Source: Bacteroidota bacterium (GTDB lineage Bacteria > Bacteroidota > Bacteroidia > Bacteroidales > Prolixibacteraceae). Taken from it: 64,000 bases of DNA. Below, one piece after another: positions 1-64,000 of this stretch. The stretch is taken from contig JAJRSD010000016.1 of the NCBI GenBank assembly GCA_024278975.1, forward strand, positions 1 to 64,000, in the 5' to 3' direction. The number at the start of each line of letters is the position of its first letter. Positions within the stretch are counted from its first letter, which is position 1. The notes below the pieces were generated by a model. That model ran no database searches and was not told where the DNA came from. It was given only the letters and a program-made list of their open reading frames with translations. The position numbers and the translations under genes were made by a program.

Positions 1-147
1 AAATAACCTAACCGTTTTGACTTGTTCTTTTGCACGCTAACTTCGTTAAAAAGCCTCGCCGTATCTATGCTATGCCTGCGTTTTTTGCCTTGTTATCGCA
101 CAAAATAACTTCGTCAATTCCAGTCATATTATTTCTTCATAGTCCCT
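1..147 (+). repeat. Dispersed MITE-like element, copy 1 (cut by window edge)
   Basis: This is nearly identical to the reverse complement of 38749-38908; I count about three mismatches. The window begins inside its left terminal inverted repeat, and the right repeat TTATTTCTTCATAGTCCCT is at 129-147. It lies just downstream of the fumarase gene. Partial copies of its right half occur at about 13757 and 28598. No credible reading frame crosses it. Confidence 0.85.
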
Positions 148-242
148 TAGTCATCTGATGAAGCTATAATTAACTGATTACCAGATTCGAATTTCCTATC
201 CTTTTTGCTAAACCATTCATCTGATGACTTTTCAGAATAGAC

Positions 243-1847
243 TTAAAGTTGTTGAAAGAAATCGTTTCCTTTGTCGTCAACAATTATAAATGCGGGGAAA
301 TTCTCGACCTTAATTTTACGAACAGCTTCCATTCCTAATTCGGCAAAGTCAACAACCTCAACCGATTTAATACTATTTTTTGCAAGAATTGCTGCCGGTC
401 CGCCAATTGACCCAAGATAAAAACCACCATGTTTTTTACAGGCGTCGGTAACTTGCTGCGAGCGATTTCCTTTTGCAAGCATAATCATAGAACCACCATT
501 CGCCTGAAACTCATTGACGTACGGATCCATCCGTCCGGCAGTAGTTGGGCCAAAACTACCACTTGCCATTCCTTTTGGTGTTTTTGCAGGACCTGCATAA
601 TATACCGGATGCTTTTTAAAATAGTCGGGCATTGGTTTTCCGGCATCAAGCATCTCTTTAATTCTCGCATGTGCCATGTCGCGGGCAACAATTAAAGTAC
701 CACTTAAATTCAACCTTGTTTTAGTTGGATATTTCGATAACTCGGCCAACACATTTTCCATGGGCTGGTCTAAATCAATATCAATTGCAGGGCTTAAACT
801 TGGTGCTTTCGATGGTAAAAAGCGAGCCGGGTTTTTCTCCAACTGCTCAAGGAAAATCCCATCTTCGGTAATTTTTGCTTTTACATTTCTGTCGGCACTG
901 CAACTAACACCCAGTCCCACCGGACACGATGCTGCGTGGCGCGGCAAGCGAATTACACGAACATCGTGCACAAAATATTTTCCACCGTACTGCGCTCCAA
1001 TTCCACTCTCCTGACAGATTTTCTCTACTTTGGCTTCCCATTCCAAATCGCGAAAAGCTTGTCCGCCTTCGTTTCCTTGGGTAGGCAAATTATCGAAATA
1101 TCCGGCCGATGCTTTTTTAACGGCTGCCAGCGTTGCTTCGGCAGAAGTTCCACCAATTACAAGTGCCAGATGATACGGAGGACAGGCAGCAGTACCTAAA
1201 TCCATTAATTTGCTTTTTACAAATTCAGAGAGATTCTCTTCGGTAAGTAACGACTTTGTTTTCTGATACAGATACGATTTATTTGCAGAGCCACCACCTT
1301 TTGTAATAAACAGGAATTCGTACTTATTTCCTTGTTCTGCATAAATATCGATTTGTGCCGGCAAGTTTGTTCCTGTATTTTTTTCCTCCATCATTGTAAA
1401 CGGAACAACTTGTGAGAATCTGAGATTTCGTTCCTGATAAGTATCGAATATCCCTTGAGACAGATGTTTTGCATCATTTGCTCCGGTATAAACATGTTCA
1501 CCTTTTTTGCCCATTACAATCGCAGTTCCGGTATCCTGGCAAGTTGGTAACTCACCTTCGGCAGCAACCGCCTGATTCATCAACATGGTGTGTGCCACAA
1601 AACGATCGTTGTCGGTCGCCTCCGGGTCTTCCAAAATTTTAACCAGTTTCTCGAGGTGTGCCGGGCGTAAATAAAAAGAGACATCGGTGAAAGCCTCTTT
1701 TGCTAAAAGTTCAAGCCCCTCTGGTTCAACTTTTAATATTTTTCTACCATCAACTTCAATAGTCGAAACAAAATCTTTTGTAAGCAGTCGGTAATTTGTA
1801 TCGTCTTTTAAAATCGGATACGGTTTTTGATATTTAAATTCAGTCAT
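243..1847 (-). CDS. fumA: Class I (iron-sulfur) fumarate hydratase
   Basis: This 534-residue protein aligns by eye along its full length with the FumA/FumB family, which reversibly hydrates fumarate to malate using an oxygen-sensitive [4Fe-4S] cluster in the cytoplasm. The three expected cluster cysteines are visible at C103 (PTCQDTGTA), C222 (TAACPPYH) and C316 ([11 protein letters not shown]), close to the spacing in E. coli FumA. The alpha and beta halves are fused in one chain, as in enterobacterial enzymes. The ATG start leads straight into conserved N-terminal sequence. A class I enzyme fits anaerobic or microaerobic central metabolism. The gene is monocistronic, followed by a dispersed repeat at 1-147, and a TACCTTTG -7 element lies upstream. 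Confidence 0.97.
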
Positions 1848-1883
1848 AATATAATTGTTAAAGTGTTTTTTTAATCAGGCTAA

Positions 1884-1891
1884 CAAAGGTA
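1884..1891 (-). promoter_or_regulatory. Putative Bacteroidota -7 element for fumarase
   Basis: The minus strand reads TACCTTTG, matching TANNTTTG, 36 bases before the fumarase ATG. I see no good TTTG -33 box at the expected distance, so this is only a partial match. Confidence 0.4.
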
Positions 1892-1970
1892 AAATTATTC
1901 GTTGTTTTAACTCGACTTTTTCTAATCAATTCCATCAGCCCTGAAAACTAAATTAAAATGGTTTATTGTT

Positions 1971-2954
1971 TTACCGCGAACGGATTTCACGTCTCATAAA
2001 CATGGTGTAGGCGATGGCAAAAAATACAATTGTTCCGGCTATTAGTGCTGTTGTTTGCGGCCAAACCAGCATCAAACTTTGCCCAAGTGGCAATGGGTTC
2101 GGAATTGCCCCCCGCATTTGTTCCATAGTTAACGGACCTAAACTACGCACCGATGGCATTAAAAGAGTAGTTGTTGCATCGCTAAAAAGTTGCCCAGGGT
2201 TTATGCGCATCAGGTTTTGTATCGTCTTCTCGAAATGAATAATTTGGCTATCGCTAATTGCACGGACAGGTTCAATTGCTTTTGCAATTAGGTTTACAAT
2301 CATATTAAAAAATACACTAAAGAATAACCAGATAGAAATTCCTGCCAATGCTGAAGTTGCCGATTGGCGGAATTTCACAGAAAACAAAATCGATAAATTC
2401 AACCAAAAAGCAACGTAAACAATACTGACAAGGGTAAATAAAATTAATCGTAAAAACTCCTCGGGGGTTGGGGGAATTCCTATAAATATAAGCCCAAACC
2501 CAAGTACCATAAAAGCTAAAGCAAAAAACAAGACAGTAAGAACGATTATTGATGCAACAAATTTTGCGTTTAACAAGTAATCGCGATAAACAGGCTGCGA
2601 CAAAACCCGGCTCAAAGTGCCCCTGTTTTGTTCCGAGTTAATACTATCGAAGCCCAGACTAATACCCAAAAGCGGGCCAAGGAAACTTATAAAGACAATA
2701 AACGAGGGCAGTGTGCCATCTGATATAGTATATAATTTTAAAAAGAAAAATGTCCCTTCGGGATCGTGAGTGTCAACTGCCTGCGAGAAGTTATTAAGTG
2801 CCGTATAAAGCGACCCTAAACAGGTTAGAAGAATAATTGAAACCAAAATTAAGAATCGCTTGCTTCGTACGGTATCTCCAATTTCCTTGTTAACAATAAC
2901 CCAAAACGGATTGGGTGTCCATTTTGCATTTGATGTTATTTTATTTTTATTCAT
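1971..2954 (-). CDS. ABC-2 type transporter permease
   Basis: This 327-residue integral membrane protein has about six hydrophobic segments. The first (about residues 34-53) follows a basic N-terminus (DTVRSKRF), and the loop with SINSEQNRGTLSRVLSQP resembles the coupling region of ABC-2/NatB-like permeases. It would form the membrane part of an exporter with the ATPase encoded just upstream. The genes overlap by four bases, and its ribosome site lies inside the end of the ATPase gene. The substrate cannot be read from sequence. It is the last gene of a three-gene operon (NEW3 protein, ATPase, permease). Confidence 0.9.
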   Translation of the reverse strand: MNKNKITSNAKWTPNPFWVIVNKEIGDTVRSKRFLILVSIILLTCLGSLYTALNNFSQAVDTHDPEGTFFFLKLYTISDGTLPSFIVFISFLGPLLGISLGFDSINSEQNRGTLSRVLSQPVYRDYLLNAKFVASIIVLTVLFFALAFMVLGFGLIFIGIPPTPEEFLRLILFTLVSIVYVAFWLNLSILFSVKFRQSATSALAGISIWLFFSVFFNMIVNLIAKAIEPVRAISDSQIIHFEKTIQNLMRINPGQLFSDATTTLLMPSVRSLGPLTMEQMRGAIPNPLPLGQSLMLVWPQTTALIAGTIVFFAIAYTMFMRREIRSR

Positions 2955-3922
2955 TGTTTTGTCCCTCCTTCAAAATAACGGTTATAAATGGCATCGAGCC
3001 CATATTCCTTTCGGTTTAAATAATTAAGTTTGAAGCCATTATCAACAACAGCCTTTGCTATCTCTGCCGACACATCAGAAGAGCATTCAATTTGGTAGAA
3101 CCCCTCGTTTTTCGATATCATTTTAATTTGTTCTATCGGTGTTAAAATATCCTCAAAATTGGTTATCGGTATCTCTCCATTTTTCGACCGGAACGAACTA
3201 TCAATTCCAACCTCTACAAGGTACATTCCGTGGGTGAAAAGTTTTTCCGATAACGATTTTATATCTCCCTCGGCTAAAAGTTTGCCTTCGACAAATATTC
3301 CAACCCGATCGCAAATTTGCTGTACCTGATGCAGGTTATGTGACGAAAAAAGCACACTTATCCCATGCTCATCTCTTAATTCGGCAATTAGTTTTAAAAA
3401 ATCCTGTACCCCTTTGGGATCGATCCCCGAAGTGGGTTCATCGAGAATAATTACTTCGGGTGTTTTTATTAACACATCGGCAAGCCCCAGTCGTTGTCTC
3501 ATTCCTTTTGAATATTTGCCGGTTTTTTTATTTATCTCGTCAGATAAACCAACCCGATTCAACAATATTTTAGCTTTATCAACGGCTTCACTCTTTATAA
3601 TCCCATTAAGCATTGCAGTATAAACAAGATTCTCTAAACCCGTCCAATCGTCGTAAAATCCCACATCTTCAGGCAAGTATCCAACTCGTTTTTTCACCTC
3701 TATCGGATGAGTAGTAGAATTTATTCCACACACACGAACCTCGCCCGATGTTGGTTCTGTAAGCCCGAGCATCATTAAAATTGATGTTGATTTCCCTGCA
3801 CCATTTGGTCCGAGCAGTCCAAATATTTCACCTTTTTCAATTGATAAGTCGAGTGCATTTACTGCCGTAAAATCGCCGTACTTTTTGGTTAAATTAACCA
3901 TCTCTATTATGGATTCAGCCAT
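2951..3922 (-). CDS. ABC transporter ATP-binding protein
   Basis: This 323-residue ATPase has Walker A GPNGAGKS (about 38-45), the ABC signature YSKGMRQ (137-143) and Walker B VIILDEP (157-163), followed by an H-loop SSHNLHQ. A C-terminal extension of about 100 residues is typical of exporter ATPases paired with ABC-2 permeases. It lies between a NEW3-domain membrane protein and the permease gene, with gene ends touching or overlapping. The three products very likely form one export or membrane-remodelling complex; the cargo is unknown. Confidence 0.95.
   Translation of the reverse strand: MAESIIEMVNLTKKYGDFTAVNALDLSIEKGEIFGLLGPNGAGKSTSILMMLGLTEPTSGEVRVCGINSTTHPIEVKKRVGYLPEDVGFYDDWTGLENLVYTAMLNGIIKSEAVDKAKILLNRVGLSDEINKKTGKYSKGMRQRLGLADVLIKTPEVIILDEPTSGIDPKGVQDFLKLIAELRDEHGISVLFSSHNLHQVQQICDRVGIFVEGKLLAEGDIKSLSEKLFTHGMYLVEVGIDSSFRSKNGEIPITNFEDILTPIEQIKMISKNEGFYQIECSSDVSAEIAKAVVDNGFKLNYLNRKEYGLDAIYNRYFEGGTKQ
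2963..2970 (-). promoter_or_regulatory. Strong ribosome binding site of permease gene
   Basis: AAGGAGGG on the minus strand lies 8 bases before the permease ATG. It is encoded by the EGG codons at the end of the ATPase gene. Such canonical Shine-Dalgarno sites are uncommon in Bacteroidota, and all three genes of this operon have one. Confidence 0.75.
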
Positions 3923-3925
3923 TGC

Positions 3926-5077
3926 TTACCTCCTTCCAAATTTTTTAAACAAATAAAACACCCCGGCTACTGCCAGCACAATAATTAGAATACCAATCCA
4001 ACCGGTAATTACAGGTGTTTTTACCGAAACCCTGAAAGATACCGATGAGTTTACTTCTGCTGTTTTTGCATTTATTTTAGTTATATAATCACCCGGGATA
4101 GCTTTTTTATCTGCCTTGATAGTGGCGTAAACTTTCTCTGTTTTACCGGGCAATAGTTGATCTATCTTATCCTTATCGAAAGTAACATCCCACTTTTTAG
4201 GTTTGTTTGAGCTTAATTTTATGTCTTCGAGCGTTGCCGAGCCACTGTTTGTAACAAGCAGTTCCACCTTTTTTTCGTCGCCGGCAGTTAATCGCCCGCT
4301 TAACAATCCGGAAGGTGTATTAAGTGTTAAATCGAATGTTCCGGTAATTACAACTTCAAATTCGAGTTTAGCCAATGTGCTGCCCGCCACAGCTTTTATC
4401 GGTATTTTATAAGTTCCTGCCTTAACCGTATTAGGTGGTTTTATATCAAAACTGATATCTTTTGTACCGTTTGCATCTACCTCTGTCGATGTGGCTTGTT
4501 TGTAACTCGGTTTAATAGCAACAACCCATCCGCGCGGCGCTTTAGCCATTAGTGCATACTGTTGTTTCTGAGCTGTCCGGTTTCTTAAAACGGCCTTAAA
4601 ATTAAACGATGATTTTGACGTGCCTTCCATATTTCTTTGGTCGCAGCTAAATTCCGACTCGCTCGACCCGGCTGTTGAAACATTAATTACCAATTGCATT
4701 TCAGCCTTGTTCCCTGCCTTAACATAAAATGTATAATTCCCTTTTCTTACCTGATATGGAACATCAATTTTAAGCGAGAGCGTTTTCTTCTCACCCGGTA
4801 AAATTGCTAATTTGTTTACACTATAACCGCCAGCCATTAATGTGTGATTCCACGATCTGGGAATGTTACTTACAAAAACACTTTCGTTTTGTACGTGGCT
4901 GCCCTTGTTTAAAACATCGATAGAATAGCTCACCGATTTTCCGGGAGCAACCGATATTTTGGTATATGGCGTGTACAATAATAAACTGTCGGCAGTTTGT
5001 GCCGAAATTTGCTGAATAGCAGCAATCCCCAAAATTGTAAATACTAAAATTTGAGAGTAAATTTTTAACTGTTTCAT
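3926..5077 (-). CDS. NEW3-domain membrane-anchored protein of ABC exporter operon
   Basis: The product is 383 residues: a signal peptide (MKQLKIYSQILVFTILGIAA, ending QQISAQ), repeated Ig-like beta-sandwich domains resembling NEW3 (alpha-galactosidase NPCBM-associated), and a C-terminal membrane helix (GWIGILIIVLAVAGVFYLF) with a basic tail. Most of the protein would face the periplasm or outside. I chose the ATG at 5077 because AAAGGAGGA lies 6 bases ahead; a longer frame reaching 5122 would translate that ribosome site. NEW3 proteins are often encoded next to ABC-2 exporters, as here. Their exact role is not established. Confidence 0.85.
   Translation of the reverse strand: MKQLKIYSQILVFTILGIAAIQQISAQTADSLLLYTPYTKISVAPGKSVSYSIDVLNKGSHVQNESVFVSNIPRSWNHTLMAGGYSVNKLAILPGEKKTLSLKIDVPYQVRKGNYTFYVKAGNKAEMQLVINVSTAGSSESEFSCDQRNMEGTSKSSFNFKAVLRNRTAQKQQYALMAKAPRGWVVAIKPSYKQATSTEVDANGTKDISFDIKPPNTVKAGTYKIPIKAVAGSTLAKLEFEVVITGTFDLTLNTPSGLLSGRLTAGDEKKVELLVTNSGSATLEDIKLSSNKPKKWDVTFDKDKIDQLLPGKTEKVYATIKADKKAIPGDYITKINAKTAEVNSSVSFRVSVKTPVITGWIGILIIVLAVAGVFYLFKKFGRR
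3929..3937 (-). promoter_or_regulatory. Strong ribosome binding site of ABC ATPase gene
   Basis: GGAAGGAGG on the minus strand lies 6 bases before the ATPase ATG and spans the 3-base gap and the end of the NEW3 gene. Confidence 0.75.
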
Positions 5078-5083
5078 AAAAAA

Positions 5084-5092
5084 TCCTCCTTT
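5084..5092 (-). promoter_or_regulatory. Strong ribosome binding site of NEW3 gene
   Basis: AAAGGAGGA on the minus strand lies 6 bases before the ATG at 5077. It decides the start codon of the NEW3-domain protein. Confidence 0.8.
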
Positions 5093-5202
5093 AAAAATTT
5101 TGATTTGCTTTTTTAAAATCATAATTATTTAAAATTAAAACTGAACAACTTTTTGTTGAATTAAATTTGTGTTGAGGAGAAAAAAACATACTGAAATATA
5201 AC

Positions 5203-5535
5203 TTATATAAGAGGAAGAGGTGGTGGTAAGTCGTTGAACAAAGGAATAATTGTATTTTGCCAATAATTAAGCAGATTAAAACTGCAATGTTTTATTTTGT
5301 TAAAATTAAACCCTACTGAATTTATTATTTCTTCGAATTCAAATTCTGTTTCTAATTCAGTATTCGCGGGTAAAAGTGCGATAAGCTCATTTGTTTTCTG
5401 TCGAATATTTTTTTGCGTAATCTTCGGGTGGTTATGTCTCAAGAATTGAATATCGATATCTTTTGTACCTGCAGAAGAAAATTCTTTTGCTAACAAAAAA
5501 ATACCCAAAATAGCAATTATCGAAAGCCGGTTCAT
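5203..5535 (-). CDS. Small putative secreted protein, unknown function
   Basis: The frame encodes 110 residues with a plausible signal peptide (MNRLSIIAILGIFLLAKEFSSAG). A charged, mostly helical middle follows, and the end is proline-rich (DLPPPLPLI). I recognise no domain. It lies upstream of the NEW3-ABC operon on the same strand, 125 bases from the NEW3 start, and could be its first gene. Unlike those three genes it has no clear Shine-Dalgarno site. The signal peptide and convincing codon content are the main reasons to call it. Confidence 0.5.
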   Translation of the reverse strand: MNRLSIIAILGIFLLAKEFSSAGTKDIDIQFLRHNHPKITQKNIRQKTNELIALLPANTELETEFEFEEIINSVGFNFNKIKHCSFNLLNYWQNTIIPLFNDLPPPLPLI

Positions 5536-5891
5536 AAATTTATACTTTTTAAAAAATTAGTTTGTAAAAATAAAACAAGGCAAACTTATAGTTTTATCAT
5601 TTTAAAAAATATTTAACAATGTTAAGGATAGTTAACGGGAAAAAATTATTTAAATCGACTCAATTCAAAAACAGACCTAACCGCTATTATTAAAAATGGA
5701 GCGAAATAATCCCTAATTTTAACCGGATACCAGTGAAATACAATATCTTAAATATTTTTTTAATTTTAGCACTTGTAATGCAGATAGCTTTGGTTTAATT
5801 TAACGGAGTGCCTACACAAGAAAATGTATATGAGTAAAAATTAAGACAGGGTTACCGGAAAGTTAATAAAAATAAAAATGAACTGAATATT
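5536..5891. other. Intergenic region between divergent genes
   Basis: This AT-rich stretch separates divergently transcribed genes and must hold promoters for both. A 21-codon hydrophobic frame (GTG at 5733 to TAA at 5798) is visible but has no support as a gene. No convincing promoter pair could be fixed by eye. Confidence 0.4.
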
Positions 5892-7619
5892 ATGAGCCAT
5901 TTCAGAATTAACATACTACTTCTCACATTAATTTTGTTCCTCGTTTCTTTTTCGCTGTTGGCACAGAACTACGTACAGGTTTGGGGCGACGAGTTTAATA
6001 CACCAGGTTTGCCAGATAGTACAAAATGGAAATACGAAATTGGGAAAGTCCGAAACTCCGAATTACAATATTACACTTCGAAAAGAGTTGAAAATGCCCG
6101 AATTGAAGACTCCGTTTTAGTAATTGAAGTACGAAAAGAGCAATATGAAGGTGCTGATTACACCTCTGCGAGTATTATCTCTAAAGGAATTGGCGACTGG
6201 AAATATGGTAAAGTTGAAATTAGTGCTAAAGTGCCAACCGGTAAAGGAACATGGCCAGCACTTTGGATGATGCCAACATACAGCGAATATGGAGGCTGGC
6301 CACGAAGTGGCGAGATTGATATTATGGAATACATTGGTGTTGAACCTCAAAATTTATGGTACAATGCCCACTTTCTTGGAACCGATGGCACGGGGCATGA
6401 TTCCAACGGGAGCGGCGCGGTAAAAGCAATTACTAATCCGTTCGACCAGTTTATAAAATTTACACTGATCTGGACTCCCGACAATATGGAATGGTACGCC
6501 AACGATGTAAAATACCACGAGTATAATAAACCTGCCGACGAGTACAGCGTATGGCCCTTCAACAAAGAATTCTATCTAATTTTGAACCTCGCTTACGGTG
6601 GAAAATGGGGCGGTTACGATGGAGTTAACGATTCTCTTTTACCTCACAAATTTCTTATCGACTACGTGCGTGTTTACCAGCTACGCAAAACGGAAAGCCC
6701 ATTTTCGTTAACCTTAGAACCGGCAAATGGAGGAACTGTTGAAGTTTCACCGCAAATGGATTTTTACCCCGAGAATACACAAATCACAGTTACTGCAATT
6801 CCCGACTCGAATTACGTTTTTAAGTCATGGCAACATCAGAGTGCAGCCAATCCTTACACATTCACAATCAGGAAAAACACAACACTTTCAGCTTTTTTTT
6901 TGAATGAGAGTGAACTACTTACAAACGGAACTTTCGATTATAATTTTCAACCCTGGCAATTTTACGTTAACAGCGATTACAACACCTCTTATTCGGCAGA
7001 AGTTAAAGAGGGCAGATTGATAATTGACATTACACAATCTCCTTTAACCGACTGGAAACTTGGATTTCAGGAGTTGGCTCTTTCATTGCAAAAAGGGAAA
7101 TACAAACTAACTTTCGATGCATTTGCTACCCAGCAAAAACAAGTTTTGATTACCGTCTCTAAAAACTACCCCAACTGGAGTTCACATTTATCTAAAAGAA
7201 TAGACGTTAACACCAACGATAAAACATACGAGGTTTTGCTTGATATGCCAACCGATGATAATAACGTGAGGTTGTTTTTTGGAATTGGAAAATTTCTCGG
7301 GAAATTTAGTATCGACAATATTAGTCTGAGCCGGATAATTCCAACTGCAAACAATGAGATTATTGAATTAAATAATAGTTCCGATTTTAAAATATACCCA
7401 AATCCAAACAGAGGAGAATTTACTTTAGAATTCACAAAATCAACACTTTCAAAAAATACAAGTTTGAGAATATATAATAGTAGCGGTGTTCTTATTCAAT
7501 CGGATGCTAATTTAAAAAGTGAAAATCTTATAAACCTGAATAACACTCAACAGGGAATATATTTTGTTCAAATAATTACTGATAGTGGATTTATTACAAA
7601 GAAGATTTCGATTAAATAG
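5892..7619 (+). CDS. Secreted GH16 beta-glucanase with T9SS tail
   Basis: This 575-residue exported glycosidase starts with a signal peptide (residues 1-25, cut after SLLAQ). A GH16 laminarinase-type catalytic domain (about 28-267) carries the diagnostic EIDIME at 141-146: E141 is the expected nucleophile and E146 the acid/base. Next come an InlB/bacterial-repeat-like module (about 270-335, NGGTVEVSP...FKSWQ), a CBM4/9-like jelly roll (about 340-485, beginning LLTNGTFD) and a C-terminal type IX secretion sorting domain (about 500-575, KIYPNPNRGEFTLEF...GIYFVQI). It probably cleaves beta-1,3 or mixed-linkage glucan at the cell surface or outside. It stands alone, without a SusCD pair. Confidence 0.95.
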   Translation: MSHFRINILLLTLILFLVSFSLLAQNYVQVWGDEFNTPGLPDSTKWKYEIGKVRNSELQYYTSKRVENARIEDSVLVIEVRKEQYEGADYTSASIISKGIGDWKYGKVEISAKVPTGKGTWPALWMMPTYSEYGGWPRSGEIDIMEYIGVEPQNLWYNAHFLGTDGTGHDSNGSGAVKAITNPFDQFIKFTLIWTPDNMEWYANDVKYHEYNKPADEYSVWPFNKEFYLILNLAYGGKWGGYDGVNDSLLPHKFLIDYVRVYQLRKTESPFSLTLEPANGGTVEVSPQMDFYPENTQITVTAIPDSNYVFKSWQHQSAANPYTFTIRKNTTLSAFFLNESELLTNGTFDYNFQPWQFYVNSDYNTSYSAEVKEGRLIIDITQSPLTDWKLGFQELALSLQKGKYKLTFDAFATQQKQVLITVSKNYPNWSSHLSKRIDVNTNDKTYEVLLDMPTDDNNVRLFFGIGKFLGKFSIDNISLSRIIPTANNEIIELNNSSDFKIYPNPNRGEFTLEFTKSTLSKNTSLRIYNSSGVLIQSDANLKSENLINLNNTQQGIYFVQIITDSGFITKKISIK

Positions 7620-7883
7620 TTAAAAAAATTGGCCTACTTTATAAAGTAAAAAAATATAAATTTAGTTATCGGTTTGGCTATGCGTAGTTTGGGTTTCTGA
7701 AACGATTAATTTTCAATTTGCCACTAATTTCATTTCTACCGGTGTGTTGGCAAAAGGCATACTCTTTGACAAGTTTTGGTTTGTGGGTCGGGTTTTTTGA
7801 GCGACTTGGCAAATGCAAAGCATTCACGAACACCGAAAAAAAAAATAAATAACACGTGAGTAATTGTATGTCTGTTGCTTTGG
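7620..7883. other. Intergenic region at the defence-island edge
   Basis: Just after the GH16 gene is a 14-bp perfect palindrome (TACTTTATAAAGTA, 7635-7648) followed by A residues, possibly a weak terminator. A motif shared with 28792 follows at 7670-7691. A stretch bounded by CGGTGT (7740) and ACACCG (to 7835) contains partial inverted repeats. No gene is visible. Confidence 0.5.
7670..7691 (+). repeat. 22-bp motif, inverted copy of 28792-28813
   Basis: The 22 bases contain the palindromic core CTATGCGTAG and are exactly repeated, inverted, at 28792-28813. Both copies border accessory genes (restriction enzyme here, DUF7718/DUF5647 pair there). They may be ends of a cassette-like element. 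Confidence 0.7.
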
Positions 7884-8584
7884 CTATTTGTTTTTTATAC
7901 TTTTTATTGTCATATCAAAATCTGATAAATATTTTTTGTCTTGTTTTACTCTGAATTTCTCGTATTCTTTTATTGCTAATTCTGTAGCTACTGCTCTCGA
8001 TATTTTCCCTTTGTTATTCAAAATTTCTTCTTCGTTAAATTGTAAAAAACTTTTCTGTTTCTAATGTATCAACCGAATAATTGACCGAAGTGGCATAAAT
8101 ATCAGTTATTTTCTGATAAACCATTCGTTCGCTTGCTCGTATTTCTCTAATCTCTTCGAGCAATTCGTCGAAAAAACGAGTATCGAACCGACTACCTTTT
8201 GTAAATCGTTCTTTGTCTATGGTGAAACCTTTAAAAATGTAATTCTTTAATTTATCGGTTGCCCAAGTTCTAAATTGCGTTCCTCTATTAGTATTTACAC
8301 GATAACCAACCGCAATAATAGCCTCCAAAGAATAGTGTTTTGTTTTATATTTTTTACCGTCAGATGCAGTTACCGAGTAATACTCGACAACTGAATTTTT
8401 ATCTAATTCGCCTTCTTTAAAAATGTTTTTTTAGATGTAACGAAATATTATCGGTGCTACACTCAAACAGCTCTGCCATTAGTTTTTGTGTAAGCCACAA
8501 ATTATCAGCATCAAAATAAACATCTATCTTTATTTCTCCGTCTTCGGTTTTGTATAGTAGTATTTATGAGTTGTTTTCTTGCAT
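7884..8584 (-). pseudogene. RhuM family protein, decayed
   Basis: Conceptual translation from the ATG at 8584 gives a RhuM-like protein (LLYKTEDGEIKIDVYFD...LWLTQKLMAELFECS, then the longest open part 8035-8328 with AIIAVGYRVNTNRGTQFRTWA). It is interrupted by an in-frame TAA at 8564-8566 (codon 7), a frameshift in a T7 run at 8426-8432, and a second in an A6 run at 8044-8049. After correction it ends at TAG 7884-7886. The ATG overlaps the stop of the restriction enzyme gene (TGATG), so it was its operon partner. RhuM-like genes often accompany restriction systems; their biochemical role is unknown. Confidence 0.8.
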
Positions 8585-11500
8585 CACACAGCACCCTCCA
8601 CAATTTTAATTTCATCTTCTGTTAAGCCATAAAGCTCATAAACCATTTGGTCTATCTCTTTATCAGTCTTTTCTATTTCGGCTTTTAAGGTTTGGGCTTC
8701 GGCTTTTTTCTCTTCAAAAAGCTCCATCCATTCCATTTCGTCTTTCTTAGTCAGTTTTTCGCCACTTGCTTTTTTTATTGCTTTATTTAGCTCTTTTATA
8801 AAGTCTGCAAATTCTAATTCGTGCCAATTTTGTAGTTTTTTGCTTAGCTTTTCTATGCTGTATTGTGATTGTAGGTATTTTGTAAATTTACCTAATATTG
8901 ATTGCATTTGAGTTTTATTTTTCAACATTAGGTCAGTAAAATATTCAAATTTTTCATTATCAATATCCTTAAAGTTTGGTATAGAAAAAGGTTCTAATAC
9001 TTTCCTTTTTACACCTATATAACCACCTCTGAGAATGTTTCCTGTATTTGATAAATAAAACCAAAAAAGAGAGCTATTGATTATTGGAAGTATTGATTTG
9101 TAGGTGTAATTAGTATCTTCTTTTAAAAGTAAAGTATGACATTTGCTATTATGGTAAAAATTATTTTCATCATAAGTCATACTGCCTCCAAAACAAACTT
9201 CTGGTGTAATAATCTTAGGCTGTTCTAATACTGATATAGCTTGGTTTCTACTGTATTGATACCAATGTTTGTTATTATACTTTCCTTTTTCTCGTTCTCT
9301 TAATATATTCTCATATACTTTTAAGTATTCAAGTGTATTTGGATATTTAGCTTCAATAATTTCAGGTTCTATCAATTCAGCTTTTCCATTAATTAATTGG
9401 TATGGAAATATTAACCATTCATTATTTTCTAAATGGCGAAATTTATTTACATCTTCTCCCCTTAAATGAGGTTTAAGGATGCCTTTTTCTATTTTATGAA
9501 TATTTCCATTCTCATCTGTAATATTTAAAAAGTTACCATCTATATTGCCTTTAATACAAAATACAGCGTCTTTCCCAGTTATAATGCCTTGAACAAATCT
9601 TGAAAAAATATCTTTTAGTTTTAATGGTTGAAATTGTATTTTTGTAAGAATATCACCAATTATTTTATCTGTTAATATCCATTGTTCACTATTTAACAAC
9701 GAATACGGTACTTTGCTAAATAAGTTAATATCAAATAATTGCGATGGCTTTAAATGTTTAAAGTTAATATCTTTTTTTTGTTCTTTTGTTAAGTTAATTA
9801 TGCAAGTATATGTAGAAGCATCATCGAAAACCATTTCTGAACCAAAATGAATTAATTCTGATACAGCCACATTATCAACAAAAAATTGTCTTATACCAAT
9901 GCCAAAATCTGAAATTAAGAATTTATGAGGAAGAATAAATGAAACAATTCCATTTTGGCTTATCAATGAAAATGACTTCTCCAAAAATAATGCGTATATA
10001 TCATAATTTCCCGTTGCAGAATTAAATGTTCTTTCGTAAAATACTGTTTGTTCAAAATAATGCTCTTTTAAACTCTGCATTCTCACATAAGGTGGATTAC
10101 CAATAACAACATCAAAGCCACCATTATATTCGGTACGGAATGCCTGTTCTTTGGTGCATAGAAATTCTTTTTTTAGTTTTTCTATTTCGCTACTTTTAGG
10201 AAGTTCGTGCTTTACACGGTTATTTCGGATATATTCTATTGCATTATTTAGGTAGTTTTCGTCTTTTATTTCGGATTTTCCGAACTTTTGCGTCCAGAGA
10301 GAATTATATTTTTTCTTTTCTTTTTTCGCATCGGTATCGGTACCGGACAAGGGGACATGTACCCTTGTTGTGCTAGTAGCACTCGTAGCAGTAGAAGGTA
10401 TCGTTATTCCTTTTTCGATATTATATTTCCTGCTACTTACAGCTTTTAGCTTTCCTACTATTCTATCTCTATCTTCTTCATCACATACCAGTAGTAGATG
10501 CATATGGTCGCCGCATATATTATACTCGATTATGTCAATGGGATATATCCCATTATTATCAAACTTGCTTTCTTTTACTATTTTGGCAATAGTTTCAGTT
10601 ATTATTATTTCATCTTTTTCATCTAACCATATAGCTTCACCTTTTTTTACATAATTATCATACATTCGTTGCGAATATCTCGAATTATGTGTTGCTGTGG
10701 TTATATGCCACGCTTTCTTCGTTTTTTTTGTGAAAATATGCGGAAATTCTTCTTGCCAATTAAAAACTTTATCTCCAGCAACTTTTGGGTCGTCAATTAA
10801 TGAGTTTCCACATTTTATATTGTCGTTTAATGTATTCAGCTTTCTACGTGGTTGGGCGGTGCGTAACCATAGCGAAAGTTTTGCAATTTCAACACTCTCT
10901 TCGTTTAAATCAACCCCAAAAATATTGTTTTCTAAAATAGTATTTTCTATGTTTTGAAAAACTATTCCGCCACCAAAAAGCGAAGTTTCCAACTCGTCAA
11001 TGTAAGTATGTTCTTTTATAAGAAAATCTAATGCTTGATTTAAAAAAGCACCAGAGCCACAGGCAGGGTCCAGAATTGTAAGGGTTAAAAGCCAATTGCG
11101 GTAATCGTCAAGTTTAGTTTTTAGAGCTTTTAATATCTCCTTTTTTCGTCCTTTTCGGCTTTTATGATATTCGGCTTCTGTTATTTCAAGTTCTTGCTTT
11201 TTTTCTTTACAAAGTTTACCAATTGTATTATCTACAATGTATTTGGTAATATACTTTGGTGTATAAAAAACACCGTCTTTTTTTCGTTTTGTTTTTTGCT
11301 TGTCAAATTCTGTCCCCTCAATTTCGGCATTTACGCTTTCAATTTCGTTTAGCGAGTTTTCAAAAATGTGCCCAAGAATATTTACACCTACTTGGCTTTC
11401 AAAATCGTAATCGGAAAGTGTTTTTGTATGTTTGTAAAGTACTTGGTTGTCAAGTATTAAACTGTCAAGAATAGGGTCAGGCTTAAACAAACCACCGTTA

Positions 11501-12447
11501 TATGCAAAAATTTCAGCTTTTTTATTAGTTCCTTTACGACCTTTGTCAAGGTATTTAAAATAGAGTTTAAATCTATCGTATAAAGGAATATCTGTGTCTA
11601 AGTCATTGAGTTTATCCCAATCTTTTAATATTCTAAGCGTTGAATTTGGCGGTAATAAGCCTTTGTCTTCTGCGAAAAAGATAAACAGAAAACGGTCAAT
11701 CAATTTTTGAGATTTCTTGAAGAGTGCAAGTTTTATATTCTTTGTTGCTCTGTCTTTATCTTCTTTTTGTAGTTCGTTTCTAAATATTTCGTTATTAAGA
11801 TTTTGTTTTACCAAATCTCTAAAAAGTTCTCTTTTAAATTGCGAATAATCTGAATAAAACTTTTTAGTGATACTTTCTTCTGCTACAACACTATCGGTTT
11901 TTATTTTTAGAGGAACATTGTTTAGTATATTTTCTTTGTGCAGACATAAATACAGTAATTCAAATTGTTCTTCGTTCAGAGTAAATAAATTAAACTCTTC
12001 AAAATCTACTGCATTATTTATGTAAAACCTAAGTTTCTCAAAATTAGAGGTAATCACATAAACACAAGCACTTTGATTTACTTTGTAGTCAAATGCTTGT
12101 TGCCTTATTCTTTCAAGGTCTTTTGTTTTGGTGCTTTTCAGTTCGATTACAGCTAACGCTTTACCATCTTTCAGTATTGCACCGTCTGCTTTTTTTGCTC
12201 CTTTTTCGTTTTTTAATTCTGTCGTAAGGTTAAATTGTGGTTTGGGATTTAAAGTATAATCAAACACTTTCACAAAAAGTTCACGCAAAAATCCTTCTTG
12301 AAATTGTTCTTCTTTACTTTCTCGAATGTTTTCTTGTATTTCAGGATTGTGAAAGTATTCAGCATATTTTTTAAACGCCTTGTCAACTTCTTTTGTGTTT
12401 TGAAGTTTCAAGTATTTTTTTAAAACAGATGTCTGAAATAATCCCAT
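8584..12447 (-). CDS. Type IIG restriction-modification enzyme (Eco57I-like) with embedded HUH/Y1 transposase-like domain
   Basis: This 1287-residue single-chain enzyme should both cut and methylate DNA. The N-terminal PD-(D/E)XK nuclease has D88 and E102-L-K104. A helical linker leads to the methyltransferase: SAM motif I DPACGSGAF (460-468), GVDLNEESVEIAKLSLW (511-527) and catalytic NPPYVRM (784-790). The C-terminal third (about 870-1230) is the target-recognition and helical region, ending in coiled coil. Unusually, about residues 580-770, just before NPPY, contain a RAYT/IS200-like insertion: HITTATHNSR, HUH motif H648-M-H650, then WTQKF...DENY and EYIRNNRVKH with candidate catalytic Y739. 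The linker between HUH and tyrosine is low-complexity (residues 684-713) and encoded by palindromic DNA. The stop overlaps the start of a decayed RhuM gene. Confidence 0.93.
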   Translation of the reverse strand: MGLFQTSVLKKYLKLQNTKEVDKAFKKYAEYFHNPEIQENIRESKEEQFQEGFLRELFVKVFDYTLNPKPQFNLTTELKNEKGAKKADGAILKDGKALAVIELKSTKTKDLERIRQQAFDYKVNQSACVYVITSNFEKLRFYINNAVDFEEFNLFTLNEEQFELLYLCLHKENILNNVPLKIKTDSVVAEESITKKFYSDYSQFKRELFRDLVKQNLNNEIFRNELQKEDKDRATKNIKLALFKKSQKLIDRFLFIFFAEDKGLLPPNSTLRILKDWDKLNDLDTDIPLYDRFKLYFKYLDKGRKGTNKKAEIFAYNGGLFKPDPILDSLILDNQVLYKHTKTLSDYDFESQVGVNILGHIFENSLNEIESVNAEIEGTEFDKQKTKRKKDGVFYTPKYITKYIVDNTIGKLCKEKKQELEITEAEYHKSRKGRKKEILKALKTKLDDYRNWLLTLTILDPACGSGAFLNQALDFLIKEHTYIDELETSLFGGGIVFQNIENTILENNIFGVDLNEESVEIAKLSLWLRTAQPRRKLNTLNDNIKCGNSLIDDPKVAGDKVFNWQEEFPHIFTKKTKKAWHITTATHNSRYSQRMYDNYVKKGEAIWLDEKDEIIITETIAKIVKESKFDNNGIYPIDIIEYNICGDHMHLLLVCDEEDRDRIVGKLKAVSSRKYNIEKGITIPSTATSATSTTRVHVPLSGTDTDAKKEKKKYNSLWTQKFGKSEIKDENYLNNAIEYIRNNRVKHELPKSSEIEKLKKEFLCTKEQAFRTEYNGGFDVVIGNPPYVRMQSLKEHYFEQTVFYERTFNSATGNYDIYALFLEKSFSLISQNGIVSFILPHKFLISDFGIGIRQFFVDNVAVSELIHFGSEMVFDDASTYTCIINLTKEQKKDINFKHLKPSQLFDINLFSKVPYSLLNSEQWILTDKIIGDILTKIQFQPLKLKDIFSRFVQGIITGKDAVFCIKGNIDGNFLNITDENGNIHKIEKGILKPHLRGEDVNKFRHLENNEWLIFPYQLINGKAELIEPEIIEAKYPNTLEYLKVYENILREREKGKYNNKHWYQYSRNQAISVLEQPKIITPEVCFGGSMTYDENNFYHNSKCHTLLLKEDTNYTYKSILPIINSSLFWFYLSNTGNILRGGYIGVKRKVLEPFSIPNFKDIDNEKFEYFTDLMLKNKTQMQSILGKFTKYLQSQYSIEKLSKKLQNWHELEFADFIKELNKAIKKASGEKLTKKDEMEWMELFEEKKAEAQTLKAEIEKTDKEIDQMVYELYGLTEDEIKIVEGAV
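10347..10368. repeat. REP-like palindrome inside the restriction enzyme gene
   Basis: A 22-bp imperfect palindrome (ACAAGGG, centre ACATGT, then CCCTTGT; one mismatched pair) lies in frame within the HUH-domain linker (about residues 694-701). It is flanked by GGTATCGGTACC-type and GTGCTAGTAGCAC (10370-10382) inverted repeats. The translation is low complexity, so the DNA structure rather than the peptide looks constrained. Confidence 0.7.
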
Positions 12448-12637
12448 ATAATTTATCTAAATTTAATCAATGCATAAATGTATCGTTTTTCTTTGTGGTT
12501 AGGGAAAAATAGCTCTTTTGGTTTTCAACATTGTTTCAACTTTTTTTTCAAATTACCACAAAAACCAAATATTCTATTTGTGCTGTGGGTTTTCTTCTTG
12601 CTTTTTCACTTATTTCATTAAATACTCAGTCGTTCTT

Positions 12638-13681
12638 TTAGCGGATACAATTAATCACTGTAATCCCCAGGTTCTCAAACGAATCCATATTTGCCAATGC
12701 TTTTGGCACCTCTTCCAGCGAAATTGTTTTCCCTAACATTAACCGTGGTTGCACTTTCCCGGTTTTTATCATTTCGAAAACTGCTTCGTAGCGGAACGAC
12801 TGCATTCCATGGCTGCCAATTATTTTCAATTCGTAAGCCACCACTTTGTCCATCGGAATTTTAGGATGTTGATGATCGCCGGTAGTCAGCCCCACCTGAA
12901 TGTGCCTCCCCCGTTTCCGCAAACAGGCGATAGAATTGAAACAGGTCTCCTGACTTCCAAGCGCATCGATGGAAACGTGTACCCCGCGTCCGGTTTTGTC
13001 TATTATTTTTTGAGCGATATTTTCAACAAAGTTTGCATTAATTGTAATAATTGCACCCATTTTTTTTGCCAGCTTAAGCTTTTTATCGTCAATATCGATG
13101 GCAATTACATTGGCTCCCGCCCCTGCCGCGATGTTTATTGCCGACAGCCCCACTCCGCCACAACCATGCACTGCCACCCACTCGCCGGCAGAAACTTTTC
13201 CCTGATCGATTACCGCGCGAAAGGAAGTGATAAAACGACAGCCAAGGCTGGCAGCAGTAACAAAATCAATTTCATCGGGCAGGCGAACTAAATTCACATC
13301 GGCATATTTTATCTCCACAAATTCGGCAAACGAACCCCATGCGGTAAAACCCGGCTGAAACTGGTGGTCGCAAATTTGGTGGTTTCCAGAATTACATTCT
13401 GTACAATGCCCGCAACCGCTCACAAAAGGCACGGTAACGCGGTTGCCAACCGTAAAGTTTTTTATACCTGAGCCTATTTCTGAAATCTCTCCTGCGAGTT
13501 CGTGCCCCGGAACGTGGGGTAAAACAATATCGGGATCGTGGCCCATCCAACCGTGCCAGTCGCTGCGGCAAAGACCGGTAGCACCAACTTTTACAATCAC
13601 ACTATCATCTGAAACAGTAGGGTTTACAACTTCTCGTACATCAATCGATCCCTGGAATTTTTCGTAATAAACTGCTTTCAT
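12638..13681 (-). CDS. Zinc-dependent medium-chain alcohol dehydrogenase
   Basis: The product is 347 residues of the GroES-like MDR family. Catalytic-zinc ligands are C38 ([10 protein letters not shown]) and H60-E61 (VPGHELAG). The structural-zinc lobe uses C90, C93, C96 and C104 (GCGHCTEC...QIC). The Rossmann nucleotide-binding turn is GCGGVGLS, and IAIDID is a likely NAD-selecting strand end. It would oxidise an alcohol or reduce an aldehyde with NAD(H) in the cytoplasm; the substrate is unknown. The gene stands alone, upstream of and divergent from the cellobiose phosphorylase gene. Confidence 0.93.
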
Positions 13682-13756
13682 AAAAACGAATTTTTTATCC
13701 TGTGAGTATTCATATTTTAATGGTTCAGTAAAGTAAGCTTTTATTTTTTAAACCTA

Positions 13757-13815
13757 TTGTTATGGCACAAAACAACTTCGTCAATTCCAGTCATATTACA
13801 TCTTTATAATCCCCT
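13757..13815 (+). repeat. Partial, degenerate copy 2 of the MITE-like element
   Basis: It matches the right third of the element at 1-147 (core AACTTCGTCAATTCCAGTCA, then a diverged terminal repeat). It lies between the divergent dehydrogenase and GH94 genes. Confidence 0.7.
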
Positions 13816-13860
13816 GGTGCAGAGCACCAAAATATTTGTACCAAATACACTCAATATCTT

Positions 13861-13891
13861 TTTGTTTAAATAACAATAAGATTTATATTTG
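13861..13891 (+). promoter_or_regulatory. Bacteroidota-type promoter for GH94 gene
   Basis: TTTG at 13861-13864, a 19-base spacer, and TATATTTG at 13884-13891 form a perfect TTTG-N19-TANNTTTG match. The GH94 ATG follows 28 bases downstream. Confidence 0.8.
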
Positions 13892-13918
13892 CACAAAAAT
13901 TTAACAAAACCAGAATTT

Positions 13919-16350
13919 ATGAAGTTTGGATATTTCGATGATAATAACAGAGAGTACGTAATTACAAACCCTAAAACTCCGTGGCCATGGATTAATTATC
14001 TTGGCAACGACGATTTTTTTAGTCTGATTTCGAATACTGCCGGAGGATATAGTTTTTTTAAAGATGCCCGCTACCGGAGAATTACAAGGTTCAGATACAA
14101 CAATGTGCCTATTGACGACAACGGTAAATATTTCTATATAAAAGAAAACGACACAATTTGGTCGCCGGGATGGAAGCCGGTAAAAACAGAGTTAGACAGA
14201 TACGAATGCCGGCATGGATTGGGTTATACAAAAATCTCGGGTACAAAAAACAGACTGAGTGCTGAGATAACTTACTTTGTTCCGCTTGGTAAATCGGCAG
14301 AAATTCATTCGGTTAAACTAAAAAACCAGTCATCGAAATCTAAGAGGTTTAAACTTTTCTCTTTTGTTGAATGGAATTTATGGAATGCGCTGGACGACAT
14401 GACAAATTTCCAGCGTAACTATAATATTGGCGAAGTTGAACTCGATGGCTCAACAATTTACCATAAAACAGAATACCGCGAGCGTCGCAATCATTACGCA
14501 TTCTATTCTGTAAATTCTAAAATTGATGGATTCGACACCGACCGCGAATCGTTTGTTGGATTATATAATTCGTATGCCGACCCCGATGTTGTAAAAGCCG
14601 GCGAGTCGAAAAACACAGTTGCACATGGCTGGTCGCCAATTGCATCGCACATGCTCGAAATAGAGTTGGCGGCGGGCGAAGAGAAGGAGCTGGTATTTGT
14701 TTTGGGTTATGTTGAAACAGTGACGAGGAGAAATGGGAATCGAAAAAAGTAATTAATAAAACAAAAGCTAAAGAGTTAATTAATCAGTTCAACAGCGCTG
14801 AAAAGGTAAATTCAGAACTTCGGAAACTTGACGATTACTGGACCGGTTTACTATCGAATTATCAGCTAAAAAGCCACGACGAGAAGCTGGACAGAATGGT
14901 AAATATCTGGAACCAATATCAAAATATGGTTACATTTAACATGTCGCGTTCTGCCTCTTATTTCGAATCGGGAATTGGCCGTGGAATGGGTTTTCGCGAT
15001 TCGAATCAGGATTTAATTGGTTTTGTTCATCTCATTCCTGAAAAAGCAAAAGAGCGTATTTTAGATTTGGCAGCTACTCAACTTGAGGACGGCGGTGCAT
15101 ATCACCAATATCAGCCGCTTACAAAAAAGGGAAATTCCGATATTGGCGGGAATTTTAACGACGACCCACTTTGGCTAATTCTTTCGACTACACTATATAT
15201 TAAGGAGACCGGCGACTTTTCAATTCTTGCCGAAATGGTCCCGTATGATAACGACGAAAGCAAAGCGCAACCCCTGCTCGACCATTTGAACCGCTCGTTT
15301 TTGCACGTTGTAAATAATTTGGGCCCGCATGGATTACCATTAATTGGTCGTGCCGACTGGAACGACTGCCTAAATTTAAACTGCTTTTCTACCAATCCCG
15401 ACGACTCTTTTCAAACTACTGAAAATAAAACGGGAGGAGTTGCCGAGTCGATGATGATTGCCGGAATGTTTGTTTTATACGGAAATGATTATGCCGGTCT
15501 ACTAAAACAGTTGGGCAGAAATGATGATGCAAAAGGTGTTTTGGTTGAAGTTGAAAAGATGAGCTCGGCAATTGTAAAACATGGATGGGACGGTAAGTGG
15601 TTTTTACGGGCTTATGATTTTTTTGGTAAGAAAATAGGAAGTAACGAAAACGAAGAGGGTAAAATATTTATCGAATCGAATGGATATTGTACCATGGCAA
15701 ATATTGGCAGCGAAAAAGGGTGGCCAAAACTGGCACTCGATTCAGTAAAAAAACATTTAGACAGCGAATTTGGAATTGTACTAAACAATCCGCCTTACAC
15801 GGAATACGATGTCAGCAAAGGCGAGATAACAAGTTACCCTGAAGGTTATAAAGAGAATGCGGGAATTTTTTGCCACGATAATCCGTGGATAATGATTGGC
15901 GAAACAGTTGCCGGAAATGGCGACCGCGCATTCGATTATTACAGTAAAATTTCGCCTTCGCATTTAGAAGAAATCAGCGATTTACACCGAACGGAACCTT
16001 ATGTTTATTCGCAAATGATTGCCGGAAAAGATGCATGGAAACCGGGCGAAGCTAAAAACTCGTGGTTAACCGGAACGGCAGCATGGAACTTTTTTGCCAT
16101 TTCGCAACATATTCTGGGTATTCAGCCAGAATACGATGGGTTGGTTATAAATCCGTGTATTCCCAAAGATTGGAAAGGATTTAAAGTTATCAGAAAATTC
16201 AGAGGAACAACCTTTAATATTGAGGTTCAAAATCCTAAAAATATTTCGAAAGGTGTGAAAGAACTTATTGTTGACGGAGCTCTTATTCAGGGAAATAAAA
16301 TTCCTGTTCAAATTAAAGATATTTGCGAAGTTGTAGTTGTTTTGGTGTAA
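13919..16350 (+). CDS. Cellobiose phosphorylase (GH94), interrupted by one frameshift
   Basis: The gene encodes a GH94 enzyme that phosphorolyses cellobiose to glucose-1-phosphate and glucose in the cytoplasm. The first part (13919-14752) begins [18 protein letters not shown], typical of the family. The second (longest open part 14896-16350) carries the catalytic-acid region [12 protein letters not shown] and the family motif [11 protein letters not shown]. Adding one A in the AAA at 14715-14717 restores a single frame of about 810 residues, the usual size, through [19 protein letters not shown] at 13889 would open the frame earlier, but it falls in the promoter. The indel is either a sequencing error or a very recent inactivation, since the rest is intact. 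Confidence 0.9.
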
Positions 16351-16434
16351 ATATCTTATTCAAAAATATCAACCATTCACAATTTATTTCTTAATAAGAA
16401 GTTGAATATAAAACTGTTTGTTAGTTTTGTGCCG

Positions 16435-18843
16435 ATGAAAAAAAATCTCACCTTTTTATTATTTTTTATGGCTGCCAGCATCACTCTGTTTGGACAGCGA
16501 AATAATGCTACTTTAAAAGGAATTATTAAAGACTCCGATGGAACACCTCTTGACATGGTTAACATTGCAATAAAAGAGTTTCCGCTGGGAACCAGCTCAA
16601 ACAGGAGAGGCGAATTTATTCTACGTATCCCTGCTAAAAGAAACATTATTATCGTTTATTCATCGCTTGGATTTGCACCTGTTTTAGACACAGTTTTTGC
16701 TGACAACGAAGAAAATATTTTCAGGAATATTATTCTGCAAACCACCAATATGCAACTCGATGAGGTTGTTGTTACCAACCAGAGAATTGGCGATGGTATT
16801 ACCAGAATTGACGCAAAAATGCTGGATATTTTGCCAAATGCAGGCTCGGGTGCGGTGGAAACAATGCTTAAAACTCTCCCGGGAGTTTCGAGCAATAACG
16901 AATTGAGTTCGCAATATTCGGTACGAGGTGGAAATTTTGATGAGAACTTAGTTTATGTAAATGACATTGAGATTTACCGTCCGTTTTTAATTCGTTCCGG
17001 TCAGCAAGAAGGTTTAAGTTTTATAAATAGCGACATGGTTTCTACCATCGACTTTTCTGCTGGTGGTTTCGATGCTAAATATGGAGATAAAATGTCTTCG
17101 GTACTGGATATTAAATATCGTAAACCAAGCGATTTCAGGGGCTCAGCTTCGGTTAGTTTATTGGGTGCAAGTGCTCATTTTGAGGATGTTGCACTAAAAG
17201 GAAAACTGTCACACATTTCGGGAATTCGATATAAAACCAACCAATATTTATTGGGTAGTTTAGATACGCAAGGCGAATACAGTCCTAAGTTTTTAGATTT
17301 TCAGACTTATATAACTTATCGGTTTTCCGAGAAATTAGACATTTCGTTTTTGGGAAATGTTGCTCAAAATCAATATAATTTTGTTCCGCAAACACGGCAA
17401 ACAACTTTCGGAACCTGGGATGCTCCACTGAATACAACAATTTACTTTGCTGGTCAGGAAGTTGATGATTTTCAAACTTATACCGGAGCACTTTCGGCAA
17501 ACTACCACCCAAACAGAAACCTAAATCTAAAATTTATTGCATCAGCATATTATGCTACCGAAAGAGAAACTTACGATATTGAAGGGCAGTATTATCTTAA
17601 TCAATTGGAAAGAAATATGGCATCGGAAGAGTTTGGCGACAGTGTTTTAAACCTCGGTGTTGGCTCGTTCTTAAATCATGCACGCAATAACTTAAATGCG
17701 ATGGTTTACAGTTTTTCTCATAAAGGGGCATACAATTCCGAGAATCATTTAATAAATTGGGGAGTAAAAATTCAGCACGAAGAGATTGAAGACCAAATTA
17801 ACGAGTGGATTTTCCGCGATTCTACAGGATATTCTATCCCTTATTCCGATTCGGAAGTTGGTTTATATTACACGTTAAACAGTAAAAGTAAAATAAGCTC
17901 CAATCGTTTTACCGGTTTTATTCAGGATGTGTGGAACGCACCGGTTAGTAGTGGAAATTTATACTTAACAGGAGGAATTCGATTTAATTACTGGGATTTT
18001 AACAATGAATTATTAATTAGTCCGCGAGCCACAGTAAGTTATTATCCCGATTGGGAAAGCAAAATATCGTTTCGTTTATCTGCCGGAATGTACCATCAAT
18101 CGCCATTTTTTAAAGAGCTGAAATTTACCGACGGAACAATTGATTACAATACAAAAGCTCAACGATCGTATCAGATTGTAGCCGGAACCGATTTGATTTT
18201 TACTGCCTGGGATCGCCCATTCAGAGTTACTTCGGAGGCGTATTATAAATATATGAACCGACTGATTCCATACCAAATAGATAATGTTCGGATTCGTTAC
18301 TTACCAGAGCAGGAAGCGGTTGGTTATGCAACCGGAATTGATATGAAAGTGAATGGCGAATTTGTTAGCGGTGTGCAGTCGTGGGTGAGTTTATCGTTTA
18401 TGCAAACAAAGGAAGATATTATTGACGACGGACATGGTTTTATTCCGCGCCCCACCGACCAACTTGTAAATTTCAGTATGTTTTTTCAGGATTACCTGCC
18501 CGGAAACCCAACTTACCGAATGCAACTCTCCGCATTCTACGGGTCACGTTTACCAACCGGGCCACCAAACTCCGAGCGTTATCAGGATGTTTTCAGAATG
18601 CCAGCCTACCGGCGAATCGACCTCGGTTTTTCGAAAGTTTTCATAAGTGCTGCAAATCCTGTAAACCGCAACTTGTTACGTCATATTAACGACATGATTT
18701 TAAGCCTCGAAGTTTTTAACCTGCTAAACATCAATAATACAATTTCATATTTCTGGGTGTCGAGTATTTATGGCGATCAGTTTGCCGTTCCAAATTACCT
18801 TACCGGACGACGATTTAATTTGAAGTTAACTTTGAAGTTTTAG
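16435..18843 (+). CDS. TonB-dependent outer-membrane receptor with carboxypeptidase-D-like N-domain
   Basis: The product is 802 residues. It has a signal peptide (MKKNLTFLLFFMAASITLFG), a CarboxypepD_reg-like domain (about 22-100: LKGIIKDSDGTPLDMVNIAI), a plug domain (about 110-215: SSQYSVRGGNFDENLVYVND) and a long 22-strand-type beta-barrel ending in an aromatic-rich strand (FNLKLTLKF). It would import a ligand using TonB energy. No SusD partner follows, so it is not a classical SusC; the ligand is unknown. I chose the ATG at 16435 over the TTG at 16402 because it begins the signal peptide. A TAGTTTTG at 16422-16429, if a real -7 element, would make the transcript nearly leaderless. Confidence 0.92.
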   Translation: MKKNLTFLLFFMAASITLFGQRNNATLKGIIKDSDGTPLDMVNIAIKEFPLGTSSNRRGEFILRIPAKRNIIIVYSSLGFAPVLDTVFADNEENIFRNIILQTTNMQLDEVVVTNQRIGDGITRIDAKMLDILPNAGSGAVETMLKTLPGVSSNNELSSQYSVRGGNFDENLVYVNDIEIYRPFLIRSGQQEGLSFINSDMVSTIDFSAGGFDAKYGDKMSSVLDIKYRKPSDFRGSASVSLLGASAHFEDVALKGKLSHISGIRYKTNQYLLGSLDTQGEYSPKFLDFQTYITYRFSEKLDISFLGNVAQNQYNFVPQTRQTTFGTWDAPLNTTIYFAGQEVDDFQTYTGALSANYHPNRNLNLKFIASAYYATERETYDIEGQYYLNQLERNMASEEFGDSVLNLGVGSFLNHARNNLNAMVYSFSHKGAYNSENHLINWGVKIQHEEIEDQINEWIFRDSTGYSIPYSDSEVGLYYTLNSKSKISSNRFTGFIQDVWNAPVSSGNLYLTGGIRFNYWDFNNELLISPRATVSYYPDWESKISFRLSAGMYHQSPFFKELKFTDGTIDYNTKAQRSYQIVAGTDLIFTAWDRPFRVTSEAYYKYMNRLIPYQIDNVRIRYLPEQEAVGYATGIDMKVNGEFVSGVQSWVSLSFMQTKEDIIDDGHGFIPRPTDQLVNFSMFFQDYLPGNPTYRMQLSAFYGSRLPTGPPNSERYQDVFRMPAYRRIDLGFSKVFISAANPVNRNLLRHINDMILSLEVFNLLNINNTISYFWVSSIYGDQFAVPNYLTGRRFNLKLTLKF

Positions 18844-19045
18844 ATAGTTTCGCAGATGGTTAAAAGTGCAAATTCAAGTCATACTATAACTAAAAAAGAT
18901 CAACCTGCACACCTCTAAAATATTTCACAAATACAACTTTTTATTCAAAAAACACAATAAAATATTGTTCTTTAATTATAAACATAAACTCATTTGTAAT
19001 TATCGATATTATATTACATTTGCCGAAATTCTAAAATATATTTTT

Positions 19046-19291
19046 ATGAAAAATTCAAAATTAAGAATTGGTTTAGCAGCAATTATCCTATTGTTTACTG
19101 TTAGTTTAATAACATCGTGTGGTAAAACAGATGTGAGTGATGGAGATGAAAAAGGGATATTTAGTTTAACTGTTGATGGCACAAAGTACGATGGAACTGA
19201 GGTTTTTAATGCTGCTGCGATAGGCATCAGAACTATTTCTGCTAAAAACGATAAAGATATTACTGTAACTGGTTATATCAGCTCTAAATAA
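19046..19291 (+). CDS. Small lipoprotein of unknown function
   Basis: This 81-residue protein has a clear lipoprotein signal (hydrophobic core, then LITSC with the acylated Cys at about 25). A short domain follows (FSLTVDGTKYDGTEVFNAAAIGIRTISAKNDKDITVTGYI) that looks like the first half of a beta-rich fold. The ATG at 19046 gives a proper signal; the frame extends further upstream without support. A terminator-like hairpin follows. Confidence 0.75.
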   Translation: MKNSKLRIGLAAIILLFTVSLITSCGKTDVSDGDEKGIFSLTVDGTKYDGTEVFNAAAIGIRTISAKNDKDITVTGYISSK

Positions 19292-19323
19292 AATTGTATA
19301 AATCATCTATTTCAGGTGGTTGT

Positions 19324-19360
19324 AAAAAGCCCGGGATTGAGTTTCAATGCGGGACTTTTT
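19324..19360. terminator. Bidirectional intrinsic terminator
   Basis: A GC-rich stem (AAAAAGCCCGGG ... GCGGGACTTTTT) with A/T tails on both sides lies between the convergent lipoprotein and ConA-like genes. Confidence 0.8.
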
Positions 19361-19384
19361 CATTAAAGCTATTTAAAGAAATTG

Positions 19385-20053
19385 CTATTCAACCGGCTCC
19401 CCGATAATTTCTAAATTACGTATCATACTTTTTCCTAAAATACCGGCAGTACCACGTACGCGAATAGCAATTTTACCGGCATCCAAAGGTTTGTCATCAG
19501 TTACATCAATTAATGTTTCACCATCAATTTTCAACCACAGTTTCGAACCTTTTTTACCCATCTCAACCAAATGTCTCCAACCTGATTTCATCACATCTTT
19601 TTTAGCCAATCCAATTTCACTTTTCACTCCGTCAGTTTCCGGATGCTTTCTGAGAAAAGGTGTAGAATTATGTGCCATCACTCGAAAACCAAACATATAA
19701 TCTTCAGCTTGTTTAGTCCAGTGCCCAAAACTACCATTATTGTCATCGGCAATAGTTAAACCGGTAGATTCTCCCATATCCGAAGCATTTAATAACGCAA
19801 CCAAAACAGTAGCCGCATTCATCGTCATCACCTCGTAACGCAAAACAACATCCTCGTATTTTTCAGGAGAAAATATCATAAATCCGATACTTCCTTCCAC
19901 TTCTTCCATCATAAACTGGCCATGGGTTACATAACCTTTTCCATCGCCCAAATTCTGCCAACTTTCTAAATCTTTGGGTGAATATTTTGTAACTGTTTGT
20001 GCATTAATTATTAAAACAAAAAGCATTAAAGAAACTGTAGTTATTATTTTCAT
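19385..20053 (-). CDS. Secreted ConA-like protein (DUF1080/YesU-like)
   Basis: This 222-residue protein has a signal peptide (MKIITTVSLMLFVLIINA) and a beta-rich body. Its pattern (VLRYEVMTMNAATVLVALLNASD ... YMFGFRVMAHNSTPFLRKHP ... LWLKIDGETLIDVTDDKPLDAGKIAIRVRG) resembles concanavalin-like jelly rolls of the DUF1080 or YesU (DUF1961) type. Those families act on or bind sugars, but no catalytic residue can be assigned here. It follows two PQQ-propeller lipoprotein genes on the same strand and may be co-transcribed with them. Confidence 0.65.
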   Translation of the reverse strand: MKIITTVSLMLFVLIINAQTVTKYSPKDLESWQNLGDGKGYVTHGQFMMEEVEGSIGFMIFSPEKYEDVVLRYEVMTMNAATVLVALLNASDMGESTGLTIADDNNGSFGHWTKQAEDYMFGFRVMAHNSTPFLRKHPETDGVKSEIGLAKKDVMKSGWRHLVEMGKKGSKLWLKIDGETLIDVTDDKPLDAGKIAIRVRGTAGILGKSMIRNLEIIGEPVE

Positions 20054-20132
20054 AATTTTATATTTTTCGGTATTAATGATAAAACATGCGCCATTGGCAT
20101 TTCAGGTGAGAACTTGCCAATAATCATTTAAA

Positions 20133-21380
20133 CTATTCTGATAAAATATTATAAGCCATCAAAGCACCGCCATGGCGAATATACATTCGCCCATTATGGA
20201 TTACCGGGTGTGCCCAATGTTGCCCGGAACCTAACGGAACATCAAATTTACTGATTATTTCAAAACTATCGGGGCTCATTTTAACCAATGCAATCTGCCC
20301 TTTATCGCTATAACAATAAAATAGACCGTCGGCATAAAGAATAACACCACTGCCAAATTCCGACGAAATTAACTTTTCCTTGCCCGTTAAAGTATTTATG
20401 GAGTACCAGTTTTTTGTTTTGTATGCCGAACCGTAAATTATTTCATCGATAACTATTATTCCTCCCATCAGATTTTTATAGTCTTCGTTTCTCCAAAGCT
20501 GTTCAACACTTTTTCCGTCGTCAGAAAGTTTTAAAGCCAATATTCCGCTGTTATTTTCTTTCGATGAAGTTCCCGACACATAAACAACACCATTTTCGTA
20601 AACAGGTGTATTTGCATGAATATTATATGATTGCATTTGCTTCTCTCTCCAATAAAACTCTCCTGTTTCGGCATCAACTCCTATTACCGAAGTTGCCGTC
20701 ATTGTAACCACCAGCCGGGTGTTGTTATGTTCTACTATTACCGGAGAACAATAAGCCGACGGCTCTTTAAAACCACTGCTTTTCCATATTAATTCTCCGT
20801 TATGCCGGTTTAAAGCCACAACATTAAACTCTTCGCCACCGGGTGTACAAATTAATCTATCTCCATCAATAAGTACCGACTCGGCAATTCCCCACTGTAT
20901 ATTTTGCCCATCAAATTTTTTCAACAAATTAACCGTCCAAATTATATCTCCGTTATCGGCATTAAAACAAAATACCTTGCCCATTCCGCTTATCAGATAA
21001 ACCAATCCATCAACAACGAGCGGTGTTGAACGCGAACCGGTATAATTTTTATGCCACTCTACACCATACTCCTTTTGCCATTGTAGGTTTCCTTCCAAAT
21101 CGAAAGAATAAAGCACACCAATTGTATCCGGCATTCCGTTTATAAAAATGCTCTCATTACCAATTCCAATACTACTATGACCCGCACCCAAGCCTTCGAA
21201 ACTCCAAATCATTTCCGGTCCGTCTTCGGGCCAGGATTTCAACAAACCTGTTTCATAAAAAATCCCCTCTCTATCGGGCCCACGCCATTGTGACGGGCTA
21301 TCTTTAAAATTATTGCAACTGGTAGAAAAGAATAACCCTGATAAAAAGAAAAACAGATAAATTTTCATTAATACTTTCAT
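20133..21380 (-). CDS. PQQ-binding-like beta-propeller lipoprotein, copy A
   Basis: This 415-residue lipoprotein has the lipobox FSTSC, with the Cys at about residue 22. It opens with a motif typical of the family (QWRGPDREGIFYETGLLKSWP), followed by repeated propeller blades (VYLISGMGKVFCFNADNGDIIWTVN; NRHNGELIW; DAETGEFYW). Such proteins form eight-bladed propellers at the envelope. No PQQ or metal ligands can be verified, so enzymatic activity is uncertain. It is a tandem paralogue of the next gene upstream, with one base between them. Confidence 0.88.
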   Translation of the reverse strand: MKVLMKIYLFFFLSGLFFSTSCNNFKDSPSQWRGPDREGIFYETGLLKSWPEDGPEMIWSFEGLGAGHSSIGIGNESIFINGMPDTIGVLYSFDLEGNLQWQKEYGVEWHKNYTGSRSTPLVVDGLVYLISGMGKVFCFNADNGDIIWTVNLLKKFDGQNIQWGIAESVLIDGDRLICTPGGEEFNVVALNRHNGELIWKSSGFKEPSAYCSPVIVEHNNTRLVVTMTATSVIGVDAETGEFYWREKQMQSYNIHANTPVYENGVVYVSGTSSKENNSGILALKLSDDGKSVEQLWRNEDYKNLMGGIIVIDEIIYGSAYKTKNWYSINTLTGKEKLISSEFGSGVILYADGLFYCYSDKGQIALVKMSPDSFEIISKFDVPLGSGQHWAHPVIHNGRMYIRHGGALMAYNILSE

Positions 21381-21381
21381 G

Positions 21382-22629
21382 CTATATTTTTTTAGAAATT
21401 GAATAAACCATTAACGCATTGCCGTGCCGAATATACAATTTTCCGTCTTTAATAACCGGATGCGCCCAATGTTGGAGGGTTCCAAGCGGAACACTGAATT
21501 TGCTGATAACCTCGAACTTTTCGGGAGTAGCCTCAACCAGTGCCATTTCGCCTTTGCGCTCGGTGTAGCAGTAAAACATGCCATCGGCATATATTACTGT
21601 TCCGCTGCCCAACTCTTTGCTTTTGTGCAATATTTCTCCGGTATTCCAGCTAATTACTTGCCAGTCAGAACGCTGATAAACAGAGCCGTAAATAGATGAG
21701 TCGATCCTAACAATGCCGCTCATTAAATTTGAGAATTTTAAGTTGCGCCATACTGCTTTGGCTTTTTTGCCGTCTTCCGAAAGTTGTAATTGTACCAGCC
21801 CCGAATTGTCATTCCCCGATTCGCTTGAAACAACAATTTTACCATCGAAATAGAGGGGGGTATTTGCATGGATTGAATTTCTCTGAAACTGGTGCTTCCT
21901 CCAGTACATTTCTCCTGTATCGGCATTAATTCCCATTATTGAACCCGATGTCATCGCAATTAGCAACCTATTCCCGTTATGATTTATTAGAATTGGGGAG
22001 TTATATGTTGCCACTTCTCCGTACCCTTTTGAACTCCAAACCATTTCGCCTGTAAAACGGTTCAGGGAAACCACGTTATTTTCCTTTCCACCAGGCACGC
22101 AAATTAAATTATTGCCATCAATAAAAACCGACTCGGCATAGCCCCACCGTGGGATTATGTCAACTTGTAAATCTTTTACAAAATCTACCGACCAAATTTC
22201 GTCCCCATTTTCGGCATCAAAACAATAAACTGCCCCCGCTCCACTTGCAATATAAATGTAATTACCTATAACTGTTGGGGTTGAGCGGGTTCCATGGAAA
22301 CTTCTACAAAAATCAGGACCGTAATCTATTTGCCAAAGAAGCTCTCCATCTAAATCAAAAGCAAACAGTGTTCCAAAAGTTGTGGCTGTATCTTTTATCC
22401 CGGTAACATGCACTTTCCCATTTGCCACTGCCACGCTTCCATATCCAAAACCAAGCCCCTCGAACGACCAATCCATTTCCGGAGCATCTTCGGGCCACTG
22501 TTTTAATAATCCGGTTTCAAAGTAAATTCCATCGTGGTTGGCTCCCCTCCATTTTGAATTTTCGGTTTTCTTAAAACACGAAGAAAAAGAGGCTGAACAA
22601 ATAAAAAAAACAAGCAAAATTTTATTCAT
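21382..22629 (-). CDS. PQQ-binding-like beta-propeller lipoprotein, copy B
   Basis: Also 415 residues, with lipobox SFSSC. It matches copy A blade by blade (WRGANHDGIYFETGLLKQWPEDAPEMDWSFEGLG against WRGPDREG...), so the pair arose by tandem duplication and has since diverged. The C-terminal phrase QHWAHPVI.DG..YIRHG is shared. It is the first gene of the minus-strand run and is divergent from the methyltransferase gene at 22708. Its role is unknown; sugar oxidation or a scaffold function at the outer membrane are possibilities. Confidence 0.88.
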   Translation of the reverse strand: MNKILLVFFICSASFSSCFKKTENSKWRGANHDGIYFETGLLKQWPEDAPEMDWSFEGLGFGYGSVAVANGKVHVTGIKDTATTFGTLFAFDLDGELLWQIDYGPDFCRSFHGTRSTPTVIGNYIYIASGAGAVYCFDAENGDEIWSVDFVKDLQVDIIPRWGYAESVFIDGNNLICVPGGKENNVVSLNRFTGEMVWSSKGYGEVATYNSPILINHNGNRLLIAMTSGSIMGINADTGEMYWRKHQFQRNSIHANTPLYFDGKIVVSSESGNDNSGLVQLQLSEDGKKAKAVWRNLKFSNLMSGIVRIDSSIYGSVYQRSDWQVISWNTGEILHKSKELGSGTVIYADGMFYCYTERKGEMALVEATPEKFEVISKFSVPLGTLQHWAHPVIKDGKLYIRHGNALMVYSISKKI

Positions 22630-22679
22630 GTTTAATTGTTTTATGGCTGGAGATAAATATAGAAAAAATAAAATAATTT

Positions 22680-22687
22680 TACCTTTG
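22680..22687 (+). promoter_or_regulatory. Putative -7 element for methyltransferase gene
   Basis: TACCTTTG matches TANNTTTG, 20 bases before the ATG at 22708. The -33 box is not clear. Confidence 0.45.
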
Positions 22688-22707
22688 TGTAAATAAAATT
22701 TAACATT

Positions 22708-23406
22708 ATGAACGACCCTTTTGGAGAAGCAATTAGTGACTATTTTGAAAAAGGAAAAGCTCCTAAAATTACTATAAATACAAATTATACCGAAGATGAA
22801 CAGATTCCTGTATCGTACCTTTTTCGTACAGAAAAAGAGATGCCTGACATTGAAATTACTGCGTTAAAACTTTGCAAAGGGAAAGTTCTTGATATTGGGG
22901 CTGCAGCCGGTTGTCACTCGATTGTGTTACAACAGAAAGGGTACAATATTACTGCTCTCGAAATTTCGGAAAGAGCCGTTGAAGTTTTGAAAAAACGCGG
23001 AATTCAGAAAGTTATCAGAGAAGATATCTACTCTTATTCAGCAAAAAAATACGATACTATTTTATTATTAATGAATGGTGCCGGAATTGGCGGAACAATT
23101 GCAGGTTTAAAAAAACTACTCCTACACTTAAAAACTTTGTTAAACGAAAAAGGGCAAATTCTTATTGATTCATCTGACATAAAATACCTTTTCGAGGAAG
23201 AAGATGGTTCGGTGTGGATTGATTTAAACAGTAAAAAATACTATGGCGAAATGGAGTATGAAGTTACCTATAAAAAATCGACGACTAAATTCGAATGGCT
23301 TTTTATTGATTTTAATTCATTAAAAAATATTGCTAAAGAATTAGATTTGAATTGTACACAAGTCTTAAAAGGCGACCATTTTGATTATCTCGCTAAACTA
23401 AAATAA
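22708..23406 (+). CDS. Class I SAM-dependent methyltransferase
   Basis: This 232-residue cytoplasmic protein has SAM motif I VLDIGAAAGCH (about 60-70), an acidic strand end ALEIS (motif II) and IIREDIYSY/YDTILLLMNG (motifs III-IV). The MNDPFGEAISDYFEKG opening is recurrent in a Bacteroidota methyltransferase group. The substrate is unknown. No operon partner is evident; a small PLDc_N-type membrane protein gene follows after its own promoter. Confidence 0.88.
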   Translation: MNDPFGEAISDYFEKGKAPKITINTNYTEDEQIPVSYLFRTEKEMPDIEITALKLCKGKVLDIGAAAGCHSIVLQQKGYNITALEISERAVEVLKKRGIQKVIREDIYSYSAKKYDTILLLMNGAGIGGTIAGLKKLLLHLKTLLNEKGQILIDSSDIKYLFEEEDGSVWIDLNSKKYYGEMEYEVTYKKSTTKFEWLFIDFNSLKNIAKELDLNCTQVLKGDHFDYLAKLK

Positions 23407-23454
23407 TATGTTCAAAAACACGAAAAAATATTGTTGCTATTTTTAAAAAGTATT

Positions 23455-23462
23455 TACTTTTG
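23455..23462 (+). promoter_or_regulatory. Putative -7 element for PLDc_N gene
   Basis: TACTTTTG matches TANNTTTG, 35 bases before the ATG at 23498. A weak TTGTTG lies about 20 bases upstream. Confidence 0.45.
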
Positions 23463-23497
23463 TACAAATAAATTATATTCACCCAAAATAAATAATC

Positions 23498-23731
23498 ATG
23501 GGAATTTGTGGATTTATCGCACCTCAGGAAATTATTATTATCCTTATAATTGTAATTATACCAGTCTTTTTTATCATTCCGGTAGTAATTGCATTAATCG
23601 ATATTCTAAAAAATGAATTCGAAGAAAACAATAAAATTATTTGGGTTTTGGTAGTTGTACTATCGGGAATTATCGGTGCAATTCTCTACTACTTCATCGG
23701 GCGCAAACAAAAAATAAAGAAATTAAACTAA
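23498..23731 (+). CDS. Small membrane protein with PLDc_N-type domain
   Basis: This 77-residue protein has two membrane helices (about 10-35 and 45-67) joined by a short loop (LIDILKNEFEENNKIIW) and a basic tail (GRKQKIKKLN). The pattern of a helix, a DILK-like loop, then WVLVVVLSGIIGAILYYFIG matches the phospholipase D N-terminal (PLDc_N) membrane module found alone in many bacteria. Its function is unknown. Confidence 0.8.
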   Translation: MGICGFIAPQEIIIILIIVIIPVFFIIPVVIALIDILKNEFEENNKIIWVLVVVLSGIIGAILYYFIGRKQKIKKLN

Positions 23732-23908
23732 TTAGATTCCTTTCCTTTTTATTTTTGCAGAAAAGTTTCTGATGTTTATAGAATAATTCAGGCAGTTCAC
23801 CGATAATATTTCTCCATTAAAAACAAAAAGCATAATTTGGCAAACGAATTAAAGAATTAAAACTGCGAAGAAATATTCTTTAAACAAAAACAGAAAACAA
23901 ACAACACT

Positions 23909-24145
23909 ATGAAAGCAATTATTCTAATCTCCTCAATTTTTTATCTCCTCGGACTATTTATTGGAAACCAAATTGACTTGGTAAAAAAGAGTATTCCTCC
24001 GGTTGAGAAAATTATTTTACATAAAATTAAAGAGTACAATCCTTCAAAAACAATAAGTTTTATGAAGGAGAAGCAGAAAGAAGATTCAGATGTAACTGCT
24101 AACGACACGAAAGATACAGAACCGACATCAGAATCAAAAAAGTGA
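23909..24145 (+). CDS. Small single-pass membrane protein, unknown
   Basis: The frame encodes 78 residues: an N-terminal hydrophobic segment (MKAIILISSIFYLLGLFIG), an amphipathic middle and a very polar, acid-rich tail (KEDSDVTANDTKDTEPTSESKK). No family is recognised. It could be a membrane-anchored peptide. The end converges on rhaA with a 20-base gap. Confidence 0.55.
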   Translation: MKAIILISSIFYLLGLFIGNQIDLVKKSIPPVEKIILHKIKEYNPSKTISFMKEKQKEDSDVTANDTKDTEPTSESKK

Positions 24146-24165
24146 TCTTTTTATTTCCATCTAAA

Positions 24166-25428
24166 TTATCTTTTAAAGAGAACTTCTTTTTCGTATTCCT
24201 GAATTTCGGCAATATACTCCATTCCCACAGGCACATTTTCTTTTAAACAATAGTAATCCCAAACAGCACTAAAAGGCATTGTTTTAAGTTCTTCGAGCAT
24301 GGCAAGGCGTTCGAAATTCTGACCAGCTTCCTCCATTTCAACCAGCGATTTTGTAGGTTCTAACATTGCAATTAAAAATGCTTTTTGAGATGCTCGGGTT
24401 CCGGTTACATACGCGCCAATTCGGTTAATTGATGCATCGAAAAAATCGAGACCGATATTTACACGACTAAGGAAATCGTTTCTAATAATTTCTGAAGCAA
24501 TTAGCTGAACGTCTTCGTTTAAAGTTACAACGTGGTCAGAGTCCCAGCGAATTGGGCGTGTAATGTGCAAAAGTATCTCATCTACAAATTGTAAAACCGA
24601 CGAGATTTTATCGCCAACCTGCTCGGTTGGGTGGAAATGACCGTTGTCTAAACAAATTAACTTATTGTTTTTAATTGCATATCCCATATAAAAATCGTGC
24701 GAGCCAACTGTCATCGACTCAACCCCAATTCCGAATAATTTACTTTCAACGGCATCTTTCATGTGCTCTTTTGGATAATCGATTTCCATCGCTTCGTCCA
24801 ACGATTTTTTAAGCTGAATACGATATCCGTTTCTGTCGATTGGTGTATCTTTCATACCATCAGGAATCCATGTATTATGAACGCACGGGCTTCCGAGTTG
24901 CTTACCCATTTCGGCAGACATTGCGCGGCATCGTTTCAGGTGTTCTACCCAAAACTTACGGTTCTCCTCATCTTTGCTAGACAAAGTAAAACCATCGGCA
25001 GATCTGGGGTGCGAAAAACACGAAGCGTTAAAGTCCATTCCAATTCCCTGTTCTTTACACCAGTCAATCCAACTCTGAAAATGTTTTACTTCAATCTGGT
25101 CGCGGTCAACTTTTTCGCCTTTAAAATCGCCATAAATTGCGTGTAAGTTTAACCGTTGTGTTCCCGGTAACAGCGACAAAACTTTTTCCAAATCGGCTTT
25201 AACTTCAGCAATAGTTGTAGCTTTACCCGGATAGTTTCCGGTTGCCTGAATTCCTCCCGAAAGATCGGAATCTGCAGTTTCGAAACCACCAACATCATCG
25301 GTTTGCCAACAATGCAACGAAATATTAACATCTTTCATTTTTGCAATTGCAGCGTCTGTGTCAACACCAATTGCCGCATATTGCTCTTTTGCAATATCAT
25401 ACGCTTTTTGTACTAAATCTTTACTCAT
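24166..25428 (-). CDS. rhaA: L-rhamnose isomerase
   Basis: This 420-residue enzyme converts L-rhamnose to L-rhamnulose. It matches E. coli RhaA along its length, including SLHCWQTDDVGGFE, GGIQATGNYPGKA, RLNLHAIY, the metal-binding region NASCFSHP, IWIPDG-like TWIPDGMKD, DAVESKLFGIG, LDNGHFHPTE and RWDSDHVV. It is third in the minus-strand run rhaT-rhaM-rhaA. Kinase and aldolase genes (rhaB, rhaD) are not in this window. Confidence 0.97.
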   Translation of the reverse strand: MSKDLVQKAYDIAKEQYAAIGVDTDAAIAKMKDVNISLHCWQTDDVGGFETADSDLSGGIQATGNYPGKATTIAEVKADLEKVLSLLPGTQRLNLHAIYGDFKGEKVDRDQIEVKHFQSWIDWCKEQGIGMDFNASCFSHPRSADGFTLSSKDEENRKFWVEHLKRCRAMSAEMGKQLGSPCVHNTWIPDGMKDTPIDRNGYRIQLKKSLDEAMEIDYPKEHMKDAVESKLFGIGVESMTVGSHDFYMGYAIKNNKLICLDNGHFHPTEQVGDKISSVLQFVDEILLHITRPIRWDSDHVVTLNEDVQLIASEIIRNDFLSRVNIGLDFFDASINRIGAYVTGTRASQKAFLIAMLEPTKSLVEMEEAGQNFERLAMLEELKTMPFSAVWDYYCLKENVPVGMEYIAEIQEYEKEVLFKR

Positions 25429-25460
25429 CTGTTTATTTTTTATCGATTAATTTTAAATTA

Positions 25461-25775
25461 CTATTGCATGTAAAAAACCTCTTCCAACTCAACCGAGACA
25501 GGCGAATTATCAGTATTTGTTTCCATAATATCTGCCATAAAAGCCCACCACTTTTTTACGATTTCAGTTTCGCCTAAATTTTGCGAACCACCACTGGAAC
25601 TAACTTTCTGAAAAGCAAAAAGCGTATTTGTATCTTCATCTAAAAAAATTGAATATTCGCTTACCCCCGAATCTTTTAATAGCTTTTTTAGCTCTGGCCA
25701 TATTTCATCGTGTCGTTTTATATACTCTTTTTTTTGCCCTTCGTTGAGATGCATTTTAAATGCCAATCGTTTCAT
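25461..25775 (-). CDS. rhaM: L-rhamnose mutarotase
   Basis: The product is 104 residues, the same length as E. coli RhaM. It interconverts the alpha and beta anomers of L-rhamnose. It has the family opening KRLAFKMHLNEGQKKEYIKRHDEIWPEL and the typical WW pair (KKWWAFMADIMETN). I chose the ATG at 25775: the open frame continues to 25865, but the extra 30 residues have no counterpart in the family. It lies between rhaA and rhaT with short gaps, consistent with one operon. Confidence 0.95.
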   Translation of the reverse strand: MKRLAFKMHLNEGQKKEYIKRHDEIWPELKKLLKDSGVSEYSIFLDEDTNTLFAFQKVSSSGGSQNLGETEIVKKWWAFMADIMETNTDNSPVSVELEEVFYMQ

Positions 25776-25833
25776 TACAATTTGAATTTTATGGGTATAT
25801 ATCCAACCCGATTTAATAAAACTATAATCTTTT

Positions 25834-26904
25834 TTACATAGAATTTCCAATGCCGACCAAAACAACTGCCAACAAAATTACGGCAATTCCTGCGGTAATT
25901 GTCCACTTTGTTTTTGGAGCAACGCCTTTCCACTCTTTACGGTAAATGCCCCACATATTTGCTGTTAAAATTATTGTTGACATGTGTAAAATCCACGAGC
26001 TGGCACCATTTCCCAGTTTGCTTTCGCCCATTCCGTAAAAGAAAAACTGAAGAAACCAGATTGTTCCGGCGAGCCCGGCAAACATTATATTTTTAGAAAT
26101 TGGTGTTGCTTTATTAACAAAATCTTTATACGAACCATTTTTCAGACTAAGAATGGTTGTCCAGATAAAATTGGTGGTTAAACCGCCCCATAAAATTACC
26201 ACAAAAGTTACATTGTTTTGAAACAAGTGACTTGAACCTTCAAAAAGGCTGTCGGGGGAACTGGCTGCAATTTCAGCCAAAGGTTTACCCGCTTCAATAC
26301 CAAAATTAAAAAATGAACTTAGAATTCCCGATAAAACTGCAATAATGAGTCCTTTTACCAAGCTAAATTCTGCAACACTTTTTTTCTGTTCCTCTTCGGT
26401 AAGTTCTTTCTCCTTCATCATGCCGGCTTTTCCCGACAGACCGATTCCAATCAGACAAACAACAACGCCAAGTAGTACCATTTGTCCGCCGGGTGTTGAG
26501 AGCATGTCGGTAAACGAAGTTTTACCAATTGTAGGAACAATGTTGTAATAAATTGAAGGGACAATTGCACCGAAGGCAGCACAAAACCCGAGAACCACAG
26601 AGTTACCAAGCGACATTCCGAGATAGCGCACTCCCAAACCGTACGACAAACCTCCAACTCCCCACAAAAGACCCATCACAAAAGTTATAAAAAGAATTTG
26701 AGATGAACTGGAAGCAATAATCCCGGCAAACCCCGGAATAGTTAAATATGCTGCCAGAGGTGGTACAATTAACCACGAAAAGAATCCTCCAATAATCCAA
26801 TAACTTTCCCATGCCCAACCCTTTACTTTGTTGAAAGGCATGTAAAAACTTCCCGAGGCAAAACCTCCAATCGAGTGATATAAAACTCCTAACAATGCTT
26901 GCAT
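25834..26904 (-). CDS. rhaT: L-rhamnose/proton symporter
   Basis: This 356-residue inner-membrane protein has about ten hydrophobic helices and matches RhaT. The opening LYHSIGGFASGSFYMPFNKVKGWAWESYW parallels E. coli RhaT (FYAPFKKVKKWSWE). LSGILSSFFNFGIEAG and NFIWTT are also family-like. It imports L-rhamnose with protons. It is the first gene of the rha run and is divergent from an AraC-type regulator, the expected arrangement for inducible control. Confidence 0.95.
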   Translation of the reverse strand: MQALLGVLYHSIGGFASGSFYMPFNKVKGWAWESYWIIGGFFSWLIVPPLAAYLTIPGFAGIIASSSSQILFITFVMGLLWGVGGLSYGLGVRYLGMSLGNSVVLGFCAAFGAIVPSIYYNIVPTIGKTSFTDMLSTPGGQMVLLGVVVCLIGIGLSGKAGMMKEKELTEEEQKKSVAEFSLVKGLIIAVLSGILSSFFNFGIEAGKPLAEIAASSPDSLFEGSSHLFQNNVTFVVILWGGLTTNFIWTTILSLKNGSYKDFVNKATPISKNIMFAGLAGTIWFLQFFFYGMGESKLGNGASSWILHMSTIILTANMWGIYRKEWKGVAPKTKWTITAGIAVILLAVVLVGIGNSM

Positions 26905-27031
26905 AAACTTTTGTTTTTAGTTGTAAATATTTATTGCGTAATTTTATTTTTCAAAACCATATTTTGCGTCACTTTATATAAAATACTTTGCCAGTTTAAT
27001 AATTATGACTAATTTACAGTCAATAACACAA

Positions 27032-27063
27032 CAAATATAGTACTGAATATAAGTAGTATCAAT
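27032..27063 (-). promoter_or_regulatory. Putative rhaT promoter
   Basis: The minus strand has TATATTTG at 27032-27039 and ATTG at 27060-27063, 20 bases apart. This resembles the TTTG/TANNTTTG promoter and would leave a 5' leader of about 125 bases before rhaT. The region is shared with the divergent AraC gene. Confidence 0.5.
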
Positions 27064-27106
27064 ATTATTTTTGATGTTTTATTTATACTTTTTGACATTA
27101 AATATC

Positions 27107-27978
27107 ATGAAAGACAATTTCAAATACTTAACGGTTGGGGACGATGATACAAACTGGGGGCTTTTTCTGAATGCAATTGGGTCGTCAACAATTAAAAGCG
27201 GCAGTGTTTATCCGCCTGAAGAACATCCCTCGGGATACAATTTTAATTGGGATAAAGGTAGGGTATTGCAAGAATTTCAAATAAATTATATTACCGATGG
27301 TGCTGGTATTTTTGAAAATGAATTTGGGAAATTCACAATAAACGCGGGAAGTATAATTTTTATTTTTCCCGGTGTTTGGCACCGTTACAAACCGCTGGCA
27401 AAAACAGGCTGGGTTGAGAATTATATAGGGTTTAATGGCAAATTTGCAAAAGAGTTGCTTTCTAATCCACAATTTAGCCCTAAACATGCTGTATTAAATA
27501 TTGGAATTAGAGAAGAGTTGCTGGATACGTATTTGAAAATTTTCGATTTGGTTGAAAAGGAACAACCCGGATTTCAGCAAATAGCTTCGGGCATGGTTAT
27601 GAAATTGTTGGGATATATTGTTTCGTTCCAGAAACAGAAAGGTTTTTCGGGAAAAAGAATTGCAAAAGTAATTGAGGAAGCCCGGTTTGCAATGCGCAGA
27701 GACGTGGAAAAAAGATTGAAATGAAAGAACTTGCAAAACAGTATAATGTTGGCTACTCTTACTTCAGGCAAATGTTTAAAAAATATACAGGGGTTTCGCC
27801 GGGGCAATATCATTTACAATTAAGATTAATTCGTGCGAAAGAGTTACTAATTTCAACAAATAAAAGTATTAAAGAGATTAGCTACGAACAGGGATTTCAG
27901 TCTATCTATTATTTCAGCAACCTTTTTAAAAAGAAAGAGGGTATGAATCCTTCAGAATTTCGGGAACGAAGACGGTGA
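27107..27978 (+). CDS. AraC-family regulator of the rhamnose locus, interrupted by one frameshift
   Basis: The N-terminal part is a cupin-like sugar-sensing domain (FQINYITDGAGIFENEFGKFTINAGSIIFIFPGVWHRY). The C-terminal part (27721-27978) is the paired helix-turn-helix (MKELAKQYNVGYSYFRQMF ... SIKEISYEQGFQSIYYFSNLFKKKEGMNPSEFR). They are in different frames: the first stops at 27724. One extra A in the A6 run at 27708-27713 would join them as VEKKIEMKELAKQ, the sequence expected for the family. The ATG at 27107 starts the conserved part. The divergent position next to rhaT makes it the likely rhamnose-responsive activator. Confidence 0.85.
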
Positions 27979-28359
27979 TTAATTTGAGTTTGCAACTACA
28001 TCTCCACCATTTCGATAAATCTCCTCTAAATTTACAAATGGAACATCGTGTGATTCTTTTAATCCATTGTAATCAGGATTTAATTTTGACCAGTACGTTT
28101 TCTTTACGTTTGAGTCTAACCAACTCATTAACTTTTCAAATAACTCTTTGGTTTTGTCGGGCATCTGCTTTGCAAGATTATTGGTTTCCGAACGGTCTTC
28201 AACAATATTGAACAACTTAAGGCGACCATGCCAATCGAGAATTAATTTGTAATCTCCTTCGCGAATTGCAGAGTGAGGTGTTAGTGGCAAACCATCATAA
28301 GGATTATTATAACATAAATTGAGCGATCCCCCTTCAATAATAGCTAAAAGAAACCTTGC
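27979..28359 (-). pseudogene. Sulfatase C-terminal remnant
   Basis: The frame reads like the last 120 or so residues of an arylsulfatase-type enzyme (TPHSAIREGDYKLILDWHGRLKLFNIVEDRSETNNLAKQMPDKTKELFEKLMSWL). The catalytic N-terminal region with the formylglycine motif is missing. The open frame continues to about 28359, where recognisable sequence ends. Its stop abuts the stop of the AraC gene with no gap. The break is followed by transposase-like and repeat sequence, so a rearrangement probably removed the rest. Confidence 0.75.
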
Positions 28360-28442
28360 TCAGTCAGTTAATAATGAGTATATTAGCGGTGTAATAAAAC
28401 AAATATAAACCATCACTGATTAAGTGAACAAGGCATTCTTTT

Positions 28443-28610
28443 ATGAACACGAAGATAAACAAAATAAGCATAACAGACGACAAAATAACAGCACGTGGAG
28501 GCATTACCTTCTTTTTACGTTACATCGAGAATATTAAGCTGTATGAGCTTATTAGCAGTGTTGTTTTGTTAAAAGTTGTATTTGGCAAAAAGGGGCATCG
28601 CACAAAATAA
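28443..28610 (+). pseudogene. Transposase N-terminal remnant (IS1380-like, tentative)
   Basis: A 55-codon frame (MNTKINKISITDDKITARGG ... ENIKLYELISSVVLLKVVF) resembles the first residues of IS1380-family transposases from Bacteroidota, which share a KI..I..T...T.R.G opening. It stops exactly where repeat copy 3 begins. No catalytic domain remains. The family call rests on a short, weak resemblance. Confidence 0.35.
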
Positions 28611-28651
28611 CTTCGTCAATTCCAGTCATATTATCTCTTCATAATCCCTTA
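28598..28651 (+). repeat. Partial copy 3 of the MITE-like element
   Basis: It contains the right third of the element (core AACTTCGTCAATTCCAGTCA and a nearly intact right terminal repeat, differing by one base from TTATTTCTTCATAATCCCT). The left end joins the transposase-like fragment at CGCACAAAATAA. Confidence 0.8.
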
Positions 28652-28861
28652 ATAAAATGATGAGCAGGTAAAAACTCAAAACTCAAGTTGAATTTATAAA
28701 ACTTACCCTATTTTGTGGTTTTTAAAAAGTGAGCTAGTGCTATCGCTCAATTTAGGTAGTAGTAAATTGAAAACTAATAGTCTCAAAATCTCAAACTACG
28801 CATAGCCAAACCGTTGTAGTTCATTTAAGAAAAGTATTCGGTAGATTAAAAAAAATAATTG
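28652..28861. other. Gene-free spacer before the DUF7718/DUF5647 module
   Basis: No reading frame with coding character is visible. It holds the 22-bp motif at 28792-28813 and, just after it, GTTGTAGTTC, which has a near-inverted partner (GAACTACAAAAC) at about 29424 on the far side of the two genes. Confidence 0.5.
28792..28813 (-). repeat. 22-bp motif, inverted copy of 7670-7691
   Basis: It is an exact inverted match to the motif beside the restriction-enzyme island (core CTACGCATAG). It lies 100 bases upstream of a two-gene module. Confidence 0.7.
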
Positions 28862-28869
28862 TACTTTTG
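28862..28869 (+). promoter_or_regulatory. Putative -7 element of DUF7718/DUF5647 module
   Basis: TACTTTTG matches TANNTTTG, about 22 bases before the TTG start at 28892. No clear -33 TTTG is present. Confidence 0.45.
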
Positions 28870-28891
28870 TTTAAATAAATACTAAATAAAT

Positions 28892-29212
28892 TTGGGAAAG
28901 AAAGATTTTATAAAATATTTGGACAAATACAGTAATGAAAGAATAAGAATGCGAATTACTGTTGAAAATGGGAAAGTTGTTGACATTGTTGTTCAATATG
29001 AGACTTTGATTGAAGGGAAATGGCACTCAATAGTAAGATATGATTGTGCTCACGGATTTTTCCACAGAGATGTTTTGTTTCCAAATGGAGAAAAAGACAA
29101 ACAAGTAATTGAATTTGATAATCTTGAAACAGCATTATCATACGCAGAACAAGATTTAAAAGACAGATGGGAGTTTTATAAAAGTAGATACATTAAAAAA
29201 ATTAAGAAATGA
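28892..29212 (+). CDS. DUF7718-like small protein (first gene of a coupled pair)
   Basis: This 106-residue protein has the pattern IRMRITVENGKVVDIVVQYETLIEGKWHSIVRYDCAHGFFHRDVLFPNG, which I associate with DUF7718. RYD.AHG..HRD carries conserved Asp and His residues that could be functional. The end is basic (YKSRYIKKIKK). The start is TTG at 28892; an internal ATG at residue 20 is an alternative. The stop overlaps the next ATG (ATGA), so translation is probably coupled. The size, pairing and island setting recall toxin-antitoxin modules, but no activity is known. Confidence 0.7.
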   Translation: MGKKDFIKYLDKYSNERIRMRITVENGKVVDIVVQYETLIEGKWHSIVRYDCAHGFFHRDVLFPNGEKDKQVIEFDNLETALSYAEQDLKDRWEFYKSRYIKKIKK

Positions 29213-29415
29213 CAAATAAAGAAACAATAAATAGGAATGTAGGTTTATCATTTGATTTTATTAGACAAATAGTAAAAAATCCAGAAATGATTAATAGAAT
29301 TGAAAATAATTCAACTATTGAGTTTTTGCAAAAAGATTATCCTGAAAGAGAAGATACTAAACGGATAATCGCAGATAAATTTATAAAAGTTAAACGAAAT
29401 TTTGAATTGATATAA
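29209..29415 (+). CDS. DUF5647-like small protein (second gene of a coupled pair)
   Basis: This 68-residue protein (NRNVGLSFDFIRQIVKNPEM ... IENNSTIEFLQKDYPERED) resembles DUF5647, whose members share LS.EF..YL..NPE....IP..A.....P..DPE. It overlaps the upstream gene by four bases. Families of this kind often sit beside DUF7718 proteins, so the two probably act together. The family call is by eye only. Confidence 0.65.
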   Translation: MTNKETINRNVGLSFDFIRQIVKNPEMINRIENNSTIEFLQKDYPEREDTKRIIADKFIKVKRNFELI

Positions 29416-29660
29416 GAAAAACGAACTACAAAACGATGTACAATGCGCATTTCCTGTAAAGCATCATAAGCAAGTTTCTGAACATGGATTTGGAAAGCAC
29501 TATACGATAATTCTGCTCATAGAACCTGCCATATCCAATGTTACTTCTTCAACCATTGCCCTGAGGGTTTCATCAGACAGGCGATTGCAATTAACTGTTT
29601 GGGAGAAGTTTAGTAAAAATTGAAAAACCATTGAGGATGAACGTGAATATCAGGCAAAAA
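29416..29660. other. Intergenic stretch with a possible decayed frame
   Basis: Close after the pair is GAACTACAAAAC (about 29424). Further on, the minus strand carries a short open stretch (VNCNRLSDETLRAMVEEVTLDMAGSMSRIIV, about 29505-29600) that could be a gene fragment, but I cannot assign it. No intact gene is visible. Confidence 0.35.
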
Positions 29661-29691
29661 AATACTCCTCATTAAAAAAATGAGAGGTATT
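29661..29691. terminator. Hairpin between DUF5647 and kinase-fusion genes
   Basis: AATACTCCTCATT and AATGAGAGGTATT form a stem around an A-rich loop. It lies between convergent genes and could terminate either, though no long T-run follows. Confidence 0.5.
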
Positions 29692-29750
29692 GGATTCTAT
29701 GAGAACAAGCTCCTTTTTAGCAAATTGAAATAGAAATAGAGTTTGTGATT

Positions 29751-30890
29751 TTACGTTTGCACAATCCTGATTTGAATCGCATTGGGAACCGGATTCTCCG
29801 AAATAAGTACAAGATAGCCTCCGCCGCCGGCACCACTGAGTTTCCATCCGAGGGCGTTATCTTTGTAACTGTCTATAATTTCTAAAATATCAGGCGAAAC
29901 CATATTTGGGAACATGGTAACTTGTGCCTTAAAACTTTCTTGCATTGCACTGCCGAAATCCTGTAGGTTTTTATTTTGAATGGCATCCCAGCACTTATTG
30001 GCAGCATTGGCCAGATTCTTTGCATTGGGTTGGTTAATTACGGTATCAGTTAGTACATTGAAATCTCCAATACGGGGCGAGAGTGTAATAAAATAGAGAT
30101 GCTTCTCTATAAACTCCAAAATACTACTATCGGTTTCTGTCTCAATAGAATCGGGCCAGTAGTTCTCTTTACCGTAGTTAAGTTTGTTCACCCCGGGAAA
30201 AACAATGCCAATTGAATCTTGCGAACCCGATATTATTGTTGTTCCCGGAGGGTTCTCAAAGCTAAAAAGTGTTTTTGCCAAAAGCTCTTTATTGCCTTCC
30301 GGAATATCGGTTTGCCAAAGTTGAATTGCCTTTTTACGTGTACTGCTCGACATACCACTTCTATCGTTAAACTGGTAATCGGGGTGAACACTGATTGTAA
30401 TTACCGGACCCGGATAATATTTCGAAACATAGGGTTGGTCGAGCCAGCCACCTGCCAAATCTAAACGAAACGGGATATTACAAACCTGACGTAACGATGT
30501 GGTCGAGCGGGCAGGTAAACCACCGTGCGGAATACGTTTGCTAACAATTAGTTCTATACCAAGTTCGTTACACAGCTTTACTTTGTCGGGGGTAAAACCA
30601 TCTTCGTTTACAAAAAAGATATCGGGCTGAAGTTCGCGAATCTCTTTATCGAAATCGAGCAGACCGCTACCTGAGTTTACCCATGCTTTTGTAACGTGTT
30701 TTATGGCTTGCACCATAAAAAGCCGCTCCTTATCGGTATTTACAGAAGGGCGTCCTTTTAGTTGCTCAATGGTTTTGTCTGACCCAATTCCAACATACAA
30801 ATCGCCATGTTGCGATGCTTCCTTAAAAAAGGCAACATGCCCCGAGTGTAGCATATCGTAACAGCCTGAAATGAATACTTTTTTTGTCAT
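29751..30890 (-). CDS. Cytidylyltransferase/GHMP-kinase fusion protein
   Basis: This 379-residue bifunctional protein has two parts. Residues 1-135 are a nucleotidyltransferase of the cytidylyltransferase fold, with HSGH at 15-18 (GCYDMLHSGH) and ARSTTSLRQ near the end. Residues about 138-379 have GHMP-kinase features: NIPFRLDLAGGWLDQP, GMSSSTRK at 179-186 in the usual GLSSSA position, and the C-terminal glycine motif LSGAGGGGYLVLI. Together these could phosphorylate a sugar and activate it with a nucleotide, as for surface glycan precursors. Substrates are not evident. It precedes envelope glycan genes. Confidence 0.85.
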   Translation of the reverse strand: MTKKVFISGCYDMLHSGHVAFFKEASQHGDLYVGIGSDKTIEQLKGRPSVNTDKERLFMVQAIKHVTKAWVNSGSGLLDFDKEIRELQPDIFFVNEDGFTPDKVKLCNELGIELIVSKRIPHGGLPARSTTSLRQVCNIPFRLDLAGGWLDQPYVSKYYPGPVITISVHPDYQFNDRSGMSSSTRKKAIQLWQTDIPEGNKELLAKTLFSFENPPGTTIISGSQDSIGIVFPGVNKLNYGKENYWPDSIETETDSSILEFIEKHLYFITLSPRIGDFNVLTDTVINQPNAKNLANAANKCWDAIQNKNLQDFGSAMQESFKAQVTMFPNMVSPDILEIIDSYKDNALGWKLSGAGGGGYLVLISENPVPNAIQIRIVQT

Positions 30891-30997
30891 TAATATTTTG
30901 TGTTTACTATTTGTTCAGTTTTAAGAATAACAAATATAATTGTTTTTAGCTGATAGAGAACTGTTCTCTGTTGTTCTCTGACTTCGTTCTCTGATTA

Positions 30998-31751
30998 TCA
31001 TTTTATTATTTCCCCATCCCAAAGTTTTTGCAAAAATACCTGCCAGGGTAAAACCAAAATATTGCCTATTTGCCGTGGGTGAGAATCGTTGGATATTAAT
31101 ATTGATTTTTTTACTGAATACTCTTCAGAAAAACTTTTTAACCCTTTCAGGTGGCGTGGGTTTGCATTCTTTGTTGATTTCACTTCAATGGCAATTTCAT
31201 GATCGCCCAACACAAAATCAATTTCAATCTTTGAAGCCGTTCTCCAATAGGCAATTGAATAGTTTAGACCGGAATAGCTGCTATGTGCATAAATTTCCTG
31301 ATATATAAAATGTTCGAATGCATCTCCAAAGGCTTCACTTCCCATTTCTATTTTTCCTCTTTTTAGCAAATAGTTAGCAATTCCTACATCGAAATAGTAG
31401 AATTTGGGTGCAAGTATTACCCTGCGCTTGGGTCTCTTTTGAAACGAAGGAAGGAAGCGACCGGTTAAAGTATCTTCCAAAATCTGAAAATACTCTTTAA
31501 TGGTAGGCGAACTAACAGCGCACTCCGAAGCAACATTTGTATAATTAACTATCTTGCCGTTGGAAAATGCAGCAACCTCAAGAAAACGAGAGAAAGAGGA
31601 TATATTCCTGATTTTAGCTTCTGCCATAATCTCATCGCGCAAATAGCTGCCAATGTATGCCGAAATTAGTTTTTGTGGATTTGCCGAAAGATAATGCCGG
31701 GGCAACAATCCGTTATTTAATGCTTTCTTAAATACATGATAATTTAAAGTA
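30998..31751 (-). pseudogene. DUF4143 protein lacking its ATPase domain
   Basis: The open frame (236 residues from 31708) matches the C-terminal part of AAA_14/DUF4143 proteins: a winged-helix-like region (NVASECAVSSPTIKEYFQILEDTLTGRFLPSF) and a nuclease-like core (KIEIDFVLGDHEIAIEVKS). The N-terminal AAA ATPase with Walker motifs is missing. Family-like sequence (YHVFKKALNNGLLPRHYLS) runs on to about 31750 and stops in a direct repeat. A deletion between repeat copies is a plausible cause. Confidence 0.75.
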
Positions 31752-31782
31752 GTAATTTTAATTTACATGATAATTTAAAGTA
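31733..31782. repeat. Direct repeat at a gene-truncation point
   Basis: TACATGATAATTTAAAGTA occurs at 31733-31751 and 31764-31782. The first copy is inside the DUF4143 remnant's reading frame; the second lies just upstream. The rest of the spacer to 31998 holds no visible gene. Confidence 0.75.
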
Positions 31783-31998
31783 AAAGTAATTAAATAGTAG
31801 TCTATGTCATCCAAATAATAGATAAGTTATGACTAAAATGTTTTTGCGTGTGTACAACTACCAGATAAAATTACTTTTTCGGGGTCGATAGGTCGCAAGT
31901 AACTTATTATTTCGTGTTGTATTGAATCTGATATCATGTAAAAGAGAATGATGATTAATGAATGATAAACTTCGACCTAAAAAGCTAAAAAACATACG

Positions 31999-33420
31999 TT
32001 AATTAAAGTTATAACGTAAACCTATTTGAAAACCTAACCGGTTTGGATTGGTATTGGCAATGTCTCCGGCAACAGTAAAATCAATAATAAAAGGTGTCGG
32101 TTTATTTGAATAACATAGGTTGAGCAATAATGATGTTTGGTCCCGCACTATTTTGTACGGCTGATTCCAGGTGCCAAAATGCCTTACAAAAGTTACCATA
32201 CTTTTCCACGAAATATATTTATTCAGATTTCCTTTTAGTCCGATGTGATGAGCAAAAAAACGGTTCGACTCCAGTCCCATGCTAATTCCCTCTTCTTTTT
32301 TTACAGGAAAAAATAGCGGCGACGAGATGGTTTTTTTAAAATATGTAACACCCGATTTGTAGATCGAATGGTTATAATAATTATCGAACTCCCGGCGCAC
32401 CCATTTCTGATCCTCGCCGCTCCAGAAGTATAGCGAATCGGGAACACTTTGCTGTCGTGTGTTGGTATATTCATAAAGAATGTGGGTAATAAATTTATCA
32501 GGGTCGTTAAATTTTACCGACAACCCAATGAGGTTATCGGGCCAGTTACGCAGGTTTACACCCGAAAAATCTTCGAACGGGTGGCTGATGTTTAGCACAA
32601 CCTCGCCTTTTTTGAATTTTTGCGTTAGCATAAGCTGGTAGGTTCCATACTGGTTACCGGCAACATTATTCTGATCCATTTGAGGAAAATCTTCACCACC
32701 GGCTGAACCTGTTATATATTTAAAATAGGCATTGCATCCTGTGGGCATTTCGCCAATTCTCTCGTCGCGCGAGGTACCTCCCCACATCACAAAATGCTCG
32801 GCACCGCCTTCAATACTAAAATTATCAGAAATTTTGGCTTTCAGGTACAACGATTTATGGTGCAGGTGTGTCCCATCAACATACCGCTCATCGTTAAGAA
32901 TGCCCTCTTCGTACTCTCCTTTAAATGATAGGAATTTGCCGATAAATGGCAGAGGCTTATATTTCGCGACACGTAATCCAATTTTTGGGTAGGGACGTGC
33001 ATTTCTGCTTTTGGCAATATTCCCGTTCGAAGTGGAAAGTCCGTCGAAAATAAGATCGTTGTGTTGCATGCCTACCATAATCTCCCAATTATTCAGGTTG
33101 AGCATTGCAAAAAGCTGATTCGCCTGAAAATAACTGCTGTTATCACCAATACCATAATTCAAATCGGCTCCGGCTTTTACAAACGAGTTCGAGTCGTTGA
33201 AAAAGTAAATGCCTGCTCCGTTTATCTCCGAAATGTTCAGGATGGAGTTGCCGGGGGCAATTTTCCCATCGGTGTTGGCCCACATCCATAACGGCATCTG
33301 TTCTGATGTTGAAATTAGTGTTGAGTTAGATATTGCAAGGGAGTGATTGGTCTGGGCCGATGTGTAATATACAGCCGGGAAAAGTAGGAGTATAAAAAGA
33401 GAAATACGTGTAAATATCAT
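31999..33420 (-). CDS. Wzi-family capsule assembly outer-membrane protein
   Basis: The product is 473 residues with a signal peptide (MIFTRISLFILLLFPAVYYTSA) and a beta-barrel pattern. The MPLWMWANTDGKI and EGGAEHFVMWGG stretches are characteristic of Bacteroidota Caps_assemb_Wzi proteins. Wzi proteins anchor capsule or exopolysaccharide at the cell surface. The C-terminal strand (GFQIGLRYNFN) fits outer-membrane insertion. It follows a sugar transferase gene on the same strand with a 27-base gap, so the two probably make or attach a surface polysaccharide together. Confidence 0.9.
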   Translation of the reverse strand: MIFTRISLFILLLFPAVYYTSAQTNHSLAISNSTLISTSEQMPLWMWANTDGKIAPGNSILNISEINGAGIYFFNDSNSFVKAGADLNYGIGDNSSYFQANQLFAMLNLNNWEIMVGMQHNDLIFDGLSTSNGNIAKSRNARPYPKIGLRVAKYKPLPFIGKFLSFKGEYEEGILNDERYVDGTHLHHKSLYLKAKISDNFSIEGGAEHFVMWGGTSRDERIGEMPTGCNAYFKYITGSAGGEDFPQMDQNNVAGNQYGTYQLMLTQKFKKGEVVLNISHPFEDFSGVNLRNWPDNLIGLSVKFNDPDKFITHILYEYTNTRQQSVPDSLYFWSGEDQKWVRREFDNYYNHSIYKSGVTYFKKTISSPLFFPVKKEEGISMGLESNRFFAHHIGLKGNLNKYISWKSMVTFVRHFGTWNQPYKIVRDQTSLLLNLCYSNKPTPFIIDFTVAGDIANTNPNRLGFQIGLRYNFN

Positions 33421-33447
33421 TTTATACGAATAATTGCCATAATTAAG

Positions 33448-34614
33448 TTATTTTGAACGGGCATATTTAAACACGATATTACAAAAAATTTTCCAGAAAT
33501 ATTGCCAGTTCGTACGGAAAGGTGCTTTATCATAAGCATCAAGGAATCGTTTCTCCGAAGCAATAATTTCGTCCAGTGTTTTTGGCAGATCTGCATAAAA
33601 GGGAGGTAACATCCCGGGGCGATACTTTCTCCGGCGTTTACGATATTCTTCGGGGTAGAGACTTAAATATTGTTTACTTAACGGACGCACACCCACAAGT
33701 TTAAGTTCCAGCTTAACGAAATTAATGAACATGGGAAGTTCATCGATCCAGAATTTCCGGAACACCTTACCGACGGTGGTAATTCTAAAATCGCCGGAGA
33801 ATTTCCCTCCTGCCTGCAAACTATTTTGTTTATATACATATTCCTGAAGGTATTCGGAATAGGCGTGCATTGTCCTTAGCTTATAAACTTTAATGATTTT
33901 ACCGTTTTTCCCTTCGCGGTTAAGGGTAATCAGCGGGCCGTAGGTTGGGCTGTAATCGAACGAAGGCTTCTTTATTTTACGTACTACAAAGTGAAACCTG
34001 CCTTTAAAGAATGCCTCTTCAACAATTTCAAACCCACACGAATAAATGCGCCCCAGCATTTCCGCTTTCGAGAGCAGCCGGTTGTGCCCATTGCTAAAAA
34101 GAAAATATATTTTTTTAAATCCCCACACCTTGGGTGACACCCGATGCACAAAAAAATCGGCCGTGTAAACGCACCAGTTTATTACCGGCGGGTAGCGTTC
34201 GAGAATCTTCTTTTTACGTAACGAATAGGTATCTATATTGCCAACAAAAAGACCTCCATTTCGTAACTTCGAATTTACCGACTCAAGGAATTTATTAATT
34301 CTCCCCACATCGTTTAACCGCCGAAGGTTAACAATCGACTCAAAAAGATGTGTCGATTTCTCTACCTCGAATTGCGTTGTGCTTGAAACCACGAGGCTTT
34401 CAACAGCTTCTAAATCAATGTGGGAAGAGATATAATTGTAAGTTAACTGATTGGTTTCGTCAATTACCAACCGGGCAAGGGTATCGCCCGTTTTATCAAT
34501 ATCGAACGTGGATGTACTCGAAATAATCAGATTACTGGGAGCCTCAACATCGATGTGTCCGGAAATAAAATTTAGAGTAGCGGTGTTAGTTTCGTCAACA
34601 ATTTGCTGTTTCAT
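33448..34614 (-). CDS. Polyprenyl-phosphate sugar transferase-like protein with duplicated N-terminus
   Basis: The product is 388 residues. The C-terminal 140 or so match initiating glycosyltransferases (KIIKVYKLRTMHAYSEYLQ; FRITTVGKVFRKFWIDELP; LVGVRPLSKQY; KYRPGMLPPFYAD). The middle (about 95-235) resembles a methyltransferase-like segment without a SAM motif. The N-terminal 90 residues are two copies of a unit of about 43 residues (VDETNTATLNFISGHIDVEA and IDETNQLTYNYISSHIDLEA). No N-terminal membrane helices are present. It probably adds the first sugar to a lipid carrier, upstream of the Wzi protein in export order. Confidence 0.85.
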   Translation of the reverse strand: MKQQIVDETNTATLNFISGHIDVEAPSNLIISSTSTFDIDKTGDTLARLVIDETNQLTYNYISSHIDLEAVESLVVSSTTQFEVEKSTHLFESIVNLRRLNDVGRINKFLESVNSKLRNGGLFVGNIDTYSLRKKKILERYPPVINWCVYTADFFVHRVSPKVWGFKKIYFLFSNGHNRLLSKAEMLGRIYSCGFEIVEEAFFKGRFHFVVRKIKKPSFDYSPTYGPLITLNREGKNGKIIKVYKLRTMHAYSEYLQEYVYKQNSLQAGGKFSGDFRITTVGKVFRKFWIDELPMFINFVKLELKLVGVRPLSKQYLSLYPEEYRKRRRKYRPGMLPPFYADLPKTLDEIIASEKRFLDAYDKAPFRTNWQYFWKIFCNIVFKYARSK

Positions 34615-34734
34615 CTTATGTTTTTGGATAGGTTCTTTGCACTAAAGTAATATTTTTTTTGAGTATCCGCAAACTTACCCAAATATTTACTCTTTAAATG
34701 CAACACTTTTAATTTTAATGAATTGCGGTAATAT

Positions 34735-34766
34735 TTTTAGATACCCCCTGTTTCCACTTACAATCA
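34735..34766 (-). repeat. Partial copy of the CCCCCTG palindromic element
   Basis: It matches about 30 bases of one end of the 38493-38610 element (TTTTAGATACCCCCTG, then TTTCCACTTACAATC), with one mismatch in the stretch compared. Confidence 0.75.
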
Positions 34767-34808
34767 CCTTTTACATGCTCATTTCATTTATCTTAATTTT
34801 TAGATTGT

Positions 34809-35345
34809 CTAAATTCCGGGGTTTTCATAATGATCTACAATATTTGTAACAGCATAAAGAGGAAACACTTCAATATTATTATACTTTGAAAAGTTCTCTT
34901 GTGAAATGCGGATTCCTATTATAATTTTCTTTTCGTTTAAAAACAAATAGAGGCTTTGCATACTACCTTTTATCCCGGATTTTACTTCTATTGGCAGTAT
35001 CTTTGCATTCATTTGAATAAGATAATCCACCTCGGCCTGACTGTTTCTGGATTCTCGTTGCCAATAACACTATTCACCTCTTTTATTGAAACGTTTCATC
35101 AATTCCAAGCCTACATATAATTCTGCAATAAAACCTTTGTTAATAGGTTCAAATATATTATCCAAGAGAAAAACGCTTAAATCGAGACCTAGTATGCGTT
35201 GATAAATACCGGTATCAAAAACAATATATTTGCGGAATTTAGCATTTATCTGGGTTCCTAAAGGAATACCATTTGCCGATGAATGTGTTACCGGATAAAT
35301 TAAACCCGCCATAGATAACAACTCTAAGCATAATTTTACTTGTCC
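34809..35345 (-). pseudogene. DUF4143 protein, second remnant
   Basis: Two open pieces (35070-35321 and 34809-35030) are in the same frame, separated by an in-frame TAG just after KRFNKRGE (about 35070). Read through, they give the C-terminal half of a DUF4143 ATPase-associated protein: GIPLGTQINAKFRKYIVFDTGIYQRILGLDLS, then YWQRESRNSQAEVDYLIQM and ILPIEVKSG. The ATPase half is absent and the frame runs out at a heptanucleotide repeat near 35345. Confidence 0.8.
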
Positions 35346-35350
35346 TCTGT

Positions 35351-35465
35351 TAGTAATTAGTAATTAGTAATTAGTAGTTAGTTATTAGTTATTAGTTATT
35401 AGTTAAGAGCTGAAACTTTAAACTTTGAATTTTGAATTTTAAACTTTAAACTTTAAACCCGAAAC
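35351..35465. repeat. Heptanucleotide-type tandem repeats
   Basis: About three TAGTAAT and four TAGTTAT units (35351-35405) are followed by AAACTTT/GAATTTT units to about 35460. They lie upstream of the DUF4143 remnant, on the side where its 5' half is missing. Confidence 0.8.
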
Positions 35466-35470
35466 CCACT

Positions 35471-35563
35471 TCAATCCCTCCTCCCCGTTCTCCAATATTT
35501 TACAATCAGAATAACAGCAACAATCAGGATAATAAGAAAAATGAGTAGTTCAATCTGTTCCAT
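35471..35563 (-). CDS. 30-residue single-helix membrane peptide
   Basis: ATG at 35563 to TGA at 35471 encodes MEQIELLIFLIILIVAVILI plus a basic end (VKYWRTGRRD): one membrane helix with positive-inside topology. The start overlaps the last codons of the NlpC/P60 gene by 14 bases, so it could be translationally coupled. No family is recognised and the frame is short. Confidence 0.4.
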   Translation of the reverse strand: MEQIELLIFLIILIVAVILIVKYWRTGRRD

Positions 35564-36350
35564 CGGATTTAATTATTTTTTTCATCACACGCATTTTATG
35601 TGTATAACGTTGTGTATCAACATTGAAAATCCCAAACTGGTCAACATTATCAATTCGCACCTGACCGGAAGCGTGAATTATTTTATTACGTTTCCAAATA
35701 ATTCCTACGTGTACAATATTCCCCTCGTCGTCGTCGAAAAATGCAAGGTCTCCCGGTTCGGCTTCATCGACAAAACTCATTGCACGTCCTATTTTTACCT
35801 GTCCGGTAGCATCGCGTGGAATTTTAATACCAATCATTTTATAAATAATCTGCGTTAAGCCGCTGCAATCAATTCCGAAAGGTGTTCGCCCGCCCCATAA
35901 ATAAGGTGCATTAAAATATTTAAGTGCCTGGTTAATTGCAATCTCGCGAGGATTTTTCAATTTACCATAAACCACCGAACCGGTTGCCAGATATGTGTCG
36001 CGCGTAACCGAAAACTGCTTTAGATAGGGTCGCCAAATTGGCAAGGTACTACCTGCAACCAACATTAAATTCCGCTCATTATTTACCGGAACAATTGTCA
36101 TTATATCAGAAGTTATTGCCGTTGCTGACCGTTCAATTTTTCGTTTTGTACGTTCTTGAATCGGTGTTATCATTTTAGAATCTACCCAACCTTCGTACCC
36201 ATCGAAAGCAAGTTTTACATTTGTCCAGCCAACTATCTGTTCGCGCATTTCAAAATGCTCGCCAAATAAAATCTGTGTAACCATTTCGCTTTTCTCCGAG
36301 GGTTCAACTCTTACAGGAATAATGCTTAGGTTGGAAATTCCGTAGTTCAT
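35550..36350 (-). CDS. NlpC/P60 (C40) cell-wall peptidase with SH3-like domains
   Basis: The product is 266 residues. Two bacterial SH3-like regions occupy about 1-130 (including VGWTNVKLAFDGYEGWVDSKM). The C40 catalytic domain has C162 (GIDCSGLTQ), H214 (NIVHVGIIW) and a further H226. The layout matches gamma-D-glutamyl-L-diamino-acid endopeptidases (dipeptidyl-peptidase VI type) that recycle murein peptides. No signal peptide is seen, which suggests a cytoplasmic recycling role. It lies near the PBP4 gene on the same strand, about 100 bases away. Confidence 0.92.
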   Translation of the reverse strand: MNYGISNLSIIPVRVEPSEKSEMVTQILFGEHFEMREQIVGWTNVKLAFDGYEGWVDSKMITPIQERTKRKIERSATAITSDIMTIVPVNNERNLMLVAGSTLPIWRPYLKQFSVTRDTYLATGSVVYGKLKNPREIAINQALKYFNAPYLWGGRTPFGIDCSGLTQIIYKMIGIKIPRDATGQVKIGRAMSFVDEAEPGDLAFFDDDEGNIVHVGIIWKRNKIIHASGQVRIDNVDQFGIFNVDTQRYTHKMRVMKKIIKSDGTD

Positions 36351-36452
36351 ACGCTTATTAATATTTATCTTTTAGTTTTTGCTTAACCGAGTTTTCACAA
36401 ATCTATGAAAAAAAGGGATTTTAGCAGTCTGTTGTTATCACTTTTTTGAATT

Positions 36453-37892
36453 TCATAAACATTTTAAATCAACAAGTAACTTCTCTATTTCCCCAACCAA
36501 TTTAGAGTGCGAACCCGAAAAATGATTTACCATTATCGAAAATGAAACTCTGTTTCCTGAATCTAATTTTAAATACCCCGAATAGCAACGAACACGAGTC
36601 ATCGAACCACTTTTTGCTTTTAAAGTATTGTTGGGAAACAGCTGAGAATCAAACCTTGAAAGTGTTCCTTTTCCGGCAGTAGGCAACGAGTTTAAAAATG
36701 GCTTTTTATTTGAGCTTGTATTCATATAATTTAATATGGCAATAAAAAACTGTGGCGAAACTGCATTAAAATGCGACAGTCCACTTCCGTCTTCGATAAA
36801 AATATTATCAGTCGAAATTCCTTTCGATTGCCAAAATTCTTTAACTATTCCGATGGCTGCCCGCCTGTTACCCACCCCTGTTTTTTCAACGGCAATTTGT
36901 TTTAAAAGATGTTCGGCAATCAGGTTTACACTCTCGTAGTTTAGTACTTTTATAATTTCTGCCAGCGTTGGCGACTGTTGAATATAAACCGTTTGAAAAG
37001 CCTTTTTATTCACTTTCTCGAATCGCACTTTTCCCGAAATAAAAACTCCCTCTTTTGCCAAATACTTTAAAAACTCGTCAGCAAGAACCTCTTCGGGATT
37101 GTGAATGGCTGCTTTAATTGTAAATGCTTTTCGGTTACGCGGGATTGTCCCACGAATCACTCGGTTCTTATCAAACGGACTACCGAAAACATACGCCATG
37201 TCGCTATTATTATCGGCCGATAAAACTTCATTTTTAATTTCAAGTTCATCAATTTTTGGATTCATAGAAATTATTTTTGTAGCTTTTCCTGCTTTTATTG
37301 GCGAACGAAAAGTAATACGAAACAGATTATCATAAACTGTAAAAGCATTTGCACCGGCTCCATAGTAATTTCCAATATCTTCCCAAATCCAAGTACCGGG
37401 AATTTTTTCAGTGTCGTAAACAGAACCGTCTAAAATTAAATCGCCTTCGACTTTACCAATTCCGGCAGATTTTATTTGTTGCGCCCAAACTTTTAAAAAG
37501 TGATTATTGAAATAGTGTTCCTTGAAATGTTCTGAACCCAAAACCGGGTCGGCTCCGCCAATAATAACAAGGTCGCCGTTTAACGAATTATTCTTTTCTG
37601 TCTCTCCGATGTAACCTATTTTAGTTTCAAATCTATAATCGGCTCCTAACAACTCAAGCGCAGTTGCCGATGTTATCAATTTCATTGTTGATGCCGGAAT
37701 CAGAAGTTTATCATCGTTTAACCCAAAAAGGGTCTCTCCCGATTTCAATTCCTGAATACAAATTCCCACCGAAGCATTTTTGTATTCAGGTTGTTGAAGC
37801 ACCGTATTCACTGCCTCGCCAAACTTATTCTGCGTGAATCCGCAATTCGCAATTAAAACAAATAGTAAAATTGTAAAAAACCTTATCTTCAT
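36453..37892 (-). CDS. dacB: D-alanyl-D-alanine carboxypeptidase/endopeptidase (PBP4, S13)
   Basis: This 479-residue protein has a signal peptide (MKIRFFTILLFVLIANCGFT). Peptidase S13 motifs are SxxK at S68-K71 (PASTMK), SxN in DGSGLSHFN, and KSG in LKAKSGSMTR. It trims or cuts peptidoglycan peptides in the periplasm. The large insertion between SxxK and SxN is normal for class C PBPs. It is close to an NlpC/P60 peptidase gene, so this is a small murein-turnover cluster. Confidence 0.95.
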   Translation of the reverse strand: MKIRFFTILLFVLIANCGFTQNKFGEAVNTVLQQPEYKNASVGICIQELKSGETLFGLNDDKLLIPASTMKLITSATALELLGADYRFETKIGYIGETEKNNSLNGDLVIIGGADPVLGSEHFKEHYFNNHFLKVWAQQIKSAGIGKVEGDLILDGSVYDTEKIPGTWIWEDIGNYYGAGANAFTVYDNLFRITFRSPIKAGKATKIISMNPKIDELEIKNEVLSADNNSDMAYVFGSPFDKNRVIRGTIPRNRKAFTIKAAIHNPEEVLADEFLKYLAKEGVFISGKVRFEKVNKKAFQTVYIQQSPTLAEIIKVLNYESVNLIAEHLLKQIAVEKTGVGNRRAAIGIVKEFWQSKGISTDNIFIEDGSGLSHFNAVSPQFFIAILNYMNTSSNKKPFLNSLPTAGKGTLSRFDSQLFPNNTLKAKSGSMTRVRCYSGYLKLDSGNRVSFSIMVNHFSGSHSKLVGEIEKLLVDLKCL

Positions 37893-38015
37893 TTTTGTTA
37901 CTTTTGGATGCTAAAATAATAGATTGATTAGTTTTTATCTGAAAGTGAGCAGATTATTTCAACAAATATTTCTAATCTCACTACTCAAAACTTGTAATCT
38001 AAATACTATTTAAAA

Positions 38016-38396
38016 ATGCTACGAACATTGTTAATTGTTGGAACAGGAGGATTTATAGGAAGCGTGATGCGATACCTTGTTCAGGTTTTTGTTGAAAGAG
38101 GATTATCAACTACATTTCCGTGGGGAACTTTTGTGGCAAACATTGCCGGGAGTTTTATTATTGGTATTGTTTTCGCCTTTGCCGAAAAAGGAAATTTAAT
38201 GGGTGCAGAATGGCGTATGTTTCTTGCAGTTGGTATCTGTGGCGGCTTTACAACTTTTTCATCGTTTACATATAACAACCTTACAATGATTAACGAACAC
38301 TCTTTTGGTCACTTAATCTGGAATGTGGGGGGTAGCTTATTCTTTGGTATTCTTGCCGTTTACCTTGGAGTTATTATTGTAAAAATGATATTTTAG
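38016..38396 (+). CDS. crcB: Fluoride channel CrcB/Fluc
   Basis: This 126-residue protein has four membrane helices. Fluc motifs are GGFIGSVMRYLV, WGTFVANIAGSFIIG (with the conserved Asn) and GGFTTFSSF. It exports fluoride as a dual-topology dimer. I found no fluoride-riboswitch-like sequence upstream (37893-38015). A DUF190 gene, a common neighbour of crcB, lies 626 bases downstream, separated by two repeat elements. Confidence 0.95.
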   Translation: MLRTLLIVGTGGFIGSVMRYLVQVFVERGLSTTFPWGTFVANIAGSFIIGIVFAFAEKGNLMGAEWRMFLAVGICGGFTTFSSFTYNNLTMINEHSFGHLIWNVGGSLFFGILAVYLGVIIVKMIF

Positions 38397-38492
38397 GAAG
38401 GGTTTTTTTTTGATAATCGGTAATATCATCCAAAACAAAATCTTAATGAAATGAATTTTAATATTTTATATTTAGTGTGGATTGGGAATTAA

Positions 38493-38610
38493 ATACCCCC
38501 TGCCTGCGTCAATTACCTAAACGGTTAATTGACTGCGACTATCCCCCCTGAATCAGGGGGATAGTTGGAACTTGCAAGCGCTTGCGATTGTAAGTGGAGA
38601 CAGGGGGTAT
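38493..38610. repeat. CCCCCTG palindromic element, copy A
   Basis: This 118-bp element is bounded by ATACCCCCTG and its inverse CAGGGGGTAT. A central near-palindrome (CTATCCCCCC ... GGGGGATAG, 38539-38564) and smaller inverted repeats (GCAAGCGCTTGC) lie inside. The same plan occurs at 54032-54154, with a partial copy at about 34740. Confidence 0.8.
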
Positions 38611-38748
38611 CTAAAAGAATACTACCTCAATCTATTGATGTTCATCATATTGTATTTAAGGGTAGTTGTTTAGGTAAATAAGCGAATATCCATTTTAAAT
38701 AATTTTTTATGATTGAGCAGATAAATTTTGCAGTTTCAGATTCATCTA

Positions 38749-38908
38749 AGGGATTATGAAGAAATAATATGACTGGAATTGACGAAGTTATTTTGTGCGA
38801 TAACAAGGCAAAAAACGCAGGCATAGCATAGATACGGTGAGGCTTTTTAACGAAGTTAGCGTGCAAAAGAACAAGTCAAAACGGGTAGGTTATTTCTTCA
38901 TAATCCCT
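38749..38908 (-). repeat. MITE-like element, complete copy 4
   Basis: This 160-bp element has perfect 19-bp terminal inverted repeats (AGGGATTATGAAGAAATAA at 38749-38767 and its complement at 38890-38908). It is almost identical to copy 1 at 1-147. There is no transposase inside and no clear target duplication. Confidence 0.85.
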
Positions 38909-39022
38909 AAATATTGAGGAACAGTTATTTTTTTTCCAATTCTCACAATTAAGTTGAAACATAATTTTGTGATTTTCGTGTAATTAAATAAGTTTTAAAA
39001 TATAATCTAACAATCAACAAAA

Positions 39023-39379
39023 ATGAACATATCAGAAAAAACCGGAATTCTAAAAATTTACGTGGGCGACAACGACAAAGTTAAAGGAGAACATCTATCG
39101 GAAAAGATTGTTTTTGAAGCACGAAATGCAGGAATGGCAGGCGCAACAGTTTTTAAAGGAGTCATGTCGTTTGGGGCAAGCCACTCTATTCGCACTATGA
39201 AAATATTTGCACTTTCGAGCGATCTACCTGTGCTAATTGAAATTATTGATGAGATTGAAAAATTAGACCAATTTGCAAAAAGAGTTAATGAATTGCTCGA
39301 CCAAAGCAAAAAAGGCGGATTGATTACATTTCAGGAGTTGGGTGTTGTGCGCTATAAAACCGGGGAAAAATATAAGTAG
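39023..39379 (+). CDS. DUF190 family protein
   Basis: This 118-residue cytoplasmic protein has a PII-like fold signature of DUF190 (KIYVGDNDKVKGEHLSEKIVFEARNAGMAGATVFKGVMSFGASHSIRT ... LPVLIEIIDEIEKL). DUF190 genes are frequently adjacent to or fused with crcB, and the protein is thought to support fluoride tolerance. Here repeats separate the two genes, so it may be transcribed on its own. Confidence 0.93.
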   Translation: MNISEKTGILKIYVGDNDKVKGEHLSEKIVFEARNAGMAGATVFKGVMSFGASHSIRTMKIFALSSDLPVLIEIIDEIEKLDQFAKRVNELLDQSKKGGLITFQELGVVRYKTGEKYK

Positions 39380-39518
39380 TAAAATTCCAAATTTCAAAAA
39401 AGCAAATAACAAACAATACCAAAACTCTTAAAAAGTGATTTTGGGGGAAATAAAAAAACAATCCCTGCAACAAATAAGCAGATTCGCCACTGCATTGCTA
39501 ATGATATATTTATTAAAG

Positions 39519-39597
39519 ACCCTGAAACAAGTTCAGGGTGACGTTCTTAAATAGTGTACAGTTAATAGATAACGTTATGCTGAACTTGATTCAGCAT
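39519..39597. repeat. Two CTGAA-type hairpins
   Basis: ACCCTGAAACAAGTTCAGGGT-type (39519-39539) and ATGCTGAACTTGATTCAGCAT-type (39577-39597) inverted repeats share the arm CTGAA...TTCAG. They lie in the 355-base spacer after DUF190 and look like a REP-type unit. Nothing else is seen there before the terminator. Confidence 0.65.
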
Positions 39598-39674
39598 CTA
39601 TCTGTCATTTCTCCGATTTTAAAGGAGAAATCTGTTTCAATTTTTAGATTTCAGGACTACCCCGGAATTATGAT

Positions 39675-39722
39675 AAAAAAACCGTTCCTTGTATTTTAAG
39701 AAAATAAGGAACGGTTCTTTTA
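39675..39722. terminator. Bidirectional terminator between DUF190 and vWA genes
   Basis: An 11-bp perfect stem (AACCGTTCCTT ... AAGGAACGGTT) with A-run and T-run flanks lies between convergent genes. Confidence 0.85.
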
Positions 39723-39734
39723 TTTGTACTTAGC

Positions 39735-41621
39735 CTATTTTTCGGAAAAAAACTTTAAATCGTTTACTGTTTTAACCAGTTGAATAAATTCAGAACGATA
39801 ACCTTCCTCGTCAGTTCCTTTTGAATTTCGTGCTAAATCGAGAACAGTTTTAATAGTTGTATTTCCCATAAATTCAGAACCTCGCAATAACATTCCGAAT
39901 TCAGCAACTGCCGCCGAAAATCTAAAATTATCGGTGGTGTTTTTTGTTAGCTTATTTTGTACCGATAATTCGAGCAGTTTACTTTTGTTGCTGTCCGGAT
40001 TTTTATACCGTAATTTAATTGTCAGCAACTCCTTAGCTGCTTTTCCTGAAACAAGCTGCGACTCCTGATATTTTAGTTTATCAACAGAAGGAGCAGCCCC
40101 AAGAGAACTAACAGGTACAATTTCGTAAAGTGCGGTAACAGTGTGCCCTGCTCCCATTTCGCCGGCATCTTTTGTATCATCGTTAAAATCTTCGCTGTTT
40201 AACAAGCGGTTTTCGTAACCCACCAACCGATACGATTTTACTTGTGCAGGATTAAATTCCAATTGAAATTTTACATCTTTTGCAATGGTAAAAAGTGTAC
40301 CACCAAACTCGGTAATAAACACTTTCCGTGCTTCCTTGATATTATCGATATAGGCATAATTTCCGTTTCCTTTGTCGGCAATAGTTTCCATTTTATCATC
40401 TTTTATATTTCCCATTCCAAAACCGAGAACGGTCATAAAAATACCATTTTCACGTTCTTTTTCAACCAAACGTTCCATCTCTGAAGTGCTTGAAACACCC
40501 ACATTAAAATCGCCATCGGTAGCTAAAATAATTCTGTTATTTCCACCTTCAATAAAGTTCTCTTTGGCAATTTTATACGCCAGTTTTAGTCCTTCGCCAC
40601 CCGCAGTAGAACCGCCTGCATTCAGCTTTTCCAATGCTTCCAAAATGGTTTTCTTTTCGTTTCCCGGAGTAGAATCCAAAACTTTTCCGGCTGCTCCGGC
40701 ATAAACAACAATCGCAACACGGTCGGTGGGACGAAGCTCGTTTACCAACATTTTATAAGCGCGTTTCAGCAAAGGCAATTTGTTTGGCATTCCCATCGAA
40801 CCCGAAACATCTAATAAAAACACCAGGTTCGAAGGTGGCAATTCACTTTTATCGATGCTTTTTCCTTGCAGGCCAACATGTAGCAAATAGTGGTCGGTAT
40901 TCCACGGACACGCTGCCAGTTCGGTAGTTACACTAAACGGAACATTACCGGTTGGCTGCGGATAATCGTAATGAAAATAGTTAATCATCTCCTCGGTGCG
41001 AACAGCATCAACCGGGGGCAGTTCTCCCAGATTTATGTAACGACGAACATTTGAATACGATGCATTATCGACATCGATGGAAAATGTTGACAGTGGATTC
41101 GCAAGGACATTTTTAAAGCCATTTTCGTGAATTGTGGAATAGCTTTCGGTGTTCCAGTTCTGTGGAGGCGCCGGCATTCCGACAAGAGCATGCGACATCA
41201 TTACTTTACTACTTTTCGATGAATTTCGAACTGCCGGAATCGCATCGTATTCAACCTGCGATTCGTTTTCAGTAATTTGTTCCTCTTTTTCAAACTGAAT
41301 AGTAACATCAATTCTGTTAGCTGCCCCACATTTACGAGTAAGAGTTTTATAATCGGTATGAATAAAACTCAAAATAGTATCGCTTTGCGGAACTTCGATA
41401 ATATACCATCCTTTATAGTTGGTAAAAGTTTTAGAGAACCCCGCTTGCGATGTAACTTGAACGTCTTCAACAGGCTGACCGTAACTATTTTTTACGTAAC
41501 CGTAAACTTTTCGCAAATTTTGCCCCTGAACGGAAATAGCAAAAACCAGAGTAAATATTACTGCTGTAATAACTGTTTTCAAAAAAAATCCTCTTGTTTT
41601 TTTTGTTGTTTCTCTTTTCAT
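39735..41621 (-). CDS. von Willebrand factor A-domain protein (YfbK-like)
   Basis: The product is 628 residues. It has a signal/anchor segment (about 12-33), a carboxypeptidase-D-like beta domain (about 36-110), a YfbK-type N-region (SYSTIHENGF, STFSIDVDNASYSNVRRYINLGELPP), a vWA domain with intact MIDAS D271-V-S273-G-S275, and a DUF3520-like C-terminal part. It probably binds ligands through a metal ion at the envelope; the partner is unknown. It is monocistronic, with a terminator downstream. Confidence 0.92.
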   Translation of the reverse strand: MKRETTKKTRGFFLKTVITAVIFTLVFAISVQGQNLRKVYGYVKNSYGQPVEDVQVTSQAGFSKTFTNYKGWYIIEVPQSDTILSFIHTDYKTLTRKCGAANRIDVTIQFEKEEQITENESQVEYDAIPAVRNSSKSSKVMMSHALVGMPAPPQNWNTESYSTIHENGFKNVLANPLSTFSIDVDNASYSNVRRYINLGELPPVDAVRTEEMINYFHYDYPQPTGNVPFSVTTELAACPWNTDHYLLHVGLQGKSIDKSELPPSNLVFLLDVSGSMGMPNKLPLLKRAYKMLVNELRPTDRVAIVVYAGAAGKVLDSTPGNEKKTILEALEKLNAGGSTAGGEGLKLAYKIAKENFIEGGNNRIILATDGDFNVGVSSTSEMERLVEKERENGIFMTVLGFGMGNIKDDKMETIADKGNGNYAYIDNIKEARKVFITEFGGTLFTIAKDVKFQLEFNPAQVKSYRLVGYENRLLNSEDFNDDTKDAGEMGAGHTVTALYEIVPVSSLGAAPSVDKLKYQESQLVSGKAAKELLTIKLRYKNPDSNKSKLLELSVQNKLTKNTTDNFRFSAAVAEFGMLLRGSEFMGNTTIKTVLDLARNSKGTDEEGYRSEFIQLVKTVNDLKFFSEK

Positions 41622-41944
41622 GATTTTCTATTTTTAATTTGATTTCATTAACAGGATGCAACAAAGAATCAGATTCCATAAATAATTGTAAGTTTTTTAG
41701 TTTTTAGTAGTAGTATGATGGAAAATCATACCATGACTCGAACTTGAAGACTGAATTCTTTTTAGTGTACGACAAATATACAATTTATGAAGTTGCCGAA
41801 CTATTTTCAGATTCGCCACTTTCCCTGATTTAGGAAAAGAAAAACAGATAAACTCTGGAGATAACATACTGCCCGGGATTCTCCCTTGATTCAGAAGAGA
41901 TTCTCCTACCCTGGAGAGGGAATTAAATATAAAGTTTCATCCAC
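41622..41944. other. Intergenic region upstream of vWA gene
   Basis: This 323-base stretch contains a small hairpin (TATGAT/ATCATA at about 41712-41728) and short repeats of GATTCTCC near 41877-41910. It must hold the vWA promoter, which I cannot fix. No gene is seen. Confidence 0.4.
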
Positions 41945-42718
41945 CTATTTAAAACATCGCAAAACCAGCGGCAAGTGTCTTCCTCCAAACTTTTCTCTTT
42001 TGAAATTAGAAAATAGTTCGACATTTTTAAAACCCGTATTTTTCAGCAAATCAATTAATTCTTTGCTTTTTAAAGCTAACAACGATGTTTCGTTTGTAAC
42101 AATTTGGCCGCTTTCTTTTAGATGTAAATCTGTTTGAAATTTAATGAGTGAGCTATTTTTTTCAAATTTATATTTCCGAACAAATTTAATATTTACAGTT
42201 TCTATTAGCGGGAGTTCAGAAATCTGTTCATCCAAAATATAATCGTAATTGAGAATTTGCAGAAGAAACAATCCGCCGGGTTTTAACACTTTATTTACAC
42301 CTTTTAGCATTTGTTGAATTAAAAGAGTAGTAGGCAGATGAACTAATGTATTTCCGAAACATAAAACTGCATCAAATTGCTCTGGTTTAAAATCGGTTTC
42401 AAGTTCGAGCATATCACCAATTTGAAACCTGGGTGTTGCAAATTTCATTTTTCTATTTAATTCAGCAGGTTGTAATCTGCTGTTGCCGCTAGCTTGTTTA
42501 AGCAAGTCTTCATTTAAATCAACCCCAATTACATTTGCGTTTTTGCTTGCAAGATTAAAAGCCAGTTCGCCGGTTGCACATCCAATGTCCAGAATTTGTT
42601 TTTCAGATAAATTACCAACACAGTTTTTTACAAACTGCAATTGCATGGGATTGTATGGAAATATATTAGAATAATATTCCGAAATTGAGGTGTAGAATTT
42701 GTTTTGTTTTTCGTTCAT
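41945..42718 (-). CDS. Class I SAM-dependent methyltransferase
   Basis: This 257-residue protein has SAM motif I ILDIGCATGELAF (about 42-54), motif II VIGVDLN, and motif IV FDAVLCFGNTLVHL. The opening (FYTSISEYYSNIFPYNPMQLQFV) is typical of a Bacteroidota small-molecule methyltransferase group. The substrate is unknown. It lies 54 bases downstream of the acyl-CoA synthetase gene on the same strand and may be co-transcribed with it. Confidence 0.9.
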   Translation of the reverse strand: MNEKQNKFYTSISEYYSNIFPYNPMQLQFVKNCVGNLSEKQILDIGCATGELAFNLASKNANVIGVDLNEDLLKQASGNSRLQPAELNRKMKFATPRFQIGDMLELETDFKPEQFDAVLCFGNTLVHLPTTLLIQQMLKGVNKVLKPGGLFLLQILNYDYILDEQISELPLIETVNIKFVRKYKFEKNSSLIKFQTDLHLKESGQIVTNETSLLALKSKELIDLLKNTGFKNVELFSNFKREKFGGRHLPLVLRCFK

Positions 42719-42772
42719 TTTAAAACTTATTATTTGTAAGAATTTGAAACCTGAGACTGCGACTGAAAACTA

Positions 42773-44830
42773 CTATTTCAAAATCCTAACCCGCGCATCA
42801 ACGGCAATAATCTCGTTTTCGTTTCCAAGCAGCGGATTAATATCAATCTCTTTTATTTCGGTAGCAAAGCGAAGCAGGCTCGACAATCTGACTGTTATAT
42901 TTGCAAACTGCTCTATATTAACTCCTTTCTGGTTTCTGACACCTTCGAGAATACGGTACGATTTCAGACCTTTAATCATCGAAATTACCTCTTTATGCGA
43001 AAGCGGAGCCAGCCCCGAAGCGATGTCTTTTAAAACTTCAACAAAAATTCCACCCATTCCGCAAAGTATAACATGCCCGAATTTATCTTCGTATTTAGCA
43101 CCAAGAAACAGTTCGGTTCCCGATGCCATTTGTGCGATTAAAACACCTGTAGCATCTTTTATCTCGTTTAAATGGTGAAACTCTTTTCTAACATCTCCAA
43201 TGTTTCTGATATTCAGAACAACTCCTCCAACATCAGTTTTATGCAGTGGTCCCACAACTTTCATTACAAGCGGAAATCCAATTTTAAGTGCTGCCAAAAC
43301 CGCCTCTGTTTCAGTATTTACAATAATTTCTATAACTCGCGGAATACCGGCAGCATCGAAAAGCTGATGGATTATTTCGGGAGGCTGATAACCGTTTTGG
43401 CTCTTTTCAATTATCCTTTTAATCCTGTCAATATCTACTCCGTCAACAAAAATTTCATTGTCCGATGGTTTTGGCGTGTTCATCACTTTTGTAAGTGCAC
43501 GCCCCAATAGTACTTCATCGGGAAAATTTACATTGCCGTGCGAAAGAAAGTGCGCAACATCTTTTTTTACATTAATCAGCGATGGCAGTATCGGATAGAT
43601 AGGTTTTTTACAACTACGCATCTTTTTATCGAGCAAGTCGTAAACATCGCTGATGGGAAAAAGCCCCGGACTACCAAAAATAACTGCCATTCCATCAACA
43701 TCGAAATCATTTTCGCAACTGTCAATAATGTTCCCCAATTGCTCGGCTGTGCCTGTGGCAAGAAAATCTATGGGGTTTTCAACCGATGAACCCGGAAACA
43801 GTTTTTCCAGTAATTCTGATTTTTTTTCCGAATCTTCAATCTGCGGAATCTTCAAACCTCCCGCTTCCAAAGCATCGGTGAGCATAACTCCCGGACCTCC
43901 GGCGTGAGTAATAATTGCCAGTTTTTTTCCTTTAAGTTCGTTACACATAAAAACTGTTGCCACCGTTGTTAACTCCTCGCGACCGTAGCAACGAACAATT
44001 CCGGCTTTCCTGAATAGTGCATCAACTGCTGCATCGGAACTTATAAGTGCACCCGTGTGCGACGATGCTGCACGACTGCCAGCTGCTGAACTCCCTGCTT
44101 TAATTGCTGCAATTTTACACCCTTTTTCTATTAATGAAGTTGCGTGAAAAAGTAACTTATCGGGATTGTTGATATTTTCGATGTAGAGAAGCTTTACTTT
44201 TGGACTAACACCCGATTCATAATTCTCATCGAGGTAAGCCAAAATATCTTCAACACCGGTTTGTGCACTGTTTCCAACCGAAAAAACATTTGCAAATCGT
44301 AGTCCTTTTGGAATACCCGATTCGATAATAAATACAGCAGTTGCTCCCGAGCCCGAAATAAAATCGCATCCTTCGGGAGTTAGTTTTGGAATTGGCGTTG
44401 TAAAAACGCTGGCGTGTGCCGGTGTCATCACTCCAATACAATTTGGTCCTATTAAACAACCATTGTTTTTATTAACTATGTTAGCAATTTCAGCTTCAAG
44501 TTGTTTGCCTGCTTCGCTGGTCTCTCCAAAACCGGCAGAAATTATTATAAATGCTTTTGTATTTTTCTGCTCAGCCAGAATAGTAATTGCATGTAAACAA
44601 AAGTTGGCCGGAATTGCAAGTATTGCCAGTTCGACTGAGGGCAAATTCTCAACTTTGCTAAATGTTTTAACTCCCTGAACTATTTTGTCTTTGGGATTTA
44701 CCGCAAACAAATCTCCCCGAAATCCATTGTCGGTAAGGTTTTTTACAATTTTACCTCCCGGCTTCGAAATATTATTTGAAGCTCCGATAATTACAATGCT
44801 TTTAGGATTTAGTAATTCTTCGTTTACCAT
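42773..44830 (-). CDS. ADP-forming acetate/acyl-CoA synthetase, fused subunits
   Basis: This 685-residue enzyme couples acyl-CoA to acid conversion with ATP synthesis. In order it has a CoA-binding Rossmann domain (SIVIIGASNNISKPGGKI), a succinyl-CoA-ligase-like domain with phospho-histidine H258 (SSHTGAL), a second ligase domain, and a C-terminal ATP-grasp (about 470-685: YQPPEIIHQLFDAAGIP, FPLVMKVVGPLHKTDVGGVVLNI). Alpha and beta parts are fused. It would allow acetate or other acid production with energy conservation in anaerobic fermentation. Confidence 0.93.
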   Translation of the reverse strand: MVNEELLNPKSIVIIGASNNISKPGGKIVKNLTDNGFRGDLFAVNPKDKIVQGVKTFSKVENLPSVELAILAIPANFCLHAITILAEQKNTKAFIIISAGFGETSEAGKQLEAEIANIVNKNNGCLIGPNCIGVMTPAHASVFTTPIPKLTPEGCDFISGSGATAVFIIESGIPKGLRFANVFSVGNSAQTGVEDILAYLDENYESGVSPKVKLLYIENINNPDKLLFHATSLIEKGCKIAAIKAGSSAAGSRAASSHTGALISSDAAVDALFRKAGIVRCYGREELTTVATVFMCNELKGKKLAIITHAGGPGVMLTDALEAGGLKIPQIEDSEKKSELLEKLFPGSSVENPIDFLATGTAEQLGNIIDSCENDFDVDGMAVIFGSPGLFPISDVYDLLDKKMRSCKKPIYPILPSLINVKKDVAHFLSHGNVNFPDEVLLGRALTKVMNTPKPSDNEIFVDGVDIDRIKRIIEKSQNGYQPPEIIHQLFDAAGIPRVIEIIVNTETEAVLAALKIGFPLVMKVVGPLHKTDVGGVVLNIRNIGDVRKEFHHLNEIKDATGVLIAQMASGTELFLGAKYEDKFGHVILCGMGGIFVEVLKDIASGLAPLSHKEVISMIKGLKSYRILEGVRNQKGVNIEQFANITVRLSSLLRFATEIKEIDINPLLGNENEIIAVDARVRILK

Positions 44831-44981
44831 CTATTTTTTTTTGATTCGTTAAAAATATATATTTCTAATGCAATCATTGCTGATATATTTCAATTTATTT
44901 AAAGTGTGCCGTATTTTTTATTGTAACTAATAAGATTATATTTTTTGATTTATTACTTTCGTTTTTCGAAAAATAAAATTA

Positions 44982-45959
44982 ATGAAGAGACTTCTAACTA
45001 TAATATTCATTTTACTATCGATAATAGTGAAATCCCAGACTTTTGAATATCAGGTTTTATTTGAGGGAATAGGAGACAATCGTGAGTTTTTTAGTAATGA
45101 GGCATTCCCGCAAACTATTCTCGGAACACGTGGTGCATTTGAGTTGGGAGTTGAAATGGACGGTCATCGTTTGCGAGGAGGATTGAGTCAGTTGTTTGAA
45201 TTTGGCAGCGATATCGATTCGCAAAAACCTAAGCTAACAATGTATTACCAGTTTAAAGATGAGCAGACAGAATTTATTTTTGGTGCTTTTCCGCGGCGTG
45301 GTAAAATTGATTTTCCGCTGGCAATGTTAACCGATACATTGTTATATTACCGGCCGAATATTGAGGGTTTGTTTGGTAATATAAACTGGGACTGGGGACA
45401 TCAGAATATTTTTGTTGACTGGGTTAGTCGTCAAACCGAAACTAACCGCGAACAATTTATGGTTGGTTCGTCGGGCGAAATAGGTTATAAAAATTTATTC
45501 ATTCAAAACTATTTTTTAATGTTTCACGATGCTCATACTGCAAGCGATATTCCAGGCGACCATATTAAAGATTATGCAGGTTTTGCATTGCAGGGAGGTA
45601 TTAGAACTAATGAAGATTCGAAATTAACCGGATATTTTAAAGCTGGTATTTTGGCATCTTCTTTTCGCGAGCGCAATGTAACCGACGGTTATATTAATGC
45701 CGCAAGTTTTTTTGCTGAAGCTTATGGAAATTATAAAAATTTTGGTGTGAAATCTGTTTTGAATTCGGGTGCAGGTCACCGGTTTGCGTATGGCGACCAG
45801 TTTTACGGGGTTAAAAACTATTTACGCACCGATGTAATCTGGTATTTTATAAATCACGAAAAAATAAAAGGTCGTTTTAACTACTCTTTTCATTTAATCG
45901 AGTGGAATGATATTGACCAGCAACAGCAACTCTCTATTATTTATGTTTTCGGGAAATAG
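44982..45959 (+). CDS. Putative outer-membrane beta-barrel protein
   Basis: The product is 325 residues. It has a signal peptide (MKRLLTIIFILLSIIVKSQ) and alternating beta strands with aromatic girdles (TMYYQFKDEQTEFIFGAFPRRGKIDFP; NIFVDWVSRQTETNREQFMVG), ending LSIIYVFGK. No named family is recognised; porin-like or surface-protein roles are possible. It lies 50 bases upstream of the ribulokinase gene on the same strand, which could hint at a pentose-linked job, but that is weak. Confidence 0.75.
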   Translation: MKRLLTIIFILLSIIVKSQTFEYQVLFEGIGDNREFFSNEAFPQTILGTRGAFELGVEMDGHRLRGGLSQLFEFGSDIDSQKPKLTMYYQFKDEQTEFIFGAFPRRGKIDFPLAMLTDTLLYYRPNIEGLFGNINWDWGHQNIFVDWVSRQTETNREQFMVGSSGEIGYKNLFIQNYFLMFHDAHTASDIPGDHIKDYAGFALQGGIRTNEDSKLTGYFKAGILASSFRERNVTDGYINAASFFAEAYGNYKNFGVKSVLNSGAGHRFAYGDQFYGVKNYLRTDVIWYFINHEKIKGRFNYSFHLIEWNDIDQQQQLSIIYVFGK

Positions 45960-46009
45960 AGAAGTATTTAGAGTGAAAAATATTATGAATCAAAAAATAA
46001 ATTAACCAA

Positions 46010-47677
46010 ATGAGTACAAAATACACTATCGGATTAGATTACGGAACCGACTCGGTGCGGTCGTTAATTGTAAATGTTGAAACCGGTGAAGAAGTGGCAA
46101 GTGCAGTTTATAACTACCCGCGCTGGCAAAAAGGTGAGTATTGCGATGCACCTAATAATCAGTTTCGCCAACACCCGAAAGATTATTTGGAGGGGTTGGA
46201 ATTCACAATTGTAGAAGCATTAAAACAAGCGCCTGCCGGAGTTGCCGAAAATGTGGTTGGAATTTCGGTCGATACAACCGGTTCAACTCCAGTTGCAGTT
46301 GACGAAAAGGGTACACCGCTTTCGTTAACAGCAGGTTTCGAGGAAAACCCAAATGCCATGTTTGTTCTGTGGAAAGACCATACCGGAGTAAAAGAGGCTG
46401 ACGAAATTAATGAGCTTTCACGAAAATGGCAAGTAGATTATACAAAGTTCGAAGGCGGAATTTATTCGTCAGAATGGTTTTGGGCAAAAGTGTTGCACGT
46501 TGTTCGCGAAGATGCCGGAGTGTTGCGTGCGGCCTATTCGTGGGTAGAACATTGCGACTGGATTCCGGCGCTTTTAACCGGTAATACAAACCCGAAAACA
46601 TTGAAACGCAGTCGTTGTGCCGCCGGGCATAAAGCAATGTGGCACGAAGCTTTTGGAGGTTTGCCATCGGAAGAGTTTTTGGTTAAACTCGACCCGTTAT
46701 TAAGTGGATTACGCGATAGATTATTTAAGGAAACTTTTACTTGCGATATTTCAGCCGGAAAATTGACTCCGGAATGGGCGGCAAAACTGGGACTTTCGAC
46801 TGATGTAGTTGTTGGGGTTGGCGCGTTTGATGCTCATCTTGGTGCTGTGGGTGCCGAAATTGAACCTTATTATGTTTCAAAAGTAATGGGAACTTCAACC
46901 TGCGATATGTTAATTGTGCCCACTGATGAAGTTGGCGACAACTTGGTTTCAGGAATTTGCGGGCAAGTCGATGGTTCAATCGTTCCCGGAATGATGGGAC
47001 TGGAGGCCGGACAATCTGCTTTTGGCGATATTTACGCATGGTTTAAAAAAGTTTTGGAGTGGCCTCTTCAAAATATTCTAACTGAAAGTGAGTTGATTGA
47101 CGAAGCAACAAAACAGAAACTGATTGAAGAGACATCGGACAAAATAATTGCAAAACTTAGCGATGAGGCAGCAAAAATCCCCATTGCCGAAAGTGGAATT
47201 GTGGCACTCGACTGGATGAATGGCCGGCGCACACCCGATGCAAATCAATCGTTAAAAGGTGCAATTGCCGGACTAAATCTTGGTTCCGATGCACCGCGTA
47301 TTTTCCGTGCTCTGGTAGAGGCAACTGCATTTGGCTCGAAAGCTATTAACGACCGTTTTATTGCTGAAGGAGTTAGAATTGACGGAGTGATTGCTTTGGG
47401 AGGAGTGGCAAAAAAATCGCCACTGGTTATGCAAATTGTTGCCGATGTTTTGGACATGCCAATAAAAGTTGCCCGCTCGGAGCAGGCTTGTGCATTGGGA
47501 ACTGCAATGGCGGCAGCAGTTGTTGCCGGTGTTTATCCGAACACTGCCGAAGCACAGAAAAAAATGGGCGGCGGCATTGAAAAGGAATATCATCCAATTC
47601 CTGAAAATGTGGAGAAATACAAAGTTCTTTACGAAAAGTATAAGAAATTTGGAAAGTTTGTCGAGTTCGACTTTTAA
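46010..47677 (+). CDS. araB: Ribulokinase
   Basis: This 555-residue FGGY-family kinase phosphorylates L-ribulose to L-ribulose-5-phosphate. It opens IGLDYGTDSVRSLIVNVETGEE and includes the AraB-typical TGSTPVAVDE, NAMFVLWKDHT, SRCAAGHKAMWH, GAFDAHLGAVGAE and GTSTCDM, with the C-terminal ATP-binding motif GGVAKKSPL. The length fits AraB. Isomerase and epimerase genes (araA, araD) are not in the window, so the arabinose pathway must be completed elsewhere. A strong terminator hairpin follows. Confidence 0.95.
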   Translation: MSTKYTIGLDYGTDSVRSLIVNVETGEEVASAVYNYPRWQKGEYCDAPNNQFRQHPKDYLEGLEFTIVEALKQAPAGVAENVVGISVDTTGSTPVAVDEKGTPLSLTAGFEENPNAMFVLWKDHTGVKEADEINELSRKWQVDYTKFEGGIYSSEWFWAKVLHVVREDAGVLRAAYSWVEHCDWIPALLTGNTNPKTLKRSRCAAGHKAMWHEAFGGLPSEEFLVKLDPLLSGLRDRLFKETFTCDISAGKLTPEWAAKLGLSTDVVVGVGAFDAHLGAVGAEIEPYYVSKVMGTSTCDMLIVPTDEVGDNLVSGICGQVDGSIVPGMMGLEAGQSAFGDIYAWFKKVLEWPLQNILTESELIDEATKQKLIEETSDKIIAKLSDEAAKIPIAESGIVALDWMNGRRTPDANQSLKGAIAGLNLGSDAPRIFRALVEATAFGSKAINDRFIAEGVRIDGVIALGGVAKKSPLVMQIVADVLDMPIKVARSEQACALGTAMAAAVVAGVYPNTAEAQKKMGGGIEKEYHPIPENVEKYKVLYEKYKKFGKFVEFDF

Positions 47678-47682
47678 TTTTT

Positions 47683-47718
47683 AAGGATTCCATCTTTTTA
47701 AGAAGAGATGGAATCCTT
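47683..47718. terminator. Terminator between araB and ndk
   Basis: A long perfect stem (AAGGATTCCATCT ... AGATGGAATCCTT) lies between convergent genes. Confidence 0.85.
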
Positions 47719-47786
47719 AGTATTATTGAATATGCTAGCTAATGTAAATCATTTTTTTCTTAGCGCATTGGCAAGAGTCCTAAAAT

Positions 47787-48206
47787 TTAAAACCTCTCCA
47801 TTTTAGAGAAGAAGAAGTCAGCTTCAATATTTGCGTTATCATCGCTGTCGGAACCATGTACAGCGTTTTGTTGCAGGTTGGTTGCATACAATTTCCTGAT
47901 AGTTCCGTCAGCCGCATTTTCAGGATTAGTTGCACCAATTAAAGTACGGTAATCTTCAACGGCATTCTCCTTTTCGAGCAGTGCGGCAATAATAGGTCCC
48001 GAACTCATAAACTCTACAAGTTCTCCGTAAAATGGTCGCGCTTTATGGACAGCATAAAACTCACCCGCCAATTCGGGTGTTAAACGAGTTAATTTCATCG
48101 CCTTAATTACAAACCCTGCTTCGTTTATCATTTTCAAAATAGCTCCGGCACTGTTGTTTTTAAAAGCCGTAGGCTTTATCATTGTAAAAGTTAAATTCCC
48201 ATTCAT
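47787..48206 (-). CDS. ndk: Nucleoside diphosphate kinase
   Basis: This 139-residue enzyme balances NTP pools. It has the phospho-histidine H117 in NAVHGSDS, the opening [10 protein letters not shown], and [15 protein letters not shown]. It is divergent from the DHH phosphoesterase gene. Confidence 0.97.
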
Positions 48207-48268
48207 ATTATATAATTTAATAAATGTTATTATTCCACAATATTATAAAAAATTGGATTATTATGACC

Positions 48269-48298
48269 TTGCTCCCTTAACAGATTTAGTATATTTGC
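48269..48298 (+). promoter_or_regulatory. Putative promoter of the DHH-FKBP operon
   Basis: CTTG at 48269-48272, an 18-base spacer and TATATTTG at 48291-48298 precede the TTG start at 48320 by 21 bases. Confidence 0.5.
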
Positions 48299-48319
48299 GA
48301 ATTAAAATTTTTAACTATT

Positions 48320-49354
48320 TTGAAAAACACTGAAATAGAGATTATTACATCGGTTAAGCACGTTCTGGCAGAGGATAAATTGAATATTGTAATTGTACCA
48401 CACGAAAGTCCGGATGGCGATGCAATTGGTTCTGCAATTGGTTTGGCCGAAATATTAACAGATTACGGACACAGCGTAAATATTGTTACACCAAACGACT
48501 ATCCCGATTTCCTGAAATGGTTTGCATCTGAAGTCAATATAATTAACTACTATGACGATAAAAAATCGGGAAAAGCAGTAATTAAAAATGCTGATGTTTT
48601 GGTTACTGTAGATTTTAACGAAGCGAGTCGTGCCGGAAAACTTGAGAAAAAGTTGTTGAAGTTTAGTAAAACAAAAATCTTAATCGACCATCATCCGTAT
48701 CCCACAAACTTTTGCGATTATATGATTTCCGAACCTCAGTATAGTTCAACTGCGGAATTAATTTTCGATGTTGTTAATCAAATTGGGTTGGGCGATAATA
48801 TCACTCAAAATGCAGCAGAAGCTTTATATACCGGTATTTTAACCGATACCGGAGCATTTAATCATAACACCTCTCGACCAAATACTTTTAAGGTAGTTTC
48901 AGAATTAATGAAATTTGGAATAGATACAGAAAAAATTCAATCGGGTGTTTACCATAACTTTTCAGCCAACAGAATGAAACTGCTTGGTTACTGCTTGAAC
49001 GAAAAAATGGTTGTTTATCCTGAATATCGTTCCGCTGTTATTACTATTTCGAAAGAAGAACTCGAACGGTTTGATTTTAAACCGGGCGATACAGAAGGTT
49101 TTGTAAATTATCCGCTATCAATAAAAAACATTGTTTTTAGTGTGTTGTTTATAGAAAAAGAGAAACTGGTAAAAGCATCATTCCGCTCGAAAGGTAATTT
49201 TGCAACAAACCAATTTGCAAAAGAACATTTCAATGGAGGCGGTCATTTGAATGCTTCGGGTGGCGAATCGAAACTTACATTAAAAGAAACTTTTAACAAG
49301 TTCACGCAACTTTTACCGGAGTTTAAGCATCAGTTATTGGAGACAGTAATTTAA
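48320..49354 (+). CDS. nrnA: DHH/DHHA1 phosphoesterase (NrnA-like nanoRNase/pAp phosphatase)
   Basis: The product is 344 residues. Metal-binding motifs are HESPDGDAIGSAIGL (H28, D32, D34), VTVDFNE (D98) and IDHHPYP (D123, H124, H125). The DHHA1 end has GGGHLNASGG. NrnA-type enzymes degrade short RNA oligonucleotides and dephosphorylate pAp. The start is TTG; no closer ATG fits the conserved N-terminus. The stop overlaps the next gene by one base, so it is translationally coupled to two FKBP lipoproteins. Confidence 0.92.
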   Translation: MKNTEIEIITSVKHVLAEDKLNIVIVPHESPDGDAIGSAIGLAEILTDYGHSVNIVTPNDYPDFLKWFASEVNIINYYDDKKSGKAVIKNADVLVTVDFNEASRAGKLEKKLLKFSKTKILIDHHPYPTNFCDYMISEPQYSSTAELIFDVVNQIGLGDNITQNAAEALYTGILTDTGAFNHNTSRPNTFKVVSELMKFGIDTEKIQSGVYHNFSANRMKLLGYCLNEKMVVYPEYRSAVITISKEELERFDFKPGDTEGFVNYPLSIKNIVFSVLFIEKEKLVKASFRSKGNFATNQFAKEHFNGGGHLNASGGESKLTLKETFNKFTQLLPEFKHQLLETVI

Positions 49355-49872
49355 TGAGTGTTAATATGAAAAAAGTAGCTTTAAAGTTTTTTACAGGAAT
49401 ATTGTTGATTGCATCTCTTACGTCGTGTTTAGGGTTTGCTGATGAGCCAGTTGTATCTTCTCAACGAGCTGAGCAGGCAGAGTTATCGGCTTATTTAAAA
49501 ACTTTAACTGAGAATGGAAATGATATCGACACGACCGATTCCGGGATTTATTATATAAAGCTCGAAGAGGGCGAGGGAGAATTCCCAAAAGCAGGAGATA
49601 CATTAGAGGTTGGCTATGTTGGATATTTTGTCGATAAAACACTGTTCGATGCCTCGGATAAATATGAAGAAAATGGCACATTTGAATTTGTTTTGGAAAA
49701 CCCTCCTAATATTACGGGCTGGGATAAGGGAATGAAACTAATAAACAAAAATGCTAAAGTTCAGTTAATAATACCGTCGCAATTTGCATACGGAAGTACA
49801 GGGTCGGGTGATATTCCGCCGTATAAAACATTAATTTTTGTGGTAAAAATGATAGATATAAAACATTTGTAA
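49354..49872 (+). CDS. FKBP-type peptidyl-prolyl isomerase lipoprotein 1
   Basis: This 172-residue lipoprotein has lipobox SLTSC (Cys at about 25). An FKBP fold follows (AGDTLEVGYVGYFVDKTLFDASD ... PNITGWDKGMKLINKNAKVQLIIPSQFAYGSTGSGDIPPYKTLIF). It should speed proline isomerisation during folding at the envelope. The ATG overlaps the upstream stop; a second ATG four codons on is an alternative start. In Flavobacteria, related GldI lipoproteins sit in the same neighbourhood and support gliding, but that role is not shown here. Confidence 0.92.
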   Translation: MSVNMKKVALKFFTGILLIASLTSCLGFADEPVVSSQRAEQAELSAYLKTLTENGNDIDTTDSGIYYIKLEEGEGEFPKAGDTLEVGYVGYFVDKTLFDASDKYEENGTFEFVLENPPNITGWDKGMKLINKNAKVQLIIPSQFAYGSTGSGDIPPYKTLIFVVKMIDIKHL

Positions 49873-49901
49873 TAAAGTTGATTTAAAATTTAGATAAATA
49901 T

Positions 49902-50399
49902 ATGAAACGTTTTTTAACAGGATTGATTTTAATAATAGTAGCAGTTGCTTTTTTTGCATGTGGCGATGACAATAGTTTAGAAAAGTTACGAGAAAATGAG
50001 TTAGCAAAATTAGATGTGTTTATCGAAGAACATTACCCCGATTCCGTTGCCAAAGCATCAGGATTGTACTATATAGAAGCAATTAAAGGTGAAGGTGATT
50101 CGTTGAAACCCGGCGATAGAGTTCAGATTTTTTATGCTACATGGACAATCGATAGTATTTTAGTAGATGAAAGTGAAGGATATACAATTGGGCACCGGTT
50201 TGAGCCGCTGGAATTTATTGTGGGCACAGGAGGTGTAATTAAAGGATTGGACGAGGCCGCAACTTATATGCAGTTAAATACAAAATCAAACCTTGTACTT
50301 CCCTCCGAAGTTGCATACGGACAAAATGGAAGTGGTGCAATTCCAGGATTTACAACCCTGCTAATGGAAGTTGAAGTGTATAAAGTCTATCCGTTTTAA
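49902..50399 (+). CDS. FKBP-type peptidyl-prolyl isomerase lipoprotein 2
   Basis: This 165-residue lipoprotein has lipobox AFFAC (Cys at 20) and a second, diverged FKBP domain (PGDRVQIFYATW ... VIKGLDEAATYMQLNTKSNLVLPSEVAYGQNGSGAIPGFTTLLM). It is a likely paralogue of the gene just upstream (29-base gap) and belongs to the same operon. Confidence 0.92.
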   Translation: MKRFLTGLILIIVAVAFFACGDDNSLEKLRENELAKLDVFIEEHYPDSVAKASGLYYIEAIKGEGDSLKPGDRVQIFYATWTIDSILVDESEGYTIGHRFEPLEFIVGTGGVIKGLDEAATYMQLNTKSNLVLPSEVAYGQNGSGAIPGFTTLLMEVEVYKVYPF

Positions 50400-50475
50400 T
50401 TTGCCCACCGAAGAAGAACAGGAAACTGTTTAACAGTTGTTATTTGGTTTTTATTGAATTGAAAAATATTCAGAT

Positions 50476-51543
50476 ATGAACAGAACTCACCTTCTAAAAA
50501 AACTACTGCCCGGTTTTATTCCTCTTTTTGTTTTTATTGCAGCCGACGAAATCTGGGGGACTAAAATAGGGTTGTTTGTTGCAATTAGCGTAGGAGTTTT
50601 AGAACTGCTTTACATTGGATTTAAAGAGAAACGTTTCGATAAATTTATTCTCTTCGACACGTTACTTTTAGTTGTTCTGGGTGCTGTTTCTATTCTTTTG
50701 GATAACGATATTTTTTTCAAACTAAAACCCGGTTTAATCGAACTAATCTTGGTTGCAGTCCTTGCAATTTCGGCATTTTCTAAAGTAAATATTATTGGTT
50801 TAATGGGGCAGCGATACCTGAAAGATGTATCGTTTAATAATGTGCAAATGACTCAGATGCGCAAAAGCATGAAATACCTTTTTTTTATTTTTGCCGGTCA
50901 TACAATTTTAGTTTTCTATGCAACTTTTTTTATGAGTAAAGGTGCGTGGGCATTTATAAGCGGAGGATTATTCTATATTTTGTTCGGCGCATATTTTTTG
51001 TTCGAATTGTACCGCCAGCGAAAAAAACAAAAAGAGTTGGCCGGCGAAGAGTGGGTCCCATTAGTTGATGAAAAAGGAAAGGTTATTGGGCAGGCTCCCC
51101 GTAGCGAGGTTCATAACGGGAGTAAGTTGTTGCATCCTGTAGTTCATTTACATGTAATAAACCGTAACAAAGCAATACTATTACAAAAACGACCGATAAC
51201 AAAAGATATTCAGCCCGGAAGATGGGACACTGCGGTTGGCGGTCATATTTCGGCGGGAGAAACTTTGGAGCAGGCTCTTAAAAAGGAGGCATTCGAAGAA
51301 ATTGGATTGGAGAACTTTTCAGCTAAGTTACATAAAGCGTATAAATGGGAGTCGGATGTTGAAATGGAATTTATTTATATGTTCATTACTTTCGATTATA
51401 AAAATTACCGTGTTCATTCCGATGAAGTGGAAGAGGCTCGTTTCTGGACAAGGAAACAGATTGAAAATAGTTTGGGTGAAGGTGTTTTTACTCCCAATTT
51501 CGAATCGGAGTTTTTACTCTTGAGACGAATGAAGTTATTGTAA
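50476..51543 (+). CDS. YciB-like membrane domain fused to a Nudix hydrolase
   Basis: The product is 355 residues. Residues 1-185 form several membrane helices with the look of septation-associated YciB/IspZ (LLPGFIPLFVFIAADEIWGTKIGLFVAI, plus a C-terminal helix LFYILFGAYFLFELY). Residues about 192-355 are a cytoplasmic Nudix domain with the box GGHISAGETLEQALKKEAFEEIGLE; Lys replaces the usual Arg of REUXEE. The Nudix part resembles the Idi-like/YfcD group. Linking a hydrolase to a membrane module suggests work on a membrane-associated or exported nucleotide compound. The substrate is unknown. Confidence 0.87.
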   Translation: MNRTHLLKKLLPGFIPLFVFIAADEIWGTKIGLFVAISVGVLELLYIGFKEKRFDKFILFDTLLLVVLGAVSILLDNDIFFKLKPGLIELILVAVLAISAFSKVNIIGLMGQRYLKDVSFNNVQMTQMRKSMKYLFFIFAGHTILVFYATFFMSKGAWAFISGGLFYILFGAYFLFELYRQRKKQKELAGEEWVPLVDEKGKVIGQAPRSEVHNGSKLLHPVVHLHVINRNKAILLQKRPITKDIQPGRWDTAVGGHISAGETLEQALKKEAFEEIGLENFSAKLHKAYKWESDVEMEFIYMFITFDYKNYRVHSDEVEEARFWTRKQIENSLGEGVFTPNFESEFLLLRRMKLL

Positions 51544-51544
51544 A

Positions 51545-51600
51545 ATCCATCAAGCGGTTCTAAACCTACCCATCTAGCGGTTAAAACCGCTTGATGGGTA
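51545..51600. repeat. REP elements downstream of the RAYT gene
   Basis: A half unit (CCATCAAGCGGTTC, from 51547) and a full hairpin (51567-51600: TACCCATC, AGCGGTT, then AACCGCT, GATGGGTA) lie between the Nudix and RAYT genes. They match the array at 52272-52418. Confidence 0.88.
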
Positions 51601-51605
51601 GTAAT

Positions 51606-52229
51606 TCAGAACAATTTCTTCTGCAACTCCTCCTGTACTAAAAAGTCAGATTGTTCCTTAAAACTATCAAAATCCAGTTCTATAATTTGGTAGGCTAATT
51701 CCTTTTGTGTCAATTTCCCGTTTCTAATATTGGCATAATCCCGGAATGAAGAAAACTCCCAATCTTCAAGCTGAGAAACCAGCCCTGCAATAACCGGATT
51801 TTGATGAATATAAAGAAAACAAACGGTCGCGTAATCAGCCTGATTACCCGTCAAACGATTTGAACCGCTGGACGGGTAATATTCCTCGTTTAGCATTTTA
51901 GCCTTCGTTTTATGGGCAAATAAACTTTCTCGTCTTCCTTCCTGTTTGTTTATTGCCTGGGTATAGCTACTTAATAGTGTCCCAATGTTTTTAGCCAATA
52001 GCTGTAAATCTGGTCTATGTTTCTCCGAAACAATACTGCAACTTTTCTCCGTCGCCTCTATTAATAAATGAAAATGGTTGGGCATTAGTACCCACGCTAA
52101 AATATTACAGACAGGATAAACCAATTTCTTGATTTTATTCAGAAAAAAAATATAGTTCTCTTTTGAATAAAATATGGTTTCGTTTGAACGGTTGTAAATG
52201 TGGTAGATTGCGTTGGGTTCGAAATTCAT
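51606..52229 (-). CDS. REP-associated tyrosine transposase (RAYT)
   Basis: This 207-residue Y1 HUH nuclease of the TnpA-REP group has the HUH motif H52-F-H54 (MPNHFHLL), the N-terminal strand AIYHIYNRS, and the tyrosine helix FLYIHQNPVIAGLV with Y140. I chose the ATG at 52229; the frame extends to 52301, but those codons are REP sequence. REP hairpins flank it on both sides, as expected for an enzyme that binds and cuts its own REPs. Residues about 118-131 (PSSGSNRLTGNQ region) are encoded by a REP-like palindrome inside the gene. Confidence 0.93.
   Translation of the reverse strand: MNFEPNAIYHIYNRSNETIFYSKENYIFFLNKIKKLVYPVCNILAWVLMPNHFHLLIEATEKSCSIVSEKHRPDLQLLAKNIGTLLSSYTQAINKQEGRRESLFAHKTKAKMLNEEYYPSSGSNRLTGNQADYATVCFLYIHQNPVIAGLVSQLEDWEFSSFRDYANIRNGKLTQKELAYQIIELDFDSFKEQSDFLVQEELQKKLF
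51843..51880. repeat. REP-like palindrome inside the RAYT gene
   Basis: ATTACCCGTC ... GACGGGTAAT encloses a diverged CGATT/AACCGC core. It is a recognisable variant of the flanking TACCCATCAAGCGGTT unit and lies in frame between the HUH motif and the tyrosine helix. Confidence 0.8.
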
Positions 52230-52271
52230 TTTTGTTTTAAAGGTAAGGAAATATTTTAAACTACCCGCCAA

Positions 52272-52418
52272 ACCATCAAGCGGTTCTAACTTACCCATCA
52301 AGCGGTTTTAAACCGCTAGATGGGTACTGTTTCCTACACCCATCAAGCGGTTCTAAACCGCTATATGAGTATTGCTTCCAAACCTACCCAGCAAGCGGTT
52401 CTAACCGCTAGATGGGTA
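52272..52418. repeat. REP array upstream of the RAYT gene
   Basis: A half unit (from 52272) is followed by three full hairpins at 52292-52326, 52335-52371 and 52385-52418. Each follows CCCATCAAGCGGTT / AACCGCT(A)GATGGG. The middle one has decayed in its right arm (CTATATGAGT). Confidence 0.92.
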
Positions 52419-52422
52419 AGTT

Positions 52423-53121
52423 TCAACCAATTAAAAATATAACCGGTTGTTTATGTAAATCAGGCACTTGCTTTTTCCACTGCTCAATTGTATTTGTAAC
52501 AATAGATTCGTTTTTGCCGGTAATATTAGCAGCAATACAAAGCAGAGTTGAGGGCGAGCATGTTTTAAGCAAATCGCTTATTAACTGATTATTGCGGTAT
52601 GGTGTTTCAATAAATATTTGTGTCTGTCTGTTGTTTCTGATTCGTTTTTCCAAAGCAGAAATCTCCCGAATTCGCTCATTGGGTTTTATGGGTAAATATC
52701 CTACAAAAGCAAAGTTCTGCCCATTTAAACCCGAAGCCATTAATGCAAGTAAAATAGACGACGGACCTACAATTGGAACTACCTGAAACCCTTTTTCGTG
52801 TGCAATTCTAACAACATCGGCGCCGGGGTCGGCAACTCCCGGGCAGCCGGCTTCTGAAATCACACAAACATCAAAACCCTGTTGAATCGGGTTTAGGAAC
52901 GCGGGGAGCTCCGAACTTCGGGTCCTTTTATTTAGTTCGTAAAATGTACATTCATCAATATTAATTTCCCTGTTTACCTGTTTCATAAAACGTCTGGCAG
53001 TTCTTATATTTTCAACAATAAAATACTTTGTGTTGGTAAGAATTGGGTGAATTTGTGACGGCAAAACATTTTGCCAGTCGCCATCGCTTAAAACTGTTGG
53101 GATAAGATATAATTTTGCCAT
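52423..53121 (-). CDS. SAM-dependent methyltransferase, RsmI-like tetrapyrrole-methylase fold
   Basis: This 232-residue protein opens KLYLIPTVLSDGDW. It has the GFDVCVISEAGCPGVADPGADVV region and PIVGPSSILLALMASGLNGQNFAFVGYLP, both typical of the RsmI class that 2'-O-methylates C1402 of 16S rRNA. It is shorter and more divergent than canonical RsmI and matches a Bacteroidota paralogue group, so the rRNA site is not certain. The ATG at 53121 begins the conserved part; the frame reaches 53187 without support. Confidence 0.88.
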   Translation of the reverse strand: MAKLYLIPTVLSDGDWQNVLPSQIHPILTNTKYFIVENIRTARRFMKQVNREINIDECTFYELNKRTRSSELPAFLNPIQQGFDVCVISEAGCPGVADPGADVVRIAHEKGFQVVPIVGPSSILLALMASGLNGQNFAFVGYLPIKPNERIREISALEKRIRNNRQTQIFIETPYRNNQLISDLLKTCSPSTLLCIAANITGKNESIVTNTIEQWKKQVPDLHKQPVIFLIG

Positions 53122-53186
53122 TTTTGTTTTTTTTGTAAAAGTAAAGAATATCACTGTTTCACAACTACTTTTTTTAATTTTACACA

Positions 53187-53972
53187 ATGTTGCAAAATAA
53201 AAAATTAAAAATAGAGGCCATCTTTCTCGGAACTGGCACTTCGCAAGGTGTTCCGGTTATTGCATGTAATTGCGATGTTTGTATGTCTAATAATCTGAAA
53301 GATAAAAGATTACGCTCATCGTTATTATTGAAAATTAACGGGCATAACTTTGTTATTGATGCCGGTCCTGACTTCCGGCAGCAAATGTTACGCGAGCAGG
53401 TTAATTCACTGCGAGCCATTCTGTTAACACACGAACATGTTGACCATACTTTTGGGTTAGACGATATTCGTTCGTTTAACTGGATACAGAAACACCCGAC
53501 TGATATTTTTGCCGAAAAGCGCGTACAGGAGGCAATCAAAAATACTTTTCATTATGTTTTTGCTGATTCTAAATACCCGGGAATTCCGAAAATGAATCTT
53601 CATTTAATCGAAAACCACCCCTTTTTTATTGATGATATTGAGTTTATTCCCATTCGTTGTTATCATCATAAATTACCTGTTTACGGGTTTCGGGTTGGTG
53701 ATTTAACTTATATAACCGATACAAATTATATTGAACAAAACGAGTTGAAGAAAATAAAAGGGACACGAATTCTGATTATAAATGCCTTACGAAAGGAGAA
53801 ACATATTTCGCATTTTAGTCTGTCTGAAGCACTGGAAGTGATAAATAAAATTAAACCCGAAAAAGCTTTCTTAACTCATCTTAGCCACAGTTTGGGAAAA
53901 CACAACGATATTCAAAATGATTTGCCCGAAAATGTATTTGTTGCTTTCGACGGATTGTGCGTAAACTGTTGA
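53187..53972 (+). CDS. MBL-fold phosphodiesterase (PhnP-like)
   Basis: This 261-residue metallo-beta-lactamase-fold hydrolase has GTGTSQGVPVIACNCDVC at the N-terminus, a metal motif THEHVDH (81-87), VIDAGPDFRQQ, and later HHKLPVYGFR and THLSHSLG. The CNC..C cysteines are typical of the PhnP-related group, which cleaves cyclic phosphodiesters. It is divergent from the RsmI-like gene with a short shared promoter region. Confidence 0.92.
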   Translation: MLQNKKLKIEAIFLGTGTSQGVPVIACNCDVCMSNNLKDKRLRSSLLLKINGHNFVIDAGPDFRQQMLREQVNSLRAILLTHEHVDHTFGLDDIRSFNWIQKHPTDIFAEKRVQEAIKNTFHYVFADSKYPGIPKMNLHLIENHPFFIDDIEFIPIRCYHHKLPVYGFRVGDLTYITDTNYIEQNELKKIKGTRILIINALRKEKHISHFSLSEALEVINKIKPEKAFLTHLSHSLGKHNDIQNDLPENVFVAFDGLCVNC

Positions 53973-54031
53973 ACTACTGGTTTAGAATTCAAAAACTAAA
54001 AACTGTGATTTCCTTAAGTTTTGGGTGATGA

Positions 54032-54154
54032 GTACCCCCTGTTTCTTAATTTGCCCGGTCGAGCCGTTCAAATTGCGAAACTATCCCCCTCGCGAGGGGG
54101 ATAGTTCGAGCTTTGTTGCGAGCCTGTTGAGCAAAAAGGTTGAACAGGGGGTAC
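54032..54154. repeat. CCCCCTG palindromic element, copy B
   Basis: This 123-bp element is bounded by GTACCCCCTG and CAGGGGGTAC. A central 28-bp perfect palindrome (54079-54106) is built from AACTATCCCCCTCG and its complement. The plan is the same as at 38493-38610, with a diverged filler. Confidence 0.85.
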
Positions 54155-54242
54155 AAAATTTAAAGAAAAGAAGCTTTGAGTTTAGTTTTTAAAAACTAAA
54201 AACTGCGACTGCAACTTTCCTCACTGAGACTGCGACTTTCCT

Positions 54243-55409
54243 CTACTCTCTCCTAATCCAGGGAAAAACAATAATCAAAGCCGAAATCAGATAAATTCCC
54301 CCGGCGAGAATAAATGCATAATTCAAACTAATATTATCGGTAATCCAGCCAAGTAGCGGTCCAATTACAGCAAAAGTTATTCTGATTATGAAATTACGAA
54401 CCGATAACATTGTAGCACGCACTTCGCTTTCGGTGTAAAGATTTATGTAATTTTTGAGAATCGGTGTTGCAATTCCGCGTACTAAATAGAAGAGAAACAT
54501 AAAGGCAATTCCCCAAAAAGTAATTGCAATTCCGGCAAGAAAATAACCGATGGACAATAACAAAATAATCACTAATAATGTGTATCGCTTTCCTAAAAAT
54601 ATTTCAACACGATGGGCAAAAACAGAGGAGACGCCTACTGTTAAATTTAAGGCGGTCCAAAATATTCCAAACATTTCAACAGGTAAATCAATCGCTTTAA
54701 AAAATGGTTGTACCAGCCACGCAAAAGTTAAAGTTGCCGTGCCGGTTACTGCCGAAAGTAAAATAGAAATACGTAGATTTTTATTGACAACAAACGTTTT
54801 ACCGATATTTTTAAGCAGCTTTTTTATCGAATGAATATGTTCAGTTGCATGAATTTTAGGTTCGATTAAAGTTAACGTAGCAGGAATTGCCATTGCTGCC
54901 ACAGCAAACTGAAAATAGAACGGAGTCCGTAAACTTATTGCCGCCAGAAAACCACCAATAATACCTGCGAATGCCTCTGCAAAATTCCCAACCGATGTAA
55001 TTCTGCCTTCCTGTTTTGTGTATTCTTTAGTTTTATTATCAGCTTTTAAACTATCGAAAAGCATTGCCGAGTCGGCACCAGAAACGAAGGAGTGCCCAAT
55101 TCCAAGAATTATTTCGGCAACTGCAAATGCCCAGAACCCATAGGAAAAACTGTATGCTAAAAACCCGGCACTTCCTAAAACAGCTCCTAAAATCAATGTT
55201 TTTTTTCGTCCCCAAATGTCTGCCATCCAACCCGATGGAATCTCCATAAAAACAATTGCAAGGGAATAAATAGCTTTCAGAATAAAAATATCGTGCATTC
55301 CCATTCCGTTATCCTGATAAAACAAAACAACAATTGGCATTACCATGTTAAACCATTTCGATATCTTAACAATATAAAGTCGTGGAATATTTTTACTGAA
55401 ATTTGCCAT
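54243..55409 (-). CDS. Major facilitator superfamily transporter
   Basis: This 388-residue inner-membrane protein has about twelve helices. The loop 2-3 motif reads GWMADIWGRKKTL, and later parts (GIGHSFVSGADSAMLFDSLK) match an MFS group with DSLK-type loops. The substrate is unknown; drug or sugar efflux are both possible. It is divergent from asnA. Confidence 0.92.
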   Translation of the reverse strand: MANFSKNIPRLYIVKISKWFNMVMPIVVLFYQDNGMGMHDIFILKAIYSLAIVFMEIPSGWMADIWGRKKTLILGAVLGSAGFLAYSFSYGFWAFAVAEIILGIGHSFVSGADSAMLFDSLKADNKTKEYTKQEGRITSVGNFAEAFAGIIGGFLAAISLRTPFYFQFAVAAMAIPATLTLIEPKIHATEHIHSIKKLLKNIGKTFVVNKNLRISILLSAVTGTATLTFAWLVQPFFKAIDLPVEMFGIFWTALNLTVGVSSVFAHRVEIFLGKRYTLLVIILLLSIGYFLAGIAITFWGIAFMFLFYLVRGIATPILKNYINLYTESEVRATMLSVRNFIIRITFAVIGPLLGWITDNISLNYAFILAGGIYLISALIIVFPWIRRE

Positions 55410-55552
55410 AAATTAGTTTTGCAAAAATAGTAATCGTAAAAGGGTACACAAATTACTACTAAATACTTTTCATAAGTTTTAAGTGCGTTTATCAATTTGG
55501 TTAATAATTAAAACTTTACATGTTATTTTTCTTTCAAATTAAAAGAATATTA

Positions 55553-55560
55553 TATTTTTG
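55553..55560 (+). promoter_or_regulatory. Putative -7 element of asnA
   Basis: TATTTTTG matches TANNTTTG, 28 bases before the asnA ATG. The -33 region is weak. Confidence 0.4.
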
Positions 55561-55588
55561 CTAAATATTAAAATTTAAAAATAGAATA

Positions 55589-56623
55589 ATGAAGTTATCA
55601 ATTCCAAAAGATTACAAACCAATATTAGATGTAAATCAGACCGAGCAGGCGATTAAACAGATTAAGGATTTCTTTCAACTAAATTTGGCTTCAGAACTGA
55701 GATTAAGACGAGTAACAGCACCTCTTTTTGTAAAAAAAGGTACTGGTATTAACGACAATTTAAATGGGGTCGAGCGTCCTGTTTCATTCCCTATGAAAGA
55801 TTTGAACGAGGATGTTGCCGAAATTGTACAGTCGCTTGCAAAATGGAAACGAATGGCTTTGGCAAATTTGGGAATAAAAGATGGCTTCGGACTTTATACC
55901 GATATGAATGCTATTCGTCCTGATGAAGAGTTAACCAATATTCACTCGTTATATGTTGACCAGTGGGACTGGGAACGTGTGATTACAGCGGAGGATCGCA
56001 ATCTCGATTTCCTAAAATATATTGTTAAGAAAATATATTCGGCAATGGTTCGTACCGAATATCATATTTGCGAAACTTATCTCGATATTTTCCCCGAACT
56101 TCCTGAGGAAATAACTTTTCTACACACCGAAGAACTGGCGGCAAAATATCCTGATTTAACACCTTTCGAACGCGAAACAGAGGAGGTTAAAAAGCATGGA
56201 GCAATTTTCGTGATCGGTATCGGTGGCGAAATGCCAAATGGTGAAATTCACGATGGCAGAGCACCTGACTACGACGATTGGAGTTCAGCTACTGGAAATG
56301 GATTTATAGGTTTAAATGGTGATATTATTATTTGGAACAGCGTGTTAAACCGTGCTTTCGAAATTTCATCGATGGGAATCAGGGTCGATAAAAAAGCTCT
56401 TATGAAGCAGTTAAAAATTAGAGATACCGAAGACAGAACTGAATTATTGTGGCACAAAATGTTGCTGAACGATGAAATGCCGTTAACAATTGGCGGAGGA
56501 ATTGGGCAGTCACGCCTGTGTATGTACTTTCTTAAAAAAGCACATATTGGCGAAATCCAGTCGAGCATTTGGCCCGATGAAATGATTAAAGAGTGCAAAG
56601 AGAACGATATCAATCTGTTGTAG
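55589..56623 (+). CDS. asnA: Aspartate-ammonia ligase (AsnA)
   Basis: This 344-residue ammonia-dependent asparagine synthetase has a class II aminoacyl-tRNA-synthetase-like fold. Recognisable parts are LRLRRVTAPLFVKKGTGINDNLNGVERPVSF, WKRMALANLGI, LHSLYVDQWDWE-like SLYVDQWDWERVI, GRAPDYDDWSS and GGGIGQSRLCMYFL. It makes asparagine from aspartate, ammonia and ATP. Single gene, followed by tRNA-Arg. Confidence 0.97.
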   Translation: MKLSIPKDYKPILDVNQTEQAIKQIKDFFQLNLASELRLRRVTAPLFVKKGTGINDNLNGVERPVSFPMKDLNEDVAEIVQSLAKWKRMALANLGIKDGFGLYTDMNAIRPDEELTNIHSLYVDQWDWERVITAEDRNLDFLKYIVKKIYSAMVRTEYHICETYLDIFPELPEEITFLHTEELAAKYPDLTPFERETEEVKKHGAIFVIGIGGEMPNGEIHDGRAPDYDDWSSATGNGFIGLNGDIIIWNSVLNRAFEISSMGIRVDKKALMKQLKIRDTEDRTELLWHKMLLNDEMPLTIGGGIGQSRLCMYFLKKAHIGEIQSSIWPDEMIKECKENDINLL

Positions 56624-56756
56624 AAATACCTGTTCCAATTATTTTGAATAATGTTTTTTGAAATTTGTTCATCGCTATTTAATATTTATTTGAATTTTGG
56701 GTTTTGCTTATTGTTATTCATGTTTTAAAAATTATCTTTGCACCGCAAAAAAGGAT

Positions 56757-56830
<74 letters not shown>

Positions 56831-56860
56831 CAGGTTTAAAAAGCTAAAAACAAATAAATT

Positions 56861-56900
56861 AGAGAGGGTTTTACAAGAGTAAAACCCTCTCTCTTTTTTT
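56861..56900. terminator. Terminator after tRNA-Arg
   Basis: A 14-bp stem (AGAGAGGGTTTTAC ... GTAAAACCCTCTCT) is followed by a T-run. It lies between the tRNA and the convergent beta-helix gene. Confidence 0.88.
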
Positions 56901-56971
56901 GCTCTTGTACAGCCTTATTTGTACCATTATACGGTAAATGTTTATAAATAATATTGAGAACTATTTTTATT

Positions 56972-59548
56972 TCAAATTTTAGAATTGCCCAAAAGAATAA
57001 CTTTTTGTGTTGAAATTGAATTTGAAGATTGCAGCCTGACAAAATAAGTTCCTGCGGAAACAACTTTTCCTTCACTGTTTTTTCCATCCCAAATCAAGCG
57101 GTTGATGCCATTTTTTGCTGTTGGCACGTTGAGAGATTTCATCTTATCTCCCAAAAAATTAAAAATGTCGATATTAAATTGGGAAATTCCATCGGAATAA
57201 AACTGAATGGTAACCGTTTTAGAAGCTGGGTTCGGGTAACACAACAACGACTGCTCCTTGTCGGGGGCACTTATTTTTCTGCTGCTTGTTGAAGGTTCAT
57301 CGTAAATATCGGTCAGTTCGCCCCGTTTGTACAACGAAACATTTGCCGGCCATGCAATTTGAATTTTATCTGCCCCGGAAATCTCTTCACGAAGGAGGGG
57401 GAATTCAGCGTCATCGTTTTTACGGTCGAGAACAACCGTTGCTAACAATATATTATTGCTGTTTCCTAAAATCTGATTGTAGCCGCCAGAGCCTTCAGTA
57501 ATGGCAACAATTAATCGTCCCATTCCGTAAATGGCAATATTTTCCGAGTCGCGGATAATTACCGACGGGCTCCTCCCCTCTCGTTTAATACTGTGAATCC
57601 GTATGTTAGCAGAGTTTAAAATTTCCAGATTAGTACCGAGGTCATCAATATTTCCGGTACTCCGGGTTTTTGTCGATTCCATATTCAACCCGTAAAAAGT
57701 AAGCGGCTGGTTTGTATTTTCGATGAAAACCTGCCTGCCTGCAACACTCGACGCAGCCTCCTCCTGATGCGGGGTGATAAAATGGCTGCCTCCTGCATTT
57801 CCACTGAAATGGTAATTGTAACGGGGTTGTTTTCCATAATAGGTTCCCCATTTTTTACCATGCCGGCACATCATTATCTTCGAGTTTTCACCCGCTTTCC
57901 AGTGAATAAAACCACCTGTAATATTGGCTGCTGAAGTTGCCTCATCCTCAAAACCGATAAAACCGAAAAATGTGGTAGCATTTGCATCGTCAACAGTCTC
58001 AACCATCGCACGGCTGTATCCTCCCTTCCACTTCGAGGTGGAGTATAAATTTGAAAAATTCTGGTCAACCCCGAATAGCTTTGTGCTCGCTTTTAAAATC
58101 AGCGGTTTGCTGATGATGTATTTCCCTTTTGGCAGAAAAACCTCGTCGTTTGCCGAATTGTCGATTGCATTCTGGATAGCTGCCCAGTCGTCGGTAACGC
58201 CATCTCCTTTTGCATTGTAGGGTGACTTTTTAACATTTGCCGTTTTTGTGTCAAGCCCCTCGTAAAAAGGCAGCTTTTCCCATAAATGCCGCGACAATAG
58301 ATTTTCGGGCGGATTTATAGTATCCACTTTTGTTAACGGTTCGGGTATCTGTTTTATCTCGCCATCGATAACCGAATAAGTCTCAAAAAGTTTTGTATTG
58401 TTGGCTTTTCTTTGGTCGTTGTAAGTGTACTCTTTTACCTGTTTCCAGACTTCATTTCCCGCGATTGCCACTCCCTTTACACTTTTAACAATCGCTGTGG
58501 CACCTTTTACAAAAACATTTTCCAGATAGATACTTTTTCCAACCGAATTATCGATGGCAGTACCACCATTTTTCATCTCTATTTTACTGTCAACCAGTGT
58601 TATTGTACCGGTTGCCGACGGATACCAACTTTTATTGGATACATGAATTGCCTTTTTTGCGTTGGTAACAATGTTTAAACCCACAATTGAAAAAGGGCAA
58701 AAATCTTCGGAAGTAATTGCAAATTCAGTCTGGTTGTACAATCGCGCGCCAACCAAAACCGCACCGGCTGCGTTACCGTTGTTGTAAATGCCATATTTCC
58801 CTCCTTCAATTTCAACATTGGCAATAAACGAATTCCTCCCCGGTACGCCAAGAATTCCACAATAACCTCCGGTTGCCACGAATTTGCAATCGTAAATTCC
58901 GCAATACTGCGCTGCATTAAAAGCTCCGGCTATGGCTCCGGCATGTTCGTTTACATCAAAATCAATATTTCTTATTTCCCAGCCAAAAATTACATTGGGC
59001 TGACTCATGTAATTTGGAGGAACCCCGGTAAGCGGATTGTCGGGTTCGACTTTCGAAATGCCTTTATTGTTGGTTGCCGAAAAATACCGCCAAACAATTA
59101 TTGGTCGCGGGCTGCCGGGATTATCAAATCCAACGGCATCTGCTGAAAGTTTTATGAGCGGCCGTGAGTTTCCGGCATAGGAACCAACCAAAACATGCGC
59201 TTTTTTCCCGGGTGGATTGCTGGGGCGATTTCTGCCGGAATCCCAAAAAGCCCAATAGTAACACTTTAAAACATCGGAAACGAGATAAGTTCCCTCGGGG
59301 AAAAAAACCACCAAATTATTTTCGTAAGCATCGTCAATCGCTTCCTGAATCCCCGCGCGGGAATCTCCTGTTCCATCGGGATTAACGCCGTTGTAATGGG
59401 TAACAACGAGATAACCCAGTTCGTAACGGGCATCGTCTTTCGCTGACTGTGGAATGGTTGCCCATGCCGGGTTTTCAGAAAGGAATGTCAGGAGAAATAT
59501 TGTGAACAGAATGGGGACGATGGAAGATTTTAAGGATATGATTTTCAC
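56972..59548 (-). CDS. Secreted double beta-helix GH55-like protein with T9SS tail
   Basis: This 858-residue exported protein has a signal peptide (ending near SENPAWA). Two pectate-lyase-3-type beta-helix domains follow: one starting GVNPDGTGDSRAGIQEAIDDA (about 54), the other NAKGDGVTDDWAAIQNAIDN (about 450). This twin arrangement is the hallmark of GH55 exo-beta-1,3-glucanases and related lyases. A C-terminal type IX sorting domain (about 775-858: LCYPNPASKTVTIQFYSDG ... GTYFVRLQ) ends the protein. It probably acts on a surface or external polysaccharide. Substrate and catalytic residues cannot be fixed by eye. Confidence 0.87.
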   Translation of the reverse strand: MKIISLKSSIVPILFTIFLLTFLSENPAWATIPQSAKDDARYELGYLVVTHYNGVNPDGTGDSRAGIQEAIDDAYENNLVVFFPEGTYLVSDVLKCYYWAFWDSGRNRPSNPPGKKAHVLVGSYAGNSRPLIKLSADAVGFDNPGSPRPIIVWRYFSATNNKGISKVEPDNPLTGVPPNYMSQPNVIFGWEIRNIDFDVNEHAGAIAGAFNAAQYCGIYDCKFVATGGYCGILGVPGRNSFIANVEIEGGKYGIYNNGNAAGAVLVGARLYNQTEFAITSEDFCPFSIVGLNIVTNAKKAIHVSNKSWYPSATGTITLVDSKIEMKNGGTAIDNSVGKSIYLENVFVKGATAIVKSVKGVAIAGNEVWKQVKEYTYNDQRKANNTKLFETYSVIDGEIKQIPEPLTKVDTINPPENLLSRHLWEKLPFYEGLDTKTANVKKSPYNAKGDGVTDDWAAIQNAIDNSANDEVFLPKGKYIISKPLILKASTKLFGVDQNFSNLYSTSKWKGGYSRAMVETVDDANATTFFGFIGFEDEATSAANITGGFIHWKAGENSKIMMCRHGKKWGTYYGKQPRYNYHFSGNAGGSHFITPHQEEAASSVAGRQVFIENTNQPLTFYGLNMESTKTRSTGNIDDLGTNLEILNSANIRIHSIKREGRSPSVIIRDSENIAIYGMGRLIVAITEGSGGYNQILGNSNNILLATVVLDRKNDDAEFPLLREEISGADKIQIAWPANVSLYKRGELTDIYDEPSTSSRKISAPDKEQSLLCYPNPASKTVTIQFYSDGISQFNIDIFNFLGDKMKSLNVPTAKNGINRLIWDGKNSEGKVVSAGTYFVRLQSSNSISTQKVILLGNSKI

Positions 59549-59619
59549 ACTTATCTGTTTAGCTATTAAATTTGTCTTTTTTCAATTGCCTCAAATATCG
59601 GATTTCTTTTCTGTTTTTG

Positions 59620-61476
59620 CTACTCTTTCAATAAAGTACTACCCAAATTATAGTTCTGAATTTTTGGTAAACCGGCGTTTCCAACTCCTCTCTCCATCAA
59701 ATTTTCTATTTCCGAAAAATAGTTTTGATAAACGCCTCTAGGATTTGTTTTCTTGTTTTTACAAACCGATGCTGCCATTCCTATCACCTCACCCATCATT
59801 CCGGTGGTTCGCATTAATCGCACTGTACCAAGTGCCACATGCGATACGCTGATATTGCGACCTGCCATCATCAGATTATTTACATTTTTGGAATATAAAC
59901 AGCGGAACGGAATTGGATAGGGATAAATTGCAATGTGTTTTGCAATCGACTTAAACGGAGCTCCGGGAAACAACTCTACATTTTTAGGGTCGGGATAATG
60001 CAGGTCAATCGTCCATGTTGTGGGTGCAGTTCCATCGGGATAAATTCTCCGTTCGGTTAAATCCTGTTCAACCAAAATATAATCGCCAACCAATCGGCGC
60101 GACTCGCGTTTACCGGCAACAAAAGCTACCCATATTAACTGTTCATTGGCAAACTTCTCATTTTCTGCTAAATGATTTTTCACATACGACCAGTTGGAGA
60201 AAACAACGAGTAACCCGTAATCGCGTACTTGTTCCAGATTTTTTGTCATATCGAGTCCCATTCCCGTTTCCCAGTTCCAGTCGCCACGAGTAATAGCTTC
60301 GGCTTTTTCATCATTCCACGGCAATCCCCATTTAATATCGGGAAATTTACTCACGGCACTTTTACTCTCGGCAAACCATTGTACCGATGCGCCCATCATT
60401 AAGCTGTCGGCTTTTTGCGGTGCAGTTTTTTCACCAAAAACAGCGACACCTTCACGGCCGGTCATAAAATCGGCACCTGCCAAAACTCCGATAGTTCCGT
60501 CGCCTGTACAGTCGGCAAAAAGAGGAGCTTTAAAAACCAGTTTCTCTCCGGTTGCAATATTTTGTGCTGTAACTGATTTAATAGTACCATTTTCGGTAAC
60601 CACTTTGTTGGCATGAAAATTCAGAAACAGTGAAATATTCTTTTCAGCCAAAACTGCACTTAACTTTTTATCGTCTTCGTAATACTTGCCGGGCTGGGCA
60701 TTACCACCACGCAAAGGACCAATTTCATTAACTAAATTCCCGAGAGCCGGATAAGGTTCCTGATTAATTCTGGCTCCGAGATGGACACGCACCTCCGAGC
60801 TATTGTTGCCACCCAGCACAGGTCGGTTTTGAATAAGTGCCACTTTTACTCCCAGCCGGGCAGCAGAAATTGCTGCGCAAGTCCCGGCCACTCCGCCGCC
60901 AACAACAACAAAATCGAATTTGCCAGCCCTCTGTGGTTTTTCCAACTTACGTTGTTTTTTTGTTTTATAATTTGTAAAATCATTATAATTATTCGATGGG
61001 ATAAAATCTGGGTCGGTGGTAAAGATTATTGCATCGCACCGACCGTTAAAACCAGTTAAGTCGTGCAACGAAACGGTATTCTCTTTTTCAGAAATATCAA
61101 CTTCACCTCCGGCTTGCCAAGCCCACTCTTTACTTTCTGTCCCAAATATTTTGTCGATTGGTTGACCATTTATCAATAACTGAAATTTCCCCGGGGCATC
61201 GTTTTCTGACCACTGTGCCGCCCAGTTGCGTGTGCGGACAAAAAGATAGTAAGTTCCGGCTTTAGGAAATTTTACTTTTGTTGAGGCATCTTCAACCTGA
61301 ATTCCCAGACCGTGCGCCATTAAATATGGCGAGCCCATCACATCCATAAACTGTTGGTCGATTACCCAGCCACCCGGGTTTTCAAAACTTTCGGCTTCTA
61401 TAAAAATTGTGTTGGTTTTAGCAAATGCAATTGTTGCAAACAGAATAAGTATGGCGTTAAAGGTAATTCGTTTCAT
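59620..61476 (-). CDS. Secreted FAD-dependent oxidoreductase with N-terminal carbohydrate-binding-like domain
   Basis: The product is 618 residues. It has a signal peptide (MKRITFNAILILFATIAFA), a jelly-roll domain (about 22-155: IFIEAESFENPGGWVIDQQF ... KAGTYYLFVRTRNW) of the kind seen in carbohydrate-associated proteins, and a PF12831-like FAD domain with dinucleotide motif GGGVAG at 193-198 and VLGGNNSSEVRVHLG. The end has NLMMAGRNISVSHVALGTVRLMRTTGMMGEVIG. It may oxidise a sugar or its product in the periplasm. It lies between the beta-helix protein and a large lipoprotein on the same strand. Confidence 0.87.
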   Translation of the reverse strand: MKRITFNAILILFATIAFAKTNTIFIEAESFENPGGWVIDQQFMDVMGSPYLMAHGLGIQVEDASTKVKFPKAGTYYLFVRTRNWAAQWSENDAPGKFQLLINGQPIDKIFGTESKEWAWQAGGEVDISEKENTVSLHDLTGFNGRCDAIIFTTDPDFIPSNNYNDFTNYKTKKQRKLEKPQRAGKFDFVVVGGGVAGTCAAISAARLGVKVALIQNRPVLGGNNSSEVRVHLGARINQEPYPALGNLVNEIGPLRGGNAQPGKYYEDDKKLSAVLAEKNISLFLNFHANKVVTENGTIKSVTAQNIATGEKLVFKAPLFADCTGDGTIGVLAGADFMTGREGVAVFGEKTAPQKADSLMMGASVQWFAESKSAVSKFPDIKWGLPWNDEKAEAITRGDWNWETGMGLDMTKNLEQVRDYGLLVVFSNWSYVKNHLAENEKFANEQLIWVAFVAGKRESRRLVGDYILVEQDLTERRIYPDGTAPTTWTIDLHYPDPKNVELFPGAPFKSIAKHIAIYPYPIPFRCLYSKNVNNLMMAGRNISVSHVALGTVRLMRTTGMMGEVIGMAASVCKNKKTNPRGVYQNYFSEIENLMERGVGNAGLPKIQNYNLGSTLLKE

Positions 61477-61492
61477 CTGAAAAAGTATTTTA

Positions 61493-63973
61493 CTATTTGT
61501 ATTCTAACCATGTAGTAGCTGTACAGTTTGTATCGGTAATAAAACGTATCCAGCGTGCCTGAAAACTTTCAGGAAATTCGTATTTATATGTTTCTCCGGG
61601 TTTAATAGTTATCTCTTTATACAACATCCACGGACCGTGACCAATTGGGTTAACCTCAAATTTAAAAGTAACTGCTTTGCCTGAATCATGAGAAATTTCA
61701 ACCAATTTTTTATCGTAGAAACCAATTAAATACGGGTCGGAAGAAGTGCCTGCTTTTACCTGCGAATCTTTCCACGGACCGCCGTGTCCGGTGGGTTTTC
61801 CCATCTCCCATAAATCGTCGATTGTGCCCACCCAAACGGCAGCATTTCCATCGTCGGAGCGGATAATATGTTCGCCTGCTTTTGCATTCGAGTCAATACC
61901 GCTCATTACCAACATTCCACGATACGAAGCATAATCGTGAATACGGAAATTGTGCGATGCTACCGGTCTTATTTTAGCAAAACCATCGGCATTCTCGGCG
62001 GGGAGTTCGTAAAATGTGCCGGAGCAATTAAACAGGTCGCGTTCGGTTGCAACTTCACGACAAATACGTAATTGTGCCCTGTCTATTAATTTTTTGAATG
62101 AGTCATTCCCAATCGGCAACCGCCATCTGCGGTTTTTATCGTCGATAATCAGAACCGATGATTCTTCAATATCAACTACATTTTCAGGAATGGCAAATTT
62201 CTCTTTTATGAATGAATTTGTTTCGTAATCATCTTTTTTTATCAGGTTCAAACTTTTATCCAGTTCATAATAACCGGTTTCAGTAACCAATCCGTTTGTA
62301 AAATTCATTGCTGAAATACCAAGTGCACGTCGGTTGTCTCCCAGACCGTATAATAATCCGCCAATTACTTTAGGTTCGTCAACCTTTGCGAGTCCTATAA
62401 ACATATCGGATGGTTTTCCGGAACGTTCATCATTATTGGTATAATTAAAGTTTATTGTGGCAATGGTATTCGATTTTGCAATAACACGAATCCATTCTCC
62501 CTTTTCTTCTGAATTAAATTCAATGTTTGCCGATGCTCCGGCTATCAAAGCAACAGTTTTTAATACTTCCCAATTCCTGTTCCCATTTTTATCCACCTCG
62601 AAAACAAAAGCAGCATCCGATGTACCTGCATTTTGAACCCACGCGGTCCTTTTTTCCCAACCCGCAAAAAGCATTGGTTCTGATATTTCATTAGCTTTCA
62701 CTTCTTCGTTCAGCCAAACCGAGCCGGAAGCAGTATTTGGTCCTAATTCATCAGGTTTTTCGAACGAGGTAAACCACAAATTTGAGTTCGATTGTCCCGG
62801 TCCTTCAATGTTTCCCTTCTGTTTTCTTTTGTTGAGAAACTCTTTTTGAGCAGAATCGTCGCACCCAAAAACAAGTTGGTTGTTCCATCGTGCGTAATCT
62901 CCAATTACTTTTAAATAGGCTGAACGCGGACGAATTCCTGATGAGTTTTTAGCAGTAAAATTTTCAGGGAATTTCCAGAACATTCCGTGCATGGTCATCA
63001 AATAATCCGGGGTTTCTTTTGTGCCAATATCACGAATCCGCGGCCACTCAGTGTTCCAACCATGTGCACCGTCGTAACTGTGACTTGCTTTTGGCAGACG
63101 ATAAAAATCCCAACCCGTTTCAGGATTCCGGACGCCCAATATAATTGATTTATGATCCCAGCCGGTTGCCCAAATCGGGTCGGTTTTGGGGTTCTCATTT
63201 CCGTAAATTCCGCCCGGTCCTGTAACTTCAACAAACTGGTTACGACGAACTGCTGTCCAGTTTTTACCGTTCCACTCGGCAAGTACACCGGCTTCAATAT
63301 CAAAATCGGTTAAAGCTTTTGCTGAAGCTTCGCCGTTATTGGAATATACCATAACTCCCTGCCCTGAATATAAACCTTTGCCGTGTGCGCCGGGCAATGT
63401 GGCATTTTGGGGATTCACATCAGTATCGTCGTGATTAACAAATCGCCCATTTTTATTTCCATCTTTATAAAGAGTGGTTGACACAAGGTTTTTTACATCC
63501 ACTTCGTAGAAACCTTCTTCCATTGTCCCATAGTAAATTTTATCGGCAGGATTGGTTAAATGGCGGGCATTTCCGGTGTGTCTCCCGGGCATTTCGGAAT
63601 ATGGAATTACACGAACATTCCGATTCGTATCGATGACATAAGGACCGATAAAAAGCTGATTGCTCTCTTTATGAATCATACGGTTTGCCGGAGTACCACC
63701 AATACTTTCTTCACGAATAATTTGTTGCAGATTAGGAGTTATTTCATATAATTTATCAGATGAACCCAAAGGTTTATGCGGTCCGTAGGTAATCACCCAA
63801 AGTCGGTCAACCCACGGAACTACAGCGCCAGTTCCACATTCTCCCTCGTTATTGTAATACGCCAGACTTGGGTAAATACCACTTACCTGAACTGGTTTTT
63901 TCGCCTCCTCTTTTTTTGTTTGGCACGAAATCAGAAGAAACAGAATTGCGGAGAGTGAAATTAATTTTATCAT
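61493..63973 (-). CDS. Large propeller-like lipoprotein, unknown function
   Basis: This 826-residue lipoprotein has lipobox LLISC (Cys at 17). The first part looks like a beta-propeller (YPSLAYYNNEGECGTGAVVPWVDRLWVITYG; KIYYGTMEEGFYEVDV; LMTMHGMFWKFP), with beta-sandwich regions near residues 430-520 and at the end. No named family is certain. It is 16 bases upstream of the FAD oxidoreductase gene and leads the run of three, so it is probably part of the same carbohydrate pathway. The window ends just before its upstream region. Confidence 0.75.
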   Translation of the reverse strand: MIKLISLSAILFLLISCQTKKEEAKKPVQVSGIYPSLAYYNNEGECGTGAVVPWVDRLWVITYGPHKPLGSSDKLYEITPNLQQIIREESIGGTPANRMIHKESNQLFIGPYVIDTNRNVRVIPYSEMPGRHTGNARHLTNPADKIYYGTMEEGFYEVDVKNLVSTTLYKDGNKNGRFVNHDDTDVNPQNATLPGAHGKGLYSGQGVMVYSNNGEASAKALTDFDIEAGVLAEWNGKNWTAVRRNQFVEVTGPGGIYGNENPKTDPIWATGWDHKSIILGVRNPETGWDFYRLPKASHSYDGAHGWNTEWPRIRDIGTKETPDYLMTMHGMFWKFPENFTAKNSSGIRPRSAYLKVIGDYARWNNQLVFGCDDSAQKEFLNKRKQKGNIEGPGQSNSNLWFTSFEKPDELGPNTASGSVWLNEEVKANEISEPMLFAGWEKRTAWVQNAGTSDAAFVFEVDKNGNRNWEVLKTVALIAGASANIEFNSEEKGEWIRVIAKSNTIATINFNYTNNDERSGKPSDMFIGLAKVDEPKVIGGLLYGLGDNRRALGISAMNFTNGLVTETGYYELDKSLNLIKKDDYETNSFIKEKFAIPENVVDIEESSVLIIDDKNRRWRLPIGNDSFKKLIDRAQLRICREVATERDLFNCSGTFYELPAENADGFAKIRPVASHNFRIHDYASYRGMLVMSGIDSNAKAGEHIIRSDDGNAAVWVGTIDDLWEMGKPTGHGGPWKDSQVKAGTSSDPYLIGFYDKKLVEISHDSGKAVTFKFEVNPIGHGPWMLYKEITIKPGETYKYEFPESFQARWIRFITDTNCTATTWLEYK

Positions 63974-64000
63974 TTTAGAATTATTTTTGCAACTTTTTTA

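Follow-up and report, generated by a model that had tools for sequence, protein, structure and literature searches.

Transposases of the IS200/IS605 family (TnpA) work as dimers and move insertion sequences with terminal hairpins, and in TnpA-REP the third metal ligand is N119, according to the passages of PMC6006769 devoted to these enzymes. For TnpA-REP subclass 2.4 (group 4 of the REP-associated tyrosine transposases, RAYTs), which is also known from Bacteroidetes, REPs that lie in frame inside the transposase gene have already been described there, and REPs inside other genes are likewise on record (PMC6006769, PMC3733652). The same sections of PMC6006769 raise the maintenance of RAYTs and the spread of REP palindromes as an open question; the underlying study excluded proteins that were longer than expected, treating them as fusions or misannotations. 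No description of a RAYT housed within a restriction enzyme was found in the literature covered, most subscription papers and preprints lying outside it. In the window, as we call the whole analysed stretch of 64,000 nucleotides, a type IIG restriction-modification gene contains such a combination: we consider it probable that its product is an otherwise complete type IIG enzyme with a nested RAYT-like transposase whose palindromes lie mainly in its own gene.

The inserted segment looks as if it works in a RAYT-like manner, and it is close to the subclass 2.4 group. Both share an HUH-Y core, REP-like palindromes in frame between the HuH and Y motifs and a highly variable loop in the same place, as far as subclass 2.4 is characterized in PMC6006769. 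Unlike the stand-alone proteins described there, the present domain sits inside a type IIG enzyme, and its palindromes occur also in the surrounding enzyme. The HuH motif is NH[IFV]H in subclass 2.4 but DH[MLVA]H here (24/24), the Y motif YIxNNP there but YIxxNRxKH here (21/22 aligned genes), and the REP foot GT[AG]G there, whereas the palindromes here start with ACAA (subclass 2.4 motifs as listed in PMC6006769). Because all three differ, the insert is not filed in that subclass. Variants of the Y motif are YIDNNHLKH in G256 and YINNNRFKH and YIEDNKVKH in two further copies. The IS200/IS605 enzymes of IS608 and ISDra2 have Gln at the position four residues after the tyrosine (PMC6006769, same sections), in contrast to Asn here (24/24), and E. 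coli TnpA-REP (PDB 4ER8) is 18% identical to the domain, with a different target sequence and no host enzyme. The surrounding protein has the order of Eco57I-like type IIG enzymes, i.e. nuclease, N6-methyltransferase and TaqI-like specificity domain. Short palindromes in protein genes, some of them in frame, are also a property of intragenic REPs and Rickettsia palindromic elements; these are spread over various genes according to the parts of PMC3733652 dealing with them, whereas the present ones are concentrated in the gene of their probable mobiliser.

The nested domain and its host enzyme

The window enzyme matches the Pfam families Eco57I (6e-43), MmeI_Mtase and TaqI_C, as well as the PADLOC model REase_MTase_IIG (2e-296, best stretch residues 1-575), and carries its nuclease, methyltransferase and specificity parts on a single chain, which characterizes type IIG (Eco57I-like) enzymes; its nuclease part is assigned from the PADLOC model together with an HSDR_N_2 match below cut-off. 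We take the ADGAI...VIELK region to be a putative PD-(D/E)xK catalytic site, DPACGSGAF to be the SAM motif and NPPY to be the catalytic motif of the methyltransferase (Table 1). Several homologues carry palindrome insertions at the site of the PD-(D/E)xK-like motif. A second domain-bearing type IIG gene, missed in the preliminary description, is present in the same 4.65-Mb genome. Just downstream of the window gene lies a 97-residue RhuM-family fragment (8035-8328, minus strand; PF13310, 6.8e-40, profile positions 27-120 of 252), apparently from a broken gene. The C-terminal halves after NPPY (8584-10086 in the window, and their counterparts in homologues) look swapped between genes, with about 30% mean identity even where the N-terminal halves are 80-90% identical. 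A role of the insert in driving this swapping was not supported: C-terminal halves show average identities of 23-34% in every class of pairs, with or without insert.

The nested domain extends in frame from AWHITT (579) to FRTEY (774), between the SAM motif and NPPY. The preliminary description had placed an interruption of the methyltransferase here, slightly narrower at 580-770, and its open reading frame and numbering of H648-M-H650 and Y739 are correct. Pfam Y1_Tnp matches the domain with 29.3 bits (curated cut-off 23) and all 17 inserts submitted (E<=1); NCBIfam NF047646 (REP_Tyr_transpos) matches with 42.7 bits (4.9e-11), below its whole-protein cut-off of 80, and in a profile scan YIHNNP-type RAYTs outscore IS200 types. 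The predicted fold family is HUH-type: an AF2 model, in which residue 1 corresponds to residue 577 of the protein, has a ferredoxin-like HUH architecture with a core pLDDT of about 90. In the fold search with this model the 16 best-ranked VIA-align rows all represent Y1 transposases, with IS608 TnpA and TnpA-REP as the nearest structures. A larger model of residues 389-893 is poor (pLDDT 63, pTM 0.41). HxH, the catalytic tyrosine and the asparagine at Tyr+4 are all kept in the 22 aligned genes plus two more; this asparagine, N743, constitutes a fourth conserved catalytic position not noticed before. Profiles, predicted fold and conservation thus back the earlier claims of a likeness to RAYT/IS200-type HUH nucleases and of preserved key residues (H648, H650 and Y739 in 24/24), and they support the view of the segment as a complete-looking RAYT-like Y1/HUH nuclease domain.

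Table 1. Positions of the gene, its domains and motifs, and the palindromes in the window.
Feature	Position	Strand	Basis
Type IIG restriction-modification gene with nested Y1/HUH domain	8584..12447	-	intact ORF, 1287 aa
PD-(D/E)xK-like nuclease motif region, ADGAI...VIELK, aa 87-104	12136..12189	-	sub-cut-off HSDR_N_2 match
Methyltransferase motif DPACGSGAF, aa 460-468	11044..11070	-	position read from sequence
Nested Y1/HUH (RAYT-like) domain, aa 579-774	10126..10713	-	Y1_Tnp, REP_Tyr_transpos, AF2 model, fold search
HUH motif H648-M649-H650	10498..10506	-	HxH in 24/24 domain-bearing type IIG genes
Loop aa 685-713, pLDDT <50, contains palindrome-encoded peptide	10309..10395	-	AF2 model
Predicted catalytic tyrosine Y739	10231..10233	-	kept in 24/24 domain-bearing type IIG genes
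N743, Y+4, position of third metal ligand	10219..10221	-	kept in 24/24 domain-bearing type IIG genes
Methyltransferase motif NPPY, aa 784-787	10087..10098	-	position read from sequence
TaqI-like C-terminal specificity domain, aa 993-1154	8986..9471	-	Pfam PF12950, 2.5e-8
22-bp palindrome ACAAGGGTACATGTCCCCTTGT (coding strand), one mismatch from perfect form	10347..10368	.	sequence
Decayed palindrome ATAATGGGATATATCCCATTGA	10535..10556	.	position worked out by hand

Movement of the domain between type IIG genes

Homologues with and without the insertion both exist. Type IIG relatives 54-68% identical over residues 1-572, found in many of the genomes searched, lack the domain with a clean junction, and most of the insert-less homologues examined run directly from EFPEIF into GGFDVVIGNPPY; the insert boundaries are precise at the protein level. 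These homologues rule out the domain being an ordinary part of all such methyltransferases. In three insert-less homologues (L070, L083 and L086, from G059, G053:C138 and G000:C81 of the own genome) another segment occupies the same site, which suggests that the loop is permissive; these alternative segments (L086/L165, L070, L083) read as helical, perhaps coiled-coil. The domain is carried by at least 24 distinct type IIG genes (22 aligned, plus G651 and G576), always at one site before NPPY. This includes the distant enzyme of G651 (L199), which is about 30% identical and has no match to the first 175 residues. A whole catalytic domain thus appears tradable between restriction enzymes at a single permissive loop. 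At least three copies appear to stand alone: L029, which is firm and flanked by frames reading like thymidylate synthase and DHFR, L202, which comes without the first strand, and G549, which is split over contig ends. The contig-end fragment L032/G463 is counted neither among these three nor among the 24. In a quick tree of Y1 proteins (27 of 35 loci gave a protein; the L207 row is in a wrong frame and forms a long branch) the insert family, L029 and L202 form a group of their own (SH-aLRT 85). The domain was found in at least 7 of 61 relatives, in at least 9 of 395 genomes (three of these being weak matches to ordinary stand-alone RAYTs) and, in a further survey, in at least 12 of 395 (five weak), mostly eight candidates per genome being scored in the latter two. 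G080, G456, G622 and G767 repeat the same contig places as G462, G052, G461 and G458, and each is counted once. A plasmid search gave 594 records, all below 60% identity, and one viral search revealed no relatives of the domain among 76 pattern-matched stretches of viral contigs.

Identities of the body of the enzyme and of the insert correlate overall (0.60) and conflict for several pairs: window and G022 (62% in the body, 85% in the insert), G008 and G020_C12 (84 and 48%) and G008 and G020_C82 (62 and 80%). On a 35-row body tree, built without G017_C30 and G033, the insert label takes 11 changes, at least nine of them forced by well-supported branches, and thus no fewer than with shuffled labels (mean 11.3). 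On the body, AU tests reject the insert-tree clades G008+G020_C82 (p 1.4e-88) and window+G022 (5.5e-6), and on the insert they reject the body groups G008+G020_C12 (1.6e-56) and window+G458+G461 (7.5e-5); these p-values are indicative, because the groups were picked after the identity conflicts had been seen. dS is lower in the insert than in the body for window-G022 (0.54 vs 2.5), C105-G020_C12 (0.43 vs 1.07), G008-G020_C82 (1.25 vs 2.36) and G086-G114 (0.11 vs 0.48), and higher for G457_C5-C14 (2.29 vs 1.72) and G022-C105 (1.07 vs 0.75), the last two counting against our interpretation; for two more pairs the body dS was not computable, and several dS values are near saturation. Over eight pairs the dN/dS of the insert is 0.06-0.26. 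Tree and identity conflicts combined with low dN/dS indicate that genes have exchanged the domain while preserving it at the protein level, and sequence comparison in this way demonstrates its independent movement between type IIG genes. Of the previously suggested mobile passenger tolerated in frame, the mobility largely holds, as documented by the tree conflict, the stand-alone copies, the clean empty sites and the accompanying palindromes; the dN/dS values argue for a maintained module rather than for a merely tolerated one.

Such values, and the predominance of type IIG-borne copies at the same site (at least 24 vs at least 3 apparently stand-alone), would also be expected of a domesticated defence module, in which hairpins and single-stranded intermediates of DNA entering the cell would be nicked or sensed by the Y1 domain, so that restriction is widened or triggered. 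We regard this as unlikely, since the insert-less homologues manage without the domain and the palindromes associated with it sit in its own gene. The earlier proposal of a sensor for hairpins or single-stranded incoming DNA likewise finds no support here.

Palindromes in carrier genes and genomes

The window palindrome, likewise overlooked at first, lies in the disordered loop of the domain, with TRVHVPL as its predicted translation. Its common REP-like form is ACAAGGG-N8-CCCTTGT, 22 bp and near-perfect. The own genome contains two copies (<=3 mismatches), one per domain-bearing gene, compared to none in the reversed control, and a match to the window palindrome arose in 0 of 100 shuffles; with two copies only, a high-copy REP of the own genome was rejected. 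The decayed palindrome corresponds to an eight-residue insertion, FDNNGIYP, which the window copy has in common with the G022 copy and the L032 fragment. Folded as single-stranded DNA, the window palindrome forms a hairpin of -5.7 kcal/mol, weakly better than shuffles (z -1.5), and the stretch around the C105 copy reaches z -4.6. The loop peptides TRGHVPLS, EHAPS and NKGFKPLV between the HUH and Tyr halves are explained by the DNA there, which contains near-perfect 22-bp palindromes.

Across genomes, the exact class occurs in 8 of 61 (reversed control 1 of 61). Five of the seven domain-bearing ones contain eight copies, all within the domain-bearing gene, and three of the 54 without domain match are positive: G033, in a truncated type IIG gene with two palindromes, the insert region being absent from the sequence available, G042 with one imperfect palindrome and G024 with two copies. 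Among nine genomes reached via loci, six have eight copies, all in the domain-bearing gene or a fragment of it, two have none and G458 has 33. Domain-bearing genomes other than G458 hold 0 to 2 copies of the exact class each (seven genomes plus eight of the nine searched by pattern, one of these a repeat), so that it is not dispersed in them, a point against our reading; the pattern counts refer to genomes other than G086, G106, G114, G256, G549, G576, G651 and G727.

At the level of aligned genes, with >=9/10 pairs and >=9/14 template bases required, REP-like palindromes were detected in 21 of 22 insert-bearing type IIG genes (19 in the insert, 12 in the body), in two of four insert-less ones from domain-bearing genomes and in none of ten insert-less ones from nine genomes without domain match. 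The two palindrome-free genes of carrier genomes (G000_C81, G052_C325) count against the proposed link. The loop of G256, the sole insert-bearing exception, contains a palindrome of another kind, which may be due to chance. Body palindromes recur near reference positions 95, 219, 360-366, 413 and 996. In the insert-bearing genes (75 kb), perfect 20-bp palindromes occupy 35 positions, 24 of which belong to the insert, compared to 0 in each of five codon shuffles, one in the four insert-less genes of carrier genomes and 0 in 31 kb of the ten control genes; G033 is excluded from these counts and from the 22/4/10 tally. Body and loop palindromes are more alike within a gene than between genes (10 genes, p 0.0003). 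Arm covariation was left out as evidence, as the palindromes had been chosen for pairing. The body of G008 carries a CATG-type palindrome, as several of its body relatives do, and its insert a GTTAAC-type one, as in its insert relative G020_C82; the domain of G008 may therefore have been replaced, although G029, to which its body is most closely related, lacks both insert and palindrome.

Single gains are visible between sister genes, G461 having seven residues more than G462 at AIL/IELK and G458 seven more than the window gene. Such gains in one of two sisters, the many perfect palindromes with differing arm sequences, the low dN/dS and the catalytic positions kept in 24/24 genes make it very unlikely that the domain is an inert fossil which no longer cuts DNA and whose palindromes are old scars, despite the imperfection of both window palindromes (9/10 pairs each) and the broken appearance of several carriers, i.e. 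frames ending 34, 72 and 106 residues past NPPY in G114, G458 and G461 and stop codons inside the matched stretches of G052_C8 and G017_C30.

The sole genome with visible spread is G458 (MAG Vicingaceae bacterium KA17), in which the 33 palindromes are dispersed, 26 outside and seven inside kept ORFs. Three of the latter lie in the domain-bearing type IIG gene and one in a C-terminal type IIG fragment; the remaining three are in frame in L128, L143 and L151, which read like methionyl-tRNA synthetase, a BioF-like enzyme and MsrA. The BioF-like frame contains further QGDMSPC-like repeats. G458 has six Y1_Tnp loci, with a palindrome near the fused one only, within the flanks examined; in G461 the fused domain is the sole Y1_Tnp match. 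In most carrier genomes the palindrome is nearly restricted to the domain-bearing gene, and it can fold as a hairpin, computed as DNA. Both would be consistent with autoregulation, where binding of the domain to palindromes of the gene that encodes it, or of the mRNA, would tune the expression of a potentially toxic enzyme without any transposition. The sites vary between homologues and lie deep within the coding region, and the G458 copies are scattered, some within other genes, so that we consider autoregulation quite improbable.

Palindromes also occur without a detected domain. The 2.2-Mb genome G024 carries two identical copies of ACAAGGGGATTAATCCCCTTGT near contig ends (L156, L157) and gave no Y1_Tnp match, and L035 and L036-L037 contain several palindromes and, in one viral search, no domain; both results count against a mobilising Y1 domain. 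The three viral loci belong to the IMG/VR contigs 3300010330_000057 and 3300022552_000049, which read like Mu-like phage and contain several copies of ACAAGGGGACATGTCCCCTTGT, some outside long frames and others in frame in a transposase-like and a head-protein-like ORF. A different, e.g. phage- or IS-borne, mobile system unrelated to the Y1 domain as the source of the palindromes would fit these two viral contigs and G024, but is highly improbable, since palindrome presence tracks the domain across genes and genomes and, in G458, the vicinity of the fused Y1 locus.

Mechanistic scenario

The interpretation as a nested RAYT-like transposase draws on its position within the enzyme, the conserved catalytic residues, the low dN/dS, the movement and the concentration of palindromes in the same gene, all established by comparison of sequences. 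We propose that the domain would bind the hairpin formed by the palindrome in single-stranded DNA, which would be cut through Y739 with the HUH-bound metal and rejoined elsewhere. Palindrome copies would hence spread mostly in cis, to the own gene and to type IIG paralogues, with occasional dispersal across the genome; they would persist where the reading frame stays open and the site is a surface loop, and then give short translated peptides such as TRGHVPL and NKGFKPLV. The domain might change its host gene chiefly by recombination between conserved type IIG flanks and would profit from a host gene that is transferred frequently and not easily lost, whereby restriction and nicking need not be coupled. 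The location of the type IIG copies at one site argues against a purely selfish element, which needs no fixed site. As a more far-reaching and rather doubtful extension, we tentatively envisage a composite selfish unit: the active enzyme would make the gene hard to lose, the transposase would seed palindromes in the gene and its paralogues, and conserved flanks together with shared palindromes would let the domain pass between type IIG genes. If true, this would be a mobile element that resides unspliced in a defence enzyme as one of its translated domains; unlike for an intein, we know of no exit of the nested domain from the protein. Probable mobiliser and palindrome here lie in the same reading frame, and sister genes without the insert exist, so that spread, cis preference and cost can be tested directly. 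The own genome additionally encodes, on contig C7 (L007, 1000-1875), a stand-alone RAYT-like protein of 291 residues with several near-identical GVGVSNSNNPQGA-like repeats ahead of its HUH motif.
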